From: Pseudomonas fluvialis
Lineage (GTDB): Bacteria; Pseudomonadota; Gammaproteobacteria; Pseudomonadales; Pseudomonadaceae
Assembly: GCF_002234375.1 (NCBI RefSeq)
Contig: NZ_NMQV01000004.1
Coordinates: 1-64,000 of the forward strand
Length of the DNA: 64,000 bases
Direction of reading: 5' to 3'
Shown here: in pieces, positions 1 through 64,000 of the stretch
Layout of the letters: each line of letters begins with the position of its first letter
Position numbering within the stretch: position 1 is the stretch's first letter
Made by a program: the position numbers and the translations under genes
Notes under the pieces: generated by a model
What the model saw: the letters and a program-made list of their open reading frames with translations, nothing else
What the model was told of the DNA's origin: nothing
The model's database searches: none

Positions 1-3000
1 AAGCCGAAGCCGAAGCCGAAGCCGAAGCCGAAGCCGAAGCCGAAGCCGAAGCTTCCCTGCCCCTTGCCGTCGAGGCTCCGGCTGAGGCACTGGAAATGGA
101 CTTGGGCGAGCTGCCCTCGGTCGATTTTCAGCTACCCGATCTGCCGGCCGTCGAGCCGGCGCAACCTGCCAGCGAGCCGCTCAACCAGGAGGCTGAGTTC
201 AGCTTGCCGTCGCTCAGCGAAAGCGAGTGGGGTTTGCAGGACGCACTGCCGGAACTGGGCCATGCAGGACTGCAGACAGGCCTGCCAGACGCTGCTGACG
301 TGGCGCCGCTGGGCGATTCAATAGAGATGGATTTGGCTGAGCTGGCGGATGCCGAACTCAGCCTGCCGGATCTGCCGCTGCCTGAAGAAACCGCGCAACC
401 TGCTGCCGAGCTGAGCTTGCCGAACGATGCCAGCATGCCGGCACTGAGCGACAGCGAGTGGGCGATACAGGACAGTCTGCCGCAGCTGGGTGCCGAACAG
501 TTGATGGACGAGATGGCACCTGTTGATGCTGAGCCAGAGCCAGAGCCCATGGCGGCGGCAGCAATGGATGAGCAGGATTTCGAGCTGGTGGAAATCTTCC
601 TTGAGGAAGGTTTCGACATCATCGAAAGTGCGGGTGCAGCGTTGCAACGCTGGATGGCCGATACCGATAACAGCCTGGAACTGGAGTCGCTGCAGCGTGA
701 CCTGCATACCCTCAAGGGTGGTGCGCGCATGGCGGAAATCAGTGCCATTGGCGACCTGGCTCATGAGCTGGAGTTCCTCTACGAAGGCCTGGGCAATGGC
801 CGGCTGCGTGCCAGCCCGGCGCTGTTCGGCCTGTTGCAGGACTGCCATGACCGTCTGGAGCAGATGCTCGAAGCCCTGCGTGAGCGGCGCGCGCTGCCTG
901 ATGGCCAGGCGCTCATCGAACTGATCCAGCGCTTCCGGGCCAATCCCGACGAGCAGCTGAGCATGCCCACGTCGGTGCACCTGCAACCGGCGAGCGAAGA
1001 AGAGCCGCTGGTCGAAGCCGATAGCGATATCCTCGACATCTTCCTCGAAGAAGCTGAAGACCTGCTGGAGTCCATCGAGGCCGCGATCGGTCGGATGAGC
1101 GGTGGCTCCGAGGATGGCGAGGCACTGGACGATCTGTTGCGGTTGCTGCACACCCTCAAGGGCGGTGCGCGGCTGGCCGGGCAGAAGCGTCTGGGTAATA
1201 TCAGTCATGATCTGGAGCAGCATCTGACGGAGGCTCGCCGGCAGGGTCAGCCGTGGCCGGAAAGCCTGCAGGTCGACCTGCAATCGGCCTACGAAGGTTT
1301 GCAGGGCGAACTGCAACAGTTGCGCGCGCGTCTGGACGAGCAGGGCGAGCCGCCAGTGCCGGTTGCCGAGGTGGCCGCCGAGCCGTTGCGCAGCCAGCTT
1401 GCCCAGCCGATTGTCGCCGCTAGCAGTACCGCGCTGGCCCCTAGCCAGACTGCCAAGGTGCTGCCCTTTGTCCAGCAGGCCCGCGAGGCAGCCCAGGAAG
1501 CCCTGGCCCGTCGTGCGCCGCAGGAGCTGGTCAAGGTACCCGCGGAGTTGCTCGAAGGCCTGGTCAACCTGGCGGGGGAAACCTCGATTTTCCGTGGCCG
1601 CGTCGAGCAGCAGGTGAGCGACTTCAGCTTCACCCTCAGCGAGATGGAAGCGACTATCGAGCGGGTGCGCGACCAGTTGCGCCGCCTCGATACGGAAACC
1701 CAGGCGCAGATTCTCAGCCGTATCCAGGCCGAGGCGGAGCGCGTCGGCTACGAAGATTTCGACCCGCTGGAAATGGACCGCCACTCGCAACTGCAACAGC
1801 TGTCGCGTGCGCTGTTCGAATCGGCGTCCGACTTGCTCGACCTCAAGGAAACCCTGGCCACCAAGAACCGCGATGCGGAAACCCTGTTGCTGCAACAGGC
1901 ACGGGTCAATACCGAGCTGCAGGAAGGCCTGATGCGTACCCGCATGGTGCCTTTTGATCGTCTGGTGCCGCGCCTGCGGCGTATTGTCCGGCAGATCGCT
2001 GGCGAACTGGGCAAGCAGGTGGAGTTCCATGTCGGCAACGCCGAAGGGGAAATGGACCGTACCGTGCTTGAACGCATCGTTGCGCCGCTGGAACACATGC
2101 TGCGTAATGCCGTCGACCACGGTATCGAGTCACAAGAGCAGCGCCAGGCGGCCGGCAAGCCGGCGGTTGGCAGTATTCGCCTGGAGCTGGGGCGTGAAGG
2201 CGGGGATATCGTCCTGACCCTGGCCGACGATGGCGCGGGTATCCGTTTGGATGCGGTCCGCCGCAAGGCCATCGAGCGCGGCCTGATGGATGCCGATGCC
2301 AGCTTGTCCGATCAGGAGATCCTCCAGTTCATTCTCGAGGCAGGTTTCTCCACGGCCGAGAAAGTCACGCAGATTTCCGGGCGTGGCGTCGGTATGGACG
2401 TGGTGCATTCGGAAGTGAAACAGCTGGGCGGCAGCATGAGCATTGCCTCGCAGCTCGGCCAGGGAACCACCTTCACCATCCGTCTGCCGTTTACCGTGTC
2501 GGTGAACCGTGCGCTGATGGTGCTCTCCGGTGAAGACCTGTATGCCATCCCGCTGAACACCATCGAAGGTATCGTGCGGGTCTCGCCCTATGAGCTGGAG
2601 GCCTACTACGCGCCTGATGCGCCGCGCTTCGAATACGCCGGACAGGCTTATGAACTCAAGTACCTGGGCGATCTGCTGGGTAACGGCCAGCAACCCAAGC
2701 TGGTCGGGCAAAGCCTGCCGCTGCCGGTGATCCTGGTGCGTTCCAAGGAGCATGCCATGGCTGTACAGGTCGACAGCCTGGCCGGCTCCCGGGAAATTGT
2801 GGTGAAGAGCCTTGGCCCGCAATTTGCCGGCGTGCACGGCATTTCCGGGGCGACCATCCTCGGTGATGGTCGCGTGGTGGTGATTCTCGATCTGCTGGCG
2901 ACCATCCGCGCGCTGCATGCGCACCAGGCCAGCCTGCAGGCCCGCACGCGGCCGCAACTGGCGCCTGTGGCGGAGGTCGAGCAGGCCCGTCCGACGCTGG

Positions 3001-3368
3001 TCATGGTGGTGGATGACTCGGTAACCGTGCGCAAGGTCACCAGCCGTCTGCTGGAACGTAACGGTATGAACGTGCTGACCGCCAAGGACGGGGTGGATGC
3101 CATCACCCAGCTGCAGGAACACAAGCCCGACATCATGCTGCTGGATATCGAAATGCCGCGCATGGACGGTTTCGAAGTGGCGACCCTGGTGCGTCACGAC
3201 GCACATCTCAAGGACCTGCCGATCATCATGATCACTTCGCGAACCGGCGAGAAGCACCGTGAACGCGCCATGGCGATTGGCGTCAACGAATACCTGGGCA
3301 AGCCCTATCAGGAAAGCCAGCTGCTTGAAACCATCCAGCAGCTGATCAAGGACCCGCGCAATGTCTGA
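1..3368 (+). CDS. chpA: Chp system hybrid chemotaxis histidine kinase ChpA (5' partial)
   Basis: This is the C-terminal part of the CheA-like kinase that controls type IV pilus twitching motility and surface sensing. The open frame enters from position 3, so the N-terminus lies outside the window. After an Ala/Glu/Pro-rich linker there are two Hpt domains, each with a phosphorylatable His in HTLKGGAR (about nt 704 and 1148). A dimerisation and GHKL ATPase domain follows (N-box RNAVDHG near nt 2105; DDGAG and GRGVGMD motifs), then a CheW-like domain (about nt 2500-2930). A C-terminal receiver has its phospho-acceptor Asp in LLDIEMPRMDG (codon 3144-3146). P. aeruginosa ChpA is about 2,470 residues with more Hpt-like domains, which fits a large missing N-terminus. 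The stop overlaps the chpB start by 8 bases, so translation is probably coupled. Ordinary flagellar CheA is unlikely because of the multiple Hpt domains and terminal receiver. Confidence 0.9.
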   Translation, partial: AEAEAEAEAEAEAEAEASLPLAVEAPAEALEMDLGELPSVDFQLPDLPAVEPAQPASEPLNQEAEFSLPSLSESEWGLQDALPELGHAGLQTGLPDAADVAPLGDSIEMDLAELADAELSLPDLPLPEETAQPAAELSLPNDASMPALSDSEWAIQDSLPQLGAEQLMDEMAPVDAEPEPEPMAAAAMDEQDFELVEIFLEEGFDIIESAGAALQRWMADTDNSLELESLQRDLHTLKGGARMAEISAIGDLAHELEFLYEGLGNGRLRASPALFGLLQDCHDRLEQMLEALRERRALPDGQALIELIQRFRANPDEQLSMPTSVHLQPASEEEPLVEADSDILDIFLEEAEDLLESIEAAIGRMSGGSEDGEALDDLLRLLHTLKGGARLAGQKRLGNISHDLEQHLTEARRQGQPWPESLQVDLQSAYEGLQGELQQLRARLDEQGEPPVPVAEVAAEPLRSQLAQPIVAASSTALAPSQTAKVLPFVQQAREAAQEALARRAPQELVKVPAELLEGLVNLAGETSIFRGRVEQQVSDFSFTLSEMEATIERVRDQLRRLDTETQAQILSRIQAEAERVGYEDFDPLEMDRHSQLQQLSRALFESASDLLDLKETLATKNRDAETLLLQQARVNTELQEGLMRTRMVPFDRLVPRLRRIVRQIAGELGKQVEFHVGNAEGEMDRTVLERIVAPLEHMLRNAVDHGIESQEQRQAAGKPAVGSIRLELGREGGDIVLTLADDGAGIRLDAVRRKAIERGLMDADASLSDQEILQFILEAGFSTAEKVTQISGRGVGMDVVHSEVKQLGGSMSIASQLGQGTTFTIRLPFTVSVNRALMVLSGEDLYAIPLNTIEGIVRVSPYELEAYYAPDAPRFEYAGQAYELKYLGDLLGNGQQPKLVGQSLPLPVILVRSKEHAMAVQVDSLAGSREIVVKSLGPQFAGVHGISGATILGDGRVVVILDLLATIRALHAHQASLQARTRPQLAPVAEVEQARPTLVMVVDDSVTVRKVTSRLLERNGMNVLTAKDGVDAITQLQEHKPDIMLLDIEMPRMDGFEVATLVRHDAHLKDLPIIMITSRTGEKHRERAMAIGVNEYLGKPYQESQLLETIQQLIKDPRNV
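3..50 (+). repeat. In-frame hexanucleotide tandem repeat, eight GCCGAA units
   Basis: Eight perfect GCCGAA copies run to the left edge of the window, so the true array may be longer. In the reading frame of the chemotaxis kinase gene they encode alternating Ala-Glu, an acidic, helix-prone linker. Because the unit is six bases, gain or loss of copies would change linker length without breaking the frame. Confidence 0.95.
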
Positions 3369-4380
3369 TAAAACCGCTGCACGGATTGCCGTGCTCGCCG
3401 ACACCTCGCTGCAACGTCATGTGCTGCAACAGGCACTGACCGGCAACGGTTACCAGGTGGTGCTCAACAGCGACCCCGGGAAGATCGACCAGGACAGCCT
3501 GGCGGCCTGTGATACGGACCTGTGGCTGGTCGACCTGGCCCAGTCGGAAGACTCGCCACTGGTCGATGAGCTGCTGGAGAATGCCAGTGCTCCGGTGTTG
3601 TTCGGCGAGGGGCACGCTCCCGAGCGGCATTCGGAAAACTACCCGCGTTGGGAGCGCAGCCTGTTCAGCAAGGTCAAACGCCTGGTCGGTGATCCTACCG
3701 CGGCAGTTGGCCCCAGCTTGCAGGCCCTGCTTGACGAGGGGCAGCGACCGAGCCGCCTGAACCTTCCCGAAGCGTTGGCCGAAGCCCCCTTGCAGGCTGG
3801 CGCGCCGGCGCGCCAGGTATGGCTGCTGGCGGCTTCGCTGGGTGGTCCGGTAGCGGTCAAGGCGTTTCTCGATGCCTTGCCCGGTGGTTTGCCGCTGGCC
3901 TTTCTGTATGCCCAGCACATCGATGCGGCCTTCGAAGCCAGTCTGCCCCAGGCGGTTGGCCGGCACAGCCAGTGGAGTGTCAACCCGGTACGCCAGGGCG
4001 ACCAGCCGCGCTGTGGCGAAGTATTGGTGGTGCCGGTCAGTCACGAACTGGCCTTTGGCGACGAGGGCCAGATGCTGGTCACCGAGCGCGCCTGGCAGGA
4101 GCCCTACAGCCCGTCCATCGACCAGATGATGCTTAACCTGGCACAGGCCTATGGCAGCCAGTGCGGCGTCATTGTGTTCAGTGGCATGGGCAGTGACGGC
4201 AGCGCAGCCGCTGCCTACGTCAAGCGCCAGGGTGGCGAGATCTGGACCCAGCGTTCGGAGAGCTGTATCTGCCCGAGCATGCCCGACAGCCTGCGTGAGG
4301 GTGGTTTCAGCAGTTTCAGCGGCGATCCGCGCGAACTGGCTGCTGCCCTTGTCGATCACCTTGCCGCCCAGTGCGCCTGA
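3361..4380 (+). CDS. chpB: Chp system protein-glutamate methylesterase ChpB
   Basis: CheB-family methylesterase, 339 residues, expected to demethylate the Chp pathway receptor and so tune pilus signalling. The C-terminal catalytic domain starts near residue 150 and has the expected triad: Ser159 in AASLGG, His186 in AQHID and Asp279 in GMGSDG. The N-terminal 120 residues have a receiver-like outline (candidate Asp in LWLVDL), but the acidic pocket and later Thr/Lys positions are poorly conserved, so phosphorylation control may be weak or lost. It overlaps chpA and is followed by chpC after 16 bases, which indicates one operon. Confidence 0.88.
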   Translation: MSDKTAARIAVLADTSLQRHVLQQALTGNGYQVVLNSDPGKIDQDSLAACDTDLWLVDLAQSEDSPLVDELLENASAPVLFGEGHAPERHSENYPRWERSLFSKVKRLVGDPTAAVGPSLQALLDEGQRPSRLNLPEALAEAPLQAGAPARQVWLLAASLGGPVAVKAFLDALPGGLPLAFLYAQHIDAAFEASLPQAVGRHSQWSVNPVRQGDQPRCGEVLVVPVSHELAFGDEGQMLVTERAWQEPYSPSIDQMMLNLAQAYGSQCGVIVFSGMGSDGSAAAAYVKRQGGEIWTQRSESCICPSMPDSLREGGFSSFSGDPRELAAALVDHLAAQCA

Positions 4381-4396
4381 GCCGGAAACCACGCCC

Positions 4397-4873
4397 ATGA
4401 GCCAAGCCGTAGCTACCCGTGACGAGGCCAGCGAAGTCCTGACCGCGCTGCTGATTCCCCTGGCTGACCGCCAGTTGCTGCTGCCCAACACGGCGGTTGC
4501 TGAACTGATTGCCTATCGCTCGCCGATTACCAGTGACGGCATGCCTGACTGGTTTCTTGGGCAGATCGCCTGGCGTGACCTGAGTCTGCCCCTGCTGTCC
4601 TTCGAGCTGGCCAGTGGGGGTTCGCAACCGCCGCGAGAGGACGTGCGGGTTGCCGTGCTGAACGCGATTGGCGGACGGCCGCTGCTCAAGTTCATTGCCT
4701 TGCTGGTGCAGGGTATCCCCCATGCACAGAAGGTTTCCAGCGATCTGCCGCGCGCCGACGTGGCCCTGGCACCCCTGGAGCTGGATGCCGTGCAGCTGGG
4801 CGAGCAGGTCGCGCGCATTCCCGATCTGCTGGCGCTGGAGCAGTTGCTGGCGGATGCCGGACTGATCGAATAA
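4397..4873 (+). CDS. chpC: Chp system CheW-like coupling protein ChpC
   Basis: CheW-like protein of 158 residues, expected to link a chemoreceptor to ChpA. The start at 4397 gives the usual family length; the longer upstream reading frame would run far into chpB. CheW features are the early segment LLIPLADRQLLLP followed by an IAWRDLSLPLLSFE segment typical of the beta-barrel core. It is the third gene of the chp operon seen here. In P. aeruginosa chpC is followed, as I recall, by the regulator gene chpD and chpE. Here the next gene is instead an esterase that normally sits beside parE. Confidence 0.85.
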   Translation: MSQAVATRDEASEVLTALLIPLADRQLLLPNTAVAELIAYRSPITSDGMPDWFLGQIAWRDLSLPLLSFELASGGSQPPREDVRVAVLNAIGGRPLLKFIALLVQGIPHAQKVSSDLPRADVALAPLELDAVQLGEQVARIPDLLALEQLLADAGLIE

Positions 4874-4916
4874 GCCGCGCTGCGCGGGTCGTCCGGCGGC
4901 CCGTCGCCCCGGGTAG

Positions 4917-5531
4917 ATGACGGTGAGTCCGCTTCTTTATATCCATGGCCTGAACAGTTCTCCGGCTTCCAGCAAGGCGCGTATCCTGCAAGCGGTCATG
5001 CAGCGTATTGGTCTGGCCGGGCAATTGCGTATTCCCGCGTTGCATCATCATCCACGCCAGGCCATCGCCCAGTTGCAGCAGGCCATCGCCGAGCTGGGGC
5101 GGCCCTTGCTGGTCGGCAGCTCGCTGGGTGGCTACTATGCAACCTTCCTGGCCCGCCAGCACGACCTGCCGATGCTGCTGATCAATCCGGCGGTGTTGCC
5201 ACACCGGCGTTTTGCCGGGTATCTGGGCGAGCAGTGCAACCATTACACTGGCGAGCGCTGGTGGCTGGATGAAACGCATGTACAGGCGCTGGCCGAGCTG
5301 GAGGTGCCGCCGCCCGAGGCGCCGGCGCGTTGCCAGGTCTGGCTGCAGACGGCCGACGAAACCCTCGACTACCGCGAGGCTGAGCGTTACTACCGTGCCT
5401 GCGCGCTGACCATCGAGGCCGGCGGTGAGCACGGTTTTGCCGGCTTTGCCCTGCACGTGCCACGCCTGCTGGCATTTGCCGGCATCGCCGCCGAACACTG
5501 GCGGCACCTGGATTTTTCCGCGTTCAACTGA
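4917..5531 (+). CDS. yqiA: YqiA/YcfP-family alpha/beta-hydrolase esterase
   Basis: A 204-residue cytoplasmic alpha/beta hydrolase of the YqiA family, reported to hydrolyse short acyl esters; the natural substrate is not known. Family marks are the N-terminal YIHGLNSSP oxyanion segment, the nucleophile elbow GSSLGGYYA (Ser near residue 67), a later acidic residue in QTADETLD and a His near the C-terminus in GGEHGF. The start ATG lies in GTAGATGACGG with only a poor ribosome site. The gene ends 15 bases before parE, the usual neighbour in Pseudomonas and enterobacteria, so it probably belongs to the parE operon. Confidence 0.85.
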   Translation: MTVSPLLYIHGLNSSPASSKARILQAVMQRIGLAGQLRIPALHHHPRQAIAQLQQAIAELGRPLLVGSSLGGYYATFLARQHDLPMLLINPAVLPHRRFAGYLGEQCNHYTGERWWLDETHVQALAELEVPPPEAPARCQVWLQTADETLDYREAERYYRACALTIEAGGEHGFAGFALHVPRLLAFAGIAAEHWRHLDFSAFN

Positions 5532-8418
<2,887 letters not shown>

Positions 8419-8422
<4 letters not shown>

Positions 8423-8940
8423 CGGCGACGACCCTGCGCTACGCCAACCGGGTGATGCTGATCGTTGCCTGGCTGGCCGCCTTGTTGCTGGCGACGCAAT
8501 TCTTCGCCCGCTGGGAGGAGCGCCGCGAGCATCCCAATCGCGAGCCGCTGTCGCGTCAGGGCGAGGGTTTTGTTGAAGTTCAGCTGGCCAGCAGCCGGGG
8601 TGGTCATTACCTGTTGGACGGGCAGATCAATGGTCAGCGCGTGACCCTGTTACTGGATACCGGCGCCACCGCCGTGGCGGTGCCTCAGACGCTGGCCGCA
8701 ACGCTCGGCCTGCAGCCTGGCGCAACGCTTAGCGTGCGCACGGCTAACGGCACGGTCCAGGCCTGGCGTACGCAGATTGACCGGCTGCAGCTGGGCGCCA
8801 TCGAGTTACGTGACGTTGCCGCGCTGATCACCCCCGCCATGGAGGGCGATCAGGTGCTGTTGGGCATGAGCGCCCTGAAACGTCTGGAATTTACCCAGCG
8901 CGACGGCCAGTTGCTGTTGCGCCAAACCACCTTGCCATGA
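8419..8940 (+). CDS. Membrane-anchored retropepsin-like aspartic protease (TIGR02281 type)
   Basis: A 173-residue protein with one N-terminal membrane span (about residues 12-28) and a periplasmic domain. The active-site triplet is clear in [13 protein letters not shown] (Asp near residue 79), the hallmark of clan AA retropepsin-like proteases, which work as dimers. A second strand [12 protein letters not shown] and the [12 protein letters not shown] element complete the fold. The substrate is unknown. It overlaps the upstream gene by four bases (ATGA) and ends seven bases before parC, so it is co-transcribed with the topoisomerase IV genes. Confidence 0.8.
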
Positions 8941-8947
8941 GGCCCGC

Positions 8948-11206
8948 ATGAGCCAAACCCTCGACCTTAGCCTGGACGGCGTAGAGCGCCGCTCGTTGGC
9001 CGACTTTACCGAGAAGGCCTACCTCAACTATTCCATGTACGTGATCATGGACCGCGCCCTGCCGCATATCGGCGATGGCCTGAAGCCCGTGCAGCGGCGC
9101 ATCGTCTATGCCATGAGCGAGCTGGGCCTGGACGCCGACGCCAAGCACAAGAAGTCGGCGCGTACCGTCGGTGACGTGCTCGGCAAGTTCCACCCGCACG
9201 GCGACATCGCCTGCTACGAGGCCATGGTGCTGATGGCGCAGCCGTTCAGCTACCGCTACACGCTGGTCGACGGCCAGGGCAACTGGGGTGCGCCGGACGA
9301 TCCCAAGTCCTTCGCCGCCATGCGTTACACCGAGGCGCGGCTGTCGCGTTACTCGGAAGTGCTGCTCAGCGAACTGGGCCAGGGCACGGTGGACTGGGTG
9401 CCGAACTTCGACGGCACCCTGGACGAGCCGGCCACCCTGCCGGCGCGGTTGCCCAACCTGCTGCTCAACGGCACAACGGGGATTGCAGTCGGCATGGCCA
9501 CCGATGTGCCGCCGCATAACCTCAGGGAAGTGGCGTCGGCCTGCGTGCGCCTGCTCGATGAGCCGAGCGCCACGGTCGAGCAGCTCTGCGAGCACATCCA
9601 GGGCCCGGACTTCCCCACCGAAGCCGAGGTCATCACGCCCAAGGCCGATCTGCTGAAGATCTACGAAACCGGCCGTGGTTCGGTGCGCATGCGTGCCGTA
9701 TACCGCGTGGAAGACGGCGATATCGTGGTCACCGCGTTGCCGCACCAGGTCTCCGGAGCCAAGGTGCTGGAGCAGATCGCCGCGCAGATGCAGGCCAAGA
9801 AGCTGCCGATGGTCGCCGACCTGCGCGACGAGTCGGACCACGAGAACCCTTGCCGCATCGTGATCATCCCGCGCTCCAACCGGGTGGATGCCGACGAGCT
9901 GATGACTCACCTGTTCGCCACCACCGACCTGGAAAGCTCCTACCGGGTCAACACCAACGTCATCGGGCTCGACGGCAAGCCGCAGGTGAAAGACCTGCGC
10001 ACCCTGCTCAGCGAATGGCTGGTCTACCGCGTCGGCACCGTGCGCCGCCGCCTGCAGTTCCGCCTGGACAAGGTGGAGAAGCGCCTGCACCTGTTGGAAG
10101 GCCTGCTGGTGGCCTTCCTCAACCTGGACGAAGTGATCCATATCATCCGCACCGAGGATTCGCCCAAGCCGGTGCTGATGGCGCGCTTCGGCCTGACCGA
10201 GGTGCAGGCCGACTACATCCTCGACACCCGCCTGCGTCAGCTGGCGCGGCTGGAAGAGATGAAGATCCGTGGCGAGCAGGACGAGCTGGCCAAGGAGCGC
10301 GACAAGCTGCTGGCCCTGCTCGGCAGCGAAGCCAAGCTGAAGAAACTGGTGCGTCAGGAAATCCTCGACGACGCCGAGAAGTACGGCGATGCCCGCCGCT
10401 CGCCGATCGTCGCCCGCGCCGAGGCCCGCGCCCTCAGCGAAACCGAGCTGATGCCGACCGAGCCGGTCACCGTGGTGCTCTCGGAAAAAGGCTGGGTACG
10501 CTGCGCCAAGGGCCACGACATCGACGCCACCGGCCTGTCCTACAAGGCCGGCGACGGCTTCAAGGCCGCCGCGCCCGGCCGCTCGAATCAGTACGCGGTG
10601 TTTATCGACTCCACCGGGCGCAGCTACTCGCTGGCTGCGCATTCGTTGCCGTCGGCGCGTGGCCAGGGTGAGCCGCTCACCGGCCGTCTGCAACCGCCGC
10701 CCGGCGCGACCTTCGAATGCCTGCTGCTGCCCGATGACAATGCCCTGTATGTGATCGCCTCGGACGCCGGCTACGGCTTCCTGGTCAAGGGCGAAGACCT
10801 GCAGGCCAAGAACAAGTCGGGCAAGGCCCTGCTCAGCCTGCCGGAAGGCGCGCGGGTGATGGCGCCACGTTTGGCCGGCAGCCGTGACAGCGACTGGCTG
10901 GCGGCGGTGACCAGCGAGGGCCGCCTGCTGGTGTTCAAGGTCGCCGACCTGCCGCAGCTGGCCAAGGGCAAGGGCAACAAGATCATCGGCATCCCCGGCG
11001 AACGGGTGGCCAGCCGTGAGGAGTACCTGACCGACCTGGCCGTGCTCGGCGAGGGCTGTGCCCTGGTCTTGCAGGCCGGCAAGCGTACCCTGACCCTCAA
11101 GCCGGATGACCTGGAACACTACAAGGGTGAGCGTGGCCGGCGTGGCAACAAGCTGCCGCGTGGCTTCCAGCGCGTCGATGGCTTGCTGGTCGAGGCATTG
11201 GGCTAA
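8948..11206 (+). CDS. parC: DNA topoisomerase IV subunit A, with Ile at the quinolone-resistance Ser position
   Basis: Breakage-reunion subunit of topoisomerase IV, 752 residues, partner of ParE. The catalytic tyrosine lies in [11 protein letters not shown], and the winged-helix segment contains [11 protein letters not shown]. The C-terminal half has the beta-pinwheel DNA-wrapping repeats. In the helix that contacts quinolones the sequence is [12 protein letters not shown]: codon 87 (9206-9208) is ATC, Ile, where E. coli (Ser80) and P. aeruginosa (Ser87) have Ser. The Glu four residues later is kept. Ser-to-Ile at this site is a classic fluoroquinolone-resistance change. The ABC permease gene follows immediately after the stop. 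Confidence 0.97.
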
Positions 11207-12340
11207 GTGATGGCCGGCCCTGGCGAACCCGCCGAGCTGCGCTGGCAGGCGGCCGCAGATGGCCAGTTGCTGCTCTGCCTGAGCGGTGCCTGGACCCTGC
11301 AGCAGGCCAAGCCGGACTTGCCGGCGCTCTGGCAGAGCCGCCCACGCGGGCAGACCGAGGTGCAGCTGGCGGTACAGCCTTCGGCCTGGGACAGTAGCCT
11401 GCTGGCTGCCCTGCGGCGTTTGCAGCAGCTGGCCGAGGCCGATGGCTTGCGCGTGCATTGGCTAACCCTCCCGGAGGGGGTGGAGCGCCTGCTGCAGATG
11501 GCCGCCACGCCTTCGGTGCAGGCCCAGGCCAAGGCACCGCCGCGTTACGGCTGGGTGGCTCGTCTGGGCTTGTTGCAGCTGGGGCTGCTGGGCAGTCTGC
11601 GTCAGGCCTGCCAGTTCGTCGGCGAGGTGGTGCTGGCGCTCGGTCGCCTGGCCAGCGGGCGGGCGCGTATGCGCAGCGGCGACTTCTGGCTGGCCCTGCA
11701 GCAATGTGGGCCGGGTGCCCTGCCGATTGTCGCGCTGATCGCCAGCCTGGTGGGGTTGATCCTCGCCTTCGTCGGTGCCGCCCAGCTGGAGGCCTTCGGT
11801 GCCCAGCTGTATATCGCCAACATGGTGGCCATCGGCATGACCCGCGAGATGGGCGCGCTGATGACCGCGGTGATCATGGCCGGGCGCACCGGCGCGGCCT
11901 ATGCTGCGGAGCTGGGCAGCATGCAGGCCAACGAGGAAGTGGATGCACTGAAGACCTTTGGCTTTCCGCCGCTGGAGTTTCTCGTTCTGCCACGCCTGCT
12001 GGCGCTACTGGTGGCCATGCCGGTGCTCTGCGTGTTCGCCGATGTGCTGGGTATCTTTGGTGGCTTTGTCATCGGTGCCGGGCTGTTCGATATTTCCGCG
12101 CCGCTGTACCTGGCGCAAAGCCTGGAAATGCTCAGCCTGACCGACTTTCTCATCGGTATCTTCAAGAGCCTGGTGTTTGCCGTGCTGATCGGCCTGATCG
12201 GCTGTCACTACGGCCTGGCCAGCGGGCGTAACGCCCAGGCGGTCGGTCAGGCGACCACCCGTGCGGTGGTCAGTATCATCGTGGCCCTGGTGGTCAGCGA
12301 CGCGCTGATCACCCTGATCTGTACACGGCTGGGCATCTGA
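11207..12340 (+). CDS. MlaE-family lipid ABC transporter permease with N-terminal STAS-like domain
   Basis: A 377-residue inner-membrane permease. Residues 1-105 look like a STAS domain (short strands and helices, no membrane span); from about residue 125 the MlaE fold begins with several hydrophobic helices, including the conserved EMGALMTAVIMAGRTGAAYAAE-like core around residues 215-240. MlaE proteins pair with an ATPase and an MCE protein to move phospholipids or other lipids between the membranes. The GTG at 11207 directly abuts the parC stop; an ATG at 11210 is the next codon and is an equally good start. The ATPase gene overlaps the stop by one base. Confidence 0.88.
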   Translation: MMAGPGEPAELRWQAAADGQLLLCLSGAWTLQQAKPDLPALWQSRPRGQTEVQLAVQPSAWDSSLLAALRRLQQLAEADGLRVHWLTLPEGVERLLQMAATPSVQAQAKAPPRYGWVARLGLLQLGLLGSLRQACQFVGEVVLALGRLASGRARMRSGDFWLALQQCGPGALPIVALIASLVGLILAFVGAAQLEAFGAQLYIANMVAIGMTREMGALMTAVIMAGRTGAAYAAELGSMQANEEVDALKTFGFPPLEFLVLPRLLALLVAMPVLCVFADVLGIFGGFVIGAGLFDISAPLYLAQSLEMLSLTDFLIGIFKSLVFAVLIGLIGCHYGLASGRNAQAVGQATTRAVVSIIVALVVSDALITLICTRLGI

Positions 12341-13110
12341 TGAGTACCCCGGTATTGCGCGCTGAACAGCTGAGTGCCGGCTATGGCAGCCTGGTTATCC
12401 AGCGCGATCTGAATTTCAGCATTGCCGCCGGCGAGGTGTTCGTCATCATGGGCGGCAGCGGGTGTGGCAAGAGTACCCTGTTGCGCCACCTGATCGGTCT
12501 GCAGGCACCGCTGGCCGGGCGCGTGCTGTTCCGCGGCGAAGACTTCTGGGCGCGCAGCGCGGATAGTCGTGCGGCCCTGCAGCAGCACTTCGGCGTGCTT
12601 TACCAGAATGGTGCCTTGTGGGGAGCGATGACCCTGCAGGAGAACATCGACCTACCGCTGGCCACCTATCGTCCGCAGCTGTGTGCCGCCGAACGGCGTG
12701 AGCTGGCGGAAATCAAGCTGGCCCTGGTCGGTCTGGCCGGGTGTGCCGAACTGTATCCGGCCGAGCTGTCCGGTGGCATGCGCAAGCGCGCCGCACTGGC
12801 CCGTGCGCTGGCGCTGGACCCGCAGGTACTGTTCTTCGACGAGCCCTCGGCGGGGCTCGATCCGCTCAGCTCGCAGGCGCTCGACGAGCTGATCCTGCAG
12901 CTGCGCGACAGCCTCGGTTCGAGCATCGTGCTGGTCACCCATGAGCTGCCGAGCATCTACCGGGTGGCCGACACCTGCCTGTTCCTCGATAATCAGACCC
13001 GTACGCAGATCGCCCTGGGCCCGTTGCAGCAGCTGCTCGACGAAGGGCCCGAGGTGGTCCAGCGATTTCTCCGCCGTGGCGACACGGCGCACGGCATGGA
13101 GCGCAGATGA
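12340..13110 (+). CDS. MlaF-like ABC transporter ATPase
   Basis: A 256-residue ATP-binding subunit for the neighbouring permease. It has Walker A GGSGCGKST (about residue 38), a Q-loop at LYQNGALWG, the signature LSGGMRKRAALARA, Walker B VLFFDEPSAGLD and a switch His in VTHELPS. The GALWGAMT segment after the Q-loop is typical of MlaF-type ATPases. The start ATG overlaps the permease stop by one base (TGATG) and the stop overlaps the MCE gene by four bases, so the subunits are made from one coupled transcript. Confidence 0.9.
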   Translation: MSTPVLRAEQLSAGYGSLVIQRDLNFSIAAGEVFVIMGGSGCGKSTLLRHLIGLQAPLAGRVLFRGEDFWARSADSRAALQQHFGVLYQNGALWGAMTLQENIDLPLATYRPQLCAAERRELAEIKLALVGLAGCAELYPAELSGGMRKRAALARALALDPQVLFFDEPSAGLDPLSSQALDELILQLRDSLGSSIVLVTHELPSIYRVADTCLFLDNQTRTQIALGPLQQLLDEGPEVVQRFLRRGDTAHGMERR

Positions 13111-14063
13111 GCGAAGCCCGCAAACCTTTCCTGATCGGAGCCTTCCTGCTGGCCGGCCTGGCGCTGCTGGCGGCAGGCGTGCTGCTGCTGTCGCGGGACA
13201 GCTGGTTCAGCCAGCCCAGCGAGTACGTGGTGTACTTCACCGGCGCGCTGGACGGCCTGGATGTCGGCGCCGACGTCACCTACCGCGGCGTCAAGGTCGG
13301 CACGGTGCGGGAGATCCGCCTGTCCTATGACCGCGAACTGCAGGATGTGGTGATGCCGGTGATCGTGCGTATCAACAACCCCGGCGACAGCTCCGGGCGG
13401 GGGCGTGGCTTCGAGCGGGTGCTGGGCCAGTTGATCGAGCGCGGCCTGCGTGCCCAGTTGCAGACCCCCAGTCTGCTCACTGGCAAGGCCATCGTGGCAC
13501 TGGACATGTTTCCCGGGCAGCAGGGCTATGTTCACACACACACCGATCTGAACGACTTGCCGGTGATTCCCAGCGTGCCCTCGCGCATCGACCAGGCCGC
13601 CGACGTGCTGCGCGAACTGGTGGCCAGCCTGCGCGAGCTGCCGCTGCAGGCGATGATCGACTCGGCCAATCGCACCCTGAGCAGTATCGAAAAACTCACC
13701 AGTTCGCCGGATCTGCAGCAGGGCCTGGGCAACCTGAACAGCCTGCTGGCGCGTCTTGACCGGCTGAGTGCCAACCTGGAGCGCCAGTTGCCGCCGTTGC
13801 TGGACAGTGCGCAGAGCGGCAGCCACGACCTGGGTGCGGCGGTCGCCGACATTCGCCGGGCTGCCGAGCAGGCCGCCCAGGCCCTGCAGGAGGTCAATGC
13901 GCTGGCCAGCGACAGCCGGCGCAGCCTCGGCCCGCAGTCGGAGGTGCAATATGAAATGTTGCGCGCCCTGCAGGAGCTCAGCCAGGCCGGTAAGGCCCTG
14001 CAACGTACGGCGGAGGGGCTGGACCAGCAGCCGCAATCGCTGATCTTTGGCAAACAACGGTAA
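13107..14063 (+). CDS. MCE-domain (MlaD-like) periplasmic substrate-binding protein
   Basis: A 318-residue protein with one N-terminal membrane anchor (about residues 8-30) and an MCE domain at residues 38-115 (YFTGALDGLDVGADVTYRGV, then VKVGTV). MCE proteins form rings or tubes that pass lipid across the periplasm from or to the MlaE/MlaF complex. The C-terminal 170 residues are helical and Leu/Gln/Ala-rich, longer than in E. coli MlaD, which suggests an extended stalk. It overlaps the ATPase gene by four bases and lies seven bases before the lipoprotein gene. Confidence 0.88.
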   Translation: MSEARKPFLIGAFLLAGLALLAAGVLLLSRDSWFSQPSEYVVYFTGALDGLDVGADVTYRGVKVGTVREIRLSYDRELQDVVMPVIVRINNPGDSSGRGRGFERVLGQLIERGLRAQLQTPSLLTGKAIVALDMFPGQQGYVHTHTDLNDLPVIPSVPSRIDQAADVLRELVASLRELPLQAMIDSANRTLSSIEKLTSSPDLQQGLGNLNSLLARLDRLSANLERQLPPLLDSAQSGSHDLGAAVADIRRAAEQAAQALQEVNALASDSRRSLGPQSEVQYEMLRALQELSQAGKALQRTAEGLDQQPQSLIFGKQR

Positions 14064-14069
14064 CCGTTC

Positions 14070-14756
14070 ATGACTGTCTTGCGTTATTCCCTGTGGCTGC
14101 TGCTGCTTGCCCTGCATGGCTGTGCGCTGCAACCCCCCGCCCAGTTCTACCAGTTGCAGGATGGCGCGCCGCCGCTGCCGGCGGCTGACCAGGGGCCGGC
14201 GTTGTTGCTGGGGCCGTTGCAGCTGGCCGACTATCTGCAGCGCGAGAACCTGGTGCAGCGCCAGGCCGACGACAGCCTCAGCCTGAGCCAGGAGGCCCGC
14301 TGGGCGGGCAGCCTGCAGGATGATGTCGGCCAGTTGCTGCTGCGCCAGCTGGCCAGTCGCCTGCAAACCAGCCGCATTGCCCTGTATCCGGATCGGGTGG
14401 GTTTCGATAACCAGTTGCAGGCGGTGCTGAGCATCAGCCGCCTGGACTCCGGTGCCAGCCAGCCGGCTCGCCTGCAGGCGCAGTGGCGCCTGCTGGATGG
14501 CCAAGGGCAGTTGCGTGGCAGCCGGCTGCTCAGCCTGCAGGCCGAGCACGATGGCACAGCGCGCGATCAGGTGCGTGCGCAGAGCGAGCTACTGCAACAG
14601 CTGGCCGCCGAGCTGGCCGCAGCAATCCGTGCTTTGCCGCCGAGCACGCCGCCGCCGCGGCCCGGCAAGCGAGCGCCCGCGGCCAAGGCGGGTAGCGGCA
14701 GCGCCCCTGCGCCGCTGCCGCCGGTGTTGCAGGCGCCGGGGCGGATCAGCTTCTGA
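14070..14756 (+). CDS. ABC-type transport auxiliary lipoprotein (PqiC/DUF330-like)
   Basis: A 228-residue lipoprotein: hydrophobic signal followed by a lipobox ending in LHGC (Cys near residue 16), then FYQLQDG, the usual opening of the PqiC/ABC-trans_aux family. Such proteins act at the outer membrane as partners of MCE transport systems. The last 45 residues are Pro/Ala/Lys-rich and probably unstructured. It is the last gene of the lipid transport cluster. Its 3' end overlaps the convergent quinone oxidoreductase gene by 11 bases. Confidence 0.8.
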   Translation: MTVLRYSLWLLLLALHGCALQPPAQFYQLQDGAPPLPAADQGPALLLGPLQLADYLQRENLVQRQADDSLSLSQEARWAGSLQDDVGQLLLRQLASRLQTSRIALYPDRVGFDNQLQAVLSISRLDSGASQPARLQAQWRLLDGQGQLRGSRLLSLQAEHDGTARDQVRAQSELLQQLAAELAAAIRALPPSTPPPRPGKRAPAAKAGSGSAPAPLPPVLQAPGRISF

Positions 14757-15726
14757 CGTCGATCACCAGCTTGCCCACGGCACGGCGCTCGGTCAGGGCA
14801 TCGATGGCCTGGCCGGCCTCGGCCAGGCTGTAGCGCTGGGATACCAGCGGCTTGAGCTTGCCTTCGGCATACCAGGCGAACAGTTGCTGGAAGTTGGCAA
14901 CGTTGTCCTGCACCTGGCGCTGGGCGAACGCACCCCAGAACACCCCGACCAGCGACGCGCCCTTGAGCAGCGGCAGGTTGGCCGGCAGGGCGGGAATCTC
15001 CCCGCTGGCAAAACCGATCACCAGCAGACGGCCATTCCAGGCGATGCAGCGGAAGGCCTCCTCGAACAGCGGACCGCCCACCGGGTCATAGATCACGTCG
15101 ACGCCCTTGCCGCCGGTTAGCTTCTTCAGCTCGTCCTTGAGGCTTTGCTCGCGGTAGTTGATCAACTGGTCGGCGCCGGCCTGGCGGGCCACCTCCAGCT
15201 TCTCGGCACTGCTTGCTGCGGCAATCACCGTGGCGCCCATGGCCTTGCCGATTTCCACGGCGGCCAGGCCCACCCCGCCGGACGCCCCCAGTACCAGCAG
15301 GGTTTCGCCTGGCTGCAGGTTACCGCGCTGCTTGAGGGCATGCATGGAGGTGCCGTAGGTCATGCCGAACGCCGCCGCACTGGCGAAGTCCATGCCGTCG
15401 GGCATCGGTAGCAGATTGTAGGCGGGCACGCAGACCTGCTCGGCAAAGCTGCCCCAGCCGGTGAGGGCCATGACCCGCTGGCCGACCCGGTACTGGCTGA
15501 CCTTGTCGCCGACCGCGCTGATCACCCCGGCCGCTTCACCGCCCGGAGCAAAGGGGAAGGGCGGCTTGAACTGGTACTTGCCCTGGATAATCAGGCTGTC
15601 GGGGAAGTTCACCCCGGCGGCGTGGACATCGAGCAGCACCTCGTTGGCCTTGGGCGTGGGGCTGGGGATGTCTTCCAGCTGCAGGCTGGAGGCGGGGCCG
15701 AAGGCCTTGCACAGCAGTGCTTTCAT
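14746..15726 (-). CDS. NADPH:quinone oxidoreductase family (zeta-crystallin-like MDR) protein
   Basis: A 326-residue medium-chain dehydrogenase/reductase without the structural zinc Cys cluster, expected to reduce quinones or enones with NADPH. The N-terminal GroES-like fold contains DVHAAGVNFPD; the Rossmann fold has LVLGASGGVGLAAVE (about residue 143) and the family-typical INYREQSLKDELKK segment. The start ATG at 15726 gives the standard N-terminus MKALLCKAFG; the longer upstream frame has no family similarity. It stands alone and converges on the lipid transporter operon. Confidence 0.88.
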   Translation of the reverse strand: MKALLCKAFGPASSLQLEDIPSPTPKANEVLLDVHAAGVNFPDSLIIQGKYQFKPPFPFAPGGEAAGVISAVGDKVSQYRVGQRVMALTGWGSFAEQVCVPAYNLLPMPDGMDFASAAAFGMTYGTSMHALKQRGNLQPGETLLVLGASGGVGLAAVEIGKAMGATVIAAASSAEKLEVARQAGADQLINYREQSLKDELKKLTGGKGVDVIYDPVGGPLFEEAFRCIAWNGRLLVIGFASGEIPALPANLPLLKGASLVGVFWGAFAQRQVQDNVANFQQLFAWYAEGKLKPLVSQRYSLAEAGQAIDALTERRAVGKLVIDVRS

Positions 15727-15883
15727 CGCGGTATTCCTTAACGGGGATGGCTGCCTCAGTGTAGGGGGCGTTGGGGGGCGGTCAATCAGCATGCCGTCAG
15801 CTGATGGCGGGGCATAAGCGTTGGGCTTGGGTGTGCGTCGGGCAACGGCTATGCTTGGGCGCATTGCCCTTGGAGGAATTGCC

Positions 15884-16300
15884 GTGAAGATCACCCGTAG
15901 CCTGTTGCTGGCCCTGTTGCTGCCCTTTGCCCTGTTCGCGCAGGCCGAGGAGGAGAAGGAAGGTGAGGCGGCCAAGCCCGCCGCCGCCTATGTCACGCTG
16001 TTCCCCGCGCTGGTCGGCAACTTTGGTCCGGGGCCGCGCCTGCAGTACTACAAGGCCGATATCGCCCTGCGTGTCAGCGGTAGCGAGGCAGAGACCAAGG
16101 TGGCCTATCACGAGCCGTTGATCCGCAATCAGCTGATCGAGCTGTTCTCCCAGCAGACCCAGGAGTCGCTGGCCACCCTGGAGGCCAAGGAAGCGCTGCG
16201 CCAGGAGGCCTTGCGCCTGACCCGCCAGGTCCTGGAGCAGGAAGAGGGGCAGCCGCTGGTCGAGGACCTGTTGTTCAACAACCTGATCGTCCAGCCCTGA
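15884..16300 (+). CDS. FliL-like exported protein
   Basis: A 138-residue protein with a signal or anchor (ITRSLLLALLLPFALFAQA) followed by a FliL-like domain: YVTLFPALVGNFGPGPRLQYYKADIALRV is split by the same strand pattern as the flagellar basal-body protein FliL, ending in VEDLLFNNLIVQP. The start is GTG at 15884, preceded by a strong GGAGGAATT ribosome site; the upstream ATG codons lack one. True FliL lies in flagellar operons, and this gene is isolated, so it is a paralogue of unknown role. It is convergent with the ABC permease that follows. Confidence 0.7.
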   Translation: MKITRSLLLALLLPFALFAQAEEEKEGEAAKPAAAYVTLFPALVGNFGPGPRLQYYKADIALRVSGSEAETKVAYHEPLIRNQLIELFSQQTQESLATLEAKEALRQEALRLTRQVLEQEEGQPLVEDLLFNNLIVQP

Positions 16301-16318
16301 AACCCGGCGCGGCGGGCC

Positions 16319-17437
16319 TCAGGCCATCTGCGCCAGGGTCTTGCGAAAGCGCAGTAGCGCGGCGAGGAAGAACAGGCTGCCGATGACGATGATCGCCAGC
16401 AATTGCGGCCAGACGATCGACAGCCCGGCGCCTCGGTAGAGAATGGCCTGCGCCAGACTGACGAAGTGCGTGGTAGGGGCCGCCAGCATGAGCTGCTGGA
16501 CCAGTTCGGGCATGCTCTCGCGCGGCGTGGTGCCGCCGGAGAGAATCTGTAGCGGGATCAGCACAAGGATGATCAGCAGGCCCAGTTGCGGCATCGAGCG
16601 CGCCACGGTGCCGAAGAAAATACCCATCGAGGTCGTGGCGAACAGGTGCAGCGCGGTAGCGCCGAGGAACAGCAGTAGCGAGCCGTGAATCGGCACCTGC
16701 AGCCAACCCTGCACCACCAGCAGTAATGACAGCGCGGTGGCCAGCAATACCACCAGCCCCATCGACCAGACCTTGGCCAGCATGATTTCCAGCGGCGTCA
16801 CCGGCATCACCAGCAGGTGTTCCACGGTGCCGTGCTCGCGCTCGCGGATCAGCGCCGCCCCGGTGAGGATGATCGACAGCATGGTGATCTGGTTGATCAC
16901 TTCCATCACCGAGCCGAACCAGGCCCGGGTCAGGTTGGGGTTGAAGGACACCTTGACCTGCAGCTCGGCGGCCTGCGCCGGCGTGCCCCGGTAGTGCTGG
17001 AGGAATTCACTGACTTCCGCCAGGCCGATGCTCTGGATATAGCCGGCGCCGGTGAAGGCCTGGCTGACCTGGGTGGCATCGACATTCAACTGCACTGCCG
17101 GCCGCCGCCCGGCCAGCACATCACGCTGGAAGTTGGCCGGAATATTCAGGGTGAAGGTATAGCGCCCGCCATCCATGCCGCGATCCATCTCGGCCAGGTC
17201 GATACGCTGCGGGGTGCGGAAGTACGGCTCCTGGAAGGCATCGACCAGGCGTTGCGAGAGCGCTGAACGGTCCTCGTCGACCACCGCGATGCTCGCGTGG
17301 TGCAGGCTTTCCGGCATGCTGCTGGCCGCGGTGTAGACGCCAAGGCTGAAGGCCCAGAGGATCAGCAGCAACAGGGCATAGTCGCGCTGCAGGCTGCGCA
17401 GTTCCTTGAGGCCGAGCTGGAAGATGTTGGACAGCAT
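16319..17437 (-). CDS. ABC-2 type permease (YhhJ-like), last gene of the HlyD-RbbA export operon
   Basis: A 372-residue inner-membrane permease. It has one N-terminal span (about residues 22-42), a large periplasmic region (about residues 45-170) and five further hydrophobic spans towards the C-terminus, the ABC-2 layout. The conserved segment EREHGTVEHLLVMPVTPLE marks the family. It should work with the preceding ATPase-permease fusion as the second membrane half. Its start overlaps the stop of that gene by one base. The substrate is unknown; the organisation resembles E. coli yhiI-rbbA-yhhJ. Confidence 0.88.
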   Translation of the reverse strand: MLSNIFQLGLKELRSLQRDYALLLLILWAFSLGVYTAASSMPESLHHASIAVVDEDRSALSQRLVDAFQEPYFRTPQRIDLAEMDRGMDGGRYTFTLNIPANFQRDVLAGRRPAVQLNVDATQVSQAFTGAGYIQSIGLAEVSEFLQHYRGTPAQAAELQVKVSFNPNLTRAWFGSVMEVINQITMLSIILTGAALIREREHGTVEHLLVMPVTPLEIMLAKVWSMGLVVLLATALSLLLVVQGWLQVPIHGSLLLFLGATALHLFATTSMGIFFGTVARSMPQLGLLIILVLIPLQILSGGTTPRESMPELVQQLMLAAPTTHFVSLAQAILYRGAGLSIVWPQLLAIIVIGSLFFLAALLRFRKTLAQMA

Positions 17438-20166
17438 CAGACCTCCTGTTTTTTCAGCAGTCGGGCGCTGAGCAGGGTCAGTAGCGGGATGGTCAGCAAC
17501 AGGGCCAGGAACTGTGGGTACAGGTCACTCAGCTGCAAGGCCTTGGAGAAGGTGCCACGGCTGATCACCAGGAAGTGCGAGGTCGGATACAGGTGGCCGA
17601 TCAGCGCGCCAAAGCCTTCCAGTGACGACACCGGGTAGATCAGCCCGGCGAACTGGATGGCCGGGACCAGTGTGGCGATGGCGGTGCCGAACACCGCAGC
17701 GATCTGGCTGCGTGTGAAGGTCGACATGAGCAGGCCCAGGCCGGTGGCGCAGAAGATGTACAACAGGCCACCGAGCAGCAGGGTGGCCGGGCTGCCCTTG
17801 AGGGGGACGTCGAACACGCCGACCGCCAGCAGCACCAGCAGCAGGAAACTGAGCATGCCCAGCGCGACATAAGGCAGCTGTTTACCCAGGAGAAATTCCA
17901 GGCGGGTAACCGGGGTGACGTAGAGGTTGATGATCGAACCCAGCTCCTTTTCGCGCACCACGCCCAGCGCGGTGAGCATGGCCGGGATGAGCATCAGCAG
18001 CAGCGGGATGACCGCCGGCACCATGGCCTTGAGGCTTTCCACGTCGGGGTTGTAGCGGTAGCGCACCTCCAGGTTCACCGGCAGCGCTGCGCTGGCCTGG
18101 CTGGACTGGCGGGCCAGTTCCTGCAGGTAGCTCTGGTGCATGCCCTGCACATAGCCCTTGATGGTTTCCGCACGGGTCGGCATGGCGCCGTCGATCCACA
18201 TGGCGACCTGTGGGCTGGCGCCGCGTTTCAGGTCACGGGCGAAGTTCGGCGGGATTTCCACGGCCAGGCTGATTTCGCCGCTGCGCATGCGTCGTTCCAG
18301 CTCGGCATAGTCGTGCAGGGGCGGGCGCTCGATGAAATAGCGTGAGCCCACCAGGTTGAGCAGGTATTGCTGGCTGCTGCCGCTCTGGTCGCGGTCGAGC
18401 ACGGCGAAGGACAGGTCTTCGACATCCAGGCTGATGCCGTAGCCGATGATGAATAGCAGCAGCACGGTACCGAACAGCGCCATGCTGCCGCGCAGTAGGT
18501 CGCGGCGCAGCTCCAGGGCCTCACGCCAGGCATAGCTGAACAGGCGCAACAGGCTGAAGCGCGGGCTGGCCGCCGACGGACGTGGACTGGCCGGCGTGGC
18601 CGGGTTGTCGGTTGGCGCGGGCGGACTGCCCACGGCTTCCTGCAGATAGGCGACGAAGGTGGCTTCCAGGCTGGGCAGACCGCGCTTGGCCATCAGGCCG
18701 GCCGGGGTGTCGCTGTCGAGCACCTTGCCGGCATGCATCAGCGAGATGCGGTCACAGCGCTGGGCTTCGTTCATGAAGTGGGTGGAGATGAAGATGGTCA
18801 CCCCGTCGCGGCGCGACAGGTCGATCATCAGCTGCCAGAAGCCGTCGCGGGCCACCGGGTCAACCCCCGAGGTGGGTTCGTCGAGGATAAGGATTTCCGG
18901 CTGGTGGATCACCGCCACGGCCAGTGACAGGCGCTGGCGCAAGCCAAGCGGCAGGCTGTCCGGCAGGCTGTCGAGCACCTCGGCGAGGTCGAAACGCTCG
19001 ACCATCTCGGCGACGCGCCCGGCAATCTGTGCCGCGGGCAGATGGAACAGCCGGGCATGCAGCTCCAGGTTCTGACGCACGCTCAGTTCGCTATACAGCG
19101 AGAAGGCCTGGGACATGTAGCCGACCCGCCGACGAGTCGCCATGTCGTGCGGGTCGATGGCCTGGCCGAACAGGAAGGCTTCGCCGGAGCTGGCCGGCAG
19201 CAGCCCGGTGAGCATCTTCATGGTGGTCGATTTGCCGCAGCCGTTGGAACCGAGGAAACCGAAGATTTCCCCGCGCTCGATGCGGAAATTGACCCGGTCG
19301 ACGGCCACGAAGTCGCCGAAGCGGCAGGTCAGTTCGCGTGCCTCGATGGCGATCTGCGCGGCTGCATCGTGCTGGGTTCGCGGCGGGATGTGCAGGGCCT
19401 GGTGATTGCGCCGTCGTGCTTCCGGGAGCAGGGCGATGAAGGCCTCTTCCAGGGTGGCGCAGGCGGTGCGCTGGCGCAGTTCGGCGGGGCTGCCGGCGGC
19501 CAGCAACTGACCGTCGTTGATCGCCAGCAGGTGGTCGAAGCGTTCGGCTTCCTCCATGTAGGCGGTGGCCACCAGCACGCTCATGTGCGGGCGCTGCTGA
19601 CGGATGCGTGCGATCAGCTCCCAGAACTGGTTGCGTGACAGCGGGTCGACGCCGGTGGTCGGTTCATCGAGGATCAGCAGGTCGGGATCGTGGATCAGCG
19701 CGCAGCACAGTCCGAGCTTCTGTTTCATGCCGCCGGACAGCTTTCCGGCCGGGCGTTCGCGAAAGGCTGCCATGCCGGTGCTGCGCAGCAGTTCATCGAT
19801 GCGCGCCTCGCGTTCGGCGCGGTCCTGGCCGAACAGCCGGCCAAAGAAGTCCAGGTTCTCGAACACCGACAGCGTCGGGTAGAGATTCTTGCCCAAGCCC
19901 TGCGGCATGTAGGCGATATGCGGGCAGACCTGGCGGCGGTGGCGACTGCTGGCCATGTCGCCGCCCAGCACGTCGACCTGGCCCTGCTGGATTTGCCGGG
20001 CGCCGGCGATCAGCGCCAGCAGGCTGGACTTGCCGACGCCATCCGGGCCGATCATGCCGACCATCTGCCGGGCGGGGATCTCCAGGCTGACCTGGTCCAC
20101 CGCCAGCTTGTCGGCATAGCGCAGGCTGACCTGTTGCAGCCTGGCGACCACCTCCGCGCTGTTCAT
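17437..20166 (-). CDS. rbbA: RbbA-like ABC fusion: two ATPase domains plus ABC-2 permease
   Basis: A 909-residue fusion. ATPase 1 (about residues 5-225) has Walker [10 protein letters not shown], signature LSGGMKQK and Walker [13 protein letters not shown]. ATPase 2 (about residues 272-500) has Walker [10 protein letters not shown] and Walker [13 protein letters not shown], but its signature reads PLGLRQR instead of LSGGQ. A Pro/Ala-rich linker precedes the ABC-2 membrane domain (about residues 545-905, with [19 protein letters not shown]). E. coli RbbA was named for ribosome association; in this operon context an export role with the HlyD protein is more likely. The start overlaps the HlyD stop by four bases (ATGA). 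Confidence 0.88.
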
Positions 20167-21239
20167 TCAGGCACGCGCAGGGCCAGTTCGTCCGGCCACT
20201 GCAGGCTCTCGTCCAGGCGCAGGTAGGCCATGCCGGGAACCCCGGTCTTGACCTGCTGCAGGTGCTTTTGCAGGAGCGCCGGGTCGAGGCGCGCCTTGAC
20301 CCGGAACATCAGTTTCTCCCGCTCGTTGGCGGTTTCCACGGTCTTCGGTGTGAATTGCGCGACGCTGGCCACGTAGCTGACACGGGCAGGAAGCACATAC
20401 TGCGGCGCGGCATCTATCACCAGGCGTACCTCCTGGCCGAGGGCCACGCGTCCGGCGACGCGCTCCGGGAGGAAAAAGGTCATGTAGACATCGCCCAGGT
20501 CGACCAGGTTGAGTACCCGGCCGCCCGCCCCGAGTACCTCGCCAGGTTGGGCCAGGCGGTACTGGATGCGTCCGGCGCGCGGTGCCTTGAGCTGGCTGTC
20601 GTCGAGGTCCGCCTGCAGGCGTGCCACGCTGGCGCGCGCGGCTTCGATGGCCGACTCGGCTTCGATGACCTGCGAGCGTGCGGCGCTGATGCCGGCTTCG
20701 GCGGAGAGCACTTGGGCGCGTGCCGCGGCCAGAGCGGCCTCGGCACTCTGCCGACGGGCCAGGTCGTCGTCCAGTTGTTGCTGGGCCAGGGCATTGCGTG
20801 CGACCAGCGCGGCGCTGCGCACATGGCGCTTGCGTGCGGCGTCCAGTTCGGCCTGGCGCTGGCGGACGATGGCGGCGGCGGTCACGGCCTCGCTTTCGCG
20901 CAGGCTGACCTGCGCCTCGGCAGTGCGCCGGCTGTTCTCGGCCTGGCGCACCTGGGCTTCGGCCTGGGCCAGTTGTGCCTGCAGTACCTGGGTATCCATG
21001 CTGGCCAGCACATCACCGGCGCTGACGAAGTCACCTTCCTCGACGGCAATGCTGGCGATGCGTCCGCCCAGCTTGCTGGCGATATCCACTTCGGTGGCTT
21101 CGATACGCCCGTTGCCGCTGGCAAAGCCTTCACCGAGCCCCTGCGGGCGCAGTTCATACCAGGCCAGCGCCACGGCCGCACACACGGCGGCGCCTATGGC
21201 CAGACGGCTTATCCAGGGGGTGCCGTTACGCGTGTTCAT
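20163..21239 (-). CDS. HlyD-family membrane fusion protein (YhiI-like)
   Basis: A 358-residue periplasmic adaptor. It has an N-terminal anchor ([19 protein letters not shown]), then a lipoyl-like half ([20 protein letters not shown]), a long Ala/Gln-rich coiled-coil hairpin (about residues 80-200), the second lipoyl half and a beta-barrel. It should link the RbbA/ABC-2 membrane complex to an outer-membrane channel encoded elsewhere. I chose ATG 21239 because GAGGC lies eight bases upstream; a longer frame starts at 21299. It is the first gene of the operon, with a leader of about 130 bases after the Anr-type promoter. Confidence 0.88.
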
Positions 21240-21370
21240 CCATTTGCCTCGTGCCAAAAGGTGCGCGACACGGCCAGCGGCCTGCCGGGCACGGAACATC
21301 GATCAGAAAGGGTGTTGTTATTGTGCGCCTCTGCAGGGCGGCTGACGGCGCCATTGCGGCTTGTCGACTG

Positions 21371-21419
21371 TGCGCGGAGTATGGCCGAACAGTCAACAAC
21401 GCGCGTTGATGTGCATCAA
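21371..21419 (-). promoter_or_regulatory. Anr/FNR-type class II promoter for the HlyD-RbbA-ABC operon
   Basis: TTGATGTGCATCAA at 21406-21419 is a perfect match to the FNR/Anr consensus TTGAT-N4-ATCAA. On the minus strand a CATACT -10 hexamer lies at 21378-21383. If the start point is near 21371, the centre of the site falls at -41.5, the standard spacing for activation by Anr or Dnr in Pseudomonas. The site overlaps the stop codon of the EVE-domain gene. The spacing is read from the sequence; regulation by Anr is inferred. Confidence 0.72.
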
Positions 21420-21889
21420 CCTGGCGGAACGTCGGCCAGCGTGCAGAGGGCCTGCCAGGCCGCTGTACTGACCGGCATGACGGACAGGCGGCTACCCTTG
21501 CGCAGCAGTTCCAGGTCGGCGAGCGCTGCCTGATGGGCCTGGGTGCGCAACTGGCGCAGGCTCAGCAGGGGTTGGAAACGGCAGACGAAAGCGACCTCGA
21601 CGGCTGACCAGGGGTTCTCGCCGCGCAGGCAGCGCGGGTCGTGATAGACACTCTGCGGGTCGCAGGCGGTGGGGTCGGGGTACGCCGTCCGGACGATTTC
21701 GCCGATCCCTGCCAGGCCTGGTTCGGCACAGCTGGAGTGATAGAAGAAGAACCGCTCACCCACCTGCATCTGGCGCAGGAAGTTGCGCGCCTGGTAGTTG
21801 CGTACGCCATCCCAGCGAGCCTGGCCGCGCTCGGCCAGGTCGTCGATGGAGAATTCGTCGGGCTCGGATTTCATCAGCCAGTAGGGCAT
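21416..21889 (-). CDS. EVE domain-containing protein
   Basis: A 157-residue single-domain EVE protein, a PUA-like fold thought to bind modified bases in nucleic acid; human THYN1 is the best known member. Family marks are the N-terminal YWLMKSEPDEFSIDDL, the WDGVRNYQARNFLR segment and the FFYHSSC and GIGEIV strands that line the base pocket. In Pseudomonas it is a housekeeping-region gene beside 5-formyl-THF cyclo-ligase. The exact substrate is unknown. Its 3' end carries part of the Anr site for the next operon. Confidence 0.88.
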   Translation of the reverse strand: MPYWLMKSEPDEFSIDDLAERGQARWDGVRNYQARNFLRQMQVGERFFFYHSSCAEPGLAGIGEIVRTAYPDPTACDPQSVYHDPRCLRGENPWSAVEVAFVCRFQPLLSLRQLRTQAHQAALADLELLRKGSRLSVMPVSTAAWQALCTLADVPPG

Positions 21890-22173
21890 CGGCTTTGCTT
21901 CCTAGTGCGATTCAGTGCACAGAATAGATTGTCAGACAAGGATCATACTGCGGCGATTACTGGAGTTTGACGCCAGAAATTTGCATTGTTCCGCCAGCTT
22001 TTCGGAGAATGCCTCGCCTGGCTTGCCAGGCCAACCGCACAGGGTTTGTGGCGGCTTTGGGGAATGGACAGTCCCTGCCATAAACAAGAGCAACAAGGTC
22101 GTCATAACGACTGCGTGCAGCTCCGCCGGCGCTGATTGCGTCGCGGGAACTGAACGACTTCGCGGGGGCAGGT

Positions 22174-22299
22174 ATGCAAGGCAAGAAACCGGATCTTCTC
22201 TGGGTATTGGTCATTCTTCTCGGGCTCGGCCTAGTAACCACGGCCTACAGCCAGGCACTTTGGCAGCCACAGGCCGAGACCGTCATTCAGCAACCGTAG
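22174..22299 (+). CDS. 41-residue single-span membrane protein
   Basis: A small gene starting MQGKKPDLLWVLVILLGLG and ending ETVIQQP. It has a positively charged start, one hydrophobic span (about residues 8-24) and a polar tail, consistent with a small inner-membrane protein. A GGGGCAGGT segment precedes the ATG. Its last 13 bases overlap the end of the convergent cyclo-ligase gene. I recall similar short proteins in this position in other pseudomonads but cannot confirm it here. The function is unknown. The 284 bases upstream, back to the EVE gene start, show no other gene that I can support. Confidence 0.6.
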   Translation: MQGKKPDLLWVLVILLGLGLVTTAYSQALWQPQAETVIQQP

Positions 22300-22892
22300 C
22301 GGCGTTGCGCGGTGATCACGCCGTGCAACGGTACGTCCCAGCTGGCCAGCGGCAGGCAGGCAACCTTCTGGCACTCATGAGCCAGGCCGAACAGACGCGG
22401 CCCGAGCAGGCGCTTGCGGCGCTGGCGATAGGCCAGGCTGCGGTCGTAGAAGCCGCCGCCCATGCCCAGGCGGCCACCCTGTTCATCGAAACCCACCAAC
22501 GGCAGCAGCAACAGGTCGAGTGCCCACAGTGGGCGTTGCCGGGCGCGATTCGGGCGCGGTTCGGCTATGCCGAAACGGTTGCGTTGCAGGCGCTCGCCAG
22601 GCAATAGGCGCTGCATGCGCATGTGCGTGCGCGGCCAGCTGGCCAGTACCGGCAGGTAGGTATGCTTGCCGCGGCGCTGAGCGGCGCGCAGCAGGGGTTG
22701 CGGGTCGATTTCGCCATCGTTGGGCAAATACAGCGCGATGTGTCGGGCGCGGCGGAAATTGGGATGTTGCGCCAGTTGCCGATACAGACCGAGGCTGGCC
22801 TGCCGTTGTTCCAGCCGGCTCAGCGCGCGGCGCGCTTCGCGCAGCTGGCGGCGCAGGCTATGGCGGGTAGGCTGTTCGGTAGGGATGGACAT
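22287..22892 (-). CDS. fau: 5-formyltetrahydrofolate cyclo-ligase
   Basis: A 201-residue enzyme (YgfA/FAU family) that converts 5-formyl-THF to 5,10-methenyl-THF with ATP. Motifs are the N-terminal RRQLREARRALS, IALYLPNDGEIDPQPL, the substrate loop LLLLPLVGFDEQGGRLGMGGGFYDR and a C-terminal VPLHGVIT. I chose ATG 22892 because the longer upstream frame would run into 6S RNA. The gene lies directly downstream of the 6S RNA gene on the same strand, the arrangement known from E. coli and Pseudomonas, so both are probably on one primary transcript. Confidence 0.92.
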   Translation of the reverse strand: MSIPTEQPTRHSLRRQLREARRALSRLEQRQASLGLYRQLAQHPNFRRARHIALYLPNDGEIDPQPLLRAAQRRGKHTYLPVLASWPRTHMRMQRLLPGERLQRNRFGIAEPRPNRARQRPLWALDLLLLPLVGFDEQGGRLGMGGGFYDRSLAYRQRRKRLLGPRLFGLAHECQKVACLPLASWDVPLHGVITAQRRYGC

Positions 22893-22899
22893 CCTGAAA

Positions 22900-23078
22900 G
22901 AGGCTCCCCGGTAGTGCCGCTGTCGGTTTAGCCCTTGAACCCGAAAGTTCAAGGTGGAGGTGACACAAGGCGTTAAGGCTTTCCGTCGGGCGGACATGCA
23001 CACCGGCCTTGGTGGCACCCCCGTGGTTGTGCGTATCGGCTCAGGGACATCACCGACTGGCCAACACCCCAGGGATGT
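22900..23078 (-). ncRNA. ssrS: 6S RNA
   Basis: About 179 nucleotides transcribed towards the cyclo-ligase gene. The transcript contains segments that line up with E. coli 6S RNA: CCAGTCGGTGATGTCCCTGA-GCCGATA near the 5' side, TCCGCCCGACGGAAAGCCTTAA in the middle and CACCTTGAACTTTCGGGTTCAAGGG near the 3' side. The 5' CATCCCTGGGGTGTT and 3' GGCACTACCGGGGAG ends can pair to form the closing stem. 6S RNA imitates an open promoter and holds sigma70 RNA polymerase in stationary phase. Ends are estimated from the -10 box and the stem. Confidence 0.93.
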
Positions 23079-23082
23079 GCGG

Positions 23083-23088
23083 ATTATA
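23083..23088 (-). promoter_or_regulatory. -10 box of the 6S RNA promoter
   Basis: A perfect TATAAT on the minus strand, six to seven bases upstream of the predicted 5' end of 6S RNA. No good -35 hexamer is seen at the usual spacing. It lies between the zapA stop and the RNA. Confidence 0.7.
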
Positions 23089-23129
23089 CCGCCATCTGCC
23101 TGCGCGTCGGTTGCCGTTTGCTAAAAAAC

Positions 23130-23450
23130 TCAGAACAGGCTGCGGGTGTCCTGCTCGCTATCGCCCAGCGCCTGTTCGACCTTGTCGAGCAGATCACGTA
23201 CCTGTTGCTGGGTATCGCTGGCTTCTTGGTCGAGGCGATCCTGCTTGTGCAGCAGGTCGTGGGTGATATTCAGTGCGGCCATCACGGCAATCCGGTCGGC
23301 GCCGATCACCTTGCCGCTGGAGCGGATCTCGCGCATTTTGCCGTCCAGATAGCGCGCCGCGCTTTCCAGGTTGCCGCGCTGCTCTGGCGGGCAGGCAATG
23401 CAGTATTCCTTGTCGAGAATGTGCACGGTGACGGTATTGGCTTGGCTCAT
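23130..23450 (-). CDS. zapA: Cell division protein ZapA
   Basis: A 106-residue cytoplasmic protein that crosslinks FtsZ filaments at the division ring. The N-terminal globular part has VTVHILDKEYCIACP and LDGKMREIR; the C-terminal half is a coiled coil (about residues 60-100), as in ZapA generally. The ATG at 23450 gives the canonical start MSQANTVTV; the open frame extends further upstream through the preceding gene but is not expected to be used. The start overlaps the upstream coiled-coil gene (ATGA), and 6S RNA follows, as is usual for zapA. Confidence 0.92.
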   Translation of the reverse strand: MSQANTVTVHILDKEYCIACPPEQRGNLESAARYLDGKMREIRSSGKVIGADRIAVMAALNITHDLLHKQDRLDQEASDTQQQVRDLLDKVEQALGDSEQDTRSLF

Positions 23451-23656
23451 GTGTCCTGCTCCAGGGCCTTGAGGCGAGAAATCATCGCTTCGACCTTCTG
23501 ACGGGCGGTTTCGTTCTTTTCGATCAGTTGGGCACGTTCCTCGCGCCAGGCCTTCTCGTTGGCCTGCAACAGGCGATTGTGTGCCTTCAGCTGCTCCACG
23601 CGACGCAGCAACTGGTCCAGCTTGGCGGTCAGACTCTGCAGGTCGGTATTGGGCAT
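23447..23656 (-). CDS. Small coiled-coil protein of the TIGR02449 family (ZapB-like)
   Basis: A 69-residue protein that is nearly all coiled coil (LTAKLDQLLRRVEQLKAHN and on to the end). The family is found directly upstream of zapA in gammaproteobacteria and is suspected to act with ZapA in division, as ZapB does in E. coli; that role is inferred. The ATG at 23656 starts MPNTDLQSL; an in-frame TTG at 23677 is less likely. A TATAGT hexamer at 23686-23691 on the minus strand is a possible -10 box. The stop overlaps the zapA start. Confidence 0.82.
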   Translation of the reverse strand: MPNTDLQSLTAKLDQLLRRVEQLKAHNRLLQANEKAWREERAQLIEKNETARQKVEAMISRLKALEQDT

Positions 23657-23803
23657 GGGGTCTTTCTTCGCTGCCAAATGGCGCGACTATAGCGCAAGCC
23701 AGGCGTGGGCGCATGGGCTGGCGTGATTGGTCTTGGCCCGTGGCGGGGTGCTAGGATAGCGGCCTTCCAATCCAGTGATTGCGCCGAGTGGCGTCCCTTG
23801 CCC

Positions 23804-24358
23804 ATGTCCGAATCCCGTTCTGCCTATTCCGCCTTTGCCGACCTGCTGGCCACCTGCGAGCAGCCTGTTTCCCCCGCCGAACTGCATGGCCTGCTGGTCG
23901 GGCGCAGTTGTGCCGGCGCGGGCTTTGCCGCAGAGGGTTGGTTGCAGGATGCTGTCGAGCTGCTCGGCGAGCCACTGCCCGATACGGTACGCCAGGCCCT
24001 GCTGGGCTTGCAGGACATGCTCCGCAACGAGCTGGCCGGCGGCGAGATGGCGCTGCTGGTGATGCTGCCCGACGACGAGCAGCCGTTGTTGCAGCGCGCC
24101 CAGGCCATGGGCCAGTGGTGTCAGGGCTTCCTCACCGGCTTTGGCCTGACCGCCGGTGACCGCGCGCTGTCTGGCGAAGCGGTCGAGGTGCTCGAGGACC
24201 TGGCGTCGATTGCCCAGGTCGAGGAAGCGCTGGAAGAGTCCGAGGACGGCGAGAGCGATTTCATGGAGGTCATGGAATACCTGCGGGTTGCCCCGCTGTT
24301 GCTGTTCGCTGAGTGTGCCGCGCCCCTGGCGGCCGAGAATAAGCCGGCCCTGCACTGA
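23804..24358 (+). CDS. UPF0149 (YgfB/YecA-like) family protein
   Basis: A 184-residue acidic cytoplasmic protein of the YgfB family. Typical features are the opening [26 protein letters not shown], the [11 protein letters not shown] helix and the acidic [19 protein letters not shown] end. In P. aeruginosa the homologue is, as I recall, linked to beta-lactam tolerance through control of the amidase AmpDh3; whether that holds here is not shown. ATG 23804 matches the usual N-terminus. It is followed after ten bases by pepP, its standard partner upstream of the ubiH genes. Confidence 0.88.
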
Positions 24359-24368
24359 GGTTGTTCGC

Positions 24369-25703
24369 ATGTCGCGTATTCCCAAGGCTGAATATGCCCG
24401 TCGGCGCAAGGCGCTGATGGCGCAGATGGAACCCAACAGCATCGCCATCCTGCCGGCGGCGCCGGTGTATATCCGCAACCGCGACGTCGAGCATGTGTAT
24501 CGCCAGGACAGCGACTTCCAGTACCTCACCGGCTTCCCCGAACCGGAGGCGGTGCTGGCGCTGATTCCCGGCCGCGAGCATGGCGAGTACGTACTGTTTT
24601 GCCGCGAGCGCAATCCCGAGCGTGAGCTGTGGGATGGTCTGCGCGCCGGCCAGGAAGGTGCGGTCAGCCAGTATGGCGCCGACGACGCCTTCCCGATTGG
24701 CGATATTGACGACATTCTGCCCGGGTTGATCGAGGGGCGTGATCGCGTCTACTACGCCATTGGCTGTAATCAGGAGTTCGACCACCGGCTGATGGAGTGG
24801 ATCAACCTGATCCGTTCCAAGGCCCGCCAGGGCGCGCAGCCGCCCAACGAATTTGTCGCCCTCGACCATCTGTTGCACGACATGCGCCTGTACAAGAGCG
24901 CGGCCGAGGCCAAGGTGATGCGCGAGGCCGCTGAGATCAGCGCGCGTGCCCATGTCCGGGCCATGCAGGCGTGCCGCGCCGGCCTGTACGAGTACCATCT
25001 GGAAGCCGAGCTGGACTACGAGTTCCGCAAGGGCGGGGCGAAGATGCCGGCCTACGGCTCGATTGTCGCTGCCGGACGCAATGCCTGCATCCTGCATTAC
25101 CGCGAGAATGATGCACCGCTCAAGGACGGCGACCTGGTGCTGATCGACGCCGGTTGCGAGATCGACTGCTACGCCAGCGACATCACCCGCACCTTCCCGG
25201 TCAGCGGCAGCTTCTCGGCCGAGCAGAAGGCGATCTACGAGCTGGTGCTGGCCGCCCAGGAGGCCGCTTTCAAGGAAATCGCTCCGGGCAAGCACTGGAA
25301 TGAAGCGCACGAGGCGACGGTACGGGTGATCACCGCCGGCCTGCTCGAGCTGGGCCTGCTCGAAGGTGCGCTCGACGAGCTGATCGCCGCCGAGGCCTAC
25401 AAGCCCTTCTACATGCACCGCGCCGGCCACTGGCTGGGCATGGATGTGCACGACGTCGGCGACTACAAGGTCGGCGGCGAATGGCGCGTGCTCGAGCCGG
25501 GCATGGCGATGACGGTCGAGCCGGGTATCTATATCGCCGTGGACAACGAGCAGGTCGCCAAGAAATGGCGCGGCATCGGCGTGCGCATCGAAGATGACGT
25601 GCTGGTGACCAGGAGCGGCTGCGAGATCCTCACCGGCGGCGTGCCGAAAAGCATCGCCGAGATCGAGGCGCTGATGGCCGCCGCGCGCAACGGGGCTGCC
25701 TGA
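24369..25703 (+). CDS. pepP: Xaa-Pro aminopeptidase
   Basis: Cytoplasmic dimanganese aminopeptidase P, 444 residues, that removes N-terminal residues ahead of proline. The N-terminal domain (1-175) has the PepP opening IPKAEYARRRKALM; the pita-bread domain carries the metal ligands in LIDAGCEIDCYASDITRTFP-like strands, HWLGMDVHDVG, MTVEPGIY and GVRIEDDVL. The start at 24369 gives the normal length. It sits between the YgfB-type gene and ubiH with one base to the ubiH start codon region, as in many gammaproteobacteria. Confidence 0.95.
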   Translation: MSRIPKAEYARRRKALMAQMEPNSIAILPAAPVYIRNRDVEHVYRQDSDFQYLTGFPEPEAVLALIPGREHGEYVLFCRERNPERELWDGLRAGQEGAVSQYGADDAFPIGDIDDILPGLIEGRDRVYYAIGCNQEFDHRLMEWINLIRSKARQGAQPPNEFVALDHLLHDMRLYKSAAEAKVMREAAEISARAHVRAMQACRAGLYEYHLEAELDYEFRKGGAKMPAYGSIVAAGRNACILHYRENDAPLKDGDLVLIDAGCEIDCYASDITRTFPVSGSFSAEQKAIYELVLAAQEAAFKEIAPGKHWNEAHEATVRVITAGLLELGLLEGALDELIAAEAYKPFYMHRAGHWLGMDVHDVGDYKVGGEWRVLEPGMAMTVEPGIYIAVDNEQVAKKWRGIGVRIEDDVLVTRSGCEILTGGVPKSIAEIEALMAAARNGAA

Positions 25704-25704
25704 G

Positions 25705-26889
25705 ATGAGTCGTGTGCAGATCGCCATCGTCGGTGGGGGCCTGGTCGGTGCCAGCCTGGCGCTGGCGTTGCAGCAGGGCGCATTGCAGCGCGGCTGGCAG
25801 ATCGTGCTGATCGAGCCCTTTGCCCCGGGCAGCGATTACCAGCCGAGCTATGACGCGCGCAGCAGTGCGCTGTCCTACGGCACACGGCAGATCTACGAGC
25901 GCCTGGGCCTGTGGCCGCTCATCGCGCCGCGTGCCGAGCCGATCGACAGCATCCATGTTTCCGACCGTGGGCACTTTGCTGCGGCTCGCCTGTGCGCGGC
26001 GGATGAGGGCGTGCCGGCGCTGGGCTACGTGGTGGAAAACGCCTGGCTGGGGCACTGCCTGTGGCAGGCGCTCGACAAACGCGTGGTGCAGTGGCGCTGC
26101 CCGGCGCAGGTCGAGTCGTTGCAGCCGCTGGCCGATGGTTATGCCCTGCAGCTGGCCGACGGCCAGCGCCTGGAGTGTGATCTGGCGATCCTTGCTGACG
26201 GCGGGCGCTCGAACCTGCGCGAGCAGCTGGGTATCGCCGTGCGCGCCACGCCCTACGGGCAGACGGCGCTGATCGCCAATGTCAGCCCGGCCGAGCCACA
26301 TGCCAACCAGGCATTCGAGCGCTTCACCGATGCCGGGCCGATGGCCTTGCTGCCGCTGTCGGACAACCGCTGCGCGCTGGTCTGGACACGCCCGCATGAC
26401 GAAGCCTTGCGTCTGCAGCAGCTGGATGAGCGGGCCTTTCTCGGCGAACTGCAGGAGGCCTTCGGTTATCGCCTCGGCGCGTTGCGCCAGGTAGGCAGCC
26501 GCCACCTCTACCCGCTGACGCTGATCGAGGCCGAGGAACAGGTGCGTTCCCATCTGGTCTTGCTGGGCAATGCCGCGCACAGCCTGCATCCGATTGCCGG
26601 GCAGGGCTACAACCTGTCGCTGCGCGATGTGCTGGCGCTGGCCGACACCCTGCTCGCTGGCGACCCGCAGAACCTGGGAACACTGCCCGTACTGCAGGCC
26701 TATGTGCAGGCCCAACGCCTCGATCAGGACATGACGGTGGGCTTTTCCGACCGGGTGACCCGGCTGTTTTCCAATGCCCAGCCGCTGCTGGTCAGTGGGC
26801 GTAATCTCGGTTTGCTGGGGCTCGACCTGCTGCCGCCGGCCAAGCGCTGGTTTGCCCGCCAGGCCATGGGCCTGGGCACACGCTATTAG
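25705..26889 (+). CDS. ubiH: Ubiquinone biosynthesis FAD hydroxylase UbiH
   Basis: A 394-residue flavoprotein monooxygenase that hydroxylates the quinone ring during ubiquinone biosynthesis (2-polyprenyl-6-methoxyphenol step). The FAD-binding Rossmann motif is IVGGGLVGASLALAL; the DG motif is ADGGRSNLREQLG; the second FAD motif reads LLGNAAHSLHPIAGQGYNL, with Asn in place of the usual Asp as in other UbiH proteins. It starts one base after the pepP stop and is followed by a hotdog-fold gene and a second hydroxylase, the pepP-ubiH-ubiI cluster. Confidence 0.92.
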   Translation: MSRVQIAIVGGGLVGASLALALQQGALQRGWQIVLIEPFAPGSDYQPSYDARSSALSYGTRQIYERLGLWPLIAPRAEPIDSIHVSDRGHFAAARLCAADEGVPALGYVVENAWLGHCLWQALDKRVVQWRCPAQVESLQPLADGYALQLADGQRLECDLAILADGGRSNLREQLGIAVRATPYGQTALIANVSPAEPHANQAFERFTDAGPMALLPLSDNRCALVWTRPHDEALRLQQLDERAFLGELQEAFGYRLGALRQVGSRHLYPLTLIEAEEQVRSHLVLLGNAAHSLHPIAGQGYNLSLRDVLALADTLLAGDPQNLGTLPVLQAYVQAQRLDQDMTVGFSDRVTRLFSNAQPLLVSGRNLGLLGLDLLPPAKRWFARQAMGLGTRY

Positions 26890-26896
26890 GATGACC

Positions 26897-27379
26897 ATGA
26901 ACAAGCAACGTCTGGCTCGCAAGGCGCGCTTTCTGCGCTGGGCCATGAACTTCTACCCGCCGTACCTCGGCGCAGGTATCCGCATCCAGTCGCTGGCCGC
27001 AGACATGCGCCAGATCAGGGTGCGTATGGGGCTGGGCTGGTACAACCGCAATTACGTCGGCACCCAGTTCGGCGGTTCGTTGTATTCGATGACCGATCCG
27101 TTCTTCATGCTGATGATCATGGAGAACCTCGGGCGCGACTACATCGTCTGGGACAAGGCGGCCAACATCGAATTCGTCAGCCCCGGCAAGGGGCCGGTAT
27201 TTGCTGACTTCCACATTGACGAGCACCTGCTGGAGGAAATTCGCCAGCACACTGCCGCTGGCGACAAGTACCTGCCCAAGTTGCATGTGGAAGTGCGCGA
27301 TGGCGCCGGTACCCTGGTGGCGCGGGTGCAGAAGACTCTTTATGTGCGGCGCAAGCCGCAGGCGCGGCAGGCCGCGTAA
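26897..27379 (+). CDS. DUF4442 hotdog-fold protein
   Basis: A 160-residue protein of the DUF4442 thioesterase-like hotdog family. Visible are RVRMGLGWYNRNYVGTQFGG, which matches the active-site helix region of the family, and YIVWDKAANIEFVSPGKGP in the central sheet. A CoA or ACP thioesterase activity is possible but unproven. Two starts are close, ATG 26891 and ATG 26897; AGGA with a five-base spacer favours 26897. It lies between the two ubiquinone hydroxylase genes, which suggests co-expression rather than a known role in that pathway. Confidence 0.8.
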   Translation: MNKQRLARKARFLRWAMNFYPPYLGAGIRIQSLAADMRQIRVRMGLGWYNRNYVGTQFGGSLYSMTDPFFMLMIMENLGRDYIVWDKAANIEFVSPGKGPVFADFHIDEHLLEEIRQHTAAGDKYLPKLHVEVRDGAGTLVARVQKTLYVRRKPQARQAA

Positions 27380-27388
27380 GGACCAAGG

Positions 27389-28606
27389 ATGCAAGCGGAT
27401 CTGATCATCGTGGGCGCGGGGATGGTGGGCAGCGCCCTGGCCCTGGCGCTCAAGGACAGCGGCCTGAATATCCTGCTCCTGGATGGCGGCTCGATGGCGG
27501 TACGTCCGTTCAGCGGCGAAGCGCCTTTCGAGCCACGGGTCAGCGCCCTGTCGATGGCCAGCCAGCGCCTGCTGGAACGTTTGCAGGTCTGGCCGGGCGT
27601 GCAGGCCAGGCGGGCCAGCCCTTATGCGCAGATGCAGGTATGGGACGGCTCCGGTACTGGCAGCATCCACTTCTCCGCGGCCAGCGTGCATGCCGAGAGC
27701 CTCGGGCATATCGTCGAAAACCGTGTGGTGCAGGATGCCCTGCTGGAAGCCTTGTTCGACAGTGAGGTTGGCCTGTTGCCCAATGCACGCCTTGAACAGT
27801 TGCGCCGGGATGGCGATGACTGGCTGTTGCAGCTGGTCGATGGCCGGCAACTGCGTACGCCCTTGCTGGTGGCTGCCGATGGTGCCAATTCCAGCGTGCG
27901 GCAGATGGCCGGCTGTGCCACCCGCGAGTGGGACTACCTGCATCACGCCATCGTGACCAGCGTACGCTGCGCCGACGCGCATCAGGCTACGGCCTGGCAA
28001 CGCTTTACCGATGACGGCCCGCTGGCCTTCCTGCCGTTGCGCCGGGGCGAGGATGAGCGCTGGTGCTCGATCGTCTGGTCGACTGTGCCGGAAGAAGCCC
28101 GGCGTCTGATGGCGCTGGACGACCAGGCGTTCCGCCAGGCGTTGGGCAAGGCTTTTGAATGGCGCCTCGGCGAGGTACTGGAGGTCGATCCGCGGCTGTG
28201 CATTCCGTTGCGCCAGCGGCATGCCAAGCGCTATATCCAGCCTGGCCTGGCGTTGATCGGTGATGCCGCGCATACCATCCACCCGCTGGCCGGGCAGGGC
28301 GTCAACCTAGGCTTTCTGGATGCCGCCACCCTGGCCGAGGTGTTGCTGCATGCGTTGCGCCGTGGCGAACCGCTGGCCAGCGAGAAGACCTTGAGTCGTT
28401 TCGAGCGGCGGCGCATGCCGCACAACCTGGCCATGATGGCCGCCATGGAAGGCTTCCAGCGCCTGTTCCAGGCTGACCCGCTGAGCGTGCGCTGGTTGCG
28501 CAACAGCGGGCTGAACCTGGTCGATGGCCTGGCCGAAGCCAAGGCGTTGTTCGTGCGCCAGGCACTGGGCCTGAGTGGCGACCTGCCGGAGCTGTCCCGC
28601 CCCTGA
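27389..28606 (+). CDS. ubiI: Second UbiH/COQ6-family FAD hydroxylase (UbiI-like)
   Basis: A 405-residue flavoprotein monooxygenase of the UbiH/UbiI/UbiF family, expected to act in ubiquinone ring hydroxylation, most likely at C5. Motifs are the N-terminal IVGAGMVGSALALAL, the DG motif VAADGANSSVRQMAG and the full GDAAHTIHPLAGQGVNLGF FAD motif. It corresponds by position to the VisC/UbiI gene beside ubiH in other pseudomonads. UbiF or UbiM identity cannot be excluded by reading alone. The start is nine bases after the DUF4442 gene. Confidence 0.85.
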   Translation: MQADLIIVGAGMVGSALALALKDSGLNILLLDGGSMAVRPFSGEAPFEPRVSALSMASQRLLERLQVWPGVQARRASPYAQMQVWDGSGTGSIHFSAASVHAESLGHIVENRVVQDALLEALFDSEVGLLPNARLEQLRRDGDDWLLQLVDGRQLRTPLLVAADGANSSVRQMAGCATREWDYLHHAIVTSVRCADAHQATAWQRFTDDGPLAFLPLRRGEDERWCSIVWSTVPEEARRLMALDDQAFRQALGKAFEWRLGEVLEVDPRLCIPLRQRHAKRYIQPGLALIGDAAHTIHPLAGQGVNLGFLDAATLAEVLLHALRRGEPLASEKTLSRFERRRMPHNLAMMAAMEGFQRLFQADPLSVRWLRNSGLNLVDGLAEAKALFVRQALGLSGDLPELSRP

Positions 28607-28696
28607 TTGCGCGCTTTATGGTGGCCGCGTGATGTGTTGCCGAATGGGCGTTGCGCTGGCCGGCTAGAATGCCTGCCGATCGACAGGGAGGTGGGT

Positions 28697-30208
28697 ATGC
28701 CAGGCAAGCCGGGTGTTTTCGGGTGGATAGTGGTCGGGCTGTGCCTGTGGCTGGGCGCCGGGCTGGCCCATGCGGCGCCACTGGGGCTGTGCCTCGGGCA
28801 GCGCGGGCCGGCGCTGGACAGTGCGCCGGCGATGGCTGCCAAGGTCGAGCGTTTTCAACTGCTGGTCGAGGAGAACCTCAGCCTGCGCGCCCGTGCCCTG
28901 GTGTTCTTCCGTCAACTGAAAGCCCGCGAGCAGGCCGGCGAGCCGTTGTCCGGCGGCGACCTGCGTCGCCTCAACGAAGGCGCCGCGCAGTTGCTGGCGC
29001 AGCGCCAGGCGCTGTTGGCGCTGGCCCGCGAGCATGAGTGCTGGCTGGAGCGCGAGTTGCCCGGCGACGCCGCCCAAGCGCAGGTGCAGGCCAGCGGTAT
29101 CGGCATGTCGCTGGCGGCGGCGCTGCTGCTCTACGACAACTACCTGACCGTGGTCACGCTGTACAGCAGCAACCTGGAAATCCGTCAGCACCTCAATCGC
29201 CGTGACAGTGGCTTCGCCTTGCCGGCCGGCGCGCTCAATCGCATCGAGCGCTCCTTCAATTCGCCGCTCAAGCGTGCCCGCGTGCGGCGCGGCCTGGACT
29301 GGCTGGACGCACATGCCGCACAGCTGGCTGTGCTGGACGATGAGCAGCATCGCTACCTACGCGGGCTGATCGAACAGAGCCCGTCGCGGCGGCTGATCGG
29401 TCAGTTCCGCCCGGTGGGTTACGTGGGTGGGTTGGTGGACTTCTACAGTGGCTATTCGCTGGACACCCTGAACCTGCTGAAGAACGAAGGCGTCAACTTC
29501 TCCAGCCTGCTGTTCGGCAATGCCGTGGGCCTGGTGGAAACGCGCCGCGGCAAGCTATATGACCGGCGGGAGGTGCTGCTGGAGGTGTATGGCAGCCTGC
29601 AACCGGGCGACATTCTCCTGGAGAAAACCCCGTTCCGTCTGACCGATGCCTTTATCCCCGGGCATTGGGGACATGTGGCGGTGTGGGTGGGTAATGAGCA
29701 GCAGCTACGCGAGCTTGGGCTCTGGGAGCATCCGCTGGTGCGGCGCTACCACAAGGATATCCGCAAGGGCCGTGGCGTGGTCGAGGCCCTGCGCGCCGGG
29801 GTGAGCATGAGCAAACTCAAGCACTTCCTGAATGTCGATGACCTGGCGGTGCTGCGCCACGAGCAACTCAGCCCGGCACAGCGCCGTGACGTGGTGTTGC
29901 AGACCTTGCGCCAGGTAGGCAAGGCCTACGACTTCAACTTCGATGTGGAAACCACCGACCGTATCGTCTGTTCCGAGCTGGTCTACCACGCCTATGGTGA
30001 CCTGCGCTGGCCGGTGGCGCGGCACCTCGGCCGAGCCACCATCAGCCCGGATAATGTTGCGGTGCTGGCCACCGGGACCGGTCCCTTCGCGGTCACTCTG
30101 CTGTATCACCGTGGCCAGGCGGTGCGCGAGGACCCGCGCCAGCGCATGGCCGAACTGGTCCGAGATGAAGTGGTGCGGCGTGCGCGGGGTGAGCTAGCGC
30201 AGCGCTAG
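28697..30208 (+). CDS. YiiX/YebB-like NlpC/P60-superfamily exported protein
   Basis: A 503-residue exported protein: signal peptide (FGWIVVGLCLWLGAGLAHA, cleavage near AHA-APL), a helical middle part (about residues 40-270), and a C-terminal permuted papain-like domain. In that domain the His region is FIPGHWGHVAVWVG and the Cys region is DRIVCSELVYHAYGD, a pattern seen in YiiX/YebB proteins, which act as lipid- or peptide-bond hydrolases. The target is unknown. AGGGAGGT just before ATG 28697 decides the start; an in-frame GTG lies two codons upstream. It stands between ubiI and the iron transporter. Confidence 0.75.
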   Translation: MPGKPGVFGWIVVGLCLWLGAGLAHAAPLGLCLGQRGPALDSAPAMAAKVERFQLLVEENLSLRARALVFFRQLKAREQAGEPLSGGDLRRLNEGAAQLLAQRQALLALAREHECWLERELPGDAAQAQVQASGIGMSLAAALLLYDNYLTVVTLYSSNLEIRQHLNRRDSGFALPAGALNRIERSFNSPLKRARVRRGLDWLDAHAAQLAVLDDEQHRYLRGLIEQSPSRRLIGQFRPVGYVGGLVDFYSGYSLDTLNLLKNEGVNFSSLLFGNAVGLVETRRGKLYDRREVLLEVYGSLQPGDILLEKTPFRLTDAFIPGHWGHVAVWVGNEQQLRELGLWEHPLVRRYHKDIRKGRGVVEALRAGVSMSKLKHFLNVDDLAVLRHEQLSPAQRRDVVLQTLRQVGKAYDFNFDVETTDRIVCSELVYHAYGDLRWPVARHLGRATISPDNVAVLATGTGPFAVTLLYHRGQAVREDPRQRMAELVRDEVVRRARGELAQR

Positions 30209-30239
30209 GCAGGCGTGACAGCCTGTCGCACAAGTTTTA

Positions 30240-30269
30240 TTGAGAAGGCAAATAGGATTCACTATTATC
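30240..30269 (+). promoter_or_regulatory. Sigma70 promoter overlapped by a Fur-like site, iron transporter operon
   Basis: TTGAGA at 30240-30245 and TATTAT at 30263-30268 are separated by exactly 17 bases. The overlapping 19 bases 30251-30269 (AATAGGATTCACTATTATC) match about 11 of 19 positions of the Fur-box consensus GATAATGATAATCATTATC, mostly in the right half. The promoter is well supported; Fur control is inferred from the partial match and from the iron transport genes downstream. Confidence 0.6.
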
Positions 30270-30301
30270 ACCCTCGAATTTTACCTATCGAGGGGACTCC
30301 C

Positions 30302-31303
30302 ATGCAGGTTCGCAAGACGCTTCTCGCTGCACTGACACTTTCCGCCCTGGCCGCTCCGGCGTTTGCTGCCGATGAAGTCGTGGTCTACTCCGCGCGGATC
30401 GATGAGCTGATCAAGCCGGTGTTTGACGCCTACACCGCGAAGACCGGGGTCAAGGTAAAGTTCATCACCGACAAGGAGGCGCCGTTGCTGGCCCGCCTCA
30501 AGGCCGAAGGGCAGAACACCCCGGCTGACCTGCTGATCACCGTGGATGCCGGCAACCTCTGGCAGGCCGAGCAGGAAGGTGTCCTGAAGTCCCTCGCTTC
30601 GCCGGTCATCGAAGCCAACATTCCCGCGCAGTACCGTTCCAGCACCGGTGCCTGGACGGGCCTGTCGCTGCGCGCCCGGACCATTTTCTACTCGCCGGAA
30701 CGCGTCAAGCCGGAAGAACTGTCGACCTACGAAGCGCTGGCCGACAAGTCGTGGGAAGGCCGCCTGTGCCTGCGTACCAGCAAGAAGGTCTACAACCAGT
30801 CGCTGACCGCCACGCTGATCGAAACCCATGGCGCGGAAAAGACCGAGCAGATCGTCAAGGGCTGGATCAACAACTTGGCGACTGATGTATTCGCCGACGA
30901 CACGGCGCTGCTGCAGGCCATCGATGCCGGGCAGTGCGACGTGGGTATTGCCAACACCTATTACTACGGTCGTCTGGCCAAGCAGCAGCCGGGCCTCAAG
31001 GTCAAGCCGTTCTGGCCGAACCAGGCTGACCGTGGCGTACACGTCAACCTGTCCGGTGCCGGTGTGACCCTGCATGCGCCGCATGCCGCCGAAGCGCAGA
31101 AACTGCTGGAGTGGATGACCAGTGCCGAGGCGCAGAACCTGTTCGCTGATGCCAACCAGGAATACCCGGCCAACCCGGCGATCAAGCCGTCTGCCGAAGT
31201 GGCGGCCTGGGGTGAGTTCAAGGCCGATGCCGTAGCCATGGAAGTGGCCGGCAAGCGCCAGGCCGAAGCGACCATGCTGATGGATCGCGCCGGCTGGAAA
31301 TAA
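30302..31303 (+). CDS. Ferric iron ABC transporter periplasmic binding protein (FutA/FbpA type)
   Basis: A 333-residue exported protein with a clear signal peptide ([19 protein letters not shown]). The mature part starts [19 protein letters not shown] and contains the ferric-binding tyrosine region [10 protein letters not shown], as in FutA1/FbpA-class proteins. It should capture Fe3+ in the periplasm for the permease gene downstream. ATG 30302 is chosen for the signal peptide; the upstream frame extension carries the promoter. An ATPase subunit is not encoded in the window. Confidence 0.9.
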
Positions 31304-31396
31304 GTCTGCCGGCGGGAGGCCGAATTGTTCCGCTATCCCGCTCGGGCTTGACTTTCCGCAAGCCGTAACAGCCCCTGCTTGCGGTTATACTGCTGC

Positions 31397-31425
31397 GCCC
31401 CGGCCGGTCCGGGGCGTGGTCTTTT
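31397..31425 (+). terminator. Possible intrinsic terminator or attenuator between binding protein and permease genes
   Basis: A perfect seven-base stem GCCCCGG/CCGGGGC with a five-base loop (31397-31415) is followed by GTGGTCTTTT. The U-run is short and set back by several bases, so partial termination is more likely than complete. It would leave the binding protein more abundant than the permease, a common need in ABC importers. Confidence 0.4.
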
Positions 31426-31443
31426 CTGCGCCGAGGAGTCTGC

Positions 31444-33051
31444 GTGGCCCATCCCGTTCAGTACCGCTGGTATCCCATCGTCTGTGCCATTGCGGCCCTG
31501 GTGCTGCTGCCGCTGTCGGTGCTGCTGTTGTCCTGGCATGAGGTCGACGCGACGATCTGGGCGCATCTCTGGCAAACCCAGTTGCCACGGTTGATCGGCA
31601 ATACCCTGGTGCTGGTGCTCGGGGTGGCCGTGGGGGTGACCCTGCTGGGTGTCAGCCTGGCCTGGCTGACCAGCCTTTGTGAGTTTCCCGGGCGGCGCTG
31701 GCTGGATTGGGCGCTGATGCTGCCGTTTGCCATTCCCGCCTATGTGCTGGCTTTCGTGTTTGTCGGTCTGCTGGACTTTGCCGGGCCGTTGCAGACGCTG
31801 CTGCGCGAGTGGCTGGGCAGTGACCTGCGCCTGCCGCGGGTGCGCTCCACCGGCGGGGTGATCATCGTGCTGGTGCTGGTCTTCTATCCCTATGTATACC
31901 TGCTGGCGCGTGGTGCCTTCCTGGCCCAGGGCAAGGGGTTGATGGAAGCGGCACGGGTCCTCGGTCTGTCACCCTGGCAGGCCTTCTGGCGGGTGGCGTT
32001 GCCGATGGCGCGCCCGGCCATCGGTGCCGGCCTGGCCCTGGCGATCATGGAGACCCTGGCCGATTTCGGCGCGGTCGCAGTATTCAATTTCGATACCTTC
32101 ACCACGGCCATCTACAAGACCTGGTACAGCTTCTACAGCCTGTCCAGCGCCACCCAGCTGGCCAGCCTGTTGCTGTTGTTCGTCGCCCTGGTGCTATATG
32201 GCGAGAAGCGCGCGCGCGGCCATGTGCGCAGCGCCAACGAGCGGCCACGCAGCAAGGCGCTGTATCGCCTGCGCGGCTGGCGGGCCTGGGCGGCCAGTGC
32301 CTGGTGTGGCCTGGTGCTGTTGTGTGCCTTCATTATTCCGCTCCTGCAGTTGCTGGTATGGTTCTGGCAGCGCGGGCGTTTTGACCTGGATGAGCGGTAC
32401 ACGGCGTTGATCCTGCATACCCTGTACTTGGGCGGCATGGCGGCATTGCTCACGGTCACCGTGGCCTTGTTGCTGGTCTTTGCCCTGCGCCTGGCGCCGC
32501 GCCGGCCGGTGCGTGCGGCGGTCGGCCTGGCCAACCTGGGCTATGCGTTGCCGGGTTCGCTGCTGGCCGTGTCGATCATGCTGGCCTTCAGCTACCTGGA
32601 TAACCAGCTGGTCATCCCGCTTTCGCAGTGGCTGGGTGGCGCGGCCAAGCCGCTGTTGTTGGGGAGTGTCGGTGCCCTGTTACTGGCTTATCTGATCCGT
32701 TTCATGGCGGTGGCCTTCGGCCCGCTGGAAAACGCCCTGGGGCGTATCCGTCCGTCGCTTCCGGAAGCCTCGCGCAGCCTCGGGGTGGGTAGCTGGCGGC
32801 TGTTCCTGCGCGTCTATTTGCCGCTGTTGCTGCCCGGGGTGCTGTCTGCCGCCCTGTTGGTGTTCGTCGATGTGCTCAAGGAGATGCCGGCCACCCTGCT
32901 GATGCGCCCATTCGGCTGGGATACCCTGGCTGTGCGGGTATTCGAGATGACCAGCGAGGGCGAATGGGCGCGTGCCGCGCTGCCGGCACTGACCCTGGTG
33001 CTGGTTGGCCTGTTGCCGGTGGTGCTACTGATTCGCCGATCCCGTCGCTGA
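31444..33051 (+). CDS. Ferric iron ABC transporter permease (FbpB type)
   Basis: A 535-residue inner-membrane permease with two fused BPD-transp-1 domains and about twelve hydrophobic spans, the FbpB/SfuB layout. EAA-type loops are visible in each half: EAARVLGLSPWQAFWRVALPMARP and PEASRSLGVGSWRLFLRVYLPLLLPG. The start is GTG 31444 with GAGGAG upstream. It should move Fe3+ delivered by the binding protein 140 bases upstream, powered by an ATPase encoded elsewhere. It is followed by the gcv operon promoter. Confidence 0.9.
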   Translation: MAHPVQYRWYPIVCAIAALVLLPLSVLLLSWHEVDATIWAHLWQTQLPRLIGNTLVLVLGVAVGVTLLGVSLAWLTSLCEFPGRRWLDWALMLPFAIPAYVLAFVFVGLLDFAGPLQTLLREWLGSDLRLPRVRSTGGVIIVLVLVFYPYVYLLARGAFLAQGKGLMEAARVLGLSPWQAFWRVALPMARPAIGAGLALAIMETLADFGAVAVFNFDTFTTAIYKTWYSFYSLSSATQLASLLLLFVALVLYGEKRARGHVRSANERPRSKALYRLRGWRAWAASAWCGLVLLCAFIIPLLQLLVWFWQRGRFDLDERYTALILHTLYLGGMAALLTVTVALLLVFALRLAPRRPVRAAVGLANLGYALPGSLLAVSIMLAFSYLDNQLVIPLSQWLGGAAKPLLLGSVGALLLAYLIRFMAVAFGPLENALGRIRPSLPEASRSLGVGSWRLFLRVYLPLLLPGVLSAALLVFVDVLKEMPATLLMRPFGWDTLAVRVFEMTSEGEWARAALPALTLVLVGLLPVVLLIRRSRR

Positions 33052-33069
33052 GCGCATCGGTCAGGCGGG

Positions 33070-33098
33070 ATGACCGGGCGGGGGGTTGCGGCTACAAT
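33070..33098 (+). promoter_or_regulatory. Candidate sigma70 promoter of the gcvTHP genes
   Basis: ATGACC at 33070-33075 and TACAAT at 33093-33098 are 17 bases apart, giving a start point near 33105 and a leader of about 30 bases before the gcvT ATG. The leader is too short for a glycine riboswitch. Confidence 0.5.
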
Positions 33099-33135
33099 GC
33101 GCGCCACCTGAAACCCGGTACTTGCGGAGTCATGC

Positions 33136-34218
33136 ATGGGACAGCGCACACCTCTCTACGACCAACATGTCGCCCTGGGCGCCAAGATGGTCGATTTCGG
33201 CGGCTGGGATATGCCGCTGCACTACGGCTCGCAGGTCGAGGAGCACCATCAGGTGCGTCGCGACTGCGGGGTGTTCGATGTCTCGCACATGACCGTGGTG
33301 GATGTCTGCGGTGCGCAGGCCAAGGCCTGGCTGCAACACCTGCTGGCCAATGACGTCGAGCGCCTGCAGACGATGGGCAAGGCTCTGTACAGCGCCATGC
33401 TCAACCCCGCAGGCGGGGTGATCGATGACCTGATCGTCTACCTGACGCCGCACGGCTATCGCCTGGTGGTGAATGCCGGCACCCGCGATAAGGACCTGGC
33501 CTGGATGCAGTCGCAGCTTGGCGACTATGCGGTGGAGCTGCGTGAGCGTGCCGAGCTGGCCATGCTGGCCATTCAGGGCCCGCACGCACGTGCCCGCACC
33601 GCCGAGCTGGTCAGCCCGTCGCGCGCCGAACTGATCCACAGCCTCAAGCCTTTCCAGGGCCTGGCCGATGGCGAATGGTTCATCGCACGCACCGGCTACA
33701 CCGGTGAAGATGGCCTGGAGATCATCCTGCCGGCCAGTGAAGCGGTGGACTTCCTCGGCGAGCTGCTGGGCGCCGGCATCGCCCCGATTGGTCTGGGGGC
33801 ACGCGATACGCTGCGCCTGGAAGCCGGCATGAACCTGTATGGCCAGGACATGGACGAGCAGGTGTCGCCGCTGGTCGCCAACATGGCCTGGACTATTGCC
33901 TGGGAACCGGCCTCGCGTGATTTCATTGGCCGCGAGGCCTTGCAGGCCGAGCGCGCGGCCGGCGTGGCCAGCAAGCTGGTCGGCCTGGTGCTGGAAGAGC
34001 GTGGCGTGCTGCGCGCCCACCAGGTGGTGCGTGTCGAAGGCGTGGGCGAGGGGGAGATCACCAGCGGCAGCTTTTCCCCGACCCTGGGCAAGTCGATTGC
34101 CCTGGCCCGCGTGCCGTTGGCCACCGGCGAGCGTGCTGAAGTGGAAATCCGTGGTAAGTGGTATCCGGTGCGTGTCGTTCAGCCGAACTTCGTGCGCCAT
34201 GGCAAAGCGCTGATCTGA
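33136..34218 (+). CDS. gcvT: Glycine cleavage system T protein (aminomethyltransferase)
   Basis: A 360-residue tetrahydrofolate-dependent aminomethyltransferase that releases ammonia and forms methylene-THF from the aminomethyl-lipoyl H protein. Family motifs include the opening [45 protein letters not shown] and the C-terminal [15 protein letters not shown] 33136 follows a GCGGAG ribosome site. It is the first gene of gcvT-gcvH-gcvP; a weak GCCGG/CCGGC hairpin is present in the 53 bases before gcvH. Confidence 0.95.
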
Positions 34219-34271
34219 ATTCCCTTTTTTGCCGGTGGCCAGGCTGCCGGCGCTTTCTTGAGGACACAAGC

Positions 34272-34661
34272 ATGAGCAATATCCCCGCTGATCTGCGTTA
34301 TGCCGCGAGCCACGAATGGGCGCGCCTGGAAAATGATGGCACGGTGTTCGTGGGTATCTCCGATCATGCCCAGGAAGCCCTGGGCGACGTGGTCTACGTC
34401 GAGCTGCCGGAAGTCGGCGCCCAGCTGGCCGCCGGCCAGGAAGCCGGTGTAGTGGAGTCGGTGAAGGCCGCATCGGACATTTACGCACCGCTGGCGGGCG
34501 AAGTACTGGCAGTCAATCAGGCGCTGGTCGACAACCCCGAGCTGGTCAATAGCGATCCCTATGGCAGCTGGTTCTTCCAGCTCAAGCCGAGTGATGTCAG
34601 CGAGCTGGATGCGTTGCTCGATGCCGATGGCTACCGGGCTGCGGCTGAAGCCGACGCCTGA
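34272..34661 (+). CDS. gcvH: Glycine cleavage system H protein
   Basis: A 129-residue lipoyl carrier protein that shuttles the aminomethyl group between P, T and L proteins. The lipoylated lysine is Lys65 in [13 protein letters not shown]. The opening [20 protein letters not shown] and the end [11 protein letters not shown] are typical. TTGAGGACACAAGC before ATG 34272 provides the ribosome site. It lies between gcvT and gcvP. Confidence 0.96.
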
Positions 34662-34675
34662 TTCCCTGCTGTGTG

Positions 34676-34709
34676 CAAAGCCCTGACTTGTCGGGGCTTT
34701 GTCTTTTCT
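34676..34709 (+). terminator. Intrinsic terminator-like hairpin between gcvH and gcvP
   Basis: A perfect eight-base stem CAAAGCCC/GGGCTTTG (34676-34683 and 34694-34701) with a ten-base loop is followed directly by TCTTTTCTT. It would reduce transcription into gcvP relative to gcvT and gcvH unless gcvP has its own promoter. Confidence 0.55.
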
Positions 34710-34723
34710 TGAGGTCACCCCGC

Positions 34724-37597
<2,874 letters not shown>

Positions 37598-37626
37598 TCA
37601 GGCCTGTCGTCTCAGCCAACAGTTGC

Positions 37627-37857
37627 TCAGTCAGCCGGCTTGAGTTGCAGGCGGGGCAGCAGGAGCAGTAGAAACAGGTTCATCAGTAGGTAGATCACGC
37701 TTTGCAGGGTGCTGAGCAGGCGCATCAGCGGCTCAGGCAGCAATTCGTAGAAGGAAAAACCGCTGAGGGTGCGCAGGGCATCGTCGCCCAGCCAGAACAG
37801 GTTGAAGGCAATGGCGGCGATGAAGATGGCGCGCAGCAGAGGGATGGGGTCGTGCAT
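37627..37857 (-). CDS. 76-residue two-span membrane protein
   Basis: I do not recognise the family. The sequence has two hydrophobic segments (about residues 8-25 and 50-68, LQSVIYLLMNLFLLLLLP) separated by an amphipathic stretch, so it is probably an inner-membrane hairpin. It starts 28 bases after the NfeD-type gene on the same strand and has a GGAGCCACC segment upstream of the ATG, which makes it the third gene of the stomatin-NfeD operon. A role with those scaffold proteins is inferred from position only. Confidence 0.65.
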   Translation of the reverse strand: MHDPIPLLRAIFIAAIAFNLFWLGDDALRTLSGFSFYELLPEPLMRLLSTLQSVIYLLMNLFLLLLLPRLQLKPAD

Positions 37858-37885
37858 GGTGGCTCCTTGCCAAGAGAGTGAGAGG

Positions 37886-38335
37886 TCAGCAGGCTTCGAC
37901 GTGCAGGATCACGCCTTGCTGGCTGACCACGCGTACCGTTGCACCGGCTGGCAGGTCGTTCCCGGCCACCAGCCAGAGGCTATCGCCGGCTTTGATCTTG
38001 CCATGCCCGGCGACTATCGCCTCATGCAGGGTGAAGGTGCGTCCGAGCAGTTCGCTGCCGCGCTGGTTAAGCCCGGGCTGGTCACTGCTGCGGGCCTGGC
38101 TGCTGCGCTGGCGCCGCCACCAGACGATGGCGGTGCACAACGAAAACAGCGCGAACAGAATGTATTGCGCCGCCCAGGGCAGTTCGGGAAACAGGTAGCC
38201 GAGCAGGCCAACGCCGGCTGCGGCAATGCCCATCCACAGCAGGTAGCCACCGGTGCCGAACACTTCGAGGATCAGGAGCAGGGTGCCGAAGGCCAGCCAG
38301 TCCCAGAATGTCAGGTTCTGCAAGTACTCAAGCAT
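37886..38335 (-). CDS. NfeD-family membrane protein
   Basis: A 149-residue short-form NfeD protein: membrane spans at about residues 12-45 and 50-70 (LLLILEVFGTGGYLLWMGIA, YILFALFSLCTAIVWW), then a C-terminal OB-fold (LLGRTFTLHEAIVAGHGKI, GATVRVVSQQGVILHV). NfeD proteins pair with SPFH/stomatin proteins to form membrane scaffold complexes. It starts two bases from the stop of the stomatin gene, the typical gene pair. Confidence 0.9.
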   Translation of the reverse strand: MLEYLQNLTFWDWLAFGTLLLILEVFGTGGYLLWMGIAAAGVGLLGYLFPELPWAAQYILFALFSLCTAIVWWRRQRSSQARSSDQPGLNQRGSELLGRTFTLHEAIVAGHGKIKAGDSLWLVAGNDLPAGATVRVVSQQGVILHVEAC

Positions 38336-38337
38336 GC

Positions 38338-39261
38338 TTACTGACCTTCCCGCGCGTTGAAGGTGGCCTTGACGATCTCACCGATACCGCCGACTGCGCC
38401 AATCACCTGGCTGGCCTCCAGCGGCATCAGCACGACCTTGCTGTTGTTGGCGCTGGCCAGCTTGCCCAGGGCGTCCACGTATTTCTGCGCGACGAAATAG
38501 TTGACTGCCTGCACATTGCCTCGGGCAATCGCCTCGGACACCATGCGCGTAGCCTCGGCTTCCGCCTGCGCGGCGCGCTCGCGGGCCTCGGCTTCGAGGA
38601 AGGCTGCCTGGCGCTCACCCTCGGCCTTGAGAATCTGCGCCTGCTTCTCGCCCTCGGCGGTGAGAATTTCCGCGGCGCGCTTGCCCTCGGCTTCGAGGAT
38701 CTGCGCGCGCTTGAGTCGTTCAGCCTTCATCTGGCTGGCCATGGCTTCGACCAGATCGGCGGGCGGGCTGATGTCCTTGATCTCGATGCGGGTGATCTTG
38801 ATGCCCCAGGGGGCGGTGGCTTCGTCCACGGTCTTGAGCAGGCGCTCGTTGATCGCGTCGCGCTGGCTGAGCATGGCGTCCAGCTCCATGGAGCCGAGTA
38901 CGGTGCGGATATTGGTCATCACCAGGTTGCGGATGGCGTGTTCGAGGTTGTTGACCTCATAGGCGGCCTGCGCGGCATTGATCACCTGATAGAAGCACAC
39001 CGCATCGATCTGCACGATGGCATTGTCGGCGCTGATCACTTCCTGGGGCGGGACATCCAGCACGGTTTCCATGACGTTGAGTTTGCGGCCGATACGATCC
39101 ATCACCGGGATGATGATGTTCAGTCCGGGACGCAGGGTGTGCGTGTAGCGACCGAAGCGTTCGACTGTCCACTGGTCGCCCTGCGGGACGACCTTGAACC
39201 CCATGAAAATGATGGCGATGGCAAGCCCGACGAAGAGAAAAACGACACTGGCAAGCTCCAT
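38338..39261 (-). CDS. qmcA: SPFH/stomatin-family protein (QmcA-like)
   Basis: A 307-residue membrane scaffold protein. It has one N-terminal span ([17 protein letters not shown]), the SPFH domain (residues 25-190, with [19 protein letters not shown] and [15 protein letters not shown]) and an Ala/Glu-rich coiled coil (about 190-260) made of repeated LEAEG/AEGE units. Such proteins form large cages around membrane proteases. It is first in the operon with NfeD. A TGAGTCA-free, short upstream region of about 80 bases separates it from the L,D-transpeptidase gene. Confidence 0.9.
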
Positions 39262-39343
39262 GGCAACACTCCTTGTGACTAGTTGATAGGCAGTCTAGCG
39301 CGGCGCGCATGCTGGCACTGGGCCTGCTTCGCCGCGTCCTCGA

Positions 39344-40930
39344 TCAGTGGGCCTGGCGCAGGCGGGCCGATAGCTGGGCATCGCGTGCGTAGATGTCCTT
39401 GCGCAGGATCAGCCGCCCTTGTTCATCCACCGCTGCCGTCCAGTAGGCCATGAGGATAGTGACCGGCTGGCGCAGGTTGTACTGGCTGGTCTTGCCGCTG
39501 TCCAGGCGTGCAGCCAGTGGCGCGCGCTCCGCTTCGTCAAGCAGCAGCGGGAGCAACTGCAGGATGCCTTCGACCCGCACGCAGCCGGAGCTGAACGCGC
39601 GTGGTGATTTCTCGAACAGGCGCTGACTGGGGGTGTCGTGCAGGTATACGGAGAACGGGTTGGGGAAGCGGATGGCCAGTTTTCCCAGTGGGTTCCGCGG
39701 CCCGGCGGCCTGGCGCAGGATGATCGGTCCGGGACGTTGCCAGTCGATGAAGTAGGGCTCCAGCAGGTTGCCCTGCTGGTCGAGTACCTGCAGGTCGTTG
39801 CGCGCGAGGAATTCGATGTCGCGGCGAATTTCCGGCAGCTTGTCTTCGCGCAGGATGGTCGGCGGGACGGTCCAGGTCGGATTGAGGGTCAGGCGGTTGA
39901 CCCGTGATTTGAGCTGCGGGGTCTGGCGTACGGCGCGGCCGACCTGGGTACGCCCCTGCCATTGCAGTTGGCCACCCTGGTAGTAGCTGAGCAGGCCGCC
40001 GGCGATGTCCACCAGCAGCAGGTCAGGCTCCATCTCGGCGCTCAGCCAGCGCCAGCGTTCAAGGTTGGCGCGCAGCTGCTCAAGGCGCGCGGCGAACGGC
40101 TGGTTGAGGGCCGCCAGGGTGTCGGCGCCGATGATGGCGTCGTCCTGCAGGCCATGCAGTTGCTGGAACTGGCGTACGGCGCTGGCCACGCTTTCGCTGT
40201 ACAAGGTCGCGCTGGGCGTATCGGCGGGCAGGTAGCCGTCGGCCTGCAGACGCTGGATCAGGATAGGGATGCGCGGGTCGTGCATGCCCGGCTTGAGCAG
40301 GCGTCCGGCCTCGATGAGCGGCCACTCTGCGGGGCTCTGTTGGCGCAGGCTGGCATAGGCGCGGCGCAGTTGCAGATAGTGCGACTGGCTGGGGCGGGCG
40401 GCCGCAAAGGCGTTGGCTACCTTGTCCAGGCCTTGCCAGGCAATGCTCAGCAGGCTGGGACGTGTGCTGGCAGGAAGGCTTTCCGCGCGCCACAGGCTCT
40501 CGCGCTGCTCAAGCGGCAGGCGCCCCTGGTAAAGGTGTTGGAGTGCCAGCAGGTAACTGTGGCTGGCCAGCAGCTCGGCGCACGCCTCGGCCTGGCTGTC
40601 CGCCTGGCGCTGTAGTTGCGCTTGCAGCAGGGAAAGCTGGTAGGGGGTAAGATCGAGGCCGTCGTCAGCCAGTTGCTGCAGTTCATGCAGCAGATCCAGG
40701 CGACGGCCCGCGTCTTGCCAGAGCGGGACAAATTGTCGCTGGGCATAGAACTCGTGAAGCAGGCCGGGAGCCTGCAGGGCCACAGCCGGCAGCGCCGCAG
40801 TACAAGCCGTGGCGTGGCCGGAAAAGGCCTCGCGCAGGGCATCCTGGGTAGCCTGTTGATTGGCCAGCAGGGATACTGGAAGCAGTAAACCGACCAGTAG
40901 CCCTAGGCAGGCTGCATGTTTTTTGTACAA
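39344..40930 (-). CDS. L,D-transpeptidase of the YcbB/LdtD type
   Basis: A 528-residue periplasmic enzyme that makes 3-3 crosslinks in peptidoglycan. It has a signal peptide (HAACLGLLVGLLLPVSLLA), a peptidoglycan-binding domain (about residues 255-305, LQADGYLPADT to GADTLAALN) and a YkuD catalytic domain with the nucleophile Cys in FSSGCVRVEG. I chose TTG 40930: it is preceded by GGAG with a seven-base spacer, gives a clean signal peptide, and lies downstream of a TATACT -10 box. The upstream ATG at 41014 lies before that box and would add a non-signal leader. It is divergent from the next gene. Confidence 0.85.
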   Translation of the reverse strand: MYKKHAACLGLLVGLLLPVSLLANQQATQDALREAFSGHATACTAALPAVALQAPGLLHEFYAQRQFVPLWQDAGRRLDLLHELQQLADDGLDLTPYQLSLLQAQLQRQADSQAEACAELLASHSYLLALQHLYQGRLPLEQRESLWRAESLPASTRPSLLSIAWQGLDKVANAFAAARPSQSHYLQLRRAYASLRQQSPAEWPLIEAGRLLKPGMHDPRIPILIQRLQADGYLPADTPSATLYSESVASAVRQFQQLHGLQDDAIIGADTLAALNQPFAARLEQLRANLERWRWLSAEMEPDLLLVDIAGGLLSYYQGGQLQWQGRTQVGRAVRQTPQLKSRVNRLTLNPTWTVPPTILREDKLPEIRRDIEFLARNDLQVLDQQGNLLEPYFIDWQRPGPIILRQAAGPRNPLGKLAIRFPNPFSVYLHDTPSQRLFEKSPRAFSSGCVRVEGILQLLPLLLDEAERAPLAARLDSGKTSQYNLRQPVTILMAYWTAAVDEQGRLILRKDIYARDAQLSARLRQAH

Positions 40931-40991
40931 TCGCTCGCTCCAATCCGTGGCACAGTGACGGGCCTGCTGGTGCAGGGCCGCGCTGCCATGA

Positions 40992-40999
40992 AGTATAAG
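40992..40999. promoter_or_regulatory. Overlapping divergent -10 boxes between the two L,D-transpeptidase-type genes
   Basis: AGTATAAG contains TATACT on the minus strand (40992-40997) and TATAAG on the plus strand (40994-40999). The -35 regions on both sides are weak. If used, the two divergent genes share one promoter core and could compete for polymerase. Confidence 0.4.
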
Positions 41000-41057
41000 C
41001 AAGTAGACCAACAAGACAGGATGTCACGGCGCGTCTTTTTTCTGGGGCTCTCCACGC

Positions 41058-41765
41058 ATGATCCGTTTGTTCGGCCAATTCATCGGCTGTCTGGCCCTGT
41101 CCGGCCTGTTGTGGCTGCCTGCACAGGCTGCCAGCAATGTGCGGCAGGCGGCCTCGCCGCTATTCAACGAGCTGTCGCGTGCGGCACCGGGGCTGGATCG
41201 CGAAGTCCTGCGGCATGCCCTGGCGGCCATGCAGTGTGCGGTGAACAATGGCCAGCCGGCGGCGCAGCGCTTGGCCGTCATCGATTATTCCCGTCCTTCT
41301 ACCGAGCGTCGCCTGTGGCTCTTCGACCTGCAGCGCAAGCGCGTCCTGTTGCGCGATTACGTGGCGCATGGCCGGCGTTCCGGGGAGAACTACGCGACGC
41401 AGTTTTCCAATAGCCTGGGTAGCTATCAGACCAGCCTGGGCCTGTTCCGTACCGCCGAAAGCTATCACGGCAAGCATGGCTATTCGTTGCGTATGGATGG
41501 TTTGCAACCGGGGGTCAACGACCGTGCCCGCGAACGGGCCATCGTCATTCACGGGGCGCCTTACGTCGATCCGCGCCTGGCGCAAAGCCAGGGGCGCATT
41601 GGGCGCAGCCTGGGCTGTCCGGCGGTGCGCCCGGAAGTGGCGCGCATGGTGGTCGACAAGCTCAAGGGCGGGCAATTCCTGTTTGCCTGGCATCCGCGTC
41701 AGGCCTGGGCACGCAACGCGGCCTACTTCAACTGCAAGCCCCAGCAGCTGGCCGGCTTACGCTGA
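41058..41765 (+). CDS. Murein L,D-transpeptidase catalytic domain family protein (PF13645 type)
   Basis: A 235-residue exported protein with a signal peptide (LSGLLWLPAQAA). The domain is the murein L,D-transpeptidase-like type: LAVIDYSRPSTERRLWLFDL, VAHGRRSGENYATQFSN, IVIHGAPYVDP and the Cys motif GRSLGCPAVRPE. It probably acts on peptidoglycan in the periplasm, though activity of this subfamily is not well established. It is divergent from the YcbB-type gene, so two different wall crosslinking-type proteins sit side by side. The ribosome site is weak. Confidence 0.82.
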   Translation: MIRLFGQFIGCLALSGLLWLPAQAASNVRQAASPLFNELSRAAPGLDREVLRHALAAMQCAVNNGQPAAQRLAVIDYSRPSTERRLWLFDLQRKRVLLRDYVAHGRRSGENYATQFSNSLGSYQTSLGLFRTAESYHGKHGYSLRMDGLQPGVNDRARERAIVIHGAPYVDPRLAQSQGRIGRSLGCPAVRPEVARMVVDKLKGGQFLFAWHPRQAWARNAAYFNCKPQQLAGLR

Positions 41766-41879
41766 GTTGCCGGCGCGGCGCGCGCGTGCTGGCTGCGGGT
41801 GCGTAGCGGGCAGGCGACAAGCCGCCCGCCGACTGGCTAGACTCTGCCATGACCGACCTTTTCCTGCCGCAGGTGTCCG

Positions 41880-42899
41880 TTGCGTCTCCTTGTCCTTTCT
41901 CTGCTTTTGCTCAGCCTGCCGCTGAGTGCTGCGTTGCCACTGACTGAGGCGCAGCGCGACTATCTGCGCCGCAATCCAGAAGTCAGCCTGTGTGTCGACC
42001 CGGATTGGCAGCCGTTCGAGATCATCGATGCGCGTGGTGAGCATCAGGGGATTGCTGCCGACCTGCTGCGCCTGGTCGCCGAGCGCGCCGGCTTGCGGCT
42101 GCGGATTCTGCCCACGGCCGACTGGGAGGCTTCGCTGGCGGCCTCGCGGGCTGGGCGCTGCCAGTTGCTCAGTTTTCTCAACCAGACAGCGGAGCGTGAT
42201 GCCTGGTTGCTATTCACTGAGCCCTTGTTCAACGACGTCAATGTGTTGATCAGTCGCGAGGAGTATCCGCCGGTGCGTGATCTTGCGGCGCTGGTTGGCG
42301 CACGGGTGGCTTTGCCCAGCGGTACCTCGATCGAGGAGCGCCTGCGTCGCCAGTACCCAGGGTTGCAGATTGTCCATACGCAGAACGAGGCGCAGGCGCT
42401 GTCACTGGTCAATCAGCGTGAAGCCGAACTGACCATGCGTTCACTGACCGTGGCCGCCTATACCATCAAGCAGGAAGGCTGGTTCAACCTGAAGATTGCC
42501 GGCCAGGTAGAAGGTTTCGATAACCTCTTCCGTATCGGCGTGCTGCGCAGCGAGCCGCTGTTGCGTGATCTGCTCAACCTGGCGATTGCCAGCCTGACGC
42601 CGGCCGAGGTCAATGCCATCGTCAATCGCCATGTGCCCATCCGTATCGAGTCGCCAACCAATTATCGGCTGGCCGCGCAGGTGACACTGGTATTTGCCCT
42701 GGTGTTGCTCAGCAACCTGTTCTGGATTCGTCGCTTGCGGCGACTCAATCGCCGTTTGCAACACAAGTCCAGCACCGATGTGCTGACCGGCCTGGCCAAT
42801 CGCAGCGAGCTCAATCGCCGTTCGCAGATATGTTTCGAGCATGGCGCTGGCTGTCCTGCCACAGTTGCTGGCCCTGTTCGAGAAAGGCACGGCGATTGA
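41880..42899 (+). pseudogene. Periplasmic sensor diguanylate cyclase, truncated at the start of its GGDEF domain
   Basis: The 339-codon frame begins at TTG 41880 (AGG six bases upstream). It encodes a signal peptide, a bacterial extracellular solute-binding (SBP_bac_3) domain (VSLCVDPDWQPFEIID onwards to about residue 250), a membrane span (VTLVFALVLLSNLFWI) and the first residues of a GGDEF domain, STDVLTGLANRSELNRR. There the match stops, and the frame runs into the opposite-strand gene and ends after about 23 unrelated residues. The catalytic GGDEF core is missing, so it cannot make cyclic di-GMP. The sensor part is intact and may still be made. Confidence 0.8.
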
Positions 42900-43941
42900 G
42901 CAGCCCGGTCAGCGGGTCCTGGCGGGCCAGGCTTTCTGCCTGGCGACGGGCTTGCTGATGCTGGCGCATCTGGTAGGCCAGGGCCAGGGCCAGCAGGCTG
43001 GCTTCGAGCAGAATGCCCAGGTCGACGGCCCGATAGGTCAGTGGGTTGAAGGGGATTACCCCCCCACACGGCCAGGTCGGTCAGTGCCGTGCCGAGCATG
43101 CCGCACAGCGTCGCGGCGAGGAAATAACGTGCGGCAACGCGACCATGATGCAGGCTGAGCCAGCCTGCGGCGACCATCAGCAGGGTGTACAGCAGTACGC
43201 TGGCGAAGGCTAGGTGATTGGCCAGGGCGTGCCAGTCGGCCAGTACGCAAAGGATCAGCAGCAGCACGGCCAGGCGGCTGCCATGACGCAGAGCCTGGTC
43301 GAGGCGCGGTGCGTGGCTGGCCAGGTCGAGAAAGTGCCGGGCAAAGCGCAAGCCGGTCCAGGCCAGGGCCATCATCAGCAGTAGGGTGGAGTAGCGCTTG
43401 AGGTACAGCGAATCCGGCCACAGCCAGGCTCCGGCATGGCCGGTGTAGGACAGGTTGAGGAGAATGAACGTGGCCAGGTACAGCGAGTAGTAGAGGTTGC
43501 TGGTTTCGCGCAGGCCGGCATACAACATCAGGTTATAGGCGATCAGTGCCAGCAGAAAGCCGTACAGGGCGCCATAGCTGTACTGGCTGAGCTGTTGTGC
43601 CAGGTCGACCTGTTGGCTGTCGAGCAGGCGCATCGGCAGGATCAACGCATCAGCGGTAGCGACGCGCAGGTACAGCGCGCTATCGGGGGAATCTGCACAT
43701 CGAGCAGGAACCCCATGCCTGGGCTGGCCTGTTGGCTACGCTGTAGTTGACCGCTGGCCTGCGCCTGGCTGAGTGTCTGCAGATCCTTGCCGCTGGCGGG
43801 TCCCAGGTACAGCTGGCGCCCCAGATAACCGCTATTTGCCTGACTGACGTCCACGCGTGCTTCGGCCGGGCCGGCCACCAGGCAGACCAGCAGGCAGGCC
43901 AGCTTGGCCAGCCGGCGGTGAAGGGGGCATGCAACGAACAT
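42811..43941 (-). pseudogene. 7TMR-DISM sensor diguanylate cyclase, frameshifted twice and truncated in its GGDEF domain
   Basis: Starts at ATG 43941 with a signal peptide (LAKLACLLVCLVAGPAEA) and a 7TMR-DISMED2-like extracellular part. The frame breaks at a C5 run near 43686-43690 (one more C would restore it), continues through seven-span DISM helices (YGALYGFLLALIAYNLMLYAG onwards), then breaks again at a G7 run near 43058-43064 (one fewer G restores it). The restored frame reads LLEASLLALALAYQMRQ and DPLTGLLNRRAFLEQGQ, then loses similarity after QRHARN and stops at 42811-42813. The GGDEF core is absent. Frameshifts could be real or homopolymer sequencing errors; the truncation is independent of them. 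Confidence 0.78.
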
Positions 43942-44008
43942 GGCGACCTGGCAAACGGGAAGGTGCCTTGCAGTCTAGTCGCTGCCTGGCACATGGCCAG
44001 CAGCCTAC

Positions 44009-45796
44009 TCAGCGCTGCTCGCTTTGCGGGGTGACGCGCAGCACTTCCTCGATGGTGGTCTGTCCGGCGGCGATCTTCTGTGCGCCGGACAGGCGCAGAC
44101 TGCGCATGCCTTCCTTGAACGCCTGGCGGCGCAAGGCGCTGATATCGGTGTCGGGCTGGATCAGCTGCTTCATGCTGTCCGACAACAGCATGATTTCGTA
44201 GACCCCGGCGCGCCCTCGGTAGCCGGTATCGCGGCACTCCAGGCAACCGACAGCGCGTTGCGCGCTGCTCGGCAGCGGTGCGCTCCACGGCCGGGTGAGT
44301 GCCTGCCAGTCTTCAGCATCCAGTTCCTGCGGGGCCTTGCAGTGCGGGCACAGGGTGCGCACCAGACGCTGCGCCATGACGCCGAGCAGCGTGGCCTTGA
44401 GCAGGTAGTAGGGCACGCCCAGCTCCAGCAGGCGGCTAATTGCGCTGGGCGCGTCATTGGTGTGCAGGGTCGACAGCACCAGGTGGCCGGTGAGTGCCGC
44501 CTGGATGGCCATTTCCGCGGTTTCCAGGTCGCGGATCTCGCCGACCATGATGATGTCCGGGTCCTGGCGCATCAGCGCGCGCACGCCGCTGGCGAAGCTC
44601 AGGTCGATATTGTGCTGTACCTGCATCTGGTTGAAGGCCGGCTCGATCATCTCGATGGGGTCTTCGATGGTGCAGACATTCACTTCGTCGGTGGCCAGTT
44701 GCTTGAGCGTGGTGTACAGGGTGGTGGTCTTGCCCGAGCCGGTGGGGCCGGTAACCAGGATGATGCCGTTGGGCTGGCTGGTCATGCTCTGCCAGCGGCG
44801 CAAGTCGTCAGCGGAAAAGCCCAGCTGGTCGAAGCCCTTGAGCAGCACTTCGGGGTCGAAGATACGCATCACCAGCTTCTCGCCGAAGGCGGTGGGCAGG
44901 GTCGACAGGCGCAGCTCCACCTCGCCACCGTCCGGGGTCTTGGTCTTGATGCGGCCGTCCTGCGGCTTGCGTTTTTCCGCGACGTTCATGCGCCCGAGGG
45001 TTTTCAGGCGGCTGACCATGGCCATGGTGACCTGCGGCGGGAACTGGTAGACGTTGTGCAGCACGCCGTCGATGCGAAAGCGTACGTTGCCCTGCTCGCG
45101 GCGCGGCTCGATGTGAATGTCGCTGGCGCGCTGCTGGTAGGCGTACTGGAACAGCCAGTCGACGATATTGACGATATGCGCGTCGTTGGCATCCGGCTCC
45201 TGATCGCTGGCGCCGAGGCTGAGCAGCTGCTCGAAGTTGCCGATGCCGGTGATTTTCTGTTCGTTGCTGCTGGCCCCGCTGACCGAGCGTGCCAGGCGGT
45301 AGAACTCGTTGGTAAATCGCTGGATGTCCGCAGGATTGGCCACTACCCGGTGGATCGGTCGCTTGTGGATATGCGCCAGGTTGGCTTCCCAGCTGCTGAC
45401 GAAGGGTTGTGCGCTGGCAATGCTGATCTGTTCGCTGTCCACCGCTACGGCGAGGATTTTGTGGCGTTGCGCGAAGGCATGCGACATGAGTGCCGTGGTG
45501 GCGGCGACGTCGATCTTTAGCGGGTCGATGCGCAGGTAGGGCTGGCCGGCCAGTTCGGCCAGCCACAGAGTCAGTCCTTCCAGTTCCAGGCGGCGGCCGG
45601 GGTGGGCCAGGTCGTCCAGCTGTTGCGCGGCGATGAATTCCAGCGGGTGCTGGGCACTGGCGGCACTGCTGGCGCGGCGCAGGTTCAGGCACTGCTCGGC
45701 ATTGGCCGGGCTGAGCCGGCCCTGCTCGACCAGCAGGCGCAGCAGGTCGTTGAGGTCGAGCCAGCGGTCGGGCGCGGTGGGTGCGAGGTTGGACAT
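44009..45796 (-). CDS. GspE/PilB-family type II/IV secretion ATPase
   Basis: A 595-residue cytoplasmic hexameric ATPase. The N-terminal MshEN-like part covers residues 1-160; the ATPase domain has Walker A GPTGSGKTT (near residue 350), Asp box EDPIEM, Walker B IIMVGEIRD and His box LSTLHTND. A zinc site is present (CPHC then CLEC, RGRAGVYEI). No pilin, secretin or platform genes lie beside it, so its machine is unknown. AAGGAG precedes ATG 45796, which rules out the longer upstream frame that overlaps the CYTH gene. It lies downstream of the CYTH/CHAD gene on the same strand. Confidence 0.9.
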   Translation of the reverse strand: MSNLAPTAPDRWLDLNDLLRLLVEQGRLSPANAEQCLNLRRASSAASAQHPLEFIAAQQLDDLAHPGRRLELEGLTLWLAELAGQPYLRIDPLKIDVAATTALMSHAFAQRHKILAVAVDSEQISIASAQPFVSSWEANLAHIHKRPIHRVVANPADIQRFTNEFYRLARSVSGASSNEQKITGIGNFEQLLSLGASDQEPDANDAHIVNIVDWLFQYAYQQRASDIHIEPRREQGNVRFRIDGVLHNVYQFPPQVTMAMVSRLKTLGRMNVAEKRKPQDGRIKTKTPDGGEVELRLSTLPTAFGEKLVMRIFDPEVLLKGFDQLGFSADDLRRWQSMTSQPNGIILVTGPTGSGKTTTLYTTLKQLATDEVNVCTIEDPIEMIEPAFNQMQVQHNIDLSFASGVRALMRQDPDIIMVGEIRDLETAEMAIQAALTGHLVLSTLHTNDAPSAISRLLELGVPYYLLKATLLGVMAQRLVRTLCPHCKAPQELDAEDWQALTRPWSAPLPSSAQRAVGCLECRDTGYRGRAGVYEIMLLSDSMKQLIQPDTDISALRRQAFKEGMRSLRLSGAQKIAAGQTTIEEVLRVTPQSEQR

Positions 45797-45828
45797 GCGA
45801 ACTCCTTGTGCCGGTGCGCCGCGCCAGC

Positions 45829-47187
45829 TTAGCGGATCAGTTGCTTCCAGGCCTTGAGGCCGGCCACAGTCTGCGCCTGCAGGCGACGTTGCTCGTTGTC
45901 GGCGTTCGATTGGGCGGCCAGTTGTTGCAGCTTGTGCAGCTCGCCATACAGGCGGTCGCTCTCCTCCAGGGGCAGCGTGCCGCGTGCCAGACGCAGCCAG
46001 GCACATAGGCGGTCGAGGCGGGGCAGTTGTTCGGCCAGTGCAGCCGGTTCGTGCAGGTAGCGTGGCAGGCGCAGTTCGCCGGCTTCTTCGCTCAACAGGC
46101 GGGGCAGCCAGCTGGCCAGGGCGGCCTGGCCCTGGCGGGTACCGCGGGCCGTGCGGTTGACGGTCCAGGCGCGCAGCCACAGCCATTGCGAGAGCTGCAG
46201 GGAGAGCAGGCCCCAGCGGGTGTTCTGCAGCTCTGCGGCGAACTGCGCCACCGCCTGTTGGCGTACCTGTTCATCTTCGCCGCCGGCCTGCAGGCGTGGC
46301 CGCCAGTCGGCGAGCAGGGCATCCAGGCCTTCGCGCAGCATGCGGCTGCTGCTGCGGGGGGCGGCTTGGCCCAGGCTGGCGAGCAGGGCGCGCAGGTCGA
46401 TCAGTTGTTGCAGCCAATGCTGCAGCTGGCGCCAGTGGCCGCTATGCCGGTACTGCTCGGCCAGCCGCTGACTGCTGCCCAGCAGGTGCCAGGCCAGCTC
46501 GGCAAAGGCCTGGTCAAGGCTGCACTCGGCGCTCAGGCTGGGCAGTGTGGGTAGGTTGTCGTAGCTGTCCGCGTCGAACAGGCGGTAGCCGCGTTCGGCC
46601 TTGCTGATATCACAGGGCATCAGCGGCAGGCTGGCCGCCAGCTCCACGGCCAGCTCGAGAAGGGCGGCGGGTTCACCCTGGCGCAGTTCCAGTTCCAGCT
46701 CGCTGATGGCCTCGCTCTGGCTGCCGGCGATCACCTGGCCCTGGTCAAGGGCGGCCTCGATGACCACCCGCGTCTTGCCGCGACCCCAGGCGATTTCCGC
46801 CTTCTCGCGGACGAAGTCGGTGCGGAAGATTGGCTGCAGCTGGCGTTTGTCCAGGTTGGCCAGGCTGGCCGGCCAGCAGCTGTCGTCGAGCAGCGTCAGA
46901 TCGAGCTGCGCGCTGCCCAGCATCCAGTCCCATTCGTTGCGTTCGGATAGCCCGGCCACGCTGTTGCCACGGCTTTTCAGGGTCTGGATCAACTGTTCGC
47001 CATCACGCCGTACGCGCAGCGCTACGCGGGCGTGCGCCAGGTCGCGGGCGGCGGTGTCGTAGTACTGGTTGAACAGTTCGACCCGTTGCCAGCCGGACTT
47101 GTTGCGTTTTTTCAGCAGCGGATGATCACGTAGCGTCTGCAGGGTGGCCTGGCTGGCGCGCAGTTTGATTTCGGTTTCTTTGCCCAT
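45829..47187 (-). CDS. CYTH and CHAD domain protein (inorganic triphosphatase YgiF-like)
   Basis: A 452-residue cytoplasmic protein. The N-terminal CYTH domain (residues 1-200) begins with the ExExK motif ETEIKLR and has the tunnel strands VELFNQYYDT, LRVRRDG and LELELRQGEP; it probably hydrolyses triphosphate. The C-terminal CHAD domain (about 220-440) is a helical bundle with conserved basic residues that binds polyphosphate. Its divergent neighbours are a DUF47 protein and a phosphate transporter, which fits a role in phosphate or polyphosphate metabolism. Confidence 0.9.
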   Translation of the reverse strand: MGKETEIKLRASQATLQTLRDHPLLKKRNKSGWQRVELFNQYYDTAARDLAHARVALRVRRDGEQLIQTLKSRGNSVAGLSERNEWDWMLGSAQLDLTLLDDSCWPASLANLDKRQLQPIFRTDFVREKAEIAWGRGKTRVVIEAALDQGQVIAGSQSEAISELELELRQGEPAALLELAVELAASLPLMPCDISKAERGYRLFDADSYDNLPTLPSLSAECSLDQAFAELAWHLLGSSQRLAEQYRHSGHWRQLQHWLQQLIDLRALLASLGQAAPRSSSRMLREGLDALLADWRPRLQAGGEDEQVRQQAVAQFAAELQNTRWGLLSLQLSQWLWLRAWTVNRTARGTRQGQAALASWLPRLLSEEAGELRLPRYLHEPAALAEQLPRLDRLCAWLRLARGTLPLEESDRLYGELHKLQQLAAQSNADNEQRRLQAQTVAGLKAWKQLIR

Positions 47188-47263
47188 GATGGTCGAGGTC
47201 TTGCCTGCAAATAAAGTGTTAACGTCAGGTTACAGCCTGCTGGCGAGGCCTGGGGGCGAGCTT

Positions 47264-47269
47264 TATACT
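47264..47269 (+). promoter_or_regulatory. Candidate -10 box of the DUF47-pit operon
   Basis: TATACT at 47264-47269, 34 bases before the DUF47 start codon. The hexamer at -35 spacing (TGGCGA) is poor, so an activator may be needed. No convincing Pho box was found. Confidence 0.35.
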
Positions 47270-47302
47270 TGCGCCCTTCTCAATAGCGGGGCTTGCCCTC
47301 TT

Positions 47303-47980
47303 ATGCCAATCAATCCCTTTGTCAGCCTGTTCGGTCGCTCGCCCATCGGGCCGATGCAGCGCCATATCGCCACGGCGCACGAATGTGCCGCCAACCTGGT
47401 GCCCTTCTTCGAGGCGGTGATGGCCGCTGACTGGGCCAAGGTCGAACAGGTGCAGCAGGAAATGGCGCGCCTGGAACACGAGGCCGACAAGCTGAAGAAA
47501 AGCGTGCGTCTGCACCTGCCCAAGAGCCTGTTCCTGCCCGTGCCGCGCTCGGACTTGCTGGAGCTGCTGAGTGTACAGGACAAAGTTGCCAACCGCGCCA
47601 AGGACATTGCCGGGCTGATGCTCGGCCGGCAGATGCATATTCCGCATAGCCTGCAGCCGCAGATGCTGGCCTATGTGAAACGTGCCGTGGATGCCAGCGC
47701 GCAGGCGCTGAAGGCCATGAACGAGCTGGATGAGCTGCTGGAGACCGGTTTTGGCGGTCGTGAAGCGACCCTGGTGGAGTCCATGGTCGAGGAGCTGGAA
47801 GCTATCGAGCGGGATACCGACCGCATGCAGATCGAGGTGCGTCGTGCCCTCTATGCGCTGGAAAAGGAACTGCCTCCGGTCGACGTGATGTTTCTCTACA
47901 AGATCATCGACTGGGTCGGTGATGTGGCCGATCGCGCCGAGCGCGTCGGCAACCGATTGGAACAGTTGCTGGCGCGCTAA
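47303..47980 (+). CDS. DUF47 (TIGR00153) phosphate transport regulator-like protein
   Basis: A 225-residue helical, PhoU-like cytoplasmic protein. Family features are the start NPFVSLFGRSPIGPMQRH, the acidic helix ARLEHEADKLKKSVRLHLPKSL and the repeated D/E-rich helices that bind metals. It is almost always paired with a Pit transporter, as here (39 bases to the pit start), and is thought to modulate that carrier. ATG 47303 is chosen because it fits the family length; the upstream frame is non-coding in character. Confidence 0.9.
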   Translation: MPINPFVSLFGRSPIGPMQRHIATAHECAANLVPFFEAVMAADWAKVEQVQQEMARLEHEADKLKKSVRLHLPKSLFLPVPRSDLLELLSVQDKVANRAKDIAGLMLGRQMHIPHSLQPQMLAYVKRAVDASAQALKAMNELDELLETGFGGREATLVESMVEELEAIERDTDRMQIEVRRALYALEKELPPVDVMFLYKIIDWVGDVADRAERVGNRLEQLLAR

Positions 47981-48019
47981 GCGCCAGTGTTCTTTCTGGC
48001 TATTACGGATTTAACTGTT

Positions 48020-49282
48020 ATGACTCTTATCGCGGATTACGGCCTCGTACTCCTGGTGCTCGCCTGCCTGTTCGGTTTCTTCATGGCCTGGGGCGTCGGC
48101 GCCAACGATGTAGCCAATGCCATGGGTACCTCGGTGGGTTCACGTGCACTGACCATCAAGCAGGCGATTATCATCGCCATGGTCTTCGAGTTCGCGGGCG
48201 CCTACCTGGCGGGCGGGCAAGTCACCGAAACCATCAAAAGTGGCATTGTCGATGCCTCGGTCATCCCGCCACAGCTGATGGTGCTGGGCATGATGTCGGC
48301 GCTATTGGCTGCCGGCACCTGGCTGCTGATTGCCTCCACACGTGGCTGGCCAGTATCCACTACGCACTCGATTGTCGGTGCGGTCATCGGTTTTGCCGCC
48401 GTGGGCATCTCCATGGACGCGGTGCACTGGGAGGGCGTTGGCCCCATCGTCGCCAGTTGGGTCGTTTCGCCGGTGCTCTCCGGCCTGGTCGCTTTCGGGA
48501 TTTTCGTCAGCGTGCAGAAGCTGATCATCGATACCGATAACCCGTTCCTCAATGCCAAGCGTTTCGTGCCCCTGTACATGTTTGCCACCGGCTTCATGGT
48601 CAGCATCATGACGGTAACCAAGGGGCTCAAGCATATCGGCCTCAACCTGTCGCCTTTCGAGGGTTTCCTGCTGGCCGTGGGGATTGGTGTGGCGGTGATG
48701 CTGCTGGGTGTGGCCCTGCTGAGTCGTATTCGCGTGGATGCCGAAGCCGACAAGGACTTCCACTATGCCAGCGTGGAAAAAGTGTTTGCCGTGCTGATGA
48801 TCTTTACCGCCTGCTCCATGGCCTTTGCCCATGGCTCGAACGATGTGGCTAACGCGGTAGGCCCGCTGGCAGCCATCGTCGGGGTGATCCAGTCCGGTGG
48901 CGAAGCAGTCGGTGCCAAGGCGGCGCTGCCGAGCTGGGTGTTGCTGCTCGGTGCGGTGGGTATCGTGATTGGCCTGGCCACCTATGGCTACAAGGTGATC
49001 GCTACTATCGGCAAGGAAATCACCGAGTTGACGCCGAGCCGTGGCTTTGCCGCCGAACTGGCTACTGCGACGACGGTAGTCGGCGCTTCGGCTATCGGCC
49101 TGCCGGTATCCACCACGCACACTCTGGTGGGTGCGGTGCTGGGGGTAGGTATTGCGCGGGGTATTGGTGCGCTGAACCTGGGCGTGATCGGTTCGATCTT
49201 CATGTCCTGGGTTATCACCCTGCCGGTAGGGGCTTTCCTGTCGATCGTGTTCTTCTTCGTGTTGCGCAGCATCTTCACCTGA
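48020..49282 (+). CDS. pit: Low-affinity inorganic phosphate transporter, Pit family
   Basis: A 420-residue inner-membrane proton or metal-phosphate symporter with about ten spans. The two inverted halves carry the signature repeats GANDVANAMGTSVGS and GSNDVANAVGPLAAI, and the paired motifs WPVSTTHSIVG and LPVSTTHTLVG. ATG 48020 is preferred; an in-frame GTG at 47987 would add eleven residues. It is co-transcribed with the DUF47 gene. Confidence 0.93.
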   Translation: MTLIADYGLVLLVLACLFGFFMAWGVGANDVANAMGTSVGSRALTIKQAIIIAMVFEFAGAYLAGGQVTETIKSGIVDASVIPPQLMVLGMMSALLAAGTWLLIASTRGWPVSTTHSIVGAVIGFAAVGISMDAVHWEGVGPIVASWVVSPVLSGLVAFGIFVSVQKLIIDTDNPFLNAKRFVPLYMFATGFMVSIMTVTKGLKHIGLNLSPFEGFLLAVGIGVAVMLLGVALLSRIRVDAEADKDFHYASVEKVFAVLMIFTACSMAFAHGSNDVANAVGPLAAIVGVIQSGGEAVGAKAALPSWVLLLGAVGIVIGLATYGYKVIATIGKEITELTPSRGFAAELATATTVVGASAIGLPVSTTHTLVGAVLGVGIARGIGALNLGVIGSIFMSWVITLPVGAFLSIVFFFVLRSIFT

Positions 49283-49298
49283 TTGGCGGTTTCCTCGG

Positions 49299-49334
49299 CG
49301 CGAGTGATCGCCCTATCATGGGCCATCACTCGCG
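49299..49334 (+). promoter_or_regulatory. Strong hairpin touching the argE ribosome binding site
   Basis: CGCGAGTGAT (49299-49308) and ATCACTCGCG (49325-49334) form a perfect ten-base stem. After one C/C mismatch an inner stem GCCC/GGGC closes a six-base loop TATCAT. The last stem base is the first G of the GGAG ribosome site of argE (49334-49337). There is no U-run, so it is not an ordinary intrinsic terminator. It may end pit transcription in another way or modulate argE translation. Confidence 0.6.
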
Positions 49335-49344
49335 GAGAGCGCCG

Positions 49345-50514
49345 ATGTCGCTACCACCCCTCAAGGAACAATTCGCTGCGCTGATCGCCGCGCCTTCGGT
49401 GAGTTGCACCCAGCCTGGATGGGATCAGTCCAACCTGGCGGTCATCGAGCTGCTGGCCGCCTGGCTGGGCGAGCTGGGCTTCAGTTGCGAGATCCAGTCG
49501 GTAGCGCCGGGTAAGGCCAACCTGTTGGCCAGCCTGGGCAGTGGCCCGGGTGGCCTGGTACTGGCCGGACATTCCGATACCGTACCTTTCGACGCGGCGC
49601 TCTGGCAGAGCGACCCGTTGCGCCTGAGCGAACAGGGCGACCGTTGGGTCGGCCTGGGCGTTTGCGACATGAAGGGCTTCTTTCCGCTGGTCATCGAGGC
49701 CGTGCGTGGCTTGCAGGGCCAGCCGTTGCAGCAGCCGCTGTTGGTGCTGGCCACCTGTGATGAAGAGAGTTCGATGAGTGGCGCGCGGGCCCTAGCGGAC
49801 GCTGGCCGCCCCCTGGGGCGTGCCGCGGTGATCGGCGAGCCGACTGGATTGCGGCCGATTCGCCTGCACAAGGGGGTGATGATGGAGCGCATCGACATCC
49901 TCGGGCAAAGCGGTCATTCCTCCGATCCCAGCCTGGGCCGCAATGCCATGGAAGCCATGCATGACGTGATGAGTGCGCTGCGCGCGCTGCGCGGGCAGTG
50001 GCAGGACACCTTTCGCAATGCGCAGTTTTCCGTGCCGCAGCCGACGCTCAACTTCGGCTGCATCCATGGGGGCGACAATCCCAACCGCATTTGCGGGCAG
50101 TGTTCGCTGGAGTTCGACCTGCGCCCGCTACCGGGTATGGATGCCGAGTGGTTGCGTGCGGCGATTCGCGAGAAATTGCAGCCGATTGCCCACCAGCATC
50201 AGGTGCGTATCGACTACGGGCCGCTGTTTCCCGGTGTGCCGCCCTTCGAGGAGCCGGCTGACAGTGAGCTGGTGCGCCTCGCCGAGCGCCTCACCGGGCA
50301 TGCCGCCGAGGCGGTGGCCTTCGGCACCGAGGCGCCTTACCTGCAACAGTTGGGTTGTCAGACCCTGGTGCTGGGGCCGGGCGATATCGCCTGCGCCCAT
50401 CAGCCAGGTGAGTACCTGCAACTGGCGCGCATCGCGCCGACCGTCCAGCTGTTGCGTCAACTGATCAGCCACTATTGCCTGACCCCGGCCAGCCTGCCGG
50501 CAGCGCGACGATGA
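49345..50514 (+). CDS. argE: Acetylornithine deacetylase
   Basis: A 389-residue M20-family zinc deacetylase that makes ornithine from N-acetylornithine. Metal-site motifs are LAGHSDTVPFD, VCDMKGF and CDEESSMSG; the dimerisation domain follows (QSGHSSDP), and the ArgE-type end AFGTEAPYLQQLG is present. ATG 49345 has GGAG eight bases upstream, partly inside a hairpin. It lies directly before argA, so two arginine biosynthesis genes sit together, as in other pseudomonads. Confidence 0.9.
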   Translation: MSLPPLKEQFAALIAAPSVSCTQPGWDQSNLAVIELLAAWLGELGFSCEIQSVAPGKANLLASLGSGPGGLVLAGHSDTVPFDAALWQSDPLRLSEQGDRWVGLGVCDMKGFFPLVIEAVRGLQGQPLQQPLLVLATCDEESSMSGARALADAGRPLGRAAVIGEPTGLRPIRLHKGVMMERIDILGQSGHSSDPSLGRNAMEAMHDVMSALRALRGQWQDTFRNAQFSVPQPTLNFGCIHGGDNPNRICGQCSLEFDLRPLPGMDAEWLRAAIREKLQPIAHQHQVRIDYGPLFPGVPPFEEPADSELVRLAERLTGHAAEAVAFGTEAPYLQQLGCQTLVLGPGDIACAHQPGEYLQLARIAPTVQLLRQLISHYCLTPASLPAARR

Positions 50515-50582
50515 GGCCTGCCTGCCGCTGTCCGTCGCGCCCCGTCGTGGGCTGAATCAACGCTGCGTCAAATGGATTGTTC

Positions 50583-51881
50583 ATGCACGACTACGTCAAC
50601 TGGCTTCGCCATGCTTCGCCCTACATCAACGCCCACCGTGACTGCACCTTCGTGGTCATGCTGCCCGGCGAGGGGGTTGCCCATGCCAACTTCGGCAATA
50701 TCGTCCACGATCTGGTGCTGCTGCACAGCCTGGGCGTGCGCCTGGTGCTGGTGCATGGTTCGCGCCCGCAGATCGAGGCACGCCTGCAGGCGCGCGGTTT
50801 GCCGCCGCGTTATCACCGCGACCTGCGGATTACCGACAGCCCGACTCTGGAGTGCGTGATCGACGCTGTCGGCTCACTGCGCATCGCCATCGAAGCACGC
50901 CTGTCGATGGACATGGCCGCTTCGCCGATGCAGGGCGCCCGGCTGCGCGTGGCCAGTGGCAACTTCGTCACCGCACGGCCCATCGGGGTGCTGGATGGCG
51001 TGGATTATCACCACACGGGTGAGGTGCGCCGGGTCGACCGCAAGGGCATCGGCCGCCTGCTGGACGAGCGCAGCATCGTGCTGCTCTCGCCGCTGGGCTA
51101 CTCGCCGACCGGGGAAATCTTCAACCTGGCCTGTGAGGACGTGGCCATGCGCGCGGCGATCGATCTGCAGGCCGACAAGCTGGTGCTGTTCGGCAGCGAG
51201 GCCGGCCTGCTCGACGAACAGGGGCGGCTGGTGCGCGAGCTGCGTCCGCAGCAGGTGCCGGGGCATCTGGCGCGGCTTGGCCACAACTATCAGGCCGAGC
51301 TGCTGGATGCCGCGGCGCAGGCCTGTCGTGCCGGGGTCAAGCGCAGCCACCTGGTCAGCTATGCGGCCGACGGCTCGCTGCTCACCGAGCTGTTTACCCG
51401 TGATGGTGGCGGCACGCTGGTCGACCAGGAGCAGTTCGAGTCGCTGCGCGAGGCGAGTATCGAAGACGTCGGCGGGCTGATCGAGCTGATTACCCCGCTG
51501 GAAGACCAGGGCATTCTGGTGCGTCGCTCACGGGAAGTGCTGGAGCGCGAGATCGAGCAGTTCAGCATTGTCGAGCGTGACGGGCTGATCATTGCCTGCG
51601 CCGCGCTGTATCCAATTGCCGACTCGCAGTCGGGCGAACTGGCCTGCCTGGCGGTCAACCCGGAGTATCGGCATGGCGGACGGGGTGACGAGTTGCTGGA
51701 ACGCATTGAAACGCGTGCCCGGGGGCTGGGGCTGAAGACGCTGTTCGTGCTGACCACGCGTACTGCGCACTGGTTTCGCGAGCGCGGCTTCGTGCCCAGC
51801 AGTGTCGAGCGCCTGCCGGCGGCGCGCGCCTCCCTGTACAACTATCAGCGCAACTCCCAGGTCTTCGAGAAAGCGCTCTAG
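50583..51881 (+). CDS. argA: N-acetylglutamate synthase
   Basis: A 432-residue first enzyme of arginine biosynthesis, which acetylates glutamate with acetyl-CoA. The N-terminal amino acid kinase-like domain (residues 1-285, LVLVHGSRPQIEARL) binds arginine for feedback control; the C-terminal GNAT domain (about 290-432) has CLAVNPEYRHGGRGDELL. ATG 50583 gives exactly the length I recall for P. aeruginosa ArgA. Its 3' end overlaps the convergent GTPase gene by four bases. Confidence 0.95.
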   Translation: MHDYVNWLRHASPYINAHRDCTFVVMLPGEGVAHANFGNIVHDLVLLHSLGVRLVLVHGSRPQIEARLQARGLPPRYHRDLRITDSPTLECVIDAVGSLRIAIEARLSMDMAASPMQGARLRVASGNFVTARPIGVLDGVDYHHTGEVRRVDRKGIGRLLDERSIVLLSPLGYSPTGEIFNLACEDVAMRAAIDLQADKLVLFGSEAGLLDEQGRLVRELRPQQVPGHLARLGHNYQAELLDAAAQACRAGVKRSHLVSYAADGSLLTELFTRDGGGTLVDQEQFESLREASIEDVGGLIELITPLEDQGILVRRSREVLEREIEQFSIVERDGLIIACAALYPIADSQSGELACLAVNPEYRHGGRGDELLERIETRARGLGLKTLFVLTTRTAHWFRERGFVPSSVERLPAARASLYNYQRNSQVFEKAL

Positions 51882-53251
51882 CCGGCGTGGCGGGCGGATA
51901 GGTCCGCCTGCAGCTGCTGCAAGGCCGCCTGGCGACGTGGCTGGGCGGGATTGAAAGGTGTATCCAGGCTGCACCACTGCGGGTGGGCGCGCGCCTGCTG
52001 CAGAGCAGCGGGCAGTTTTCCCTGCTGCCAGTGCGCCGGCTCGACCTGTACCTGTAGCGGCTGCTGGGCAGCATGTCCGCGACGCTGCAGGGCGCTGAGC
52101 AGCTGTAGCTGGCGCAGGCCCAGCAGGCGCAGGATGCTGTCGTCCACGCTCAGTTCGCGTTGTCCCTTGAGCTTGCCGAGCAGGCGTGCGCCGTAGTTGC
52201 GCACGGTTTGTACGCCGCCACCGGCCAGGGCGCCGAGCGCGGCCGCGGCACCGAGGGTCATGCCGCCGACCAGCAGGTCGACGCCGACCCCGGCTGCGGC
52301 GCCGGCGGCCATGCCGCTACCCAGGTGAATGCCCAGCTGGCGCAGGGTTTCCGGATTGAACAGGTCGTCACCCCAGCGCCCGTCGAGCAGTGGCAGTGCC
52401 TCGGCCTGCGCGTCGCTGCTGTCGAAGGCATACAGCTGCAGCAAGGCGTCCACGCAGCGCTGCTCGCGCTGGCGCACGCTGTCCTGTAGCTGCTGCAGGA
52501 CACGCTCGGTTTCCTGGCTGGCGGCGCGGCGGCGTAGCGCTGCACAGTCCAGCAACAGTTCGGCAATCAGCCGCAGGCCGGCCTGCTGGCGTTGCTGTTG
52601 CTGCAGCCGCAGGTCGTCGAGCAATACCTGAAGAGGCTCGCGCGCCTTCTCCAGCAGCAGTGTCAGGCTCTGGTACAGGCGTTGCTCGCCATCGGCGGGT
52701 GGCGTCACGCTGTCGAAGCACACCAGGGCGTGCAGGCCCAGGCGCGCCAGGGCTTGCCGCCAGGCCAGCTGGCGCGGCGTGTCGACCGCGCTGAAGTTGA
52801 GCACCGGCAGCAACGGCTTGCCACACAGGGCGAGGATGGCCAGTTCATCGCGGTACTTGGCCAGCACCGGCTCGCGGGCGTCGATGACATACAGCCCGGC
52901 ATCGGCACTCAGCAACTGGCGCAGCACCTTGGCTTCCTGCTCGAAACGCTGGCGTGCTTCGCTGCTGTCAAGGAAGCGGCTGATGCGTGTCGGGCCGTCC
53001 TGGCGCGGTGCCTGAGCGGCCTGGCGGTCGAGCAGTTCCAGCAGGGCGATGGCGTCCTCCATGCCGGGGGTGTCGTACAGCTCCAGCAATGCCCGGCCAT
53101 TGGCCGACAGGCGTGCACCCTCGACATGCCGGGTGGTGCTCGGGCGGTGCGAGACCTCGCCAAACTGGCGATCACGCAGCAGGGTACGCAGCAGCGAGGT
53201 CTTGCCAACATTGGTGTGGCCGACCACGGCCAGGCGGATCGGCTCACGCAT
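51878..53251 (-). CDS. DUF3482 GTPase-domain membrane-associated protein
   Basis: A 457-residue protein with an N-terminal G domain: P-loop VVGHTNVGKTSLLRTLL (about residue 10), switch region RPSTTRHVEG, DTPG motif LYDTPGMED, and an LPVLNFS segment in the place of NKxD. The C-terminal DUF3482 part (about 240-457) has a Gly/Ala-rich glycine-zipper-like stretch (GAAAGVGVDLLVGGMTLGAAAALGALAGGG), suggesting membrane insertion. Function is unknown. Its start overlaps the end of the DUF2868 gene by eight bases, so the two are translationally coupled and probably act together. Confidence 0.82.
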   Translation of the reverse strand: MREPIRLAVVGHTNVGKTSLLRTLLRDRQFGEVSHRPSTTRHVEGARLSANGRALLELYDTPGMEDAIALLELLDRQAAQAPRQDGPTRISRFLDSSEARQRFEQEAKVLRQLLSADAGLYVIDAREPVLAKYRDELAILALCGKPLLPVLNFSAVDTPRQLAWRQALARLGLHALVCFDSVTPPADGEQRLYQSLTLLLEKAREPLQVLLDDLRLQQQQRQQAGLRLIAELLLDCAALRRRAASQETERVLQQLQDSVRQREQRCVDALLQLYAFDSSDAQAEALPLLDGRWGDDLFNPETLRQLGIHLGSGMAAGAAAGVGVDLLVGGMTLGAAAALGALAGGGVQTVRNYGARLLGKLKGQRELSVDDSILRLLGLRQLQLLSALQRRGHAAQQPLQVQVEPAHWQQGKLPAALQQARAHPQWCSLDTPFNPAQPRRQAALQQLQADLSARHAG

Positions 53252-54653
53252 CGCTGTGCTCCAGCCAGCGTGGCAGTTCGTGCTGTGCCTGCCAGGGCAG
53301 GCCGGCGGCCTGCAGTGCCTGTTGCCAGTCGAGCAGGCGCTGCGGGTCCTCGCCGGGCAACAGCCACACGCAGCTGGCCGTGGCATAGCTGGCCAGCTCG
53401 CGGAGCAAGGCCAGGCTGCCCCGGTCTGGCGAGCGCCGGGCGTCGCAGGCTATCAGCAGACGGCTCAGCGGCCGGGCGGCCAGTTGCTCGAGCAGTTGCT
53501 GGCGTTGTTCGCGGCTGTCGAGTACGGCGCTGCAGGGAATATCTGCCGCCAGCCCGGCGGGTGGCCAGGGGCGCTCGGGGTCCAGCTCCACGGCGCAGAG
53601 CAGGCGGCCTTGACCGACCTGGGCTGCGTGGTGGCTGCTCAGGAGTGGTGGTGGCGGTGCAGCGTCGAGTACGCCGAGGGTTTCATGGCGCGGCTGCAGG
53701 CGTTCGGCGAGCAGTTGATAGGCCGGCAGTTGCAGGTCTAGCTGCAGGCGGCGCAGGCCACTGGCCAGGCGGGCCAGGCTGAACAGCAGCAGGGCCAGGC
53801 GGGGCAGCAGGCCGAAGGTTAGCAGTTGGCCGAGCAGCCACAGCGACCATAACTGGCGACTGGCCTCATCGACCAGCGCCTGGCCGCCGCTGGTCTGGAT
53901 GAGCGCCGGCGGCGGTGCCGGGAAACCCAGCAGGGCCGGCAACCGGCTGAGCAGTTCGATGCCACGGACAAAGTGGCTGCTGTCCAGCAGGGTGCTTTCC
54001 CAGACAAACCCGTAGTGCCGACTGGCCAGCAACAGCAGCAGGCCAGCCAGCGCACCGAGTAACAGGAGCAGCCACAGCGTATGACTGAGCACGGCAAACA
54101 GCCAGCGGTTGAGACCCCGGCTCTGCAGCAGGAGCAACAGTGACGGAGCCAGTTGCACGGCCTGGGCATCGCGGGCCAGGCGCGCGCTCAACCAGAGCCA
54201 CAACTGGCCACTGGGCGCCGGGCCTTGCGCCAGACAGGCAGTGACCAGCAGCCAGAGCAGCAGGCTGAGCAGATGCAGGCCGAGCAGGCTGCCCAGTGCC
54301 CAGAGCAGGTTGACCGGGCGCAGGCCGTCACCGAGGGCCGCCAGCGCCATGCTGAAGCCGCCCGCCACGGCCAGCACGGCGAGCAACAGCAGCGCCAGGC
54401 GTGCGCCCTGCATGGCGTGTTGCAGAGCGCCGGCCTGACCGTCGCGCGCGGCCAGGCGTAGCGCACGCTGTTCGATGCGCTGCGGCAAATCCAGCGCTTC
54501 ATGACGCAGCTGGCGGACGATGGCGCTGTCATCGAGCAGGCCGGCCTGTTCTTCACGCAGGCGCACGGCTTCGCAGAGCCATAGACGTTGCAGGCGAGAG
54601 GGGTTGGCAAGCGGGTTCAAGGCGCGATCCCTGACGAAAGTTCCGGCAAGCAT
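53244..54653 (-). CDS. DUF2868 membrane protein
   Basis: A 469-residue protein with about four Leu-rich membrane spans between residues 80 and 290 (LALLLLAVLAVAGGFSMAL, LLLWLLVTACL, LLLLLGALAGLLLLLA) and a cytoplasmic C-terminal part that looks alpha/beta (LIACDARRSPDRGSLALLREL). It matches the DUF2868 layout and its usual partner, a DUF3482 GTPase, follows with an eight-base overlap. GGAGGCACAGGT precedes the ATG. The function is unknown; a GTPase-controlled membrane process is a guess. Confidence 0.78.
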   Translation of the reverse strand: MLAGTFVRDRALNPLANPSRLQRLWLCEAVRLREEQAGLLDDSAIVRQLRHEALDLPQRIEQRALRLAARDGQAGALQHAMQGARLALLLLAVLAVAGGFSMALAALGDGLRPVNLLWALGSLLGLHLLSLLLWLLVTACLAQGPAPSGQLWLWLSARLARDAQAVQLAPSLLLLLQSRGLNRWLFAVLSHTLWLLLLLGALAGLLLLLASRHYGFVWESTLLDSSHFVRGIELLSRLPALLGFPAPPPALIQTSGGQALVDEASRQLWSLWLLGQLLTFGLLPRLALLLFSLARLASGLRRLQLDLQLPAYQLLAERLQPRHETLGVLDAAPPPPLLSSHHAAQVGQGRLLCAVELDPERPWPPAGLAADIPCSAVLDSREQRQQLLEQLAARPLSRLLIACDARRSPDRGSLALLRELASYATASCVWLLPGEDPQRLLDWQQALQAAGLPWQAQHELPRWLEHSDA

Positions 54654-54754
54654 ACCTGTGCCTCCTGCCCTTGGGCAGGTTTCGCCCGGCGGCGGCTAGG
54701 CCTACACTGGCAGAAAAAAGACAGCCTGCGGGCTGCCATGACCATGGAGCCAGG

Positions 54755-55915
54755 ATGAAACCGGCTTATCTGTCCCAGGTGCACGCCGAATCGCCCTATC
54801 TGCTGCAATTGCAGGCGGGCTTCCGCCGTCTGGCCTTTGCCGGCGCCCTGGAGGCGGAGTTTGCCGAGCATCACAACCGGCAGTTCCTGCGCCGCATGCG
54901 CGGGGCTTTCCTGGTGGCCATGCTGCTCATGTTGCTGTTCGTCGTGCCGGATGTGCTGACCCTGCCGGATGGTGTGCGCCAGGCAGTGCTGGGGGTGCGC
55001 CTGGGGCTGTTGGTGCCGTTGATCAGCCTGGCCTGGCTGCTTAGCTACCTGCCCGCGGTGCGTCGCCATCTGCAATGGCTGGGGGGCGGCATTACCCTGG
55101 TCGGTGGGTTGGGCGTCAATGCGATCATCTGGCTGGCCCAGCGTGAGGGCGTGGCTCTGCCTTACGAGGGCATCATCCTCGCGACCTTCTTCTTCTACTT
55201 TCTCACCGGGCTACGTTTTCGCACCGCCGTGCTGTGTGGCTGGCTAGTGTTTGCCGGTTATGTCTGGGTGGCTCTGGACGTCGGCCTGGCGGGCGAGCCG
55301 TTGCTGTACAACCTGTTCTTCCTAGCCACCGCCAACCTGATCGGCTCGGTAGGTTGCTATTTCATGGAATATGCCGCGCGGGAAAACTTCTTGGGCCAGC
55401 AGCTGTTGCGCGAAGTGGCCGAGCGCGACTTCCTCACCGGGCTGCTTAATCGGCGAGCCTTCAACGAGCAGGCACAGCGCGTCTGGCGACTCGCCCAGCG
55501 CGAAGGCAAGGCACTGGCAGTGGCCTTGCTGGATGTCGACTATTTCAAGCGCTACAACGACTATTACGGGCATGCGGCGGGAGATGAGGCGCTGCGTACC
55601 GTGGCGCAGGTGCTGCAAGGCTATGCACGTCGGCCGCTGGACAGGCTGGCACGTTTTGGCGGCGAAGAGTTTGTCGGCCTGTGGTACGACCTCAGCCAGG
55701 CCGAGGCCGAGCAACGGTTGCAGGCGCTGCGCCAGGCCATCCAGGCGCTGGCCCTGGCGCATGTCGGGTCGGAGGTGGCCGAGGTGCTGACCCTGAGTAT
55801 CGGCCTGGCCTATGTCGCCCGGCCTGCCGAGCTGAGCCTGGCACAAGCACTGCAGCAGGCAGACAGTGCGCTGTACCGGGCCAAGGAGCAGGGGCGTAAT
55901 GCCCTGTGCCAGTGA
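54755..55915 (+). CDS. Membrane-bound diguanylate cyclase with intact GGEEF and I-site
   Basis: A 386-residue protein with about six membrane spans (residues 50-210) and a C-terminal GGDEF domain. The catalytic motif is RFGGEEF, and an RPLD inhibitory site lies five residues before it, so product inhibition is expected. It should make cyclic di-GMP, which in pseudomonads shifts cells from motility to biofilm. The N-terminal membrane part is of the type seen in MASE-like sensors. GGAG precedes ATG 54755. It reads towards folA and lies about 40 bases before that start. Confidence 0.9.
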   Translation: MKPAYLSQVHAESPYLLQLQAGFRRLAFAGALEAEFAEHHNRQFLRRMRGAFLVAMLLMLLFVVPDVLTLPDGVRQAVLGVRLGLLVPLISLAWLLSYLPAVRRHLQWLGGGITLVGGLGVNAIIWLAQREGVALPYEGIILATFFFYFLTGLRFRTAVLCGWLVFAGYVWVALDVGLAGEPLLYNLFFLATANLIGSVGCYFMEYAARENFLGQQLLREVAERDFLTGLLNRRAFNEQAQRVWRLAQREGKALAVALLDVDYFKRYNDYYGHAAGDEALRTVAQVLQGYARRPLDRLARFGGEEFVGLWYDLSQAEAEQRLQALRQAIQALALAHVGSEVAEVLTLSIGLAYVARPAELSLAQALQQADSALYRAKEQGRNALCQ

Positions 55916-55957
55916 GCTGGCTTGCTGTGCCGCCATGGCCGCCGCTATGCTGCCGCC

Positions 55958-56470
55958 ATGAAAACGACGCTCCCCCTGTGCATGATTGCCGCTCTGGCGG
56001 AAAACCGCGTGATTGGCCGCGATAACCAGTTGCCCTGGCACCTGCCGGCCGACCTACGCCATTTCAAGGCCCTGACCCTGGGCAAACCGGTGATCATGGG
56101 GCGCAAGACCTGGGATTCGCTGGGCCGTCCCTTGCCGGGGCGTCTCAATCTGGTGGTCAGTCGCCAGGCCGGCCTGCAGTTACCGGGTGCCGAGGTGTTC
56201 GCCGACCTGACGGCAGCGCTGGCTCGGGCCGAGCAGTGGGCACGCGAACAGGCTGTCGACGAGCTGATGCTGATCGGCGGCGCGCAGCTTTACCAGCAGG
56301 CATTGCCGCTGGCGCAACGCCTGTACCTGACCCGCGTGGCCTTGCAGCCCGAGGGCGATGCCTTCTTCCCTGATGTGCCGCTCGCCGACTGGCAGTGCCT
56401 GGTGGAGGAAGTGCACGAAGCCGAAGACGCGCTACCGGCTTATCGCTACCAGACCTGGCAGCGCCGCTGA
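55958..56470 (+). CDS. folA: Dihydrofolate reductase
   Basis: A 170-residue enzyme that reduces dihydrofolate with NADPH, the trimethoprim target. The active-site region is AALAENRVIGRDNQLPWHLPADLRHFK (carboxylate in the LPADL element), followed by the NADPH strands KPVIMGRKTWDSLGRPLPGR and LMLIGGAQLY. ATG 55958 gives the standard start. From memory folA and ilvD are near neighbours in P. aeruginosa; here the AAA+ array operon lies between them. Confidence 0.95.
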   Translation: MKTTLPLCMIAALAENRVIGRDNQLPWHLPADLRHFKALTLGKPVIMGRKTWDSLGRPLPGRLNLVVSRQAGLQLPGAEVFADLTAALARAEQWAREQAVDELMLIGGAQLYQQALPLAQRLYLTRVALQPEGDAFFPDVPLADWQCLVEEVHEAEDALPAYRYQTWQRR

Positions 56471-56541
56471 GCCGCGCCTGGCGTTATGGCATGATGCTTT
56501 ACCGACTACGGCCATGAGGGACGTAGCGTTGCAAGACCTGT

Positions 56542-56570
56542 CATGGAAGACCTGCTGCGGGACTTCCATG
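56542..56570 (+). promoter_or_regulatory. Inverted repeat in the leader of the AAA+ array operon
   Basis: CATGGAAG (56542-56549) and CTTCCATG (56563-56570) form a perfect eight-base inverted repeat with a 13-base spacer, 50 bases before the first start codon. It could be an RNA hairpin or an operator. No good -10/-35 pair was found in the 149 bases after folA, so the operon may also be read through from folA. Confidence 0.4.
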
Positions 56571-56619
56571 CATTCCACTGAAAACTGCCATTGCCTGGCG
56601 ATGGCTATGCGAGTGTGCG

Positions 56620-59600
56620 ATGCGGCCGATGTCTCGATGCGTTCCTGCCCTGTTTTTGCTGGCCTTGCTGGCTGGCCCGGTTCTGCCGGCGAGTGCTGGT
56701 GAGCGAACCTTGTTGCGCCATGCTGGTGTCGAGGTACGTGTTGCCGAGGATGATTGGTGTGCGGCGCAGGTGACGCTGCGTATTCATGGGCGGCGCAGCA
56801 CCTTCACCGATCAGGCGCTGCTCGACAAACTGTATGGCGGCATCCGTAGTGTCCTCGGCATGGAGTGTGCCGAGGCCCGGCGTCTGCAGTTGTTGGGCCT
56901 GGTGGGGGGCAGGGAAGTCTATGCTGCGCAGGCGGCAGCCAGTGACGGCTGGCAGCTGAAGCCCCTGGACGATAGCGGTGCCAAGCCTGGCATGGCGCGC
57001 CTGTTTGGCTGGGTGGCGTTGGGGGCTGCATCATTGGCGCTGTTGGCTGCCCTGTGGTGGTGGCGGCGCACCCGGCCAGCCCGACTGGCCGCAGGGCCGC
57101 TGGCGCAGCGCGAGCCCCCCGTCGCGTCGCCCACTCCGTCACCCCGTCCTGTTGCGCTGCCTGCGGCGGCGGCCAGTCAGGTCTCGCCGGCTGCCGCGCC
57201 AGCGTCAGCCCCGGCCAGCGGGCGCCAGGCCGTGCTGCAGGAGCAGCGTGAAAAATATCAGCACAGCCTCAATCAGGTCAGTGACCAGTTGACCGAGTTG
57301 CAGATACAGCACAGCCAGCAGCAAGGCTTGCCGGCGCAGCTCAATCAGGCTTTGCAGCGTCTGGCCGAGCAGACCTTGCAGTGCCTGCGCAAGCTCTTCG
57401 CCAGTCGCCAGACCAGTTGGTCGCGAGCTTTCCTGGGGGGGTTGTACCTCGCCCCGGTATGGTCCGGTTTGCGCCGTAGCCCGCCGGTGATTTGGCTCGG
57501 CTTGCTGGCTGCATGCCTGTGGTGGGGCTGGCGCGAACGCTATGGCCTGGTGTTGGCGCCGCGCCTGGAAAGTTATGCGCCGCTGCTGCTGTTTTATCTG
57601 TTGGCCATGCCTCTCTCGGTGTTGCTGGCGCGGCGTGGACAGTCGGCGTTTTTCAAGCACGGCTTGCGCCAACAGGCGAATGCCTTGCAGGACTGGCAAC
57701 TGTGCTGGGTGTATGCCGGGCAGCGGCCAGGCAAATACCAGGCTTTGCGGATCCGCCAGCAGGCTGGCAAGGTTGCCCTCGATGAGCTGGCCGTAGCGGA
57801 TGGATTGCTGGCGGGCGGCGCTGAGCACGGCACGCTGCTGCTGCGTATTGGCGAGATGCTGTGGCTGCGTCAGCAAACCGCTGGCAACTGGAGCCTGATT
57901 CAGCGTCAGGCTGACAATACCTGGCTTGAGCAGTTCTCGCCGCTGTTGCTGGAAGCGCTCAAGGAGGTGTTGCCGACAGTGCGCGAACTGGGTGGCCAGT
58001 GGCAGGCCTTTGCCGAGCGGCAATGGCGTATGCGCCAGTTGCAGGCCGAGATTCCTCGTCAGGAAGGCCTGTTGCAGCGGGTCGAGCGAATTGCCGCATT
58101 GTGGCAACCGGTAGCCATTGCGGACGCGGCCTTTGCGGCGCTGATCCGGCGTATCGACCTGTTCAACCTGGGGGATAACGCGACCCCGGCAGGCATCCTG
58201 TTGCAGGGCGAGGCGGGCAATGGCAAGGAGTTCATTGCCCGACGCATTGCCCAGTCGGTATTTGCCGAGTTCCATATGGTCGAGGCGGGGAGCCTGGCGT
58301 CGGCCAAGGACGTGCGTAACTTCTGGAACGCGCGTGTCGAAGCCAACCAGAGCTGTGTGATCTACCTGGCCTATGCCGAGCAACTGTTCGGCCAGGACGA
58401 ACGCCAGGCCATGCTCGTCCAGGCCTGGCTGGATGAGTGGGAACGTCATCCGGCGGCGCGTAGCCGGATCTGGGTGGTGATGGGGGTGACGCGCAAGGAG
58501 CTGCTGCACAAGCGCTTGTTGGCAGCCTTTGGTAGCGCCGTGGTGGAGATTGTCGCACCGGATGCGGCAGGTCGCCGCCTGTTGCTGGAACAAGCCTGCC
58601 GCGACAACCAGCTGCAGGGCAACCTGCCGCCGGAAGTCGTCGACCTGAGCGCCGGGGCCTCGGTGCGCGAGCTGCTGAATATCGTCAAGGAGGCCCGCTT
58701 GCATGCCTTGCCCGGCCAGCCGACGCTGACGCATTGGCGTGCGGCTATCCAGCAGGTGCGGGGCAGCGATGCACAGCTGCGTAACGATCGCAGCACCTGG
58801 CAACGCCTGGTTCTACCTGCTGAGGTCAAGGCCCGTTTGCGTACCGCCGAGAAGATCGTTCGGGAAGCTGAACGCTACAAGGCCAATCAGTTCGAGGTGC
58901 CGAATATCCTGCTGTATGGCCCGCCCGGCACCGGCAAGACGGAAATCGCCCGCACTCTGGCCAACGAGAGTGGGGTGCGTTTCATAGTCGCCAGCACCAA
59001 CGATCTCAAGGGCCGCTATGTCGGTGAAACCGGGCCCAAGGTGGCCGAGCTGTTCGCCCGGGCGCGTAGCCAGGCGCCGTGCATTCTGTTTATTGATGAG
59101 ATCGATGCGATTACTGCGCGGCGTGATGGCGAAGGTGGTGACTCCTTCGTCAAGGATGCGGTCAATGCCATGCTCACCGAAATGGACGGGGTACATCAGC
59201 AGCGTGGCGATGTGGTGGTATTGGCGGCAACCAACCATATGGAGAACATCGACAGCGCGATCCTCAGCCGTTTTACCGAGAAGATCGAGATTCCCCTGCC
59301 GGACGAAGCCGGGCGCGCGCAGATTCTTGCCGGTTTGCTGGCGGATTGCCGGCTGGCCGAGGATCTGCATGCCGAGTCGCTGGCGCGCGAGCTGAGCCCG
59401 CTGCTCAAGGGCAAGAGTGGTCGCGACCTGTTGCAGTTGGTGCGCAAGGCAAAAAACCGCAGCCTGCGTGAGGCGGATGATCCCGAGCAGGCACGCCTGT
59501 CCGCTGAACACCTGAGGGGCGAGCTGGCGCCGCAAGCTGCGCCAGTGCTCGACGAGGCGCAGTTGCAGCAGAGCTGGGCGCAGATCGTGCTCAAGGAAAC

Positions 59601-61080
59601 CACGCGCGATACCCTGATGACGAAGATTCGCCTGTTCAGTAACGGTGACAAGGCGGCCCCGCGAGGTTTGTTGCTGTACGGCCCGCCGGGCACCGGTAAG
59701 ACCGAGATAGCCCGGCGCATTGCCGATTCCGCAGGGTGTCGCTTCCTCGCCCTGTCGGCGCCGGATCTCAAGGGCAGTCATCTGGGGCAGACCGCACAGA
59801 AAGTCCGCGAGCTTTGGCAGCGCGCACGTGCCGCCGGACGTTGTGTGATCTTTATCGATGAGTGCGAGGGTGTATTTGCGCGGCGTGGCTCGCTCAACTC
59901 CGACAGTTTTTCCGATGAGCTGGTGCAGAGCTTTCTGGCCGAGTGGGACGGTTTGCAGGCTGCCGGGCAGATCTGGGTGGTGGGTGCCACCAACCGTGTT
60001 GACCTGCTCGACGAAGCCATCCTCTCGCGCTTTGGCCAAGGTGTGGAAATCGGTCTGCCCGATGCTGCGCAAAGGCAGCAGATCCTGGCCCTGGAACTGA
60101 GCAAGCTGGGCCGTGAAGCGAGCGTGCCAGCCTTTGCCGGCGAAGCGACCCAGGGCTGCGCTGGACGTGACCTAGCCAATCTGGTGCGCGAGCTGTGCAG
60201 CCTGGCGGCGGAACGCCAGCAGGCGCCGGACGAGGCCTTGTGGCGTGAGGTGTTGCAGCGCCAGGGCAAGGCGCAGAGTGACAAGGTTGACAGCCAGGCT
60301 GGCTGGGACAGCCTGATTCTCGCCGAAGACACGCTGGAGCGCCTGCAAACGCTGTGCGGCAGCCTGCGCAATGCCGAGCTGTTGCGTAGCCAGGGCGTAC
60401 CCTTGCCCCGCGCGGCGCTCTTGTATGGCCCGCCCGGTACCGGCAAAACCCAGGTGGCGCGTACCCTGGCCAATGAAAGTGGTGTGGCGTTTATCAGCCG
60501 CAGCGTAGCCGACCTCAAGGCCGGATATGTCGGGCAGTCGGCCATCAAGGTGCGCGAAGCGTTCGAGCAGGCGCGCAGCAAGGCGCCGTGCATCCTGTTT
60601 ATCGATGAAATCGAGGCCCTGGTGCCGCCACGCGGCAGCCAGGCTGCCGATGCCTTTACCGATGACATCGTCAATCAGTTGTTGCAAGAGCTGGATGGCG
60701 TCAAGCAGCAGGAGGCGGTGGTCTTCGTGCTGGCTGCCACCAATCTGCCGGAACGCATCGATGCTGCCATATTGTCGCGCTTCATGGACAAGATCGAACT
60801 GCCCCTGCCCACTCCGGCGCAGCGCAGCCAGTTGCTGCGTCTGTTCCTGGGGCGTTTGCGTACGGCATTCGATGCTGACGAGGTGGCGGCACGGCTGGCC
60901 AGCCAGACAGACGGCCTGGGGGGGCGTGATTTGCGCAGCCTGGTCGAGCGTGCGGTGCAGCGTGCGGCTGGCCGCGCCTTGCGCCAGGGCACGGCGGAGC
61001 GCGTGGAGTTGCAGCTGGATGATCTGTTGGCCGAGTTGCCGGCGCTCAGCCCGGCCTCTGACCCCCTTATGGAGCGATAG
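56620..61080 (+). CDS. Membrane-anchored protein with four tandem AAA+ modules
   Basis: A 1486-residue protein. A signal peptide (residues 1-26) is followed by a periplasmic domain (27-125, cysteines 47 and 83 could pair), a span at 128-150, a Pro/Ala linker, a coiled coil (about 205-245) and two more spans (about 288-306 and 318-337). The rest is cytoplasmic. AAA+ modules have P-loops near residues 530, 767, 1021 and 1270, about 240-250 residues apart. Modules 2-4 are complete (GPPGTGKT; ILFIDEIDAI, VIFIDECEGV, ILFIDEIEAL; LSRF arginine region) and carry pore loops RYVGE, SHLGQ and GYVGQ as in p97/FtsH-type unfoldases. Module 1 is degenerate (GEAGNGKE, no Walker B acidic pair). A covalent AAA array that couples a periplasmic sensor to cytoplasmic remodelling is the likely plan; substrate and function are unknown. 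ATG 56629 is an alternative start. Confidence 0.88.
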   Translation: MRPMSRCVPALFLLALLAGPVLPASAGERTLLRHAGVEVRVAEDDWCAAQVTLRIHGRRSTFTDQALLDKLYGGIRSVLGMECAEARRLQLLGLVGGREVYAAQAAASDGWQLKPLDDSGAKPGMARLFGWVALGAASLALLAALWWWRRTRPARLAAGPLAQREPPVASPTPSPRPVALPAAAASQVSPAAAPASAPASGRQAVLQEQREKYQHSLNQVSDQLTELQIQHSQQQGLPAQLNQALQRLAEQTLQCLRKLFASRQTSWSRAFLGGLYLAPVWSGLRRSPPVIWLGLLAACLWWGWRERYGLVLAPRLESYAPLLLFYLLAMPLSVLLARRGQSAFFKHGLRQQANALQDWQLCWVYAGQRPGKYQALRIRQQAGKVALDELAVADGLLAGGAEHGTLLLRIGEMLWLRQQTAGNWSLIQRQADNTWLEQFSPLLLEALKEVLPTVRELGGQWQAFAERQWRMRQLQAEIPRQEGLLQRVERIAALWQPVAIADAAFAALIRRIDLFNLGDNATPAGILLQGEAGNGKEFIARRIAQSVFAEFHMVEAGSLASAKDVRNFWNARVEANQSCVIYLAYAEQLFGQDERQAMLVQAWLDEWERHPAARSRIWVVMGVTRKELLHKRLLAAFGSAVVEIVAPDAAGRRLLLEQACRDNQLQGNLPPEVVDLSAGASVRELLNIVKEARLHALPGQPTLTHWRAAIQQVRGSDAQLRNDRSTWQRLVLPAEVKARLRTAEKIVREAERYKANQFEVPNILLYGPPGTGKTEIARTLANESGVRFIVASTNDLKGRYVGETGPKVAELFARARSQAPCILFIDEIDAITARRDGEGGDSFVKDAVNAMLTEMDGVHQQRGDVVVLAATNHMENIDSAILSRFTEKIEIPLPDEAGRAQILAGLLADCRLAEDLHAESLARELSPLLKGKSGRDLLQLVRKAKNRSLREADDPEQARLSAEHLRGELAPQAAPVLDEAQLQQSWAQIVLKETTRDTLMTKIRLFSNGDKAAPRGLLLYGPPGTGKTEIARRIADSAGCRFLALSAPDLKGSHLGQTAQKVRELWQRARAAGRCVIFIDECEGVFARRGSLNSDSFSDELVQSFLAEWDGLQAAGQIWVVGATNRVDLLDEAILSRFGQGVEIGLPDAAQRQQILALELSKLGREASVPAFAGEATQGCAGRDLANLVRELCSLAAERQQAPDEALWREVLQRQGKAQSDKVDSQAGWDSLILAEDTLERLQTLCGSLRNAELLRSQGVPLPRAALLYGPPGTGKTQVARTLANESGVAFISRSVADLKAGYVGQSAIKVREAFEQARSKAPCILFIDEIEALVPPRGSQAADAFTDDIVNQLLQELDGVKQQEAVVFVLAATNLPERIDAAILSRFMDKIELPLPTPAQRSQLLRLFLGRLRTAFDADEVAARLASQTDGLGGRDLRSLVERAVQRAAGRALRQGTAERVELQLDDLLAELPALSPASDPLMER

Positions 61081-61085
61081 TCGCC

Positions 61086-61583
61086 ATGCATCAGCATCAG
61101 CATCAGGATTTGCCTGAGTCCGAGGCTCCGTCGAGCGAACAGTTGTCCGCGCCGCTGCTGTCTGGCGAGTCGCTACAGGCCGTGCCGCTGGACAGCACCG
61201 AGCAGACCTTGCCTGCCGTGCTGGCGCGCCAGGAGACGGCCAAGGCCGGGCGTGCGGGCGAACGCAACCTGCGCGTCGAGTCGGTGCCTGTGTGGGTCAA
61301 TGGCAATCGCCCCAGCTATGAGATTGTCAGTAGCCTGGAAGAACACCCCCTGGAGGTGCTGGTCGAGCAGCTTAGCTATCGCAAGCACTATCAAGGGCGT
61401 GGGCGGGTGCAGACGCAGGTCATTCCGGTTGTGCCAATAGGCACGCCCGGTCGCCTGCTGGCGCGTGATCTGCAGACGGGCGAAGAGCTGGAGGTGACCT
61501 GGCGCTGGGTGCCCCTGCATGAGCCGTCATGGTTGGGACGCTGGCTGGGGCGACTGGCGGGCTGGCTGTTCGGGCGGCGTTAA
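61086..61583 (+). CDS. Uncharacterised 165-residue partner of the AAA+ array protein
   Basis: I do not recognise this protein. It begins with a His/Gln repeat (HQHQHQ, from three CATCAG units), has a disordered acidic N-terminal 60 residues, a compact middle (VPVWVNGNRPSYEIVSS to LEVTWRWVPL) and an amphipathic, Trp/Leu/Arg-rich end (WLGRWLGRLAGWLFGRR) that could bind membrane. No signal peptide is seen. It begins five bases after the stop of the AAA+ gene, so the two form an operon and probably a complex. It could be a substrate adaptor or regulator; that is inferred from position only. Confidence 0.75.
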   Translation: MHQHQHQDLPESEAPSSEQLSAPLLSGESLQAVPLDSTEQTLPAVLARQETAKAGRAGERNLRVESVPVWVNGNRPSYEIVSSLEEHPLEVLVEQLSYRKHYQGRGRVQTQVIPVVPIGTPGRLLARDLQTGEELEVTWRWVPLHEPSWLGRWLGRLAGWLFGRR

Positions 61584-61612
61584 CCGAGTGTTTTGCGCAG
61601 GCCTGGCAAAGT

Positions 61613-61636
61613 AAAAGCCCGGCACTAGGCCGGGCT
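61613..61636 (-). terminator. Intrinsic terminator of ilvD (possibly bidirectional)
   Basis: An eight-base stem AGCCCGGC/GCCGGGCT with a five-base loop. On the minus strand it is followed by TTTTACTTT (from 61616 downwards), a good terminator for ilvD. On the plus strand the tail is only CTTC, so it would end the AAA+ operon less well. Confidence 0.8.
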
Positions 61637-61656
61637 CTTCAGGCTCAGGGGCGGGC

Positions 61657-63495
61657 TCAGCCGTCCAGCAGTGCCTTGTCACGTACGGCGCCTTTGTCGG
61701 CACTGGTGGCCAGCAGCGCGTAGGCTTTCAGGGCGGTGGAGACCTTGCGTGCACGCGGCTGCGCCGGCTTCCAGCCCTTCTTGTCCTGCTCGGCACGGCG
61801 CGCGGCCAGTTCGTCATCCGACACCAGCAGGTTGATGCTGCGGTTGGGGATGTCGATCAGCACCTTGTCGCCGTCCTGGACCAGGCCGATGGCACCGCCG
61901 GCGGCGGCTTCCGGCGAGGCGTGGCCGATCGACAGGCCCGAGGTGCCGCCGGAGAAACGGCCGTCGGTGAGCAGGGCGCAGTCTTTGCCGAGGCCCTTGG
62001 ACTTCAGATACGAGGTCGGGTAGAGCATTTCCTGCATGCCCGGGCCGCCTTTCGGGCCTTCGTAGCGGATGATGACGATGTCGCCCGGCTTCACTTCGTC
62101 GGCGAGGATGCCCTTCACCGCGCTGTCCTGGCTCTCGAAGATCTTCGCCCGGCCTTCGAAGACGTGGATGGATTCATCCACCCCGGCGGTTTTCACCACG
62201 CAGCCGTCCAGGGCGATGTTGCCGTACAGCACGGCCAGGCCGCCTTCCTGGGAGTAGGCGTGCTCGACCGAGCGGATGCAGCCGTGCTCGCGATCGTCGT
62301 CCAGGGTCTCCCAGCGGGTGCTCTGGCTGAACGCCACCTGGGTCGGGATACCGGCCGGGCCAGCCTTGAAGAAGGTGTGCACGGCTTCGTCGCTGGTCTG
62401 GGTGATGTCCCACTGGGCGATGGCTTCGGCCATGCTCGGGCTGTGCACGGTCGGCACGTCGGTGTGCAGCAGGCCGCCGCGGGCCAGTTCACCGAGGATG
62501 GAGAAGATGCCGCCAGCGCGATGTACGTCTTCCATGTGGTACTTCTGGATGTTCGGCGCCACCTTGCACAGCTGCGGTACTTTGCGCGACAGCCGGTCGA
62601 TGTCGCGCAGGTCGAAGGCCAGCTCGGCCTCCTGGGCGGCGGCCAGCAGGTGCAGGATGGTGTTGGTCGAGCCACCCATGGCGATGTCCAGGGTCATGGC
62701 GTTCTCGAACGCCTTGAAGCTGGCGATGTTGCGCGGCAGGACGTTGTCGTTGCCTTCGTTGTAGTACTGGCGGCAGAGGTCGACGATCAGCCGGCCGGCG
62801 CGCAGGAACAGCTGCTCGCGGTCGGCGTGGGTGGCCAGGGTCGAGCCGTTGCCCGGCAGCGACAGGCCCAGGGCCTCGGTCAGGCAGTTCATCGAGTTGG
62901 CGGTGAACATGCCGGAGCAGCTGCCGCAGGTCGGGCAGGCGCTGCGCTCGTACTCGGCGACCTTCTCGTCGGAGCAGGAGTCATCGGCGGCCACCACCAT
63001 GGCGTCGACCAGGTCCAGGCCATGATTGGCCAGCTTGGTCTTGCCGGCTTCCATCGGCCCGCCGGAAACGAACACCACCGGGATGTTCAGGCGCAGGGCG
63101 GCCATCAGCATGCCGGGGGTGATCTTGTCGCAGTTGCTGATGCAGACGATGGCGTCGGCGCAGTGGGCGTTGACCATGTATTCCACGGAGTCGGCGATGA
63201 TCTCGCGGCTCGGCAGCGAATAGAGCATGCCGTCGTGGCCCATGGCGATACCGTCGTCGACGGCGATGGTGTTGAATTCCTTGGCCACGCCGCCGGCTTT
63301 CTCGATCTCGCGGGCGACCAGCTGGCCGAGGTCCTTCAGGTGCACGTGGCCGGGGACGAACTGGGTGAAGGAGTTGGCGATGGCGATGATCGGCTTCTTG
63401 AAGTCTTCGTCCTTCATCCCGGTGGCGCGCCACAGGGCGCGGGCGCCGGCCATGTTGCGACCGAAGGTGGAGGTTTTCGAGCGGTAGTCAGGCAT
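61657..63495 (-). CDS. ilvD: Dihydroxy-acid dehydratase
   Basis: A 612-residue iron-sulfur enzyme of branched-chain amino acid biosynthesis that turns dihydroxy acids into the 2-keto acids for valine, isoleucine and leucine. Cluster cysteines are visible in [11 protein letters not shown] and in [15 protein letters not shown]; the Mg-binding lysine/asp region is [11 protein letters not shown]. The C-terminal half has [17 protein letters not shown]. Length is standard. It stands alone with its own terminator and faces the AAA+ operon. Confidence 0.97.
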
Positions 63496-63800
63496 TGCGG
63501 CATTCCTGCAGGCTAATCAGGTGATGGTCTTGGGGTGAGCATGGTGGGTGCCGGCAGCCAGTGATAAATGGTCGCTGCCGCCCTGGTGGCCTGCTGGCGC
63601 TGCGGGATCACCGCGTGCCCGGCCGGTCTCACTGGCCCGCCTGAGATATGGCAGGGAGCCTCGATTCTAATCCCGCGGGCGCTGCCACGAAAGGCCGCTC
63701 GCGCGCTGGTTGTGTAACGATTTGCCTGGCAGTGCGCAGCCTGGGGGTGGGTACTGGCCTAGACTGCGCCTCGCAACCGCTACCCGCAAGGATGATTGCT
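63496..63800. other. Divergent intergenic region between ilvD and a membrane protein gene
   Basis: About 305 bases without a gene. TAGAAT on the minus strand (63664-63669) with TTTCGT 17 bases upstream is a weak candidate promoter for ilvD, giving a leader of about 160 bases. TAGACT at 63760-63765 is a possible -10 box for the rightward gene, without a matching -35. I see no leader peptide with a run of Ile, Val or Leu codons and no other element. Confidence 0.4.
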
Positions 63801-64000
63801 ATGCCCGTCTTGTCACTTCGTTCACCGCTTTTCTACCTGAGCATCGGCCTTGTTCAGGGGCTGTTGCTGTGGTGGGTGCAGAGTTTGGGGCTGTTCCAGC
63901 CGGTGCAGGTCAGCCTGGCGTGGGCCTTGGTGGTTATGGCGCTGGTGGTCGGCCTGGGTTTGCAGTTGCTGGGGGCGCAGGCCCCGTTGCGTGGTGCGCT
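63801..64000 (+). CDS. Membrane protein, 3' partial, possibly DUF4153 family
   Basis: The first 66 codons of a gene that runs off the window. It starts MPVLSLRSPLFYLSIGLVQG and has two hydrophobic segments (about residues 11-27 and 38-56). AAGGA lies eight bases before ATG 63801. The opening resembles DUF4153 proteins, but so little is visible that this is only a suggestion. Confidence 0.6.
   Translation, partial: MPVLSLRSPLFYLSIGLVQGLLLWWVQSLGLFQPVQVSLAWALVVMALVVGLGLQLLGAQAPLRGA

Follow-up and report, generated by a model that had tools for sequence, protein, structure and literature searches.

Tandem AAA+ machines, p97, NSF and ClpB among them, are built in two tiers, and CDC48/p97 is soluble and carries an N domain. 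Larger numbers of AAA+ modules in a single chain are found in the dynein heavy chain and in midasin, where six modules form one ring within that chain. Extra tiers and dead modules at fixed positions have otherwise been studied with engineered linked subunits. In actinobacteria, Cpa is described as a Cdc48-like AAA+ protein that forms hexameric rings (PMC6017811); by its title it is a proteasome interactor, and the word "transmembrane" is absent from the main text. The FtsHi members are described as presumably lacking protease activity and as having a role in chloroplast protein import (PMC8197885).

In this study we analyzed a 64,000-nucleotide stretch of the Pseudomonas fluvialis genome (contig NZ_NMQV01000004.1, positions 1 to 64,000, hereafter the window), which contains a gene for a membrane-tethered AAA+ ATPase with four modules in the order A-B-A-B. 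Judged by its sequence, the chain is related, in doubled form, to an unnamed family of membrane-tethered tandem-AAA (A-B) proteins and is not a typical member of that family.

Results

The ATPase gene is found at 56620..61080 on the forward strand as an intact open reading frame of 1486 aa, ending in a TAG at 61078-61080. After five bases, the ATG at 61086 begins a gene of 165 aa (61086..61583, forward strand) that is probably co-transcribed with it, and a GGAG lies 11 bases upstream of this ATG. Both open reading frames exist as the first-pass annotation described them. We found no sigma-70-like promoter in 56300-61900, and the single terminator-like site in the same interval is fewer than the shuffle mean of 3.8. 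The upstream neighbor of the pair is a folA-like gene (about 55937-56470) and the downstream neighbor is an ilvD-like gene on the opposite strand (61657-63495). These two were typed by their conservation in relatives, and a further neighbor, a GGDEF gene, was typed by Pfam. When the folA regions were taken from 10 relatives, ilvD was present in 8 of the 10 stretches (in two of them partly), the genes between folA and ilvD varied from genome to genome, and the frame lists of the 10 contained no tandem-AAA gene in this interval. The folA-ilvD interval looks like a variable spot that here holds the operon of the ATPase and 165-aa genes.

Pfam AAA (PF00004) detects four stretches in the chain with a whole-chain E-value of 2.8e-123, and as separate genome matches modules 1 to 4 score 35.4, 141.7, 115.5 and 135.2 bits. 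The Walker A motifs are at residues 530, 767, 1021 and 1270, a spacing of 237, 254 and 249 residues. The motifs named in the first-pass annotation, four modules about 250 residues apart of which three have full Walker A and B motifs and YVG, HLG and YVG pore loops, could all be located. Module 2 (B-type, residues 727-967, 58798..59520, forward strand) has its pore loop YVG at 800 and its Walker B at 823, module 3 (A-type, residues 986-1215, 59575..60264, forward strand) has HLG at 1054 and Walker B at 1077, and module 4 (B-type, residues 1229-1476, 60304..61047, forward strand) has YVG at 1303 and Walker B at 1326; all three also have the arginine-finger motif SRF, and from these motifs modules 2-4 look active. 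Module 1 (residues 495-718, 58102..58773, forward strand), which profiles and a tree identify as A-type, has a degenerate Walker A (GEAGNGKE at 530), no Walker B, no sensor-1 Asn and no SRF, and its pore loop is deleted. It retains the AAA fold in the predicted model and by its sequence is a probable pseudo-ATPase.

When the modules were searched singly against NCBIfam, as the first-pass annotation had suggested, modules 2, 3 and 4 matched general AAA families (best E 2.7e-46, 4.5e-41 and 1.7e-47), while module 1 alone had no match at 1e-8 in NCBIfam or PADLOC. The whole chain scores under the curated cut-offs of three named families: FtsH (TIGR01241) at 450 bits versus a cut-off of 600, CDC48 (TIGR01243) at 430 versus 802.65, and IetA (NF042959) at 358.8 versus 510. 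The HExxH protease motif is absent from all 28 proteins that we checked, including the chain. On the FtsH score and the missing HExxH we rejected an FtsH paralogue. The best PADLOC match of the chain is IetA, at an E-value of 1.2e-112, as might be expected of an anti-phage defence protein related to IetA. However, the NCBIfam anti-phage model not only falls short of its own cut-off but scores lower than FtsH and CDC48, and the neighbors are folA and ilvD. In the IetAS defence system the partner of IetA is IetS, a subtilisin-like protease, and no such partner was recognized here because the adjacent 165-aa gene matches no family. We regard a defence role as the most improbable of the explanations considered.

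The unnamed family comprises membrane-tethered ATPases of about 725-825 aa in which a module A is followed by a module B. We have seen it in Lysobacteraceae, Rhodanobacteraceae, Acinetobacter, Granulicella MAGs and two Geminicoccaceae plasmids. The plasmid copies, both from Geminicoccaceae SCSIO 64248, were detected by tblastn of the chain at E-values of 2e-117 and 1e-112 (41.7% and 40.6% identity), and CDC48-type rows reached about 1e-61 at best among the matches listed. They encode proteins of 746 and 744 aa with two AAA modules each, and lie beside VirB-type genes; the gene preceding the copy on plasmid p2 has a RepC N-terminal domain (Pfam). Two family proteins match general AAA models only; in none of the NCBIfam families listed do they reach the curated cut-off. 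In the literature that we could search in part, we found no description of the two-module family or of a bacterial four-module chain.

In genome contigs, a profile of the plasmid copies and modules 3-4 took 214 pattern matches down to 15 loci: one each in Arenimonas, Pseudoxanthomonas, Thermomonas, a Lysobacteraceae MAG and a Rhodanobacteraceae bacterium, six in Xanthomonas, two in Acinetobacter and two in Granulicella MAGs. The frame is intact in 14 of the 15; these have two modules and are called at 725-919 aa, the 919 counting an upstream extension. Locus L106, a fragment with a 544-aa frame, was omitted from all alignments; alignment A2 also omits L100 and L103 (12 of the 15 loci used), and alignments A3 and A4 contain 13 and 12 family rows. 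L104 was trimmed to an internal start. The neighborhoods of the relatives vary (nine loci in one set, seven in another), and these changing neighborhoods point to no pathway.

The surroundings of the plasmid copies raise the question of secretion. Both are found among genes annotated as VirB8, VirB9 and a T2SS/T4P/T4SS-family ATPase, with VirB3 in one of them, and a TrbL/VirB6 match beside them is just below the Pfam cut-off (24.7 versus 25.9), so the chain could be a chaperone or energizer of a secretion or conjugation apparatus, like these copies. Against this, no secretion gene was recognized by eye beside the gene in the window or around the listed chromosomal relatives, whose neighbors were all judged in this way, with only the integrase at L105 searched against the library. 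We find such a role quite improbable.

In 217 genomes drawn around one relative, 23 had a match, of which 14 were full-length and 9 began at model position 181-303; this is not an unbiased frequency, given that 7 of the 23 were already known and the draw was centered on one of those. The open frames of the 23 are 745-983 aa. The 9 partial matches have a different N-terminal part and two Walker A motifs each, and they join the Geminicoccaceae copies in a tree of A-B pairs (100/99). Two even draws, one of 369 genomes at class level (modules 2-4, E<=1e-40) and one of 398 at phylum level (profile A1, E<=1e-85), each returned only the genome in question, with the best 2-3 candidates per genome scored (four in the 217-genome draw), such that a relative ranked below FtsH would be missed. 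No two-module relative was found in the 36 genus genomes among a set of 57 or in the few genus genomes of the phylum draw, and the best match in the 57 besides the gene itself was to one module (E 1.1e-37). A phage search with the whole protein yielded 138 records. Coverage of the query stayed under 80% in every one; among the 30 listed, identity is 27.8-37.8%, and most of those annotated bear the name FtsH or AAA protein. None of 40 viral contigs matched profile A1. We saw no relative with more than two modules, open frames in the 217-genome draw being at most 983 aa, and found no second genome with the four-module form in the genomes searched.

To order the modules, we made one profile of each type, A and B, from 16 family proteins. 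Module 1 scores 108 on the A profile and 27 on the B profile, module 2 scores 196 and 268, module 3 scores 298 and 186, and module 4 scores 199 and 320. Ten CDC48-like and FtsH control modules score 137-154 (A) and 172-189 (B), short of the 268-320 that modules 2-4 reach on the profile of their own type; the A score of module 1 is itself lower than the controls, and its A-type assignment rests on the difference between its two scores. In a tree of 46 modules, 1 and 3 fall on the A side, which a 100/99 branch divides from the rest, and 2 and 4 fall in the B group (88/55), and the family modules are separate from CDC48 and FtsH (100/99). Module 1 is on a very long branch there, which meets another long one. 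The FtsH controls for this tree came from ten loci, of which four supplied a protein showing the required pattern.

When 16 relatives (the 14 intact loci and the 2 plasmid proteins) were combined into one profile, it aligned at nearly its full length to residues 199-967 (427.7 bits), and its AAA part alone aligned once more, to 981-1471 (691.2 bits). A tree of 29 A-B pairs, two rows of which have unusual composition, groups the two pairs of the chain with each other (90/83) as long branches. That tandem duplication of an A-B pair gave the A-B-A-B chain is therefore well supported. The doubling likely took place in this lineage, but it could be older because the two units group at only 90/83 and as long branches. 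The first-pass annotation had compared the chain with the arrays of dynein and midasin, which does not hold: profiles and tree indicate that the A-B pair of a two-module family has been doubled, with one module apparently dead, and we rejected a dynein-like array given the four AAA stretches in A-B-A-B order that are nearest to p97-class AAA. A recent duplication created by the assembly was also rejected as unlikely because the copies differ too much in protein sequence (49% identity for modules 2 and 4, 34% for modules 1 and 3).

Considering that module 1 is degenerate and the four-module form was found in one genome only, the gene could be a decaying or non-functional fusion. The frame of 1486 codons is nevertheless intact, modules 2-4 retain the catalytic motifs checked, and the GC (0.645) and GC3 (0.757) of the gene are close to those of folA (GC3 0.798) and the GGDEF gene (GC3 0.778), with ilvD at a GC3 of 0.91. 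We believe that decay is very improbable.

The structure was predicted in two overlapping parts. The model of residues 27-720 (14 alignment rows) has a mean pLDDT of 63 and a pTM of 0.49; module 1 is above 80 in most blocks, and its match to PAN has a Z of 20.5 and an rmsd of 2.9 over 225 residues. The model of residues 488-1486 (13 rows) has a mean pLDDT of 77 and a pTM of 0.45. In this predicted single chain, modules 3-4 are placed like D1-D2 of p97 and match the p97 protomer 9yrc_A, from a substrate-processing complex, with a Z of 27.7 and an rmsd of 3.4 over 485 residues. Other fold matches to modules 3-4 are Rix7, Cdc48, NVL and AFG2, and Ycf2-FtsHi chains are also among the matches.

The module junctions in the model run from 717 to 727 (A1-B2), from about 969 to W986 (B2-A3) and from 1218 to 1229 (A3-B4), with stretches under pLDDT 50 at all three. 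These junctions bear on how the modules might assemble. Given a chain with just two modules of each type, one of the A modules being degenerate, three chains might together build a single p97-like double ring with dead and live A modules in alternation, an order that fusing two protomers would fix; Pex1/Pex6 is comparable in idea to such a fused pseudo-heterodimer. We think this arrangement unlikely, since the B2-A3 junction is nearly as short as the others in the model and folding back over two rings would need a longer linker. The similarly short junctions are taken as favoring a continued stack over a fold-back. We know of no precedent for a four-tier stack of single chains; the nearest are the p97 double hexamers formed from separate hexamers (titles of 7vcu and 7wub).

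The N-terminal part of the chain probably faces the periplasm. Residues 1-26 (56620..56697, forward strand) are a probable signal peptide with a hydrophobic segment at 7-25 and a cleavage site at PASA-G, both peptide and site being judged by eye and not by a predictor. An alternative ATG for the chain is located at 56629. Next is a probable periplasmic domain (residues 27-124, 56698..56991, forward strand) with two cysteines (47 and 83). The model there is of very low confidence (pLDDT blocks of 26-54) and was made without relatives, and the fold-search rows do not bear on it. The membrane part (57001..57633, forward strand), assigned by hydropathy and the predicted model, consists of span 1 (about 128-146), a Pro/Ala linker, predicted helices at 200-233 and 237-275, and spans 2 and 3 (about 288-308 and about 319-338). 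Of the signal peptide, periplasmic part and three spans in the first-pass annotation, hydropathy recovers a signal-like stretch at 7-25 together with two spans, at 128-146 and 319-337, and the Trp-rich span at about 288-308 is under the hydropathy threshold, yet is a predicted helix in the model. Three further hydropathy windows are inside AAA modules and were not counted as spans. A cytoplasmic, beta-containing part and a long helix then lead into module 1 (residues 339-494, 57634..58101, forward strand; low-confidence model).

The first-pass annotation had also suggested searching the putative periplasmic region separately, and residues 1-127 gave no match in Pfam or NCBIfam. Residues 1-195 comprise the signal peptide, about 100 putatively periplasmic residues, the first span and the Pro/Ala linker, and tblastn of 28 loci (547,019 bases) found no counterpart near the genes of relatives (best E 1.8). 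Plasmids searched by tblastn with residues 1-332 gave no match at E<=1, and in genome contigs a search with residues 1-517 scored in none of 11 pattern matches. The same 517 residues, searched against 398 genomes of the genus, matched 7 at E<=0.001, namely the genome of the gene itself plus six others that match over a short piece inside 80-268 (E 5e-5 to 8e-4), a region made up of span 1, the Pro/Ala linker and coiled helices. Although 0.4 would be expected from the E-value in 398 genomes, we take these six as matches of biased composition. Residues 150-487 have the same layout as the N-terminal part of the relatives, and the full-length match of the family profile takes in this part. Alone, they match subfamily 1 weakly (13.1 bits, E 5e-4, hhalign probability 49%; best of 190 scored shuffles, 3.3), and the match to subfamily 2 is also weak (7.3 bits, E 0.03, hhalign 1%); the N-terminal parts of the two subfamilies barely match each other (hhalign probability 9%). 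L105 and P0001 were omitted from the first N-terminal profile.

The 165-aa protein has a Trp-rich basic C-terminal stretch, and no match to it was found in PADLOC, Pfam, NCBIfam or PDB sequences, nor by tblastn against plasmids at E<=1. A search of 57 genomes returned it from one, the genome described here, and in the genus 5 of 398 genomes matched at E<=0.01, comprising itself and four short matches at 0.003-0.009, a count close to chance expectation. None of 17 family-carrying genomes or plasmid records matched at E<=0.01, with one match at 0.036 (limit 10). We rejected a conserved two-gene operon, the gene having been found only in its own genome barring chance-level matches. The first-pass annotation took this protein to be an adaptor; co-occurrence lends no support to a conserved one, and an adaptor role is a guess. 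The signal and periplasmic extension, the doubling and the 165-aa gene were all found only in this genome.

Discussion

The first-pass annotation proposed a membrane-tethered, pore-loop AAA+ remodeling machine. Such a machine, its p97/FtsH class and the probably periplasmic N-terminus survive our analysis, and the envelope signal that it proposed is a conjecture; the type of array and the conserved adaptor do not survive. We consider it rather probable that the product of the long gene is a threading unfoldase (segregase) of the AAA+ class, non-proteolytic and anchored in the inner membrane; it would work, by analogy, like a membrane-anchored p97 or an FtsHi-type motor. Its ancestor would have been a p97-like ATPase with two modules, A and B, and tandem duplication of this pair would have given the present chain. 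The modules would form stacked hexameric rings beneath the inner membrane, with the dead A ring adjoining the membrane as a platform or gate, and the remaining rings would hydrolyze ATP and draw a polypeptide through the pore. That polypeptide may be a membrane or envelope protein, which would be extracted or unfolded without being degraded. The periplasmic domain might pick substrates or signal the state of the envelope, and the 165-aa protein is a possible accessory subunit of the four-module form only.

More tentatively, we suggest that the chain is a p97-like double-ring motor, doubled naturally and covalently, that is anchored in the membrane and has one dead module and a head in the periplasm, assembled either as a four-story stack of hexameric rings with three powered tiers or as an alternating pseudo-hexamer. 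To our knowledge, neither a four-story stack nor a pseudo-hexamer alternating dead and live modules is known to be made from one chain. If this is true, the doubled chain would allow one to ask whether added tiers improve processivity, control or the force of pulling, and whether a ring is gated by dead modules at fixed positions. The wider two-module family, which spans Gamma- and Alphaproteobacteria plus Granulicella MAGs, is a candidate for a bacterial equivalent of membrane protein extractors.

Compared with known systems, the chain resembles the dynein heavy chain and midasin in having several AAA+ modules per chain, and Cpa of actinobacteria in being a bacterial Cdc48-like AAA+ protein. 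FtsH and i-AAA proteins and the plant Ycf2-FtsHi complex share with it a membrane-anchored AAA ring, a putative one in the chain, but FtsH has one AAA module per chain, and the HExxH motif is absent from the 1486-aa chain. CDC48/p97/VCP, Rix7, NVL and AFG2 share the stacked D1-D2 arrangement, as modeled, and likewise have no protease motif, and the aromatic pore loops of modules 2 and 4 are a CDC48/p97-like feature; CDC48/p97 and type II AAA proteins differ in having two modules instead of four. The two-module family also differs in its two modules, in its length (725-823 aa barring start extensions), and in that neither the extension 1-195 nor the 165-aa gene was found near its genes. It shares with the chain the A-B order, the hydrophobic N-terminal spans, the absence of HExxH, and a GRDL-type motif where CDC48 and FtsH have GAD, and one member, WGF90971.1 of Geminicoccaceae SCSIO 64248, is 48% identical to modules 3-4 over 488 columns.

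Genomic setting of the four-module gene

The folA-ilvD interval (window 56470-61657), in which the four-module gene lies, looks like a variable chromosomal spot: its gene content differs among the relatives fetched. Just upstream of folA is a membrane GGDEF gene (window 54671-55915), which has a match in only one of the ten fetched folA stretches, that of the relative G014. The genome from which the window comes is only 3.29 Mb in size; the 35 other listed genomes of the genus are all larger, at 3.7-7.1 Mb.

Six loci in genus genomes (L041-L046) gave short matches to residues 80-268 of the four-module protein, with E-values of 5e-5 to 8e-4. This is more matches than the E-values promise, and they probably reflect biased composition.

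Neighbors of the two-module relatives

Two plasmids of one Geminicoccaceae strain each carry a two-module relative inside a VirB-type gene cluster (L077:9227-11467 and L078:9233-11467). On both plasmids, the start of the two-module gene overlaps the end of a helix-turn-helix gene, which on the second plasmid (L078) matches the RepC N-terminal domain in Pfam, and downstream lie a gene of 112 aa and one for a T2SS/T4P/T4SS-family ATPase. In a Granulicella MAG, a tyrosine-integrase gene (Pfam Phage_integrase) is followed 2 bases on by a two-module gene (L105:8319-11491).

We also noted a second subfamily of two-module relatives in Lysobacteraceae (L134-L142, for example L134:7116-9713), in which the N-terminal part differs. 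Five of the seven listed loci share a putative biotin carboxylase gene of 455 aa, located upstream of the second-subfamily gene and within ~0.9 kb of it.
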